Assembly (NCBI GenBank): GCA_019429255.1
Contig: JAHYIY010000024.1
Span: 1-37,496 of the forward strand
DNA length: 37,496 nucleotides
Reading direction: 5' to 3'
From: Desulfuromonadales bacterium
GTDB taxonomy: Bacteria; Desulfobacterota; Desulfuromonadia; Desulfuromonadales; Geopsychrobacteraceae
The notes beneath the pieces were generated by a model. The model was not told where the DNA came from and searched no databases. It was given only the letters and a program-made list of their open reading frames with translations. The first letter of the stretch is position 1. Each line of letters starts with the position of its first letter. Of the stretch, positions 1 to 37,496 are shown piece by piece. Position numbers and translations under genes: made by a program.

Positions 1-43
1 GCCGGAATCAAAATCCGGTGCCTTACCGCTTGGCGACGCCCCA
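1..43 (-). tRNA. tRNA-Gln (anticodon TTG), 3' part outside the window
   Basis: Read on the minus strand from base 43, the sequence gives an acceptor 5' strand TGGGGCG, a D-arm GCCAAGCGGTAAGGC and an anticodon stem CCGGA/TCCGG. The anticodon stem encloses the loop TTTTGAT, so the anticodon is TTG. The variable loop, T-arm and acceptor 3' strand lie beyond base 1. The gene is truncated by the window edge, not necessarily in the genome. Confidence 0.88.
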
Positions 44-117
44 ATGAAGGAAGAACGATTTTCTAGCAAAGATAATTTACAGCGTCAAGGGAAAACCTTT
101 AAACGGCAAAATCAATC

Positions 118-224
118 AGCCACCAAGACACCAAGAACTCCAAGAAGATCAGGTAAACGCTTTTATTGTTTTAACCTCTATCCGTTTTTTTGTCTCTCTT
201 GGTGCCCTTGGAGCCTTGGTGGCT
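118..224. repeat. Imperfect inverted repeat, two arms of about 31 nt
   Basis: The left arm (118-148) is built from CCAAG units: ACCAAGAC, ACCAAGAAC, TCCAAGAAG. The right arm (193-224) is its imperfect reverse complement, with CTTGG units. The arms flank about 44 nt of AT-rich sequence. It lies between the end of the RND permease gene and tRNA-Gln, so it could act as a terminator-like structure for the efflux operon. The internal period of 8-9 nt is more typical of a dispersed repeat element. No gene is supported in 44-243. Confidence 0.6.
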
Positions 225-243
225 AGAAGGTTTTTAGTATGAT

Positions 244-3200
244 TTAAACATTCTTCGTTGACCAGAAACGATTACGCAGGGAATCGGCCAGTGAATAAAG
301 CACCGGCACCACAATCAGGGTCAACAGGGTGGCAAAGGCGAGTCCGAAAATAACCGCAACAGCCATAGGGCCCCACCATTCCGACGATTCTCCACCAATT
401 TCCCAGGCGAAGGCATGAAAATCGAAACTGACCCCGAGAGCCATGGGCAGCAGCCCGAGGATTGTCGTTGCTGCAGTGAGCAATACCGGGCGAAAGCGCA
501 CCATGCCGGCACGCATAATGGCGGCAAAGGTATCCATGCCGCTACGCATCAGCTGATTGGTGTAGTCGATGAGGACGATGGCGTTGTTAACAACAACTCC
601 GGCCAGAGAAATGGCGCCGATCCCGGTCATGATAATGCCAAATGGCTTGGCGGTAATCAGCAGCCCGAGAAAGACCCCGGTCAGCGAAAGAACAACCGTT
701 GTCATGACAATCAACGCCTGCAACAGGGAATTGAACTGGGTCACAAGCACCAGCATGATCAACAGCACCGCACCAATAAAGGCTTTGGATAAAAAGGCGG
801 TGGCCTTGTTCTGTTCCTCCTGCTCACCTGAATAGGCAACCAGGTAGCCGTTGGGCAGGCGCAGGTCAGCAAGACGTTCCTGGATTTCCATCAACACTTC
901 ATTACTGTTGCGCCCGTAGGTCTCAGCCGACAAGGTAGCAACCCGTTTCAAATCGAGATGACGAATCGAACCAAAGCCCACCCCGGTTTCGACATGAGCA
1001 ACGGTCGATAAGGGTATCGGCACCCCGGTTTCGGCGGGAATCAGCAGGTTGTCGATGTCGGCCAGGTGCTGCCGCCGTGACGGCGGAAAACGCGCAACGA
1101 TATCGTATTCATCCTCCCCTTCACGAAAAACCCCCAGTTTGGTACCACTGATGGCCGCCTTGGCCATCTCCGATATTTCCGAGGTTGACAACTGCAGCAG
1201 ACTGGCCTTTTCACGGTCTACGACAATGCGAATTTCCGGTTGCGCCCGTGCCAGGTCATCCTGCAGATCAACCAGGCCGGGTACCGACTCGATTCTGCTA
1301 TGGATCTCCTTGACCAACCCCTCAATCACATCAATATCTTCACCGCTGACCTCAATATTGACCGGTGGTCCGGTGGGAGGGCCTTCTTTTTGCTTTTCTA
1401 CAATAAAATACGCACCCGGAATCGGTAACACCGCCTGACGAATGCGATCCAGCACATCGGTGGCCGGCTCCTTACGGTCATGACGGTCGACAAATTCAAG
1501 GGAGATCTTGCTCAGATTGGAGAGAATGCTGCCACCGCCACCATCAGCGCTGCTGGTGGTACCGACATCGGTGATAACAAACTGGATATCCGGCTCAGCC
1601 AGAGAAATTGCCTCAACAGTGCGGGCCAGCAGATCTGAAGTGTCAAGATTGGTGCCAACCGGTGCCTCAATTTCGATAAAAGCACGGTTAGGTTGCGTAT
1701 CAGGAAACAACTCAACACCGTGATCGAAAATAACATAGAGGGTGGTAATGCCAACCAGCATGATCAGTGCTGCCAATGCTACCAGCAGACGCCGGCGCAG
1801 GGCATATTCGAGCGACCAGGCGTAGACCCTGAGAATGAGCGGCAACTTTTTATCTTCAAGGCGCCGATCCGGGTGAACGGTCATTATGTGGGCACAAATT
1901 GTCGGGTTAATCACCAATGCGACAAACAACGATGCCAGCAAGGTGATCATCAGGGTCTTCGGCAAAAATGCCATAAACTCCCCCATAATACCGGGCCAGA
2001 ACAACAGCGGGAAAAAAGCACAGAGGGTTGTCACCGTAGAACTGATAACCGGCCAGCCGACCTCAGACACGGCAATCTTTGCCGCCTGATCACCGCTGGT
2101 CCCGCCTTGCATGTGACGATAGACATTTTCGACGATAACAATGGCGTTATCAACCAGCATACCGAGGGCAAGAATCAGACTGAACAGCACGACCATATTC
2201 AGGGTGATGTTGAGCAGATAGAGAACCGAAAAGGCAATCAACATGGTAAAAGGGATCGCCAGGGCAACGAAAAAGGAATTGCGAAAACCTAAGAACAAAA
2301 ATAGCACGCTAACGACCAGTATCAGGCCGGTAATAATGTTGTTTTCGAGATCGCGCACCATGTTGCGAATATCGTCGGACTGGTTGAAGGTAACCGCCAA
2401 GTCCACCCCGGGGGGCAGCATGGGTTCGGCATCAGCCAGCAGGGCAAATACCCGGTCAGCGACGTCAATAATATTGGCGCCGGAACGTTTTTTGATGGCA
2501 AGGGTGACACTCTGTTCGCCATTGAGTCGTGAATAACTGCTGCGATCTTCAAATGCGTCAACCACATCAGCGACATCTTTGAAATAGATGATGCGACCGT
2601 CGCGGCGGGTCAGAACCAGATTGTCGATTTCGTTGGGGTCGGTAAATTCGCCGGGGATTCGCAGCAGGTATTTGGCTTCACCGATATCAATACTGCCACC
2701 CGGGATATTGACATTCTCGCGCGCAACCGCGCGGATCACTTCGGCCAGGGAAATCTGATAAGCAAACATGCGGTCAGGGTCAAACTCAACGCGTATTTCA
2801 CGCTCGCGTCCACCACTTAAGACCACTTCGAGAACGCCGGGGATGGTCTGGATCCAGTCCTGGAGTTCCTCGCCGACCTTCTTTAATACTGTTTCGTCGG
2901 CGCTGCCCGCTACCGAGACCATCAGAATAGGAAACTCCGACAGGTTGATCTCCTGCACTATCGGATCGTTTTCCAGATTGCGCGGCAGATCCCCTTTGGC
3001 CTGGTCGACCTTATCACGCACCCATTGCATGGCCAGGTCGATATCCACATCGGGGATAAATTCGATGATGATCATCGATGATCCTTCGGCACTGACCGAA
3101 CGGATCTTTTCAACGTCTTTTAGTCCTTTCAGTTTGCGCTCAATTGGATGGGTGATCAGGCTTTCGATATCTACCGGTGCTACCCCTTCATAGGGGGTCA

Positions 3201-3342
3201 CGACCAGCACATAGGGTACGGTGACATCAGGGGTCGATTCACGCGGCAGGATTAGATAGCTGTACATGCCGGCAATGATAATAATCAGCATCAACGAAAA
3301 AACCGTGCTGCGCCGCTCAACTGCGGCATCGGTGATCAGCAT
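244..3342 (-). CDS. RND-family efflux permease (AcrB/HAE-type)
   Basis: This 1032-residue inner-membrane proton antiporter is the normal length for the HAE/AcrB family. It would export a hydrophobic or amphiphilic substrate through the adaptor and TolC-like channel encoded just upstream. An N-terminal transmembrane segment (about 13-32) precedes a large periplasmic loop; a membrane block starts near 335, a second periplasmic loop lies in the middle, and a final membrane block ends the protein. The TM4 proton-relay region reads GMLVDNAIVIVEN (D398-N399), whereas AcrB has two adjacent aspartates, so one relay acid is replaced. The ATG overlaps the adaptor stop codon (TAATG), so translation is coupled. 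The substrate cannot be read from sequence. It is the last gene of the tetR operon. Confidence 0.93.
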   Translation of the reverse strand: MLITDAAVERRSTVFSLMLIIIIAGMYSYLILPRESTPDVTVPYVLVVTPYEGVAPVDIESLITHPIERKLKGLKDVEKIRSVSAEGSSMIIIEFIPDVDIDLAMQWVRDKVDQAKGDLPRNLENDPIVQEINLSEFPILMVSVAGSADETVLKKVGEELQDWIQTIPGVLEVVLSGGREREIRVEFDPDRMFAYQISLAEVIRAVARENVNIPGGSIDIGEAKYLLRIPGEFTDPNEIDNLVLTRRDGRIIYFKDVADVVDAFEDRSSYSRLNGEQSVTLAIKKRSGANIIDVADRVFALLADAEPMLPPGVDLAVTFNQSDDIRNMVRDLENNIITGLILVVSVLFLFLGFRNSFFVALAIPFTMLIAFSVLYLLNITLNMVVLFSLILALGMLVDNAIVIVENVYRHMQGGTSGDQAAKIAVSEVGWPVISSTVTTLCAFFPLLFWPGIMGEFMAFLPKTLMITLLASLFVALVINPTICAHIMTVHPDRRLEDKKLPLILRVYAWSLEYALRRRLLVALAALIMLVGITTLYVIFDHGVELFPDTQPNRAFIEIEAPVGTNLDTSDLLARTVEAISLAEPDIQFVITDVGTTSSADGGGGSILSNLSKISLEFVDRHDRKEPATDVLDRIRQAVLPIPGAYFIVEKQKEGPPTGPPVNIEVSGEDIDVIEGLVKEIHSRIESVPGLVDLQDDLARAQPEIRIVVDREKASLLQLSTSEISEMAKAAISGTKLGVFREGEDEYDIVARFPPSRRQHLADIDNLLIPAETGVPIPLSTVAHVETGVGFGSIRHLDLKRVATLSAETYGRNSNEVLMEIQERLADLRLPNGYLVAYSGEQEEQNKATAFLSKAFIGAVLLIMLVLVTQFNSLLQALIVMTTVVLSLTGVFLGLLITAKPFGIIMTGIGAISLAGVVVNNAIVLIDYTNQLMRSGMDTFAAIMRAGMVRFRPVLLTAATTILGLLPMALGVSFDFHAFAWEIGGESSEWWGPMAVAVIFGLAFATLLTLIVVPVLYSLADSLRNRFWSTKNV

Positions 3343-4397
3343 TACCGTGCCTCTTCTACGTTGACGGCGACGCCATCAATCAATAACTGCTGTCCTTTGA
3401 TCACCAGATGCTGTCCAACCTCAAGGCCACTGCGCACTACCAGCTGCTGACCGACCGATCTGCCGGTTATGACTTCAACCTCACGCGCATAACCATCTTC
3501 AACAATATAAGCGACCTTGATATTACGCCGATCCAGTACCGAGAACATTGGTACAACCAAGGCCTGCTGATGCTCCTGACGGACAAAGGTGGCACGGGCA
3601 ATCATCCCCGGCCGCAATTTAGCGCCTGGCTGCGCAATCAGCATTCTGGTGTGATAAGTACGTGAGGTTTCATCAGCGACAAAGGCAATATGCTCGATCA
3701 CTGCCGTTAGTGGTTCAGCCTGATCGCCATGAATAATTGCCGGGGTAATAGTCACCTGTTGACCAGGGTGCAAAAAAATCACATCTTTTTCCGGAACATC
3801 GGCAATAACCTCCAACTGCTCAACCGACACCAGTCGCAAGAGCGGTTTACCGATATCAACATATTCACCAGCATCCACCAGACGGCGGTCAATCACGCCG
3901 CTAATGGGTGCGCGCAAAGTTGTTTTTTTTAACTGAATCCGCGCCTGTTCCAACAGTGTTTGTGCCGCTGTCAGCCCATTATTGACATCGTCCAGCTCCT
4001 GCTTACTGATCAGTCCTTCCGCTGCCAAACGCTGAAGCCGATCTCGACGTGTGGTCAACACTGCAACATTTCGGGTTTCACGTTCCAACTGGGCACGTAC
4101 CACAGCAGAGTCTATTTCTATCAGTGCCTGACCCTGTACGACACTCATGCCCTCACGCACCGGGGTTTTTACTACCGTGCCGGCAATTTCAGCTGAGAGG
4201 ATCAGATCGTCATGCGCCTGTACCCGTGCCGGCAGGGTAAAGGTTTCGGTCAGATCAACGGGAACCAGGGATTGGGTAACGACATTGACCCGCCGAGCGT
4301 GGTCGGCAACGCCTGCCGCCGGTGGTGCGGAATCACAGCCACTGATGAGCAACAGAGCAAAAGGCAGCAACAGGCTGCAGATAGATAATCTCCTCAT
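3342..4397 (-). CDS. RND periplasmic adaptor (membrane fusion) lipoprotein
   Basis: This protein of about 351 residues links the RND permease to the outer-membrane channel. I chose the ATG at 4397 over a TTG two codons earlier because it gives a clean lipoprotein signal, a hydrophobic run followed by LISGC with the lipidated Cys at residue 21. The residue after Cys is Asp, which in enterobacteria is the Lol-avoidance signal for inner-membrane retention, as expected for an adaptor. The body shows the family order: a lipoyl/barrel-sandwich half, a coiled-coil hairpin rich in Leu/Gln/Arg (about 105-160), a second lipoyl half (LRAPISGVIDRR), a beta-barrel and a membrane-proximal domain. It starts 9 nt after the TolC-like stop codon. 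Confidence 0.9.
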   Translation of the reverse strand: MRRLSICSLLLPFALLLISGCDSAPPAAGVADHARRVNVVTQSLVPVDLTETFTLPARVQAHDDLILSAEIAGTVVKTPVREGMSVVQGQALIEIDSAVVRAQLERETRNVAVLTTRRDRLQRLAAEGLISKQELDDVNNGLTAAQTLLEQARIQLKKTTLRAPISGVIDRRLVDAGEYVDIGKPLLRLVSVEQLEVIADVPEKDVIFLHPGQQVTITPAIIHGDQAEPLTAVIEHIAFVADETSRTYHTRMLIAQPGAKLRPGMIARATFVRQEHQQALVVPMFSVLDRRNIKVAYIVEDGYAREVEVITGRSVGQQLVVRSGLEVGQHLVIKGQQLLIDGVAVNVEEAR

Positions 4398-4406
4398 AAT
4401 CAACGC

Positions 4407-5918
4407 TTAAAAGCCCTCCCCGTCGGCAGCCGGATAAATCTGGTAACGGTCAAATATTTCACCCACCACAAACGCCAGGTTGGCGTAGGCCAGATGGTGA
4501 GCGGTAAACGCCTGCAAGCGCGTAATCCGGGCACTAATCATATTGTCCTGAAAAGCTACCAACCGATGGGTATCGGAAAGCCCTTCATCAAGACGGCGCT
4601 GCTCCTGCTCAAGGGCAATAGTTGCCAGTCGCTCAAACTCTGCGCTGATGGCCTGCTGTTCCTGCGTGTGGTTCAGTTCCACGATCCTTTCACGAATCTG
4701 TGTCTGGGTGTCCATATCCAGGTCGCTAAGCTGGTAGCGCTGCTGCTGGACAGACATCTGGGACTGACGCTGACGAGATTGGGCGGCGCGGTTGCCCAAA
4801 GGGACGGAAAATTCCAGAGCAACGCCCCACTGATAACCGTCAGCGCTGCTCATGCCGGCAAACGAATCCTCCCAGTTGCCACGGTAAGGGGTATCGGCCT
4901 GCTGACGTCCGGCCAAACCGTTAAGGCCGGCCTGCAAGCGCAGATCAAGTTGCGGTTTAAGCTGCTGGTTAAAAAAATCAAGCTGCCGTTGCCGGCTGGC
5001 CAGCGATAATTGCGCAATCTGTCGATCCAGACGCTTTACCCGTGCGGTTTCCAGCAGTATCTCATACTGATCGGAAAATGCAGAAGGTTCAGGTTCATCT
5101 GCAAAAAGCGGTGTGGGGTTAAAGCCCGCCGGCAGCTGTCCGTCCAATTGACGATTTAACTGTTCAAAGAGCAAGTCGTGCTGTTGCCGCGCCTGGGCCA
5201 GCAGCAAACGGCGTTCCGCCAGGGTCGCCTCGGCACCCTGGATTTCAGTAATGGCGACCAGTCCCTCTTCAAAGCGGCGGTGATTAACATCAAGCAGGCC
5301 CTCGGCCAATACCAACGCCTCGTTACGCAAGGCCATAATCTGGTATTGCAAAGCCAGTTGGCGCAGGGCGTATTCAAGCTGCAGCGCTAATTGCTGAGCA
5401 TGGAGTAAAAATCCCAGTTCTGTCTGTTGCAGTTGATAGCCGGCGCGATCGATCGCCGTTTGATTAGCGATCTGACCATAGTTGCGCAGTAACGGCTGGT
5501 TCAATTCAATGACAAAGGCACTGCGATAGCGCGGATCAAGGGTGCTGGAGGCATCAAAGCCGCTGAATCGCTCGGTCAACAGACGAGCTGACGCTGTCAT
5601 GCCGCTACTGAAGCGTTGGCGCAAACCGATGGTCCCCTGGTACTGGCGGGTCGTCATTCGGCCACTGAACTGATCAGTGACAAAAGGAGCTTTTTGTTGC
5701 TCATAACCGACCAGGGTAAAGGCCTCGGGATCAAATGCTGCTTGTTCAATCACAATCGCCTGTTGTGCCTTGTCAATCTCTACCTGGTCGATCTGCAGTT
5801 GGGTATTGGTGCGCAACCCCAGGATAATCAGCTCATTGAGAGACGAAGGTGCTGACCGGGACAGCTGTGGACAGGCGAGTCCGACAAGGATCAATACACA
5901 CGCAAGCAGATAGCTCAT
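4407..5918 (-). CDS. TolC-like outer-membrane efflux channel
   Basis: This 503-residue outer-membrane efflux protein would be the exit duct of the tripartite pump. A signal peptide is visible (residues 1 to about 23, hydrophobic core LLACVLILVGLAC). The mature part is rich in Gln, Leu, Arg and Ala with long helical stretches, for example around LALQLEYALRQLALQYQ and REQRRLDEG-like segments, as in the two helical-barrel repeats of the OEP family. The length is usual for the family. The ATG overlaps the tetR stop codon (ATGA), which shows the order tetR, channel, adaptor, permease in one transcript. Confidence 0.88.
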   Translation of the reverse strand: MSYLLACVLILVGLACPQLSRSAPSSLNELIILGLRTNTQLQIDQVEIDKAQQAIVIEQAAFDPEAFTLVGYEQQKAPFVTDQFSGRMTTRQYQGTIGLRQRFSSGMTASARLLTERFSGFDASSTLDPRYRSAFVIELNQPLLRNYGQIANQTAIDRAGYQLQQTELGFLLHAQQLALQLEYALRQLALQYQIMALRNEALVLAEGLLDVNHRRFEEGLVAITEIQGAEATLAERRLLLAQARQQHDLLFEQLNRQLDGQLPAGFNPTPLFADEPEPSAFSDQYEILLETARVKRLDRQIAQLSLASRQRQLDFFNQQLKPQLDLRLQAGLNGLAGRQQADTPYRGNWEDSFAGMSSADGYQWGVALEFSVPLGNRAAQSRQRQSQMSVQQQRYQLSDLDMDTQTQIRERIVELNHTQEQQAISAEFERLATIALEQEQRRLDEGLSDTHRLVAFQDNMISARITRLQAFTAHHLAYANLAFVVGEIFDRYQIYPAADGEGF

Positions 5919-6514
5919 GAGATGATCCCATGGCAGACTTGATGAAAAAGGGTTCTCATGCTCTTTTCAACCTCTTCTAACGAATCAAAATAGCCACTGT
6001 ACCAGCCGGCCAACAGGCCGACGTAGAGGGAGAAAAAATGCCCGGACAGGGTGAAATGGTCCTGGTTCGGGGCAATCTCCCCGCGCTCTTCTGCTACACA
6101 AAAAACCCCCTCAAGGATGTCAAAATAGCGTTGGTTATGTTCCCGGGCTTTGTCGGTTGGTTCTTTAGGAAACAACATCTCTCGCAGCAACAAGCGCCCA
6201 AACTCACGATTTTCTGTGATAAAAACAAACTTGATCATAAAAAATGCAATCAGATATTCGACAAAAGAAATCTCCTTTGAATGCTGTTCCTTGAATTGGT
6301 TGAATGCTATGACCAACCGGTCATCACAGTACTGCAGGAAGATATCATCCTTGGCGGGAAAGTAGCCGTAGATTGTCGCCTTGCCGACCCCGGCAGCGTG
6401 GGCGATATCTTCCATACTGGTGGCATCAAACCCTTTGCAACTGAACAGCTCGACCGCAGCTTCCTCAATCGCGCGCCGGGTTTGCTGTTTTTTTTGTGCC
6501 CTGACACCACTCAT
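5915..6514 (-). CDS. TetR-family transcriptional regulator of the efflux operon
   Basis: This 199-residue repressor is the first gene of the efflux operon. I placed the start at the ATG at 6514, which has GGAG six bases upstream, rather than the GTG four codons earlier. The N-terminal helix-turn-helix spans about residues 14-60 and carries the family pattern (TSMEDIAHAAGVGKATIYG then YFPAKDDIF). The C-terminal ligand-binding half is variable and gives no hint of the inducer. A 28-bp palindrome sits between the -35 and -10 boxes just upstream, so autorepression of the whole operon is likely. The gene overlaps the tolC-like gene by ATGA. Confidence 0.92.
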   Translation of the reverse strand: MSGVRAQKKQQTRRAIEEAAVELFSCKGFDATSMEDIAHAAGVGKATIYGYFPAKDDIFLQYCDDRLVIAFNQFKEQHSKEISFVEYLIAFFMIKFVFITENREFGRLLLREMLFPKEPTDKAREHNQRYFDILEGVFCVAEERGEIAPNQDHFTLSGHFFSLYVGLLAGWYSGYFDSLEEVEKSMRTLFHQVCHGIIS

Positions 6515-6549
6515 GTTCAACTCCACAAAAAGAATCTCGAATGCAGTCG

Positions 6550-6577
6550 AGTTTACCTGAAAATGGTTTCAGGTCAA
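6550..6577 (-). promoter_or_regulatory. Predicted sigma-70 promoter of the tetR-efflux operon
   Basis: On the minus strand a -35 box TTGACC (6572-6577) and a -10-like box TAAACT (6550-6555) are separated by 16 bases. The -10 lies about 36 bases upstream of the chosen tetR ATG. The -10 is a weak match, but the position and the coinciding palindrome support it. Confidence 0.55.
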
Positions 6578-6578
6578 C
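6551..6578. promoter_or_regulatory. TetR-type operator palindrome
   Basis: The arms GTTTACCTGAAA and TTTCAGGTCAAC flank the spacer ATGG. The inner eight bases of each arm are perfectly complementary and 11 of 12 pair overall. The site fills the spacer of the predicted tetR promoter and lies in the divergent region with the PilZ gene. This is the classic position for an autorepressing TetR operator. It might also affect the PilZ gene, whose start is 89 bases away. Confidence 0.72.
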
Positions 6579-6666
6579 AAAAGAGCCAAGACATAAGAGG
6601 ATAATTGTGGCATAGTGCGCGCAAGTAAAATGAAAAGCGCCAACAACCTGCAGAGAGTTTAAATCA

Positions 6667-7026
6667 ATGAATGATATAAATGAACGTCCGGTCGCTGATC
6701 TGCGCCGTAACCTACGTGCCCCACTGATTATTCAAAAAGTCCATCTGCATGGCGAACGATCGACTATTTTTGGTTACAGCAAGAACGTCAGCCGTAGCGG
6801 TATGTATATTTCAACCACCAACCCTATCGAAGCGGGTCAACAGGTTGAGTTGGAATTTCAGCTGCCGCCCCCCCTCCGGGGGACTGTTCGCTGTTTGTGT
6901 GAAGTCGTCTGGAAGCGCCCCTTTGGTAGCCATCTTCCTTTTGAAGCAGGTATGGGAATGAAGTTTGTCGATTTGCCGGTAGAAATTTCTGAGCAGCTGG
7001 ATGACTGGGTTCGCAGCCAGAGCTAG
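6667..7026 (+). CDS. PilZ-domain protein (c-di-GMP receptor)
   Basis: This 119-residue protein is a single PilZ domain. Both c-di-GMP contact motifs are visible: RxxxR at R13-R17 (RRNLR) and NxSxxG at N40-G45 (NVSRSG). It would bind cyclic di-GMP and act through a protein partner; the output is not evident because there is no second domain. It is divergent from tetR and alone on the plus strand. The ribosome-binding site is weak (AGAGAG about nine bases upstream). The window also encodes a diguanylate cyclase at 36028-37059, but 29 kb separate the two and no link is shown. Confidence 0.9.
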   Translation: MNDINERPVADLRRNLRAPLIIQKVHLHGERSTIFGYSKNVSRSGMYISTTNPIEAGQQVELEFQLPPPLRGTVRCLCEVVWKRPFGSHLPFEAGMGMKFVDLPVEISEQLDDWVRSQS

Positions 7027-7169
7027 GACCCCAACGCTGATTAGCTATGGCTAGGCAGCGTTCGTCATGCCTTGTTGACCCGCCAAAATCCAGCGCAATC
7101 TTTGCGACATGTTATGAGTTACTGGGTCCTGGTACCCTGTACCCCGCTATAAACAGACTGCTGTTTGCT

Positions 7170-7217
7170 ATACCAAAGTGCCCCGTTAACCTGATAGTTA
7201 ACGGGGCGCTTTGGTAT
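7170..7217. repeat. Long hairpin with 21-nt arms and a 6-nt loop
   Basis: The arms 7170-7190 and 7197-7217 are complementary at 20 of 21 positions, the exception being a possible G-U pair, with loop CTGATA. No T-run follows on either strand, so it is not a standard intrinsic terminator. It lies between two convergent genes and may still stop or stabilise transcripts. It ends three bases before the left target duplication of the adjacent MITE. Confidence 0.75.
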
Positions 7218-7228
7218 GAATAAGTAAA

Positions 7229-7435
7229 TTTGGTTATCCACATGGCTCCAGCTATAACGGTTAGAAGATCGGGACCGATGCGACCTGCTAATAATCTGGA
7301 TCCTGCGACTTCGCGCAGGATGACAAAGAAGCACGTTGATGGAAAAGAACCGGGCGTCATTCTGCGCGTAGCGAAGCGAAGTCGCAGAATCTATATCCTG
7401 TTTTCTGCTTTACTGGAGTCAAATAGATAACCAGA
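7229..7435. mobile_element. MITE-like element, copy 1 (207 bp, 8-bp target duplication)
   Basis: This non-coding element has imperfect terminal inverted repeats. The left end TTTGGTTATC matches the reverse complement of the right end, and 18 of 23 terminal positions agree by hand count. It is bracketed by a perfect direct duplication TAAGTAAA (7221-7228 and 7436-7443). Two internal stem-loops are visible: ATCCTGCG/CGCAGGAT (7300-7321) and ATTCTGCG/CGCAGAAT (7359-7390). A second copy at 35463-35668 differs at about twenty positions. It contains no transposase, so a full-length element elsewhere in the genome would have to mobilise it. It sits 17 bases past the gltX stop codon. Confidence 0.85.
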
Positions 7436-7460
7436 TAAGTAAAAAATGTCGCCAGTTTAA

Positions 7461-8864
7461 TCAACAGTTATTGATCAGCGCAATGGCCCGCTCAAGCCTT
7501 TTTACTGCGCGTTCCTTACCGATAATCTGCAGAATGTCGTAGATGCCCGGACTGGCCGTACCGCCGGTCAGCACAACCCGCAGGGGCTGACCAATCTTAC
7601 CAAACTTCAGGCCGGTGATTTCCATCACCTTGGCGAAGGCTTTTTCGATTGTGTCATGGTCAAAATCACGTTGTTGCGCCAGCACCTCCCGTACAGTCAT
7701 CAGCATGCTTTGGTGTTCTGCAGTAATAAATTTAGCTTGTGCCGCTTCATCAAAAAGCACTTCATCCCGATAGTAAAAAGCTGCTCCTGCAGCCATTTCG
7801 ACCAGGGTGGCAGAACGTTCCTGCAGACTTTTAACGACTTCAACCAGCTCAGGTCCGCCGTCAACACTAACCTCCGCCGCCGCCAGAAACGGCAGCAACA
7901 GGTCAGCCAGACGGTCAGGATCGCCGGTTTTGATGTAATGACTGTTAAGCCACAGCAGTTTTTCCGGATTGAACACACCAGCGGAGCGCCCTACCCCTTC
8001 CAAACTGAATTTTTCAATCAGATCGGTCATGCTGAAGATCTCTTCATCCCCCAGTGACCAGCCCAGGCGCACCAGGTAGTTGACCAGCGCTTCCGGTAGA
8101 TAGCCAAGCTCTTTATAAGCCATGACCGAGGTAGCGCCGTGGCGCTTGGATAAACGCTTTTTGTCAGAACCGAGAATCATTGGTACATGGGCAAACAGTG
8201 GCACCTGATAGCCTAACGCCTGATACAGCAGGATCTGTCGCGGTGTGTTATTGAGGTGATCATCGCCACGAATCACCAGGGTGATGCCCATTTCCGCATC
8301 ATCAACAACCACGACAAAATTGTAGGTGGGAGTACCGTCACTGCGCTGAATGATCAGGTCGTCCAGTTCTTCGTGGCGAAACGTTACTGCCCCTTTGATC
8401 TGATCAGCAACAACCGTTTCACCTTCAGGATTCGGCAATTTAAAACGGATGACATGGGGGGCATCAGGATGATCGATCCGTTTACGGCAGGTGCCGTCAT
8501 ACTTGGGTTTGCGCCCTTGTTCCATGGCCAGTTGGCGCTTGGCATCAAGTTCTTCCGGGGTACAATAACAACGGTAAGCCTTACCTTCGTTAAGCAACTG
8601 CATGACTTTTTGCTGATAAAGGCCAAAACGCTCCGTCTGATAATAGGGGCCTTCATCACAGCGCAAACCGAGCCATTCCATGGCATCGAGAATCGCCTGC
8701 ACCGATTCTTCGGTTGAACGCGCAAGATCGGTATCTTCAATTCTCAAGACAAAAGTGCCCTGCTCTTTTTTAGCCAGCAGATAATTGAACAAGGCGGTTC
8801 TGGCACCGCCGATATGCAGGTATCCCGTTGGACTGGGAGCAAAACGAACACGCAATTCAGACAT
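7461..8864 (-). CDS. gltX: Glutamyl-tRNA synthetase
   Basis: This 467-residue class I aminoacyl-tRNA synthetase charges tRNA-Glu in the cytoplasm. The HIGH-type motif is at residues 17-20 (HIGG in [20 protein letters not shown]) and the KMSKS-type motif is KRLSKRHG near 236-243. The insert RCYCTPEEL (98-106) is typical of bacterial GltX. I chose the ATG at 8864, preceded by AAGGAG, because the 33 codons before it translate a repeat element and are unlike the family N-terminus. The leader (8891-8946) carries a repeat also found upstream of oleA. The 3' end abuts a MITE-like element. Confidence 0.97.
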
Positions 8865-8890
8865 AGAAACTCCTTGGTTAAATAAACTGT

Positions 8891-8946
8891 CCCGCCGCAC
8901 GCAGCGAGGCCGTTGAATTGAGAAGACAGAATTTAGAATCCAGAAG
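8891..8946 (-). repeat. Dispersed leader element, copy A (GC-rich hairpin plus heptad repeats), upstream of gltX
   Basis: A GC-rich block CCCGCCGCACGCAGCGAGGC (8891-8910) is followed by a degenerate 7-nt tandem. Read on the minus strand the heptads are TCTGGAT, TCTAAAT, TCTGTCT, TCTCAAT. Copy B at 17698-17756 has the same order and similar sequence, and it also lies just upstream of a start codon (oleA). A further heptad-like scrap (TTCAGAATCCGGAG) occurs at 8979-8992. Confidence 0.6.
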
Positions 8947-8993
8947 AAAATCCAGGGCATCATCTTGACGATAATGACTTCAGAATCCGGAGC

Positions 8994-9797
8994 TTAATCT
9001 ATTAAAAGTCCAGCATACCCCACAACCCGACTGTTATCGCCACTTTTTTCACCGGAATGGCTGTAACGTACCAGGTCACAGTTTTGTGCGCCCAGGGCTT
9101 TGGCCGCTTCCATCACGGCAACAACAGCAAAAACGCCACACATGCTGATTTGTTGCTCAGCAACCACCCGATACAGCCGCTGAGGATCAAAAGATGTCAT
9201 GGCATCGATAGCTAGAGAATCGAGTCGGACATTCTCTGCAGCCGGTAAAAAATGATTCATATCACTGCTGGCAACCAGCAGCACCGACTGATTCCAGGTT
9301 TTCAGTGCCCGAGCAATTCCGGCGCCCAAATCACAGAGCCGGGAAAAGTCAGAATGCTTTAAGGTGACAGGAACAATCTCCAGTTGTGGTTGTACATGTT
9401 GCAGAAACGGCAGCAGCACTTCAAGGGAATGTTCCTGCTGATGGGCACGGTCATCCAGCACCAACTGCGGTATTTCAACAAGCAGATGTGCGCGTAAATC
9501 TGCCGCAACAGTGACGTCCCCCAGGGGGGTCGCCCAGGCATCGACAGCGCTGACAGCCATTTGCTCTCCCCTGCCATGATGATTGGGGCCGAGCAGAATG
9601 ACTTGCTGCGGTACCTTGATGCGGGAAATCACCGCGCCGGCCACATCACCCGAATACACATAACCGGCATGGGGCAGCACTACCGCCGTTGCTATCTGTT
9701 GCTGCTCCACAGTTGCGATAAAAGATGTCAACTGACGGGTCAGTTCAATGGCACTGGCGGGATAAAAGAGTCCGGCGACAACAGGCTGACGAATCAT
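8994..9797 (-). CDS. Memo-family protein (AmmeMemoRadiSam system protein B)
   Basis: This 267-residue protein of the Memo superfamily adopts a fold related to extradiol dioxygenases. The expected metal-site residues are present: His43 in LPHAGY, His73/His74 in GPNHHG, and Cys220 in MCGVF, together with the conserved SSDMNHF (177-183). In many bacteria and archaea a Memo protein is encoded with an AMMECR1 protein and a radical SAM enzyme. Neither partner is within this window. The ATG at 9797 is preceded by GGAGGA; an in-frame start six codons upstream has no such support. The biochemical role of the family is not settled. Confidence 0.85.
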   Translation of the reverse strand: MIRQPVVAGLFYPASAIELTRQLTSFIATVEQQQIATAVVLPHAGYVYSGDVAGAVISRIKVPQQVILLGPNHHGRGEQMAVSAVDAWATPLGDVTVAADLRAHLLVEIPQLVLDDRAHQQEHSLEVLLPFLQHVQPQLEIVPVTLKHSDFSRLCDLGAGIARALKTWNQSVLLVASSDMNHFLPAAENVRLDSLAIDAMTSFDPQRLYRVVAEQQISMCGVFAVVAVMEAAKALGAQNCDLVRYSHSGEKSGDNSRVVGYAGLLID

Positions 9798-9823
9798 GGC
9801 TCCTCCTGTGAACAAATATCCGG

Positions 9824-10642
9824 CTAAAGGTTGAATACGATTTTAACCCCGATCGACAACAGCACCACGGCAAAAATCCGAATCAGTCTGGTCTGACTGG
9901 TTCTACCGGCAAAGCGCACGCCCAGGCGCGCACAGATCATGGTCACCGGCGCCACCAGGAGAACCACCAGCCAGTTAACGTAACCGAGAGAATAAGGAGC
10001 AACAAGCGGCTGTTGCAATCCATGCCAGATATAGCCTGTCACCGCTGCCAAAGATGACACGACAATCAGGGCACTTGAATTGCCAACTGCCAGGCGCATC
10101 GGCAGATGCAATAGCAGCAGCAGCAAGGGAACAGTGATTACCCCGCCACCGATACCAAAAAAAGCCGAAAAAGACCCACCGATAAAGCCAACCGCAACAA
10201 ACTGCCGGGGGCGCGCGCAATCAATAGATTCCGGTGGCAGATAAGGCTGCTTGAAAAAAAGCAGACGCACGCTGATGACAATCTGTAACAGACCAAAACA
10301 GATTTTGAGGATACTGCCGGACACCAGTGCCGCGACGGTGGCGCCGAGCAAACCGCCAATGATGCCACCTAGCGCAAGATAAAGGACCATCTCACCATGG
10401 ATGTTACCACGTTTGCGATGCCCGAGGGTGCTGATGACAGCGGTTGGCAGAATGATCGCAAGGCTGGTACCAAATGCCGTGTGGACAACCAGTTCCGGTG
10501 GTAATCCGGCCAGCGGAAACAGCCATAAAAACAGTGGCACCAGAACAACCCCGCCACCAATTCCCAGCAAGCCGGCAAGAAAACCGGCGATCACACCGAA
10601 GGTGATGGTCAGGATAATGATCTGGGGAGTAAGGAGTTCCAT
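9824..10642 (-). CDS. TauE/SafE-family membrane permease
   Basis: This 272-residue polytopic inner-membrane protein belongs to the TauE/SafE (sulfite/organosulfur anion exporter, DUF81) family. The paired glycine-rich repeats that mark the family are both visible: FLAGLLGIGGGVVLVP near the N-terminus and FSAFFGIGGGVITVP in the second half. About eight hydrophobic segments can be traced. I placed the start at the ATG at 10642 because upstream codons run through the tRNA-Cys gene and its terminator. The substrate is unknown; sulfite, sulfoacetate or another anion would fit. The gene is immediately upstream of the Memo gene (26-bp gap), so the two may be cotranscribed. Confidence 0.88.
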   Translation of the reverse strand: MELLTPQIIILTITFGVIAGFLAGLLGIGGGVVLVPLFLWLFPLAGLPPELVVHTAFGTSLAIILPTAVISTLGHRKRGNIHGEMVLYLALGGIIGGLLGATVAALVSGSILKICFGLLQIVISVRLLFFKQPYLPPESIDCARPRQFVAVGFIGGSFSAFFGIGGGVITVPLLLLLLHLPMRLAVGNSSALIVVSSLAAVTGYIWHGLQQPLVAPYSLGYVNWLVVLLVAPVTMICARLGVRFAGRTSQTRLIRIFAVVLLSIGVKIVFNL

Positions 10643-10654
10643 GGAGAATGATCT

Positions 10655-10690
10655 AAAAAAAAGTGCCAGCCGTAAAAAAGGCTGGCACTT
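10655..10690 (-). terminator. Intrinsic terminator of tRNA-Cys
   Basis: An 11-bp perfect stem AAGTGCCAGCC/GGCTGGCACTT encloses an 8-nt loop. On the minus strand a run of at least six T (10655-10660) follows. It starts ten bases past the CCA end of tRNA-Cys and ends only 12 bases before the permease start codon. Confidence 0.9.
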
Positions 10691-10699
10691 CTGGATTAT

Positions 10700-10773
10700 T
10701 GGAGGCCCCGAGCAGATTCGAACTGCTGATAAAGGTGTTGCAGACCTCTGCCTTACCACTTGGCGACGGGGCC
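10700..10773 (-). tRNA. tRNA-Cys (anticodon GCA)
   Basis: This 74-nt cloverleaf can be folded by eye. The acceptor is GGCCCCG/CGGGGCC, the D-arm GCC/GGC, and the anticodon stem GAGGT/ACCTT has loop CTGCAAC, giving GCA. The variable loop is TATC and the T-arm AGCAG/CTGCT has loop TTCGAAT. Discriminator T and an encoded CCA complete it. A strong terminator follows at 10655-10690. Confidence 0.96.
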
Positions 10774-10876
10774 GATATGTGCCGATCCGGCGTGCAGATT
10801 GAAGTACCAAATAGACCGTGGAGTGTCAAGGAGAAAATCCTTCCGTTTAAAACAAGGTAGTCGAAGATGAAACATA

Positions 10877-12256
10877 TCAACGAACTGTTTGCGCATCCTG
10901 ATGCGCCGTTTCAGGCCAGCGCACACGATAGATCGCTTGGGTTTTTTCGTCACTGATATACAGATCACCCTGATCTGACACAGCCAAAGCAATCGGCGCC
11001 CCCCACACAGTATTCCAACCACGGAGAAAATCGCTTGAGTTACCAATGATTGCTCCCTGCTGATAAGAAAAACGAATAATTTTTGGGCCGGAAAGTGATA
11101 AACGATAACCGCTGCCACTGCATAATATATAGATACTGTTCTGATACTCCACAGGGGCCATTAATCGGTTACCGAAAGCTAAGCCCATGGGTTGGCACAA
11201 AGGAGGCAGATCAACTGTTGCCGGCACGCTATCATGGCATAATTGTGCTGAGCCTAATTGTGGATCGGGAGTCTGTTGGCCATAGCAATAAGGCCAGCCA
11301 TAATGCTCGCCCTCACTGATGCGATTCAACTCATCCGCTGGCGGGATTCGTCCCTGCAATACACGACTGATGTCGGTTCCCCATAACAAGCCAGTATCAG
11401 GAGCAACAGCCAGCCCCAGGCTGTTCCGCAAACCACGAGCCAATTCACGCGTAGCTCCGGTATCGGGATCAATCCGCATAATGGTCCCCCGTCGCTGATC
11501 CTCCTCCTCGCAAGCATTACAGCGTGAACCAATAGAAAGAAAAAGAAATCCATCAATGTCACTGGTCAACGCGCGCATCCAGTGACCACCATCATCCGGC
11601 AAACCATCAAGCAGGATCCTTTCTGCATCGACCTGCAGATCCTGATTGTGATCGAACAGCTCAATCACCTGATACGGCTCAGCAACAAATAACCGACCAT
11701 TGCCGGCGGCCAAACCGAAAGGACGATCCAGACCGGAATGATAGAGAATGGGCCTATCCGTGGGGTGCGCACTGCTGATCTGATCAATTAAATAGATCGC
11801 ACCAAGATCAGACAAGGTCACGTACAAGCGGTTATCAACGATCAGCATCTGTCGGCCCGGTGACGGCAAACGGGCAATCAGTTGGATAATTACAGGGGCT
11901 GTACTTTCCAGAAACCTTTCAGTCATGAATTCGGACAGTTGATCAGCAACAGGAACCTCAATGCTGATCAGATAAGGATCGGGGCTGGTTGTTTTTTGGG
12001 CAGTGAGGCGCGGCATATGCTGGGGGAAAAACTGATTAAGCAACGCCAGAGAGGCTAAAGCGGTTATCGCCAGAGTCAATACGGTCGCGCGGATATTGGT
12101 GAGTTTGAGCAGCAACCCCATTCCGGCGCCAAGCAGAAAGACCGGCAGTAACAGATAGAGTGATGAACGCCCATATTGACCGGTCACCAGAAAGGCACTG
12201 AGCCAGCCCGCAAGAAGAATGATGGCAACGGTTAATCTTTGAACCTGTTTTTTCAT
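10877..12256 (-). CDS. Membrane-anchored glucose/sorbosone dehydrogenase-like beta-propeller protein
   Basis: This 459-residue protein has three predicted N-terminal transmembrane helices (about 8-26, 31-51, 57-77). A six-bladed-propeller domain of the PQQ-dependent soluble glucose/sorbosone dehydrogenase family follows. Supporting segments are GLDRPFGLAAGNGRLFVAEP, GHWMRALTSDIDGFLFLSIG, GTIMRIDPDTG, RGLRNSLGLAVAP and EGEHYGWPYCYG. The propeller would face the periplasm. Oxidation of a sugar or other alcohol with PQQ is the family role; no PQQ genes are visible here and the true substrate is unknown. It lies downstream of the ole/PPTase operon on the same strand (106-bp gap). Nothing shows that it takes part in hydrocarbon synthesis. 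Confidence 0.8.
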   Translation of the reverse strand: MKKQVQRLTVAIILLAGWLSAFLVTGQYGRSSLYLLLPVFLLGAGMGLLLKLTNIRATVLTLAITALASLALLNQFFPQHMPRLTAQKTTSPDPYLISIEVPVADQLSEFMTERFLESTAPVIIQLIARLPSPGRQMLIVDNRLYVTLSDLGAIYLIDQISSAHPTDRPILYHSGLDRPFGLAAGNGRLFVAEPYQVIELFDHNQDLQVDAERILLDGLPDDGGHWMRALTSDIDGFLFLSIGSRCNACEEEDQRRGTIMRIDPDTGATRELARGLRNSLGLAVAPDTGLLWGTDISRVLQGRIPPADELNRISEGEHYGWPYCYGQQTPDPQLGSAQLCHDSVPATVDLPPLCQPMGLAFGNRLMAPVEYQNSIYILCSGSGYRLSLSGPKIIRFSYQQGAIIGNSSDFLRGWNTVWGAPIALAVSDQGDLYISDEKTQAIYRVRWPETAHQDAQTVR

Positions 12257-12362
12257 CTCAAACTCATCTGGATGAGGTGTACCAACGCGTCAAGGTTATC
12301 ATAAAAACGGGGTATCTGTTCAGCAGCGGGTCGGGAATCCTATGGCAAGGGATGCTTTTCGT

Positions 12363-13055
12363 CTATTGATCTTCTCCAAACCAACAATGGTATCTACTGA
12401 TCTTGTGGACATCAGTATCAGCCGCAAGGGCAGCAAGATATTTTTTTGCAACAGGGAAAAGATGCAAAAAGCCAGGAGAATAAGATGATCTCAAATCACT
12501 GAGCCCAACCCCGATCATTTTTAACCTGGCCTCTTTAGCCGTCCACAAGCGATAAAACCCACGCCGTTGGCGGGCAGCAGAATAATCAGCAAACAATCTC
12601 TTCTCAGCGTCATCAAAAGCATAGTCACCAAGCTGCTCCAGATGGTTCCGGTTGATAACCCCTTCGACATCAACGCCGACGTCAGAACCTGCTGTTACAG
12701 CAAGGGTTGCCCAGTCACCCGAGTGAGACAGATTAAACTTGATATCTGACTGATGTTTCTCATTGAGGGAAGGTTTCCCCTGCTCACTGTAGGCAAGCAC
12801 AATGGACGCAGGTGAACACTGCAGATAACCGGCAAGAATCCGTCGCAACCCGTAGCGGGCGGCAACAAATTTGATTTGCTGCTGCCATCTTATAAAGCGC
12901 TCAGCGCGGCTAATCTCATCGGCAGACAGGCATTGGCGCAGGCCGCCGGCAGCTGTGGCTGAAATATCGATACGAAAGCGCCACAGATGCAGTTCATGGG
13001 GATCAAGCTGAAGATTTTCCGGAGCTATCTGCCAGCGGGAAATGTCAGGCTTCAC
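12363..13055 (-). CDS. 4'-phosphopantetheinyl transferase, Sfp type (likely PfaE role)
   Basis: This 230-residue enzyme moves the phosphopantetheine arm of CoA onto acyl carrier protein serines. The signature motifs are GVDVEG (Mg-binding Asp129 and Glu131), NLSHSG (108-113) and WTAKEARLK (171-179). The N-terminal LHLWRF strand is also typical. I chose the GTG at 13055, which overlaps the oleD stop and has AAGGG eight bases upstream. The longest reading frame starts 135 bases earlier inside oleD and lacks family resemblance there. It is the last gene of the ole operon. No other PPTase is in the window, and the three PfaA ACPs need one, so this is probably the activator of the Pfa synthase. 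Confidence 0.9.
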   Translation of the reverse strand: MKPDISRWQIAPENLQLDPHELHLWRFRIDISATAAGGLRQCLSADEISRAERFIRWQQQIKFVAARYGLRRILAGYLQCSPASIVLAYSEQGKPSLNEKHQSDIKFNLSHSGDWATLAVTAGSDVGVDVEGVINRNHLEQLGDYAFDDAEKRLFADYSAARQRRGFYRLWTAKEARLKMIGVGLSDLRSSYSPGFLHLFPVAKKYLAALAADTDVHKISRYHCWFGEDQ

Positions 13056-14046
13056 GCAAATGCCCTTGTTGCAGCCAGGATTCCAAACGCTGTAGACCTT
13101 GTTCAACACTGATTTCCGGACAGTAGCCAAAATCATTTTTTGCTGCTGATAGATCGAACCAGTGCGCAGTTGCCAGCTCTTTGGCAACAAAGCGGGTCAT
13201 AGGTGGTTCACCGGGCAAATTGAAAGAACGATAAATCAACTCAAGGATTGCTCCGGCAGCATAAGCCAGCCGGGGGGAAATGGTGCGTGTCACCGGAGGA
13301 AGATTACCGGCGGCGAGGATGCGGTTGATCAGATCCCATAAGGGCAGGGGTTCGTTATTGGCGATAAAGTAGGCCTTGCCGGCAACCGCAGACCCGGGTG
13401 ACAGGGCCGCTGCCGCCTGCAGATGAGAACGGGCGGCGTTAGTAATATAGACGCTATCAACCAGCTTACTGCCCGCCCCAACTTTGCGCAACTGTCCCTT
13501 ACTCCCACGTTCAAGAATCCGGGGGACCAGATGATTGTCTCCCGGCCCCCAGATCAGATGAGGGCGCAGTGCTACTGTTGCCAACTGCTCGTCGTTGGCA
13601 GCCAGCACCAGCTGCTCGGCCAGGGCCTTGGTTTGCGGGTAAAAGGCGTGAAATTTATCAGGATAAGGAACCGTTTCATCAACCCCTTCCATATCGTTAC
13701 CATCAAAAACAACACTCGGCGAGCTGGTATAGACCAACCGCAGCACACCGGCCTGGCGACAGGCAGTGATGACGTTCTGCGTGCCGCTGACATTGCTGCG
13801 GTAAAAATCCTCGTAGCGGCCCCAGACACCGGCCTTGGCCGCAACATGATAGACCAGATCACAACCGCTGACCGCCTGATCAACAAGAACCTGGTCAGTC
13901 AAATCGCCAATAAACTGTTCGACCCCGATGTCCTCCAGTGCCTCTGAGGGATGCCGCGCCAAAGAGCGTACCTGTTCACCCTGTTCCCTCAACAGGCGGA
14001 CAATAGCACCACCAAGAAAGCCGCGGCCACCGGTGACCAATATCAT
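13045..14046 (-). CDS. oleD: OleD, NAD(P)H-dependent 2-alkyl-3-ketoalkanoic acid reductase
   Basis: This 333-residue short-chain dehydrogenase is of the extended/3-beta-HSD type. The nucleotide-binding glycine motif TGGRGFLGG is at residues 5-13, and the catalytic YxxxK is Y136-K140 (YPQTK), with Ser109/Ser111 in TSSPSVVFDG as the likely third member. In olefin biosynthesis OleD reduces the OleA product (2-alkyl-3-keto acid) to the 2-alkyl-3-hydroxy acid. The ATG overlaps the oleC stop (ATGA), and the stop overlaps the PPTase start. The assignment rests on the family and on its place in a complete oleABCD set. Confidence 0.92.
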   Translation of the reverse strand: MILVTGGRGFLGGAIVRLLREQGEQVRSLARHPSEALEDIGVEQFIGDLTDQVLVDQAVSGCDLVYHVAAKAGVWGRYEDFYRSNVSGTQNVITACRQAGVLRLVYTSSPSVVFDGNDMEGVDETVPYPDKFHAFYPQTKALAEQLVLAANDEQLATVALRPHLIWGPGDNHLVPRILERGSKGQLRKVGAGSKLVDSVYITNAARSHLQAAAALSPGSAVAGKAYFIANNEPLPLWDLINRILAAGNLPPVTRTISPRLAYAAGAILELIYRSFNLPGEPPMTRFVAKELATAHWFDLSAAKNDFGYCPEISVEQGLQRLESWLQQGHLREA

Positions 14047-15710
14047 GATGTCTCCTGTTGCTGGGCCCAGACCGCCAATTTTTCGCGGAAAATTTTGGCG
14101 TTGTGGCGAATATCAACGGGAAAGGCAGGATGAATCAAAAAGCGTTCGATCCGAGCCGTATGCGTGAATCTGGCGGCGATGGCGCGCAGATCGTCAATAA
14201 TCTGCTGGTGCTGGGCGCGAGGGATTCCGGATTCGAGTTCAACACAGATAAGCGGCACCGTCTTGTCGTCAATTTTTACACCAACCAGAGCGGTGCGAAA
14301 CACCTGCGGATGGGTATTGAAAACCCCTTCGCAGGGGATGGTAAACAGGGTCTCTTGAGTACTAATGACGCGGTGGCTCTTGCGCCCACAGAACCAGATT
14401 CGCCCCATATCGTCACGGTAACCAAGGTCGCCCATGCGGTGAAAAAACCGCTGGTTGATGGGATCGGCAATCTTCGCCAACCGGGTTGATTCTGCCTGGT
14501 TGAAGTAGGAACGGGTCACCTGTTGACCGGTAACGATAATTTCGCCAATCTGGTCGACAGCAAGTAATAATTTGCTGTCAAACTGATCTATCACCTCATC
14601 ACTGATGGGAATGATAGCAACCTCAACCCCCGGAACCGGTCGGCCAACGCACACCCCGCGCCCCTGATCAGTTCGCTGGCGGGTCTGCTCAAGAATGGTC
14701 GCACTATCAATCGAACAGACCGGCAGGGCTTCGGTAGCCCCATAAGGGGTAAAGATACGCACATTCTCAGGCAGCAAATGGCTGAACTGCTCCAACGTCG
14801 TCGCGGCTACCGGGGCGCCGGCTGAGATCACTCGCTTAAGGGTCGGCAAGCTGATTCCATGTTGGTTACCATACAACGCCACCCGGCGGATCAAGGCCGG
14901 CGAACCGAACATGGTTGTCACTTCAAAACGCTTGATGGCGCTGATGATCTTTTGTGGATCGACTTCTCCCGGGCGAGTGAAATCCATCTGCGGAATCACT
15001 GCCGTCATCCCCAGGGCCGGCGCGAACAGGGCAAAAAGAGGAAAAGTCGGCAGATCAATTTCTCCGGGTTGAATCTGGTAGATATTTTTAAGGGCTTGTA
15101 CCTGGGCAATAAAATTCTGATGGGTATAAACCACCCCTTTGGGGACACCGGTGCTACCGCTGGTGAAAAGAATAGCGGCGGTCTCATCAGGTTCGGGGTC
15201 AATCGGTGGGCATGTCACCTGCTCGTCTGTTGTGGCAAGGAGGTTTGGCAGGGAATATTCATCAAACCATAAGCGTGGGCCGGTGGTCAGCCGCACGGCC
15301 AGGGTGCGCCGTGCCCAACCCAACAGGCGCCGCGCCAAATGGGCCTTGGGGATACCGATAAAGGCTGTTGGTTGCGCTTCTTCCAGGCAGGTTTTCAGAT
15401 TTTTTGTCCCCATGCCGGGATCAACCAGCACCGGCACAGCTCCGACCTTGAACAAGGCGAAGGTCAGGGCAAAAAATTCCAGACCAGGAGGCACCATCAG
15501 CACCGTTCGAACGCCGCGACCAATGCCCAGGTTAATCAAAACCGCTGCGATACAATTACTCTGACGCTCAAGCTCGGCGTAGGTATAGCTGGCATATTTC
15601 TGCTGCAGCGTGAAGCGTCCGACGGGGCAATAAACGGCAACCGTGTCCGGCTGGCGGCCGGCCATCGCGGGCAGGTAGGCGGCGATATTACCGAAGGGTT
15701 CAGAAATCAT
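14043..15710 (-). CDS. oleC: OleC, AMP-dependent beta-lactone synthetase
   Basis: This 555-residue member of the ANL adenylate-forming superfamily shows the ATP loop at 182-192 (FTSGSTGVPKG), the A5 motif TPYGATEALP at 321-330, GDLGYRD at 427-433 and the hinge region GRKSHRV at 442-448. OleC adenylates the 2-alkyl-3-hydroxy acid and closes it to a cis-beta-lactone rather than making a CoA thioester. Its neighbours are oleB (ATGA overlap) and oleD (ATGA overlap). Without that context it would be called a generic acyl-CoA synthetase. Confidence 0.92.
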   Translation of the reverse strand: MISEPFGNIAAYLPAMAGRQPDTVAVYCPVGRFTLQQKYASYTYAELERQSNCIAAVLINLGIGRGVRTVLMVPPGLEFFALTFALFKVGAVPVLVDPGMGTKNLKTCLEEAQPTAFIGIPKAHLARRLLGWARRTLAVRLTTGPRLWFDEYSLPNLLATTDEQVTCPPIDPEPDETAAILFTSGSTGVPKGVVYTHQNFIAQVQALKNIYQIQPGEIDLPTFPLFALFAPALGMTAVIPQMDFTRPGEVDPQKIISAIKRFEVTTMFGSPALIRRVALYGNQHGISLPTLKRVISAGAPVAATTLEQFSHLLPENVRIFTPYGATEALPVCSIDSATILEQTRQRTDQGRGVCVGRPVPGVEVAIIPISDEVIDQFDSKLLLAVDQIGEIIVTGQQVTRSYFNQAESTRLAKIADPINQRFFHRMGDLGYRDDMGRIWFCGRKSHRVISTQETLFTIPCEGVFNTHPQVFRTALVGVKIDDKTVPLICVELESGIPRAQHQQIIDDLRAIAARFTHTARIERFLIHPAFPVDIRHNAKIFREKLAVWAQQQETS

Positions 15711-16627
15711 GATGTCTTGCGTTGTTTATCCAGTGGGTGTTGGCGCAGAAAATCACGGATGATCGGGATAACCTCTTCCGTAGCATCTTCCAGGAGGTAA
15801 TGACCGCAATCAGCAAAATGATGGACATCGGCCTGGGGAAAATGTTTTTCCCACTCACGCAAAAAATGCTGATCAAAAACAAAATCCTTTTCCCCCCAGA
15901 GAATACAGACCGGCACCTTGGCGAATTGTGTCAGACCTTGCTCGACTTCGCTCACCAGAGCATAGCTGGGGTCCTCAGGCTGCAGAGGGATGTCCTGAAC
16001 AAAACGCAAGGTTGCAATCCGGTGCTGCCAGTTATCGTAAGGGCTGCAATAAAACTGACGCAGTTCGGTGGGCATTGGATTGCGCTTGCAGCCGACCTTG
16101 GCCGCAGCACGGGCAAAGAGGTTGAAACCCTGCACCAGAAAGGCTCCAAACTGGGTGTCTCGACAGATTTTTAGCGCCAGTGGCAGTTTTTTACCGTCCG
16201 GCAGATGAAAAGCAGCGGTGTTCATCAGTACCAGTCGCGCCAGACGCTGCGGGTGGCGAATTGCCCAGGCCATGCCGATCATGCCCCCCCAGTCATGAAG
16301 AACCAGGGTTATTTTTTCCGGTAACTGCAGATGATCAATCAAGCGCTCAAGATCATCAACCCGCTGTTTGAGGCGATAATGATACAGGGAGTCGGCCGGC
16401 TTCATTGACAGTCCGCAGCCGATATGGTCAGGCACAATGACGCGATGACGCTTGCTCAGTTGGCGCGCCAGGTTGCGATAATAGAAAGACCAACTTGGAT
16501 TACCGTGGAGCATCACAACCGGATCGCCCTTGCCTTCGTCAAGATAATGATAAGCCAGGCCGTTCAGATCGAGAAAGTTGCTTTTAAAGGGGTATTCGGA
16601 TTTAAACAACGGAGAATCAATTACCAT
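15707..16627 (-). CDS. oleB: OleB, alpha/beta-hydrolase-fold beta-lactone decarboxylase
   Basis: This 306-residue protein of the haloalkane dehalogenase group has the oxyanion segment HGNPSWSFYYR (41-51) and a nucleophile elbow LHDWGG with Asp112 in place of Ser. The general acid/base region is WGEKDFVF (Asp248) and the catalytic His is His276 in FADCGHYLLE. OleB removes CO2 from the beta-lactone made by OleC, leaving the cis-olefin. It is a free-standing protein here, whereas some bacteria carry an oleB-oleC fusion. Its start overlaps the oleA stop by seven bases and its stop overlaps the oleC start. Confidence 0.93.
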   Translation of the reverse strand: MVIDSPLFKSEYPFKSNFLDLNGLAYHYLDEGKGDPVVMLHGNPSWSFYYRNLARQLSKRHRVIVPDHIGCGLSMKPADSLYHYRLKQRVDDLERLIDHLQLPEKITLVLHDWGGMIGMAWAIRHPQRLARLVLMNTAAFHLPDGKKLPLALKICRDTQFGAFLVQGFNLFARAAAKVGCKRNPMPTELRQFYCSPYDNWQHRIATLRFVQDIPLQPEDPSYALVSEVEQGLTQFAKVPVCILWGEKDFVFDQHFLREWEKHFPQADVHHFADCGHYLLEDATEEVIPIIRDFLRQHPLDKQRKTS

Positions 16628-17664
16628 TGGATTGCCATCATCAGACAGTTCAGGCCACTGCCGATGCCGAGAAAGCCGACCAGGTCACCGGCGCGCAGCA
16701 GATCGCGTTCTTTGGCGATGGCCGCGGTGATCGGCAGGGATACCGTGCCCATATTACCGAGGAATTCGTAGGTTTGAAAATCCTTTGCCGGATCGATACC
16801 GAGGGTCTGCAAAATCAGGCGCTGATGTGCTTCTCCCACCTGATGACAGATGACCTTATCGATTTTATCAGCGGTGATGCCAAGTTTACGACTGAAAAGC
16901 TCCCAGGTGCGTTTGCCCAGTTCAACCCCGTGTTTCATGACAGCAACCGCATCGGTCTGCATGAACGGTTGTTGGCAGGCGGTGGACTCCTGATGCATTC
17001 CCCAGCGACACAGTTGATGATATTGGGGTTCAGCGACGTTGACCCCACCCAGCAGTTTTGGCCGCCGCGACGGCGAGAAGGAACCGTCAGTTAACAACAC
17101 CGCTGCTGCTCCGGAGCCACCGGTCAGGGTTGCCAGGGAGTGGGTAAACAGGGGCATGGTCGGATTGTCGAGCATCTTCTGAATCATAATCTCGTTAATT
17201 TCCCGCGAACTTTCGCAGGCAACAACCAGACCAGCGCGAATCTGCCCCAGTTCAATCCGGTTAGCGATATCAAGTACTCCATTAAGAACACCAAGGCAAG
17301 CATTTGAAATATCGTAGATTGCTACATCACCTCGCACCCCAAGTGCCGAAGCAACCAGGCAGGCGGTAGCCGGCTCAAAATGCTCACGACAAACCCCGGC
17401 ATAAACCACCGCGCCGATATCCTCAGCAGCGATATTGAGCTCCTGTAACGATTTTTTTGCCGCGGCGATGGCTCCGTCCGAGATCGAGGTGTTTGGTTTC
17501 CACCAGCGGCGCTCACGGATGCCGGTCAGTGCTTCCAACTGTCCCGGAGCGATATGTAGCGCTTTGTAGACCGGTGCTAACCGGTTTTCCAGTTCGGTCG
17601 AGGTAACAACGATGGGAGCCAGTTCATAACCAACCGATTCGATATGGACACGGGTATATTTCAT
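16621..17664 (-). CDS. oleA: OleA, head-to-head acyl-condensing thiolase
   Basis: This 347-residue thiolase-superfamily enzyme is similar in size to FabH. The catalytic set can be placed: Cys123 (NACLG), His274 (VICHQVGEAH), Asn304 (FLGNMGTVS), and Glu97 (CREHFEPATA). Glu97 corresponds to the Glu known in Xanthomonas OleA, a residue that sets OleA apart from FabH. The reaction is a non-decarboxylative Claisen condensation of two fatty acyl-CoAs to a 2-alkyl-3-keto acid. It is the first gene of the oleABCD-PPTase operon. The ATG has only a weak ribosome-binding site. A leader repeat (17698-17756) lies just upstream. Confidence 0.94.
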   Translation of the reverse strand: MKYTRVHIESVGYELAPIVVTSTELENRLAPVYKALHIAPGQLEALTGIRERRWWKPNTSISDGAIAAAKKSLQELNIAAEDIGAVVYAGVCREHFEPATACLVASALGVRGDVAIYDISNACLGVLNGVLDIANRIELGQIRAGLVVACESSREINEIMIQKMLDNPTMPLFTHSLATLTGGSGAAAVLLTDGSFSPSRRPKLLGGVNVAEPQYHQLCRWGMHQESTACQQPFMQTDAVAVMKHGVELGKRTWELFSRKLGITADKIDKVICHQVGEAHQRLILQTLGIDPAKDFQTYEFLGNMGTVSLPITAAIAKERDLLRAGDLVGFLGIGSGLNCLMMAIQW

Positions 17665-17986
17665 TGAGGTATTAATTTCACCATGGCAAAAGACTCCCCC
17701 GCCGCAAGCAACGCGGCATAGGGATTAAAAGTTTTGAATACAGAATCCGGAAGAAAAAAAACGTCATTATTCATCAATTACTTTGCTTGGTAGCCCCGTT
17801 CCCTGCTGAACAGATACGAAACAAAAAGTATCAGCTTATCGGCAAATATTTCTGGATTCTGACTCCTGAATTCATTTCAAGCTAACGCAACAAACTGCGG
17901 GGAATCAGACCCTTTTATTGATTGAAAGTAGATGGTTCAGCGCACCTTGTAACATAATTCACCCGACAGGTGAAGCATCAGCGCTT
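17665..17986. other. Intergenic region between the pfa and ole operons
   Basis: There are 322 bases without a gene. The region presumably carries the ole promoter, but I see no convincing -35/-10 pair. It holds leader element copy B (17698-17756), a second heptad block (17851-17873) and a small 6-bp hairpin TTCACC/GGTGAA (17958-17974) shortly after the pfaC-like stop. That hairpin lacks a T-run and is not a proven terminator, so read-through from pfa into ole is possible. Confidence 0.6.
17698..17756 (-). repeat. Dispersed leader element, copy B, upstream of oleA
   Basis: The GC-rich block CCCGCCGCAAGCAACGCGGC (17698-17717) is followed by TTGAATACAGAATCCGGAAG, the degenerate heptad TTCTGTA/TTCCGGA on the minus strand. 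It mirrors copy A at 8891-8946 in order, spacing and position relative to a start codon (34 bases upstream here). Another heptad run TCTGGAT-TCTGACT-CCTGAAT lies at 17851-17871. Confidence 0.6.
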
Positions 17987-20900
17987 TTATGGGTGAAGCC
18001 GCAAGGCAAACTGCTTCATCTGGTAGATGATTTTACCATCTACTGACAACAGTCCATCAGCCTTAAGGGTTCTACTGTGATCATCAACTGCGGTAATGAC
18101 CGCTTCGATTTCCACGCGCTGATTGGTCGGGATAATCTGGCCACGGTAATTCCAGCGATGCTCCTCCCCCAGCGCTATGGCTTCAAAGCGCGTCGCGGCA
18201 GAGGCACCCCAGCGCTCGGCGGCAACCACTTTGAGTAGTTGCAGAAACGATTCAAGACCTAATGAACCGGGACAGACCGGATCCTGATAAAAATGTGCCT
18301 TGAAAAACCATTCGTCGGGATCGACGATTTTGCTGCCACGGATAAAGCCCAGCTGTTGCGGCCCACCATCAGCGATGAACAGATCGATCGTATCGACCAT
18401 CCGCAGCATGGTGGCGGGAAATGGTGCTTGCTCGGGATAGTCGAAGGATTTGGCACGGTTGATTTGCTCTGCCGACGGTTGCCAGCTTGTGGCTCCGCGC
18501 ACACCGACCTGCTGAGCCAGTGCGGCTGCAGAGAAGAAACCAAAGACGGTGGAGCCGGTATAAACCGGTCCCACCTGGTCCCGCACATGAAAATCATACC
18601 CCTGGATAATCATCCCGCCGCTACTGGCAACCCGGGTAATCTCGACCTCGATGCTGAGAGTCCCGCTAGTTGCTGTCACCGCCTTGTGTTGAATCGCCTG
18701 ACCGTCCAGGTTGCGGAATGACAGATCGGTATCGCTGGTTAGCGCCGAACCCAGATAGGCAGCCAGCCAGCCGCAGGGCTGAAGACCGATCTCGAGCAAA
18801 ACACTAAAGGGTATTTCCGGTTGTCGCCCGGCGGCGAAGTACCAGGCATCCGGCGGCACATCGTACTGGGCTACGACTGTAGCTCCCTCAATCAGCTTCC
18901 AGGGCTCCCCCTTGACATCCATTATCCGGTCAAGGAACTGGAACGGCGGTCCGGGCAGGCGCGCAATCTTACGCTCCTGATCAAAAATTCGATAAGGTTC
19001 ACCAAAGGCCGCTGATGGGTTGCCGATGGCAAAAGCGGTTATGCGCTCGCGGTCGTAAAGAACGCGCTTGTCTTCAGTTGTGACCGGTTGCGGCTGACCC
19101 AGCCATAACGCCTCGACTTTGTTACGATCAAGACCGCTCAAACGTACCGACATGTCAGGAATCTCGACAATCGGGTGATCATCGGCAAACATCAGGGCAT
19201 CAACAATGGCAAAAGGCTCCGGACCATAGCCCAATTCCTTGATGCTCACCTGGTAGGTGACCTTTTTCGTTGTTTCAATGACCTGACCGCGACATTTTAA
19301 ACCACTGTGGACACCGGGTACCGGTTCACACCAGGTAGTGCCGCTCTCGCCGATCCACCCCATGCGCAGCAGATAAATTCGCAAGGTATGCATACAGCAT
19401 TCATACATCAGGGTTCCCGGCATAACCCGATCATCAACAAAGTGGCAGGTTAAAAACCAGGCGTCGGGTTGGATATCCATTTCCGCCCTAATCTGTCCCA
19501 GGCCATAACGTCCCCCTGCCGGGTCAAGCACAAGCACTCGATCAACCAGTTTCAATTTGCCGCCGGGCAGGGTGTAAGGATCGTCCAGCGGCAAGCCGGC
19601 AAAGGCGGCGCCAAAACAACCGGCCAGATCGCCGGCATAGAGAGCTGCAACCTGGACATCGCTGTAGGATTCGACCGTTAGCGGCACCAGTTGCCGCCAG
19701 TCAGCAGGCAAACGTCCCGGCTGCGGCAGCAGATCGAGGCGGGTATGAACAATGCCCTTGCCTGCTGCCAGTTCCGCGGCACTGAAGAAGCCGGCGCAAC
19801 CATCGCGCATACTCAACAGGGGTTCACCATTGACCGTCGCTTCAAAATGAAAACGGAACAGATAGGTCTGGTCCTGCCGGAAAAATTTGTCGATGTGGAT
19901 ATCGTAACGGATAGTCTCGCCGATCGTCGGTAAGCCACGATGAAAGGTAACAACCGCATCAAGCAGGCGATAGACCGCCTGTCCCCTGGTGATAAAATCG
20001 ATGCCCAGATACCCGGACAGAAACAGGTCAGCCTGACCGGCTTCCACTGCAACACAGGTGGGGATACGGCCACCATCAAGATACCAGCGCTCAGCAGTGA
20101 CATCATGCTCGGTAACCACCCGTCCAAAGCTCATGGAGCGGGGTTCCCCTTCAAGAGCGACAATCCGGTCAACCAGCATCAGGGGCTCATCGGGCAGGCG
20201 CACGCGCGTGGGGAAGGTATCGACTTCGGCAAAATCGTTGCCCAGCATTTTAGCCACCGACCCGATGGCAAACTCCATACACATAGAGCGATCAAAAACC
20301 GGAGCAATCCTGCTGAGGTTTTGTTCTGACACAGCCGTTTGACTATGTATCACTGAAACATGATCGGCATGCTGGCTTTCTTGTTCACAGTCGATGTTTA
20401 ATTGTGCCAGGTCAAGGTTGCACCCCTCCCCGTGTTGCAGAAGTTGCTGCTGATAAGCGATCTGCTCAGCGAGGGTGTGTTCCAGATCGGCTGACAGCTC
20501 CAGAAAAGCCGCATGGGCGCAAGCCCCTGCCGCGACAGCATCACGAAATCCGCTGGTTAATTGAGCAAGCGCAGTGCCCCCGTTGGTGGTCGTCATCTCT
20601 GAGGTCAAGGGGACCTGCTCCCCTGTCGCTGCTGCAGAAGGTATCGGATTGATTGCTGGAGCCTGCGGCACAACCGGTTGTTCTGGTGATTGTTCAGTCA
20701 CCGCTAGCGTTGGCGCAAAGGCAGGACCACCTCTGCTGGTGGCGATCTGTGGGCGCTGTGTGCTTCCGGCGGCTACCTCGATATGGCTGGTGGAATACAG
20801 TGGTGACAGATCTACCTTGACCCCTTCAACCAGGCAGTGGCCTAACAGGCGCAACAGCTGCAACACCGCATCCTGTCCCGGCACACAGAAAGAACGCGCC

Positions 20901-23900
20901 AGGTGAGGACGTTCAGCGAGGATACTGGAAATCATCCGCGAGCAGGACGAACCCGGGCCGACTTCAAGGAAGATTCTGGCACCATCAGCATAAAGACGTT
21001 CAATCACCCGTGGATAGTCGATGGTATCGAGAGCCTGGGCCAGAATCGCATCGGCGGCGTTGGTTGTGGTCAGGGGGTATTTAGCGCCGAAGGCGCAACT
21101 GTAAAAATCGATGCCGCGAGGCACTCTGACATCAAACAGATGAAGATTGCGGTAAGCATCTGCCACCGCTTTTGTTACCTCACAATGAACCGTCGTAACC
21201 CCGTGCAAGGGGATAAAATGGCCGCCCAGTTCCTTGACAGTCGCTCCAACCTGCCGGCGCTGGCCGCCGATAACACACTCTTTGTAGGTGTTGATGATCA
21301 ACAGGTAGACCTGTTTTTTGCCGGCAATCACCTTGTTGACCTGATCAGCTGAGGCATTGACAATCCCCAGAGACCAGTCAACCTGTTGACCGGGGGGCAA
21401 CCCCCATATACGCCGCGCGGCACGACACTCACCAGCCAGCTCGCGGGTAAACAGGGAAGAATCCTTGAGGCGTTGCAGCATGGCATCGCGTTCACGCCAG
21501 GCACCGGTAGAAAAGAGTCCGGATGATTCACCGAGACTGTAACCACTGACCATCTGCGGCCGGACAGCAAACCGGCTGAGGAGATCATGCAAGGCGGTAC
21601 ACAGGGCCACATGGGAAATCACCAGCGCGTTGTGATCTTCCAGCACAGCGTCGCTCAATGCACCATTCCAGAAACGCTGCGGCTGATATTGATCGGCCAG
21701 ATAGGAACTGCCGGCTTCCTGGGCACTATAGATTTCCGGCCAGCGCGCTGCCAGATCTCGTCCCATGCCGGCAAAATGATTACCGGATCCAGGAAAAACA
21801 AAGGCCAGCTTGCCATTGGTCGCAAGGCGCTCACGACTAAAGAATGCCCGCTCACGCTGCGCCGGGGATAACAAATCAGTGAAACTAAGGGTCTCATCGG
21901 CAGCAAGGCGGTCAAGTTGCAGTGTTACCTGATCGATCTGAACAATCAGATCCGCAGGGTTTTCGACAACAAGCGCCAGACACAGTGGCGCATCGGGTTC
22001 AGGTGGATGGTGGCGATACCAGCGCTGCGCCAGCTGATCGGCCGATTCAGCGCTATAGCGAGAGGTGAGATTTGTTAACTCGGTCAGTTTTTCGCCCACC
22101 GCGTTAAAAGTATTGGCGCTGATGACAAAAAGCCCTGCCGCCAGATCACCTAAGGGGCGATTGACCCCGGATACAGGCTCGTTGCCCTGGTGTTCCTCGA
22201 TAATCAGAGCAGAATAACTGCCATCATTGCCCAACGCCGTAACCATGGCGCGACGTTCCCCGGCGGCACGGTTGGTTACCCAGTACTGGGGCGCATCAGC
22301 GATCTGAAATCGCCCGGTGGTGGTTGTCCATTCAGAGCGCAATCTGGCCAGCTTACGGACGGGGGGCAACAGACGCTGTTTTAAACAAAGTATCGTTTTA
22401 ATAACAGCAGCCATCCCTGAAGCGCCACCGGCATGACCGATATCTGCTTTGACACTGCCGAGCCAACACGGGGGAAGGTTGTCACCCAGCGCCAGAAACT
22501 CAGACAAAACAGCTGCCTCGAGGACATCAGCTTCAGGGTCGCCACTGCCATCAACCTCCAGATAGCCAATATTCATGGGCTTGGCCCCGGCACTGCTGCA
22601 TGCCCCACGTAGCGCCTTGCGTAGCACCTCAGGCAAAGGCAACACCCCTGCAACTGTGCCACCTATGGCGGTGCCGATGCCACTGATGACGGCATGGATT
22701 TGATCGCCATCCTGGCGGGCATCATCCAGACGTTTGAGCACCAGCGCTCCCGCCCCTTCCCCAAACTGGATCCCCTGACTTTCCGCATCAAGGGGTCGAG
22801 ACTGACCAGGACCGGCAAAAGGGGTCATTTGCTGACGGCAGACAAGATCGCGCAGGTCGGCGGCCAGATCAACAGCGCCAACCAGCGCACGCTTGATGGA
22901 ACCTTCCTGCAGGGCATGGATTGCCACCTCCAGTGCGCGCAAACTGGAATTTTCTTCACTGCAAAGGGTGAAGCTCGGACCACCGACACCAAATTCGCGG
23001 GCAATGCGGCTGGCAGTTACACTCCCCAGTGCTCCCATGGTACGGTTGGCAGTCAACGCCGGCCCGGCCGCAGCACGCAGCTCAGCAATCCAGGCGCCAA
23101 GTTCCTCCTCATTTAATTCAAGATCCAGTTCTTGCGCCCAAATGCGGGCCTGTTGCGCCAGACCCCAGCGAAAGCTGAAATTTGTCGCATTCAGATCGAG
23201 ACCACAACCGATGAAGATGCCGGTAAACAGATGATCGTCTTGAGCAGCACCGGCATCCTCTAAGGCGGCTGCGGCAACCTTAAGCATCAGCAACTGGCGT
23301 GGCAGCATTTCTGCCATCTCGGTTGGCGGGATGCGAAACTCACCAGCAGCAGCGCCGATGGGTCCGAGACAAAACCCCTGCGGCAGGCCATCCGGGAAAA
23401 TCTGCTGAAGCCAACGACTTTCCCCGGCACCCCACCAATGGTCCGGAGATTGTGGCTGCGCCGTATCGTCAACACCAAAAAACCGCTGCTGCAACATCTC
23501 CAGTTCAGACCAGGGGCCGTAATGGGCTGCCAGCCCGACCACTGCGACCGGCGTCTGACGTGCTGTAACCGAGGGATGCAGGGTCACTTTCTTTCGCGCA
23601 GATCGTTCCGGCAACCATTCCTCAAGCAACATGTGCGCGTTGATACCACCGAAACCAAAAGCACTGACGGCAGCACGCCGCGGTATCTCAGGACGACGGG
23701 GTTGCCAGTTGCAGGACTGGTCAAGAAGTCGAAATGGACTTTTATCGAGATCAATACCTGGAGCCGGCTGCTCAAAATGTGCCTGTGGCGGCAGGGTGTG
23801 ATGGGCCAGAGCCAGAATCGCCTTAATCGAGGCTGCGGCACCGGCGGCGGTCAGCAGATGGCCGATATTGGCTTTGACCGAGCCGATAACGCACTGACCA

Positions 23901-24961
23901 CTGCGCCACCCGCTATTGCCCCACAGATTCTGTAAACTGGAAAATTCAACGGCGTCGCCAACCGGGGTACCGGTGGCATGACATTCAATCAGATCCACAT
24001 CACTCGGCTGCCAACCGGCCTGTCGGTACGCCGCGCGCATCGCCCGCAACTGTCCTTCTGACGAAGGGGCCAGCAGATTTCCCTGCAGGTCATTGGAAAG
24101 TCCGATGCCGCGAATGACTGCCAGGATCCGATCACCATCGCGCAGTGCATCACGGGTACGCTTAAGCAACAACAGACCGCACCCTTCGCCGACCACCAAT
24201 CCGTTACCGCTCTGGTCAAAAGGCGCACAGCGACCCGTAGCCGACAGGGCGCGCAACTGGGAAAAACCCATCTGGGTGTAGAGGGAATCAGGGCGCGACA
24301 AGCCACCGGCGAGCATCAGATCAGCTCGACCTGACAACAGCTCATCGCCGGCCAGCTTGATGGCATACAAGGAAGATGCACAGGCAGCATCAAGGGTGAA
24401 ACAGGTACCACCAAAACCCAACGCCCGTGCCAGTAACGCCGCCGGTAAGCCGGCCACATGATGATTTTGGGCAAGCATCGGCTGGTTATCAACGGTCAGA
24501 GGTTTTTCGGAAAGCTTTTCAGCAAAGGTTCTGCCCAACAGTTGCCTGGCCAGGGCGGAGGATTTCTCACTGGGCAACGCCAGGTTGCCGATAATTACCC
24601 CGGCGCGCGCCGCATCAAAGGTCTGCTTGGCGGCACTGGTCAAGGTCTGTTGCCCGACCCGTAACAACAGGCGGAACATGGGATCTAGCTGACGCAAAAA
24701 ATCGGCGTCAATATCAAGCCCGGGGATCGCAGCATCAGTGCCTGTTTCATCCAGAAAACAAGCCTTATCTGAGTACACCCGGTCAACCAGACCAACCCGG
24801 GGGTCGTAAATTTCTGCCGCCGGCAGCAGCCAGCGTCCAGGTGGCGGACGACGGGCACTGTTCCTTTTTTGGAGAATTCGCTCCCAGTACTCATCAAGGG
24901 TTGCTGCGTCAGGGAACTCCCCCCCTATGGCAACAATAGCAACCGATTGTGTGTAAGCCAT
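17987..24961 (-). CDS. PfaC-like polyunsaturated fatty acid synthase subunit: KS-CLF-AT-DH-DH
   Basis: This 2324-residue iterative megasynthase has these domains in order. KS (1-450) has the full triad Cys194, His328, His368. A chain-length-factor-like KS (470-925) has Glu670 and Asp804 where the Cys and first His should be. An acyltransferase (1050-1380) has GYSLGE with Ser1142. A Pro/Ala/Gln linker spans about 1390-1560. Two FabA-type dehydratase regions, each a double hotdog, carry catalytic histidines His1840 (CHFVDDRVMPG) and His2223 (AHFYQDPVCPG). Bacterial PfaC is normally KS-CLF-DH-DH, with this AT on a separate PfaB, so PfaB function appears to be fused in. No C-terminal AGPAT domain is seen. 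The ATG lies two bases after the pfaA stop. Confidence 0.93.
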   Translation of the reverse strand: MAYTQSVAIVAIGGEFPDAATLDEYWERILQKRNSARRPPPGRWLLPAAEIYDPRVGLVDRVYSDKACFLDETGTDAAIPGLDIDADFLRQLDPMFRLLLRVGQQTLTSAAKQTFDAARAGVIIGNLALPSEKSSALARQLLGRTFAEKLSEKPLTVDNQPMLAQNHHVAGLPAALLARALGFGGTCFTLDAACASSLYAIKLAGDELLSGRADLMLAGGLSRPDSLYTQMGFSQLRALSATGRCAPFDQSGNGLVVGEGCGLLLLKRTRDALRDGDRILAVIRGIGLSNDLQGNLLAPSSEGQLRAMRAAYRQAGWQPSDVDLIECHATGTPVGDAVEFSSLQNLWGNSGWRSGQCVIGSVKANIGHLLTAAGAAASIKAILALAHHTLPPQAHFEQPAPGIDLDKSPFRLLDQSCNWQPRRPEIPRRAAVSAFGFGGINAHMLLEEWLPERSARKKVTLHPSVTARQTPVAVVGLAAHYGPWSELEMLQQRFFGVDDTAQPQSPDHWWGAGESRWLQQIFPDGLPQGFCLGPIGAAAGEFRIPPTEMAEMLPRQLLMLKVAAAALEDAGAAQDDHLFTGIFIGCGLDLNATNFSFRWGLAQQARIWAQELDLELNEEELGAWIAELRAAAGPALTANRTMGALGSVTASRIAREFGVGGPSFTLCSEENSSLRALEVAIHALQEGSIKRALVGAVDLAADLRDLVCRQQMTPFAGPGQSRPLDAESQGIQFGEGAGALVLKRLDDARQDGDQIHAVISGIGTAIGGTVAGVLPLPEVLRKALRGACSSAGAKPMNIGYLEVDGSGDPEADVLEAAVLSEFLALGDNLPPCWLGSVKADIGHAGGASGMAAVIKTILCLKQRLLPPVRKLARLRSEWTTTTGRFQIADAPQYWVTNRAAGERRAMVTALGNDGSYSALIIEEHQGNEPVSGVNRPLGDLAAGLFVISANTFNAVGEKLTELTNLTSRYSAESADQLAQRWYRHHPPEPDAPLCLALVVENPADLIVQIDQVTLQLDRLAADETLSFTDLLSPAQRERAFFSRERLATNGKLAFVFPGSGNHFAGMGRDLAARWPEIYSAQEAGSSYLADQYQPQRFWNGALSDAVLEDHNALVISHVALCTALHDLLSRFAVRPQMVSGYSLGESSGLFSTGAWRERDAMLQRLKDSSLFTRELAGECRAARRIWGLPPGQQVDWSLGIVNASADQVNKVIAGKKQVYLLIINTYKECVIGGQRRQVGATVKELGGHFIPLHGVTTVHCEVTKAVADAYRNLHLFDVRVPRGIDFYSCAFGAKYPLTTTNAADAILAQALDTIDYPRVIERLYADGARIFLEVGPGSSCSRMISSILAERPHLARSFCVPGQDAVLQLLRLLGHCLVEGVKVDLSPLYSTSHIEVAAGSTQRPQIATSRGGPAFAPTLAVTEQSPEQPVVPQAPAINPIPSAAATGEQVPLTSEMTTTNGGTALAQLTSGFRDAVAAGACAHAAFLELSADLEHTLAEQIAYQQQLLQHGEGCNLDLAQLNIDCEQESQHADHVSVIHSQTAVSEQNLSRIAPVFDRSMCMEFAIGSVAKMLGNDFAEVDTFPTRVRLPDEPLMLVDRIVALEGEPRSMSFGRVVTEHDVTAERWYLDGGRIPTCVAVEAGQADLFLSGYLGIDFITRGQAVYRLLDAVVTFHRGLPTIGETIRYDIHIDKFFRQDQTYLFRFHFEATVNGEPLLSMRDGCAGFFSAAELAAGKGIVHTRLDLLPQPGRLPADWRQLVPLTVESYSDVQVAALYAGDLAGCFGAAFAGLPLDDPYTLPGGKLKLVDRVLVLDPAGGRYGLGQIRAEMDIQPDAWFLTCHFVDDRVMPGTLMYECCMHTLRIYLLRMGWIGESGTTWCEPVPGVHSGLKCRGQVIETTKKVTYQVSIKELGYGPEPFAIVDALMFADDHPIVEIPDMSVRLSGLDRNKVEALWLGQPQPVTTEDKRVLYDRERITAFAIGNPSAAFGEPYRIFDQERKIARLPGPPFQFLDRIMDVKGEPWKLIEGATVVAQYDVPPDAWYFAAGRQPEIPFSVLLEIGLQPCGWLAAYLGSALTSDTDLSFRNLDGQAIQHKAVTATSGTLSIEVEITRVASSGGMIIQGYDFHVRDQVGPVYTGSTVFGFFSAAALAQQVGVRGATSWQPSAEQINRAKSFDYPEQAPFPATMLRMVDTIDLFIADGGPQQLGFIRGSKIVDPDEWFFKAHFYQDPVCPGSLGLESFLQLLKVVAAERWGASAATRFEAIALGEEHRWNYRGQIIPTNQRVEIEAVITAVDDHSRTLKADGLLSVDGKIIYQMKQFALRLHP

Positions 24962-24963
24962 TA

Positions 24964-27900
24964 TCAGGCAACTCCAGTTAGTTTATTGCGCTGAAAAGTG
25001 GCATTAAGGGAAGCATCAATCACACATTCGTAATTTTCCAGACGGGCAACCAAATGACCATCATCCAGATCAACAAAATCGATATCCGCCGTTGCGCGAT
25101 GTTGACTGGTGCTGATAATTCGCGCCCGCACTTCAACCCCTGCATCGGGAAAACGTTCCTGATATTGGCGGTAACGGCCGGCAAAAACCGGCAAAGAACC
25201 GGCCTGGTACTGTTCAAAACTCCACAGGATCAGCATCTGGAAACTGCTGTCCAGTGCCAGTGGATCAGCAAACCAGCTGTTGCGCAAGGGTTGTTCAATC
25301 CATTCCTGTGGTTGCGGTGCCGGGTTTACCAAGGCATTAATCCCCTGTGCAGAACAACCAAGAATATTGCGTAATCCCTGAAAGGCCTTGCCATGAAAAA
25401 GTTTCTGATCTTGATAAAGGCTGGTTGACGCGTGGGGATAGGCTGCTAAATCCAACATGGAACGGGGCTGGCGAGCTGCACCATAGCCAGCGGCAAGAAC
25501 GACCCGGGCGCGGGCATGGGCAACCAAGTGCCCTTGCCGGTCAATACCTGAAAGCTCCACCGGTACCACATGCAAGCCGTCACTCTTGATCGCCTTGCCG
25601 GTCATTGCTTGCAGGTTGTAGGTCTGTCCTGCTTCAAGCAGTATCCCTTTAAGCACCCTGAGATCATTCAAACCCTGAAATTTCAGGCCTGGGTTATTAT
25701 GGGCGGCGGCATGGGCCAGCCATTCAATCATCAAGGCCACGGGCACGACGGCTTTGCCGTCAATCACGTGGGAATTGAGCACGGGAAACTGATCAATATT
25801 CAGATCAAGGTCAAAAGCCCTGGAAACGTAGAGGTTTTGTGGTGGTTCAATATCTATATCTGCGAAACCCTGATCGTGACCGCCGGCAATCACCAGCTCA
25901 ACAGTTTTCTCCGGTACGGTCAGTTCCTTGAGCAGATACGCCGCACCGGTCTGCAGATCGATAACATCGATCCCTTCACGCGCAAATATTTTTTTCAGTG
26001 CCGCCGTCACCATGCCACCATCCCAGGGACCCCAGTTCAGGGACAGCACCCTGGCCTGCGCATGCGACTGGGCAAATTGCTGGGCCATCTTATTCAAGAC
26101 TTCATTGGCAACAGCATAGTCAGCCTGGCCAATGCGCCCAAAACGCGCGGTTGATGAAGAAAACATGACCAGAAATGCCAGATTTTTAGCGTCAAAGGAT
26201 TTCAGCAGATGGCGACAGCCTTTGACCTTGGTGTCAAACACCAGCTGGAACTGTTCACGGCTTTTGTCAACGATTAACTTGTCAGCCAGCACTCCGGCAC
26301 CATGGATTACCCCTTTCACCACGCCGTACTGTTCCTGCAGGTTAGCGATGGTGGAGGCTACCGCTGACTCGTCGCGTAAATCAACCGGCAAATAAAGGGG
26401 TGTGGCACCTGCCTTTAGAATGTCGTCTAGGGTTCTGCGGATCTCACGTCCGGCCAGGACTTGATCACAGTGCTGCTGTAAATCTTTCGGCGCAAGGCTG
26501 ATGGCGCTGTGGGCAAGCAATGCTTTTTTAATCTCTGCCTCGGTATCGAGGTTCTTCAGCCAGGGTGGCTCGTCTGCGGGCAGCGGGCTGCGTCCCAGCA
26601 ATGCCAGGGTAGGACGATATTTGCGTGCCAGAGCAACGGAAACGGCGGCTGTGACGCCACGGGCGCCGCCACTGACAACAACAAGATCCCCTTCTTCCAG
26701 CGCCAACTCCCGGGTATCAGCCGGCACATCCACAGTCAACAGTTCCAGCGTTGTTAAACCGGTCGAAGACACACCAATCTCAAGAGGAGAAACGCTAAAG
26801 ATCTCTTCGACCAGGGTCGTTGCTGCCGGGACCACCTCCATCCCCATCCCCAGATCCAGTGCCTTACAGTGAACATCAGGCCATTCCAGTGCCGCAGTTT
26901 TGCTCAAACCAGCCAAACCACCGGAAAGCGCATCAGCAATGCCGGATCGGGCGGGCAGACCAAAGCAGCCGTTAAGACGTGAGATGGTGGCAAAAAATGC
27001 TCCCCTGCCCCGACCCTGTTCTCTCAAGTGCGGCGCGGCCAACTGCAGCAACTGAAAACTATCGGCCATAAAGCGATCATCGCTGCCTTTGAGAGGCGCA
27101 ACAATGAGCAAACCACAGAGGTTTTCGGGTGCGCTCAAGGAACTCAACTCAGCGAGCTTGACCTTGCGTGCAATCAGGTTATGCCGGGTCAAGGCTGAAG
27201 TCAGGGCATCAATCAGTTGTGACCCGTCATCGGTTATCCACACCTGGGCCCCGGCACCAAAAGAAAAGCTTTTAAGCTCTCTTTTCTTAGGCAGGCTGAC
27301 CAACCGCACCTCCTGGCGCTTGATGGTCGGTACCGGTTCAGGTACCTGGGCGGGAACATCAGCAGCCGGCTTTTCCGAACCGGAAACACTGGTAAGAAAA
27401 TCAACAATCTGATCGATAGTCTGCAAGGTGCCCAGATGCTCGGGTTTAACTGCCGGCAACTCCGGCAGGCGTTCCTGCAGGGCCGAAAGAATCTCCACGC
27501 GCTTGATCGAATCAATACCCAGATCGGCATCAAGCGACATTTCCAGTTCCAGCATCTCCACCGGATAACCGGTTTTCTCAGCGATTACCTCGAGTATTGC
27601 TGTGGTTACCTGAGCGCCATCCACGCCTGTTGTTACTGAAGCGGCGGCAGTCTTTACACCGTCTGCCGTTCCCTGTTGTAGATGCTCAACGATCTGCCCC
27701 AGGGTCTGCAAAACTCCCAGATCTTCCGGCTTGACCGCCGGCAACTCCGGCAGGCGTTCCTGCAGGGCCGAGAGAATCTCCACGCGCTTGATCGAATCGA
27801 TGCCCAAATCAGCATCCAGTGACATCCCCAGTTCCAGCATTTCCACCGGATAGCCGGTTTTTTCGGCGATCACCTCGAGCAGTACTGTCGCCACCTGACC

Positions 27901-30900
27901 CGTATCACCACTCGCGGACACCGGTGCCGAGTTCATAGTTGCACTGGTCGATGAATTTCCTGATCCTTGCTGCAGATGCGCGACGATCTGTGCCAGGGTC
28001 TGCAATACCCCTAAGTCTTCCGGTTTGACCGCCGGCAACTCCGGTAAGCGCTCCTGCAATGCCGAGAGGATCTCCACGCGCTTGATCGAATCGATGCCCA
28101 AATCAGCATCCAGCGACATGCCCAGTTCCAGCATCTCCACCGGATAGCCGGTTTTCTCGGCGATCACCTCCAACAGCATCGCGGTAATGTGATGAGTAGC
28201 GTCGTCGGCAACCGGAGTCTCAGCAGTCACCGCGGCAAGGGAGACGGGTTGTACAGTTGGTGCGGATACAACCGATTGCTGAACGGCCTGAGGAACAACA
28301 ACTGGTTGGTTCTCCACCCTTTGCGGCACTGATTGTTGTGTCACTTGAGGGTTGGCGGCCTGTTCACTGGTCAGCTTCGCAGAAAAGGTTACCGGGGCTC
28401 CACCGATCAGTTGCCGTTGCTGGTCAACCAGCTGCATGAAGGAGCGTGTTGCGGCTTGTTGGCCCTCGAGAAACTGCTGGTGCAGCTTGGCCGTCTGTTG
28501 CGCAATCGACTGCAAGGCTTCAATATTCTGCTGGGTCAGCTGCAGCGCTGTTGACAATCCGGTATCCGTGCTGCCTGAGACTTTACTGTGAGTAGCCGCT
28601 GCTGCTGGTTGTTTACTTTGCTCGGGCATGGAAATTTCCCTCTGTTGTCCTTGTGGCCAAGATGCCTGAATAAGGCTGCCACTTGCTGTCTTTTGCTGGC
28701 GCGGCGGACGCGGTTGTGGTTTGTTAAAATGGTTGGCACCGGTCAGAGTTACCGTTAAGCCTTTTTTCCTGACCGGCTCCTGCGCGGCCCGCTCAAGTAC
28801 ACCCTCATCCCAACAAGCCAAATCGATCTTCACCCCAAGGGCAGCAAGTTTCGCCAGCAGACGTGCCAGGTCGATCACGGCACAACGTTTACCATTGGAA
28901 GAATCGAGGGCAACCGTCTGTATTTCCTGCCCTTTGAGGATGGTTCTGACCATGCCGCTCAAACGGGCACCCGGGCCCACCTCGACAAAGATACGTAACC
29001 CATCACGGTACATAGATTCGATTTCTTTGACGAAGTCAACGGGACTGGCCAATTGCTGAGCAAGAAGGGATCTGATTTCGCCAGCTGTCTGCGGATATCG
29101 ATCTCCGCTGGTGTTCGCATAGACCGGAAATTCTGGATCCCTCAGGGCAGTTGTTTCCAGCGCCCGGGCAAAAGGCTGGGCCGCTGCTGCTACCAGGGGG
29201 CTGTGAAAAGCCGCCGCAACATTCAACGGGGTGGAGGAAATACCTCGCGCACCCAGTAACGTGCGGGCGCGCTCGATTTCAGCGCGTGGGCCGGATAACA
29301 CCCCTTGATCCGGGGTGTTGCGGTTGGCCAGCACCAGATCAAGGCTTTCACTTTTGATGAAATCGTTGATCGTAGCCAAAGGGGCTGACACCGCGAGCAT
29401 GGTGCCGAGCTCGGAACCGCCCGCCGCCATCAACTCGCCGCGCAGCCGCGACAAACGCTGCAGATCGGCAGCACTAAAAACGCCGGCACTGCACAAAGCT
29501 ACTAATTCACCATAACTATGCCCGGCAGCCGCGCTCGGCACCAGACCAAAGCGTTTCAGCACTGCAGCGCCGGCATGGCTGACGGCACCCAGCGCCGGCT
29601 GGGCAACCTCGGTAACACGCAAGGCGCTAATTGCTGCTTCTGGTTGCTGGGGCGTGCTAAAGGGGCGCGGATAGATGAGATCGGTCAGGATCCGGCGCGC
29701 AACCTGTGCACTTTCGGCAAAAACCTCATCGGCTTCACTGATGGTTTGTTGAAATTCCGGAAATTGCAACGCCAGGTTTTTAAGCATGCCTGGATACTGC
29801 GCCCCCTGCCCGGGAAACAGAAAAGCGACATCCGTGGCGGGAACCTGGTTTGAGCAATAGATGCCATCCGCTGTTTCGCCCCAACCATCAGCACGCTGAT
29901 CCAGCAATGCCAATGCAGCATCAAGACGCGTGCCGATGTCCGCCTTTTCAGTCATCATGTTACGCAAAACCACCAGCACCAATCGACAGGCGGCCTGACT
30001 GTCGAAATCACGGCGCTGTTGCGCTGCCAGCAGACGCAGTTGTTGCCACGGCAGATCACGGGGAAGCGCCTGCAACTGATTTTTCAACGTCGCCTGATCG
30101 GCAGCAGAAAATGGCAGGATCTGTACATCTCCGGTCCAATCAACCTCATTTTTTTCTTCCCTGTATTCTTCCAGCAGACAGTGAAAATTACTGCCGCCAA
30201 AGCCTAAGGCACTCACTGCGGCGCGACGCGGGTGATTTCCTGCCGGGAACCAGGGACGACATTCGGTATTGACGTAAAAGGGGGAATCCTTTTCAAGCAA
30301 CACCGGTGCCGGTTGTTGCACCTTGATGGTCGGCGGCAACACCTTGTGATAAAGGGCCAGTGCCGCCTTGATCAGGCCGGCAGCACCGGCAGCAGCTTTG
30401 GTGTGACCAATCTGGGATTTGATTGAACCCAGGGCGCACCAGGGTTGTTGCGCTGTGCCATAGACCTGGCGCAGGGCATTGACCTCAATCGCATCACCTA
30501 CCCTGGTACCGGTACCATGACCTTCGACCAGCTCGATGGTGTCAGGTGTCACCCGGGCTTGTTCATAGGCACGCTGCAGCGCTTTGATTTGTCCCTGGGC
30601 ACTCGGCTCGTAGATGGCAGAGCCGCGACCGTCACTGGAAGCACCGATCCCCTTGATAACCGCATAGATATGGTCACCATCAAGCTCGGCATCCGCCAGA
30701 CGTTTAAGGACAATAATCCCCAGGCCTTCACCCAGGGTTGTGCCGTCGGCATCATCAGAATAAGGCTTTGCGTGTCCGGATGGCGACAGAGCCGGTGTTT
30801 TGCTGAAACAGGTGTACATGAAGACATCATTAAAGGTATCAACCCCACCGGTGATCACCATATCGGACCGCCCGGCGGCGAGTTCCAACGCAGCTAGATT

Positions 30901-31563
30901 CAGAGCCCCTAGAGAACTGCCGCAAGCAGCGTCAACGACACAATTGGTACCGCCAAAGTTGAAATGTTTGCTGATCCGCCCGGCAACCACATTACCGAGC
31001 AGCCCGGGAAAGGAATTTTCCTGCCAGGGCACATAGGAGTCAGAGATCCGGGCCATCACATCAGCGGCCGTCTCGTCGTCCACCCCGGCTTCTGCCAGCG
31101 CCTGCTTCCAGCGCGGATGCCCCAACCGGGCGCTGAGGGGCACAACCAGTTCGAGGGTTCCGGTCACCCCGAGAATAACACTGACGCGGTCGCGGTTATA
31201 TTCCCTGACGCCGCCATAACCGGCATCATTGAGAGCCTGTTCAACCGCCAGCAAGCCGAGGAGCTGCGAGGTATCAATCGCCTCCAGGGCGTTCGGCAGA
31301 ATCCCGAAATCCATCGGATTAAAACTGACGGGTGATAAAAAACCGCCCAGCTTGGCGTACACCATGTCGGCGGTTTTCGGGTCGGCAGCAAAATAATCAT
31401 CAGGGCGCCAATGGCTTTCCGGCACTTCGCGGATACTGTCAACGCCGGTCTTGATGTTAGTCCAGAACTGCTGAGAATTCTCGGCATCAGGAAATATGCT
31501 GCCAATGCCGACAATCGCCAGCGGTGTCATTGTCGAATCTGTCGTTTGCTGATCGGTTTTCAA
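24964..31563 (-). CDS. pfaA: PfaA-like polyunsaturated fatty acid synthase subunit: KS-MAT-3xACP-KR-DH
   Basis: This 2199-residue protein opens with a KS (about 12-465) carrying Cys214, His349 and His387. A malonyl-CoA acyltransferase (578-880) follows with GHSYGE and Ser683. After a Gln/Ala/Pro-rich linker (950-1120) come three tandem ACPs with the attachment serine in LGIDSIKR at Ser1159, Ser1257 and Ser1352. The ketoreductase (about 1430-1880) has SGGARGVTAA at 1631-1640 and Ser1803/Tyr1816/Asn1820. The C-terminal PKS-type dehydratase has HVIDGKAVVP (His1932) and DSSFQ (Asp2105). The start is a TTG overlapping the pfaD stop (TTGA), with AAGGAG eight bases upstream; the next ATG is residue 12. 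Confidence 0.95.
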   Translation of the reverse strand: MKTDQQTTDSTMTPLAIVGIGSIFPDAENSQQFWTNIKTGVDSIREVPESHWRPDDYFAADPKTADMVYAKLGGFLSPVSFNPMDFGILPNALEAIDTSQLLGLLAVEQALNDAGYGGVREYNRDRVSVILGVTGTLELVVPLSARLGHPRWKQALAEAGVDDETAADVMARISDSYVPWQENSFPGLLGNVVAGRISKHFNFGGTNCVVDAACGSSLGALNLAALELAAGRSDMVITGGVDTFNDVFMYTCFSKTPALSPSGHAKPYSDDADGTTLGEGLGIIVLKRLADAELDGDHIYAVIKGIGASSDGRGSAIYEPSAQGQIKALQRAYEQARVTPDTIELVEGHGTGTRVGDAIEVNALRQVYGTAQQPWCALGSIKSQIGHTKAAAGAAGLIKAALALYHKVLPPTIKVQQPAPVLLEKDSPFYVNTECRPWFPAGNHPRRAAVSALGFGGSNFHCLLEEYREEKNEVDWTGDVQILPFSAADQATLKNQLQALPRDLPWQQLRLLAAQQRRDFDSQAACRLVLVVLRNMMTEKADIGTRLDAALALLDQRADGWGETADGIYCSNQVPATDVAFLFPGQGAQYPGMLKNLALQFPEFQQTISEADEVFAESAQVARRILTDLIYPRPFSTPQQPEAAISALRVTEVAQPALGAVSHAGAAVLKRFGLVPSAAAGHSYGELVALCSAGVFSAADLQRLSRLRGELMAAGGSELGTMLAVSAPLATINDFIKSESLDLVLANRNTPDQGVLSGPRAEIERARTLLGARGISSTPLNVAAAFHSPLVAAAAQPFARALETTALRDPEFPVYANTSGDRYPQTAGEIRSLLAQQLASPVDFVKEIESMYRDGLRIFVEVGPGARLSGMVRTILKGQEIQTVALDSSNGKRCAVIDLARLLAKLAALGVKIDLACWDEGVLERAAQEPVRKKGLTVTLTGANHFNKPQPRPPRQQKTASGSLIQASWPQGQQREISMPEQSKQPAAAATHSKVSGSTDTGLSTALQLTQQNIEALQSIAQQTAKLHQQFLEGQQAATRSFMQLVDQQRQLIGGAPVTFSAKLTSEQAANPQVTQQSVPQRVENQPVVVPQAVQQSVVSAPTVQPVSLAAVTAETPVADDATHHITAMLLEVIAEKTGYPVEMLELGMSLDADLGIDSIKRVEILSALQERLPELPAVKPEDLGVLQTLAQIVAHLQQGSGNSSTSATMNSAPVSASGDTGQVATVLLEVIAEKTGYPVEMLELGMSLDADLGIDSIKRVEILSALQERLPELPAVKPEDLGVLQTLGQIVEHLQQGTADGVKTAAASVTTGVDGAQVTTAILEVIAEKTGYPVEMLELEMSLDADLGIDSIKRVEILSALQERLPELPAVKPEHLGTLQTIDQIVDFLTSVSGSEKPAADVPAQVPEPVPTIKRQEVRLVSLPKKRELKSFSFGAGAQVWITDDGSQLIDALTSALTRHNLIARKVKLAELSSLSAPENLCGLLIVAPLKGSDDRFMADSFQLLQLAAPHLREQGRGRGAFFATISRLNGCFGLPARSGIADALSGGLAGLSKTAALEWPDVHCKALDLGMGMEVVPAATTLVEEIFSVSPLEIGVSSTGLTTLELLTVDVPADTRELALEEGDLVVVSGGARGVTAAVSVALARKYRPTLALLGRSPLPADEPPWLKNLDTEAEIKKALLAHSAISLAPKDLQQHCDQVLAGREIRRTLDDILKAGATPLYLPVDLRDESAVASTIANLQEQYGVVKGVIHGAGVLADKLIVDKSREQFQLVFDTKVKGCRHLLKSFDAKNLAFLVMFSSSTARFGRIGQADYAVANEVLNKMAQQFAQSHAQARVLSLNWGPWDGGMVTAALKKIFAREGIDVIDLQTGAAYLLKELTVPEKTVELVIAGGHDQGFADIDIEPPQNLYVSRAFDLDLNIDQFPVLNSHVIDGKAVVPVALMIEWLAHAAAHNNPGLKFQGLNDLRVLKGILLEAGQTYNLQAMTGKAIKSDGLHVVPVELSGIDRQGHLVAHARARVVLAAGYGAARQPRSMLDLAAYPHASTSLYQDQKLFHGKAFQGLRNILGCSAQGINALVNPAPQPQEWIEQPLRNSWFADPLALDSSFQMLILWSFEQYQAGSLPVFAGRYRQYQERFPDAGVEVRARIISTSQHRATADIDFVDLDDGHLVARLENYECVIDASLNATFQRNKLTGVA
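27388..28206 (-). repeat. Three tandem ACP-coding repeats inside pfaA
   Basis: The units lie at about 27964-28206, 27670-27903 and 27388-27615. Their core protein sequence is almost identical from VIAEKTGYPVEMLEL through GIDSIKRVEILSALQER to LPELPAVKPE. The DNA is also strongly conserved, for example GGCAACTCCGG and CGCGCTTGATCGAATC in each unit on the plus strand. The attachment serines are 98 and 95 residues apart. The linkers between units are unrelated, rich in Ser/Thr/Ala. Confidence 0.92.
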
Positions 31564-33170
31564 CAGAGTAACTCCTTGATCTGCTCAACCGGCAATGGCG
31601 CGTCGATCCCTGAATCGACACCGTCGGTATCCCACTGCTGTTTAAGTAAATGTGCGCGCTGCAACACCGCAGCACCGAAAAGAATATTATAGGCAACCTC
31701 AACCACCTTGCGGGCAGCGGGCGGCTCTAAAAAACTCCCCTTCACCCATTCGTTAAAGGCCCCCATCGCCGGACCACACCAGATCTGATAATCAATTTTA
31801 CGATCGCTGACACCCTGGTTGGCCCACACCGGTGTTTGCCCTAAATACCAGCGAAATACCAGCGCCATCTTGTACTTCGGATCGTTCAAGGCTTTTTCAA
31901 CCTGACGTGGATCACGGACCTGAAAATAGTTCTTTGTCTGTTCCCAGACATTTTCCAGCGGTATCTTGAAAAAGGTCTGCTCGATCTTTTCCCGTTCTGC
32001 CGGCGGCAAGGCATCGATGCTCTCATAGCCGAGGTAGAGCTCGTAAAGCTTGTGGGCACGGATAGCGAACATGGTACCACGTTTGACCACCTGAACCTTG
32101 ACCCCCATCTCGAACATATCCCCGGAAGGAGCCATGGTAATATCTGCCTGCCTGGTTTCTGCCAGCATCTGCCGAACCACGTCACAGGTGCCGGACTCAA
32201 CGCAGGCCTGGTTAACTGTGCCGGTAACGAGATAATCGGCACCCATGGCGAAAGCTGCCGCCGCTGCCGCCGGTGTTGCTATCCCGCCGCCCAGGCCGAG
32301 ACGTAAAGGCTGGTGATATCCATAGTGCTGTTGCATCAGGTCTTTCTGGGCAAGCAGGGTTGGAAACAAGGACAGGGCCGGACGGTTATCGGTATGACCA
32401 CCGGAGTCGGCCTCCGCCGTGACGTCCTGAGCCATGGGAATATGCCCGGCAAGCTGCGCCTGTTCTGCCGTCAAATCACCAGAAGCCACCAGCTGTTTCA
32501 GCAACTTGTCCGGCGGTGGCGCAAAAAAACGCGCCGCCACCTCTTCGCGCGACACCTTGGCGATGATGCGGTTGGGGACAACAATGTTCCCGTGATCATC
32601 GCGATGAATGCCATGGGTGCGGTAACGCACCAGCGGCAAGGTCAAACCTAAAAAGGCCGACGCCTCAATCAGCTGAACGCCACGGCGCAGATACAACTCG
32701 ACCAGGGCTTTTTCCAGTTCCGGCTCGGTCGGACTGTGGATCAGGTTGACACCGAATGGAATAACCGGCCGATGCTGCTGAAGATCGTCAATTGCCGCCT
32801 CTACCAGCTCAAAAGAAAGCCCGGCTGAGCCGAAAAAACCGAGCATGCCGGCCTCACCGAAGGCCTTAACCATGGCAATAGAACTGATCCCCTTGGCCAT
32901 AGAGCCGCCGACATAGGCGTATGTCAAGCCATGGTCGCCACAAAAAGAGCCACTGCCGAAGCATTCAAGTTTCAACGCTGGTACCATGCCGCGGATATCT
33001 TCCGGCTTTATGCCGGTGCCGGCCAACTGTCCAACAAGATTCAAACGGTCTTCTGATTTAACGAGCCACAAAGGCTGGGCAATATGGCGTAACAGGCTTG
33101 ATACGTCAGCGGCTGCATGGTACGCAGGCGTGGCATTGTAACTGCCGCAGGGCAAAAGAGTGGATCTCAC
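31560..33170 (-). CDS. pfaD: PfaD, trans-acting FMN enoyl reductase of the Pfa synthase
   Basis: This 536-residue TIM-barrel flavoprotein is of the nitronate monooxygenase/enoyl reductase family, the usual length for PfaD. Likely FMN-binding segments are ADSGGHTDNRP (254-264) and LGLGGGIATPAAAAAAF then GADYLVTGTVNQA (291-322). PfaD reduces selected enoyl intermediates held on the PfaA ACPs, which decides where double bonds are kept. The start is a GTG with AGGAG six bases upstream; that ribosome-binding site contains the ispH stop, so the two genes look translationally coupled. The stop overlaps the pfaA TTG start. Confidence 0.95.
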   Translation of the reverse strand: MRSTLLPCGSYNATPAYHAAADVSSLLRHIAQPLWLVKSEDRLNLVGQLAGTGIKPEDIRGMVPALKLECFGSGSFCGDHGLTYAYVGGSMAKGISSIAMVKAFGEAGMLGFFGSAGLSFELVEAAIDDLQQHRPVIPFGVNLIHSPTEPELEKALVELYLRRGVQLIEASAFLGLTLPLVRYRTHGIHRDDHGNIVVPNRIIAKVSREEVAARFFAPPPDKLLKQLVASGDLTAEQAQLAGHIPMAQDVTAEADSGGHTDNRPALSLFPTLLAQKDLMQQHYGYHQPLRLGLGGGIATPAAAAAAFAMGADYLVTGTVNQACVESGTCDVVRQMLAETRQADITMAPSGDMFEMGVKVQVVKRGTMFAIRAHKLYELYLGYESIDALPPAEREKIEQTFFKIPLENVWEQTKNYFQVRDPRQVEKALNDPKYKMALVFRWYLGQTPVWANQGVSDRKIDYQIWCGPAMGAFNEWVKGSFLEPPAARKVVEVAYNILFGAAVLQRAHLLKQQWDTDGVDSGIDAPLPVEQIKELLC

Positions 33171-33179
33171 AAAGAACTC

Positions 33180-34034
33180 CTACAAGGATTCCAGCAACGA
33201 CTGTATATCATCAACAATTTTTTTTGGCGTTGAAGCTCCGGCCGTCAGGCCGATGCTTTGATAGTTTCGCAACTCATCTAAAGGGAGTTGTGACGCTACC
33301 TCCACATGCAACGCTTTTGTTCCATGGGATTCGACCACCTGGGCCAGGCGCCGTGTATTACTGCTTTCAAAGCCACCGGCAACAATCATAAAGTCGACTT
33401 GTTCGGCAATGCGAATTGCTTCACCCTGACGCTTTTTTGTCGCATCACAGATGGTATGCAGTATCGTCAGATCAAGATCCGGGCGCGCCGCCAGATTGGC
33501 ACTTATTTCATCAAAAATCCCCTTATCCTGGGTCGTCTGAGCAGCCAGACAGTATTTTTTGCCGGCATCAAGAAGCTGCGCCTGACACTGTTCCAGATTG
33601 TCAAAAACAAAAGAATCAGACGCAGCATAACTCAACAGACATTTCACCTCAGGGTGGGTTTGTTCCCCGTAGAGCAGGAGGATACGATCTTCCGCCGTAT
33701 GCTGCTCAATCAGCAGACAGGCATCCTTGACTTTCGGACAAGTTGCATCAACAACGTGGATACCACGCTCGACAAGGAACTTTTGAATGCGCTTGGGGAT
33801 ACCGTGAGCACGAATAATCACCGTTGACCCGGGTGGAATATCGTCGGGAGACTCGGCAGTAATCACCCCTTTAGCAGAATACTCTTCAACCACCTGCGGG
33901 TTGTGAATAATCGACCCGAGGATATAAATGTTACCACTGGCCGCTCCCTCTTTTTCAATCATCTCATCGAGCTTTCTTAACGCCAGACTCACACCCATAC
34001 AGAAGCCGGCACTTCTTGCCCGTACGACATTCAT
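33180..34034 (-). CDS. ispH: 4-hydroxy-3-methylbut-2-enyl diphosphate reductase
   Basis: This 284-residue iron-sulfur enzyme catalyses the last step of the MEP isoprenoid pathway, giving IPP and DMAPP. With the chosen start the cluster cysteines are Cys12 (GFCMGV), Cys99 (DATCPK) and Cys196 (HTICDATKKRQ). Substrate-binding residues lie in IIHNPQVV, RAHGIP and THPEV. I chose the ATG at 34034, which aligns Cys12 with that of E. coli IspH, over the TTG three codons earlier. AGGAG lies 12 bases upstream. It is the first gene of the pfa operon, nine bases before pfaD. It has no known role in Pfa synthesis, so it may simply be a housekeeping gene driving the operon. Confidence 0.95.
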   Translation of the reverse strand: MNVVRARSAGFCMGVSLALRKLDEMIEKEGAASGNIYILGSIIHNPQVVEEYSAKGVITAESPDDIPPGSTVIIRAHGIPKRIQKFLVERGIHVVDATCPKVKDACLLIEQHTAEDRILLLYGEQTHPEVKCLLSYAASDSFVFDNLEQCQAQLLDAGKKYCLAAQTTQDKGIFDEISANLAARPDLDLTILHTICDATKKRQGEAIRIAEQVDFMIVAGGFESSNTRRLAQVVESHGTKALHVEVASQLPLDELRNYQSIGLTAGASTPKKIVDDIQSLLESL

Positions 34035-34420
34035 ATGCTTCAATGACTCCTGTCCATGCCCTGCACGCGAGAGCTTTCAGCTTCCATCTGTTCGTGACAA
34101 TAATCGACAGATTAGTGCGATAACAAATCGTGAATTATCCCATCAAAAGTTGCTGGATGGCAAGGGATAGCTCGCTTTTTTACATGATATTGACAGGAAA
34201 TGGAGAATAAAAAAACATGGCTGCGTCTTTCCGTTGGGCCTTCTGGTTGGTATGAAAACGAAAAAATGGGATTTCAAGCCGCGCTTTGAACAGAAGCAAG
34301 ATGTCAGACGGAAACACTCTCCACCACTGCATACCCCTGTTTTATAGTTTTTTTGGGTTATCCACTGCGCTCCGCCGATGGCCTTTTTGCGTGCATCGGC
34401 GGGCAGCATGGAGGAATGGA
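34035..34420. other. Intergenic region upstream of ispH-pfa
   Basis: There are 386 bases with no credible gene. It should contain the promoter of the ispH-pfaDAC operon, but I could not identify a clear -35/-10 pair on the minus strand. It holds a hairpin (34372-34402) after the outer-membrane protein gene and a short match to the MITE left end (34356-34376). Confidence 0.6.
34372..34402. repeat. Hairpin downstream of the outer-membrane protein gene
   Basis: A 9-bp stem CCGCCGATG/CATCGGCGG encloses a 13-nt loop. It begins 19 bases past the stop of the minus-strand barrel gene, so it may end that transcript. No T-run follows directly on the minus strand; the nearest lies about 16 bases further on. 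Confidence 0.5.
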
Positions 34421-35314
34421 TTAGAAGTGGTGCACGTAGCGCAGTGTCAGTCGTTCGCCTTTGGTGCGCTGCTTGACGCCTGATTCCTTATAGGCGTTGA
34501 TGAACAGATGCTGTTTCTGGTTAACATGCCAGACCAGACCAGGGCCGACGGCAAGAACTTTTTCGCGTCCGGGGATGTCATTGCCGTTAATTTTGCTGTC
34601 GGTGATCTGTCTGAACCAGTAGCCGTTGATCCCAAGGCGCAGCTGCCGGGGGATGATTTCGTAGGCTGTAGAGAAGTTGGCATGCACTGCCTGACCGGCC
34701 TTAAATTTGGTATCATTATTCTCATCGTTCCACAGATAGTGCAACCGCCATGAGGCTGTCCACTGTGGAGTCAGGAACGCGGTTGCCGCCCAGTAGGGGT
34801 TAAAAGAAAAATGATTGCTACCGGCGTTAATAGCGATTTTGTCGTCATACTCGCCCGTCGGGAAGATCAGCTGCAGTTCGATGCGCTGCATGAATAGTGG
34901 GCCGTTGGCCCCCATGATCGGGTCCCACTGCAGGTAGGGACCGACAAGCAGATCACCGATGCCGCTGTCGGCAGATAATCCGGAGCCACCTTTCAGGTCG
35001 TAATTCACCAACGGCAGCATGGCGTTAATCCCCCATTTACCTCCTAACAGCAGCTCCTGGCTGGATTGATAGAGCAATTGCGTCAGGCTGACCCAGACAT
35101 CCATCTCAGCAGCTGGCGGACCATCGACGAATTTATCCGTGGTGTAATACTGGATGTATTGCTGGAAGTAAACCCCGGGGCCGGCCGGGGGACCACCATC
35201 GACAAAACTGGTAAACCCGAGATTCACTGATGGTTGGCCATAGCTCCAACAACTGGCCGGCAGGACAACGGCGACAAAGGCCAGCACACTAACCGCAACA
35301 AGAAATTTTTTCAT
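34421..35314 (-). CDS. Outer-membrane beta-barrel protein, phenol-degradation MetA-like family
   Basis: This 297-residue protein has a signal peptide (MKKFLVAVSVLAFVAVVLP) and many alternating hydrophobic/polar strands. It ends in a terminal Phe (TLRYVHHF), the usual signature of an outer-membrane barrel recognised by the BAM machinery. Segments such as GDLLVGPYLQWDP, RIELQLIFPTGEYD and GLVWHVNQKQHLFINAYKE are typical of the family named after a phenol-degradation (MetA) pathway protein, which is proposed to import or export hydrophobic compounds. The ATG at 35314 has GGGAG six bases upstream; the longer frame adds 11 codons without support. It is upstream of ispH-pfa but separated by 386 bases and a hairpin. 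Confidence 0.82.
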   Translation of the reverse strand: MKKFLVAVSVLAFVAVVLPASCWSYGQPSVNLGFTSFVDGGPPAGPGVYFQQYIQYYTTDKFVDGPPAAEMDVWVSLTQLLYQSSQELLLGGKWGINAMLPLVNYDLKGGSGLSADSGIGDLLVGPYLQWDPIMGANGPLFMQRIELQLIFPTGEYDDKIAINAGSNHFSFNPYWAATAFLTPQWTASWRLHYLWNDENNDTKFKAGQAVHANFSTAYEIIPRQLRLGINGYWFRQITDSKINGNDIPGREKVLAVGPGLVWHVNQKQHLFINAYKESGVKQRTKGERLTLRYVHHF

Positions 35315-36027
35315 CGGCAACTCCCGGTCAAAAGGAATAAAGAGCACACGAAGGTACCATTACGTCAGAGAAACGATAGAGCGCAAATTAACATGTGCGT
35401 AAAATATTTGTCAGTGAAAAAAGTGGCGTCTTTCAAGTACCCCGATTGATTAATTTCACTTATTTGGTTATCCACTTCGCTCCAGCTATAACAGTTAGAA
35501 GATCGCGCCCGATGCGACTTGCTAATAATCTGCATCCTGCGACTTCGCGCAGGATGACACCGAAGGACGTTGATGGAAAAAAACGGGTGTCATTCTGCGC
35601 CGAACGAAGCGTAGTCGCAGAATCCATATCCTGTTTTCTGATTTACTGGATTCAAATAGATAACCAGATTCACCTATTCACTCTGACCCTTTTGGCCGAT
35701 GGTGGTGTTACATCTTTTCAATTTAGCGCACACCAGGCCTATGCCGACGCGCCGTGCCGACAACCACAATCCCTCAGAGTGATCTAAACGGACTAACCAA
35801 ACGGGATACTAGATACTTAATCAGGCCCGGGGGATGAAAATCACTTTCGTTGGCTCAACGAACTTTCTGTCGGCAGTGTGGGACAGGATTGATTTAATTA
35901 TGACAGCAATGATCAGGGGGGGGCGGGGTTCTGCGTCCACAATCAGCAACGGCAGATGACCTTTTGGCCTTCTGCCGCTACAGAGTATGCTGCGGCGACA
36001 AAACAGTCAAAAGTTGAACTCACATCG
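35315..36027. other. Intergenic region with MITE copy 2
   Basis: There are 713 bases without a supported gene. It contains the second MITE-like element (35463-35668) with its flanking duplication. The ORFs crossing 35395-35787 and 35943-36377 run through repeats or the antisense of the diguanylate cyclase gene. A G-rich tract lies at about 35917-35926. Nothing else is recognised between 35677 and 36027. Confidence 0.6.
35463..35668. mobile_element. MITE-like element, copy 2 (206 bp, near-perfect 8-bp duplication)
   Basis: It has the same ends as copy 1 (TTTGGTTATC at the left, GATAACCAGA at the right) and the same two internal stem-loops. It differs from copy 1 at about twenty positions, including one indel, by hand count. 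The flanks are TTCACTTA (35455-35462) and TTCACCTA (35669-35676), an 8-bp duplication with one mismatch. It is in the same orientation as copy 1 and is non-coding. Confidence 0.85.
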
Positions 36028-37059
36028 TCATTCCCGCGAAAGCGGGAATCCAGTGTGATGTAAGCTGATAAAGAATGGCTCCCGCGTGGCTTCCGTGTTC
36101 TTGTGGTTGTGAGACATATCATCAGAGTAGAAACAGTAGTTGTTTTTGCGGTGCGTTTTAACATGGTACATGGCGATGTCGGCATTATGGAGCAGGACGT
36201 CCAGGTCTGTTCCGGCTGACGGATAGATGGCAACGCCAATGCTGAGTCGGACATGTAGTTCGTACCCGTTGATATGGAAAGGCGTGCGTATTTCGCTGAG
36301 GATTTTTTCAGCGACGGTAGTGACGCCGTGCTGATCAGCCACATCGGGCAAAAGCAGAGCAAACTCGTCACCTCCATAACGGCTCAGGGTGTCCTCAGCA
36401 CGCAAACATCCCAGAATTCTTGTCGCCATCAGTTGCAGGACGCGATCACCGATCAGATGTCCGTGTCTGTCATTGATCGTTTTAAAGCCGTCCATATCCA
36501 TAAACAATAGAGCAAACTTTCGTTCATTTCGCTGCGCATGGACCAGAACCTGATGGGCCCGATCATTAAAGAGTTGACGATTGGGCAGGTTGGTCAACTG
36601 ATCGTGATAAGCCATGTAACTGATATTTTTCTGCTCTTGCTGTAACTTCTGCTTTTGTTGAAATTGGTCCAGCGCTTTTACGATAGTGGTGAGAAGTTCT
36701 TCGGGTTTATAAGGCTTGCAAATAAAATCGAAAACACCCATCCGCATTGCTTCCTTGACCCAGGGGAAGCTGGTCTCACCGCTGATGACAATAATTTCAG
36801 AATCAAGACCAGCTCGATGGTGAAACGCAATGACATCCAGTCCATTAGTGTCAGGCATCTGCAAGTCAAGGAGGATCAACTGAGGGGTGCTGTGCTGTAG
36901 TATGCTGATCGCTTCATCACCGCCCGATGCCGGCACCACATTTGTATAGCCATTGATATGCAGCAGTTGCTCAAGGCTTTTAAGCTGGGTTTGTTGGTCT
37001 TCAACGACTAACAATTGACACCGGGCAAAGGATTTTGTGCCGATTGACGGTTCAAGCAT
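36028..37059 (-). CDS. Response-regulator diguanylate cyclase (REC-GGDEF)
   Basis: This 343-residue protein has a receiver domain (about 14-130) with phospho-acceptor Asp65 (LILLDLQMP), acidic residues Glu20/Asp21 and Lys115 (CKPYKPEE). A short Gln/Lys-rich helix (132-145) leads to a GGDEF domain (150-312). The active-site motif GGDEF is intact at 229-233 and the inhibitory site RxxD is present at R220-D223. It would make cyclic di-GMP when phosphorylated; the cognate kinase is not in the window. The last residues (about 330-343, ending HHTGFPLSRE) are translated from a palindromic repeat and are unlike the family end, so the native stop has probably been lost. The ATG is at 37059. Confidence 0.93.
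   Translation of the reverse strand: MLEPSIGTKSFARCQLLVVEDQQTQLKSLEQLLHINGYTNVVPASGGDEAISILQHSTPQLILLDLQMPDTNGLDVIAFHHRAGLDSEIIVISGETSFPWVKEAMRMGVFDFICKPYKPEELLTTIVKALDQFQQKQKLQQEQKNISYMAYHDQLTNLPNRQLFNDRAHQVLVHAQRNERKFALLFMDMDGFKTINDRHGHLIGDRVLQLMATRILGCLRAEDTLSRYGGDEFALLLPDVADQHGVTTVAEKILSEIRTPFHINGYELHVRLSIGVAIYPSAGTDLDVLLHNADIAMYHVKTHRKNNYCFYSDDMSHNHKNTEATREPFFISLHHTGFPLSRE
36030..36049. repeat. ATTCCCGC palindromic repeat at the 3' end of the diguanylate cyclase gene
   Basis: The perfect stem ATTCCCGC/GCGGGAAT with loop GAAA has flanks GTC and CCAG. It has the form of the small palindromic repeat ATTCCC-N8-GGGAAT, known as dRS3 in Neisseria and seen in many other Proteobacteria. It overlaps the stop codon and last codons of the REC-GGDEF gene. 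Confidence 0.8.
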
Positions 37060-37496
37060 TCAAGTTCAATCCGTTCTTTACCAAAAAAATCAATTTTGCC
37101 TTTTTGTGGTCATCAGCTTTTCACGGTTACACAGAGACGGGCTGTCACCGTCACTGAGGAAAACGGGCTGCGAGTCGCCCGCTAAACTCCAGGCGCCACA
37201 TGCAAGGCGCGCCATTGTTGAACAATGAGGCGTACTTACCTACGTCGAAGCAGTGAAACAAGGGCGACTGTTTTCAGACTGGCGCAGCAGTTGGTGAGTT
37301 TTACGACGCCATCATATTTGAAGCCATGGATTGTTGCTATGGTTACTCTACTACAAACCCTGCATTCCGATAAATATAATGCTTTGGCAAAAAGTATCAA
37401 TTTGGCTGGATAAGCACAATCCGCCCCAGGGATAACCTGCGGGCGGATTGTGCTGTTGCTATTGTCTGCCGCTCGTCGCCACGGCAGCACCTCTTG
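37060..37496. other. Gene-free window end with palindromic sequence
   Basis: There are 437 bases without a recognisable gene. A palindrome CATTGTTGAACAATG lies at 37213-37227 and a 14-bp-stem hairpin at 37413-37454. The stretch 37130-37310 looks more like an intergenic repeat than a gene because the short ORFs on both strands overlap it equally. The upstream sequence of the REC-GGDEF gene (37060-37110) shows no clear promoter. Confidence 0.5.
37413..37454. repeat. Hairpin with a 14-bp perfect stem
   Basis: The arms AGCACAATCCGCCC (37413-37426) and GGGCGGATTGTGCT (37441-37454) are exact complements around a 14-nt loop. The loop itself contains CAGG/CCTG. No T-run follows on either strand. Confidence 0.7.

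Follow-up and report, generated by a model that had tools for sequence, protein, structure and literature searches.

A probable IS1595-family MITE, apparently orphaned, with a REP-like palindromic interior in a Pelovirga genome

Introduction

The window, i.e. the whole 37,496-nucleotide stretch of Desulfuromonadales DNA analysed here, carries between a PilZ-like gene and gltX a short repeat that raises the question of which kind of transposase moved it. An earlier note on this DNA had read positions 7221-7443 as a 207-bp element with inverted ends inside an exact 8-bp target-site duplication, and had left the ends unplaced among the named IS families. Here we match these ends to a clade of IS1595-family elements, and we consider the repeat, with high confidence, to be a MITE of that family.

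Results

MITE copy 1 occupies 207 bp on the forward strand at 7229-7435, as delimited by the sequence itself, the genome search and the duplication test. Its outermost letters are TTTGGTTATC...GATAACCAGA, and it is enclosed by two occurrences of TAAGTAAA, at 7221-7228 and 7436-7443, which were read directly; the left one was also set against a control of mispaired flanks. The 23-bp inverted ends have a consensus of about TYTGGTTATCYAYTTNRCTCCAG. The left end, TTTGGTTATCCACATGGCTCCAG (7229-7251, forward strand), was established by the end-pattern search and the end comparison, and reads TTTGGTTATCCACTTCGCTCCAG in copy 2 and other copies; the right end, TCTGGTTATCTATTTGACTCCAG (7413-7435, reverse strand), shares 18 of 23 positions with the left-end consensus. 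Copy 2, 206 bp long and 90% identical to copy 1, lies at 35463-35668 on the forward strand. It had been described as showing the same duplication: its flanks, TTCACTTA (35455-35462) and TTCACCTA (35669-35676), are indeed near-identical, but they agree at 7 of 8 positions, so that the duplication is inexact.

The interior holds two REP-like hairpins in head-to-head orientation, GTCATCCTGCG...CGCAGGATC at 7299-7324 on the reverse strand (tag TGTC, tail CCA) and GTCATTCTGCG...CGCAGAATC at 7356-7391 on the forward strand (tag CGTC, tail CTA in copy 1). Open reading frames of at least 80 aa that overlap the window copies extend into the flanks, and none is transposase-like by inspection. As RNA, copy 1 is predicted to fold strongly (-76.4 kcal/mol, z -5.2), as expected from nested inverted repeats, and Rfam at gathering scores returned nothing but a tRNA in the whole window. 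A strong, terminator-like inverted repeat lies at 7170-7217, directly before copy 1 and between convergent genes. Elsewhere in the window (13045-33170), PfaA-like and PfaD polyunsaturated fatty acid synthase genes stand directly beside an olefin-like set on one strand; this set comprises OleA-, OleC- and OleD-like genes and an alpha/beta hydrolase, with the Ole-specific models below their cut-offs.

The window's genome (G000) comprises 2.74 Mb in 61 contigs and is 99.93% complete. Searching it with 7229-7435 as query, as had been proposed, yields 23 matches, of which 14 are copies with both ends; truncated and hairpin-only matches and repeat matches to one place were left out of the duplication count, and in three copies (L005, L008 and L016) one or both ends were set by hand, two bases past the BLAST match. 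The 8-bp flanks are identical in 7 of the 14 copies and alike at 7 or more positions in 10, the other four agreeing at 6, 5, 5 and 3 positions. By eye, the last of these (L016) would gain an exact duplication if its right end were moved one base outward, a shift that was left out of the count. When left and right flanks were drawn from different copies, none of 182 pairs was exact and 5 of 182 reached at least 7 of 8, and no width between 4 and 12, 8 excepted, yielded more than a single exact match. The element at 7221-7443 is thus borne out, with matching coordinates and a duplication beyond chance; a lack of further copies, or flank duplications at chance level, either of which had been named as telling against it, was not what we observed.

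Twelve of the 14 complete copies measure 204-208 bp, and the other two 197 and 210 bp. Identity to copy 1 is 90-100% in 11 copies (copy 1 included) and 74-83% in three older ones. Two subfamilies can be distinguished, 93-98% alike within and 89-92% alike between, and one copy (L009) falls outside both, at 90-92% to each. After removal of the element and one copy of the duplication, open reading frames of at least 130 aa, which are reading frames and not gene calls, span the site in 2 of the 14 copies (the old L013 and L015).

An empty counterpart of the copy-1 site is found in a congener (G002), in which the two genes flanking copy 1 in the window, gltX and the PilZ-like gene (named from its sequence), are adjacent without the MITE. 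With the element and one copy of the duplication deleted in silico, the alignment with G002 is gap-free over the stretch that starts in the final bases of the terminator-like hairpin and runs into gltX; two one-base gaps occur further upstream, in and beside that hairpin. Since the target bases at the empty site have diverged, the evidence consists of synteny and spacing. G001 has the same neighbours, a short spacer and no MITE, its spacer being too diverged for good alignment, and in G003 (the same record as G079) gltX alone aligned around the site. The flank of copy 2 (34421-35462) has no match in the three congeneric genomes, and hence the empty-site evidence is limited to copy 1. Together, the copies, the duplications and the empty site support the earlier proposal that a non-autonomous element was inserted by a transposase.

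With up to 3 mismatches allowed, the end pattern occurs at 31 sites in the window's genome, and the reversed control pattern at none. C22:24136 and C48:113260 were rejected as parents, ordinary genes standing beside them and no transposase appearing in their ORF lists, as was C20:131233, where an element of 245 bp shares these ends, has another interior and lacks a transposase. The site at C16:47574 lies inside an apparent coding sequence and was taken as chance.

Scanning genome contigs with the end pattern recovered 41 loci, 24 of which are titled Desulfuromonadales, Desulfuromonadaceae, Geobacteraceae, Malonomonas or Pelovirga, 7 'Deltaproteobacteria' and 10 otherwise. The match in a 'Chloroflexi'-titled bin sits at the same place as that in a genome of the window's family (G060 and G126), which makes the title doubtful. 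Nine of the 41 loci (L067, L068, L070, L072, L074, L076, L081, L095 and L096) have pieces of IS1595-type transposases next to the end. The scanned loci contain 24 end pairs, and the flanks of 11 agree at 7 or 8 of 8 positions, compared with 5 of 552 in the control; without this MITE's own two copies (L063 and L094), the count is 9 of 22. Other elements (L062, L065, L073, L075, L087, L091 and more), from Desulfuromonadales and other assemblies, combine the same IS1595-type ends with different interiors, several of them with 8-bp duplications. By eye, several same-end elements with different interiors hold nested palindromes.

Full-length IS1595-type elements with these ends are present in G024, G025 and G005, three members of the window's family (L150, L151 and L152; 1022, 1027 and 1023 bp), and in Desulfatitalea (L129), where a 1094-bp element is enclosed by an exact 8-bp duplication, TATTGAAA. 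The Pfam scan of open full-length transposases covered L150, L151 and L152, and all three exceed the cut-offs of Zn_ribbon_IS1595 (PF12760) and DDE_Tnp_IS1595 (PF12762). In a Planctomycetaceae assembly (L067), ends 1004 bp apart surround a frame-broken gene; both of its pieces are above the cut-off of the NCBIfam IS1595 model NF033547, and the pieces match Zn_ribbon_IS1595 and DDE_Tnp_IS1595, with PF12762 above cut-off in one of the two. On four Malonomonas rubra contigs, at five of their ends in all, and in one Spirochaetales and one Desulfuromonadales assembly, the inverted end also leads into an IS1595-like reading frame. The loci of M. rubra DSM 5091 (L068, L070, L074, L081 and L095) are contig ends within one IS1595-type element, implying that a multicopy IS probably fragments that assembly.

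The left-end consensus of the MITE and the IS1595-type end of M. rubra have 22 of 23 bases in common, and the right end 19 of 23. In comparison with the full-length elements, the MITE ends agree at 15-21 of 23 positions (15-19 for L150 and L152), and the likeness to the parent elements hardly passes the 23-bp ends. Among the five full-length elements bounded by these ends, an exact duplication is found in L129 only: L150 and L151 have no duplication, L152 starts at a contig edge, and L067 agrees at 4 of 8 positions in register. A duplication of 8 bp is described as usual for the IS1595 family in the text cited (PMC8101967).

The presence of the end follows the relatedness of the transposase. 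Upstream of N-terminal transposase matches, at up to 4 mismatches, it occurs in 13 of 13 loci at identities of at least 60%, in 2 of 6 at 45-60% and in 1 of 17 below 45%, the sole case in the lowest class (L148) being a 336-bp element that resembles a deletion derivative. On the wrong strand, used as a control, the end was present in 1 of 13 cases of the top identity class and in none of the other classes, and six internal matches have no end upstream. Seven of the 13 top-class loci are circular, having been found through that same end, and six were found independently of their own end (L150, L151, L152, L129, L138 and L173); the genomes of L129 and L138 were searched because other sites there carry the end, and the L173 match covers just 26 residues. 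By these counts, the 23-bp end and one IS1595 transposase clade go together.

As a check, it had been suggested to look in the window's genome for a transposase gene that shares these ends, and for IS1595 none was found there: the PF12762 profile gave no match in G000, G001 and G003, and neither did an IS1595 protein query against G000. The one PF12762 match in G002, the IS1595 transposase L127, has different ends (CCTGATTAGCAC) and was rejected as a parent. An autonomous IS1595 partner in the same genome, usual for a MITE and not required, is therefore missing from G000 by these searches. As read from the coordinates, all end sites examined in this genome are more than about 1.4 kb away from the nearest contig edge, which makes a collapsed IS1595 copy hidden at a contig break unlikely. 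The MITE has matches in all four genomes of its genus (the window's own included, and G002 in pieces only) and in none of 33 other genomes of the family; in the order, the query matched 1 of 23 genomes, with its hairpin only. G003 is Pelovirga terrestris, and the window's genome, being congeneric, is a Pelovirga species under the genus definition used.

Both hairpins of the interior have a CGTC or TGTC tag, a stem of 8-9 bp whose first pairs are A-T and, in most copies, a CCA tail. Their loops of 6 and 16 nt lie outside the 4-5 nt reported for CGTC-type REPs (PMC3733652, in the part cited), and we therefore term the interior REP-like instead of assigning it to that type. Of 27 strict hairpin hits in the window's genome, 25 belong to MITE copies or remnants. 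Similar hairpins in tail-to-tail arrangement are found outside the MITE on contig C61 of the same genome and in G058, indicating that such hairpins also exist alone; other interior-only places (including L017, L047 and L215) resemble decayed MITE copies by eye. Among 19 same-end elements, the REP-like test was positive in this MITE's two copies only.

A few variants were also noted. In L046 (G001) and L063, whose rows are identical and probably represent one genome, the loop of the second hairpin has the opposite orientation to that in the other copies, so that the perfect palindrome is longer. L037 and L045 (G058) are tandem arrays of about 24 bp made of half the REP-like hairpin. At 36026-36052 of the window, a stand-alone palindrome, CGTCATTCCCGCGAAAGCGGGAATCCA, matches the description of CGTC-type REPs as given in the cited part of PMC3733652.

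Discussion

What we observed are the inverted ends, the 8-bp duplications, the many copies, the empty site and the recurrence of these ends on IS1595-type elements elsewhere. Since ends of an IS1595 clade are combined here with a genome in which no IS1595 transposase was found, an orphaned IS1595 MITE is the best reading of the repeat, and for the same reason its movement by an IS1595 enzyme is something we infer rather than see. A DDE transposase of this clade, supplied in trans, would bind the 23-bp ends, move the gene-less unit and insert it at a staggered cut of 8 bp in DNA that is rich in A+T and mostly intergenic; the 8-bp duplication would then result from repair of the cut. The MITE probably originated from an IS that lost its transposase gene and gained a REP-like palindrome pair in its interior. 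Given the two subfamilies of copies, at least two amplifications are probable. The transposase source seems to have been lost later from the window's genome, which suggests that the MITE has outlived it there and can probably no longer move unless an IS of this kind is acquired anew.

The head-to-head REP-like pair could also be taken, in the manner of a REPIN, as the mobile unit itself, moved by a Y1 (RAYT) transposase with the outer ends incidental. Y1_Tnp is indeed encoded in the same genome (5 matches in 4 genes), and G001, G003 and G058 contain single hairpins or interiors alone, some of the latter resembling decayed MITEs by eye. However, the outer inverted ends, bordered by 8-bp duplications, are where the copies terminate, and to our knowledge Y1 enzymes produce no target-site duplications. 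Nor does the hairpin, at up to 3 mismatches, occur at any of the five Y1 loci of this genome, within about 1.5 kb on each side or to the contig end, and nearly all strict hairpin hits there belong to MITE copies or remnants, while G002 has 7 MITE-derived matches and no strict hairpin hit. We consequently regard this explanation as very unlikely.

DDE families that make 8-bp duplications also include IS1, ISL3, IS66 and IS256, and a MITE of such a family might resemble IS1595 in its ends by convergence. The lack of an IS1595 transposase in the window's genome, where IS1595 and Y1 were the families searched for, would agree with this; the near-complete match of the left-end consensus to the M. 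rubra end and the coupling of end and transposase clade, however, render it highly improbable. Spread of the copies by segmental duplication or recombination instead of transposition is scarcely credible, because the flanks of the copies inspected show no visible relation to one another and each copy has a duplication of its own; no point in its support was found.

Within the IS1595 reading, the interior deserves attention of its own. CGTC repeats are said, in the cited part of PMC3733652, to have no dedicated transposase and possibly to be moved by others, and the MITE is a plausible instance of this, the direction of capture aside. More speculatively, CGTC-type REP pairs might have been spread by IS1595-type ends acting as their vehicle, and these ends might repeatedly package other nested palindromes in Desulfuromonadales, a possibility that we find rather doubtful. 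If it were true, decay of the MITE would seed 'orphan' REP pairs across genomes. The MITE offers a testable route by which REP-like palindromes could multiply without a transposase of their own. The analysis also gives a family name to a previously unrecognised repeat which, apart from its REP-like interior and orphan state, is one more bacterial MITE family.

A literature search of open-access papers found no report of this MITE. Geobacter uraniireducens is related to the window's bacterium. Its Chunjie MITE is described as 235 bp long and mostly intergenic (PMC10969869), a likeness in size and location alone. Some further reports have an indirect bearing: according to the portions cited, IS1595 belongs to the principal transposase families in a Desulfuromonas strain (PMC8235581), a MITE tied to IS1182 is on record (PMC11578231), and ISApl4, an IS1016-group element, has 14-bp ends and 8-bp repeats (PMC12561309). 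The CGTC-type REPs, as described in PMC3733652, have in common with the MITE interior the tag, an 8-bp stem started by A-T, the CCA tail and the head-to-head hetero-pair, but their loops are shorter, and the pair of the MITE sits within transposon ends. The IS1595-type elements L150, L151, L152 and L129 and those of M. rubra have ends like those of the MITE, with an 8-bp duplication in L129; they differ in carrying a transposase gene, in measuring 1.0-1.1 kb where full length, and in sharing almost nothing with the MITE past the ends. Among the closest descriptions is that of the ISHwa6 MITE of Haloquadratum walsbyi, with 165 bp, 25-bp ends, an 8-bp duplication and 7 copies (PMC3852290): it is likewise non-autonomous, assigned to IS1595 and flanked by 8-bp duplications, whereas its host is an archaeon, and the likeness is one of description, not of compared sequences. 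On this precedent, as far as the cited text extends, an IS1595 MITE is a known kind of element, and the REP-bearing hybrid interior is its only unusual part.
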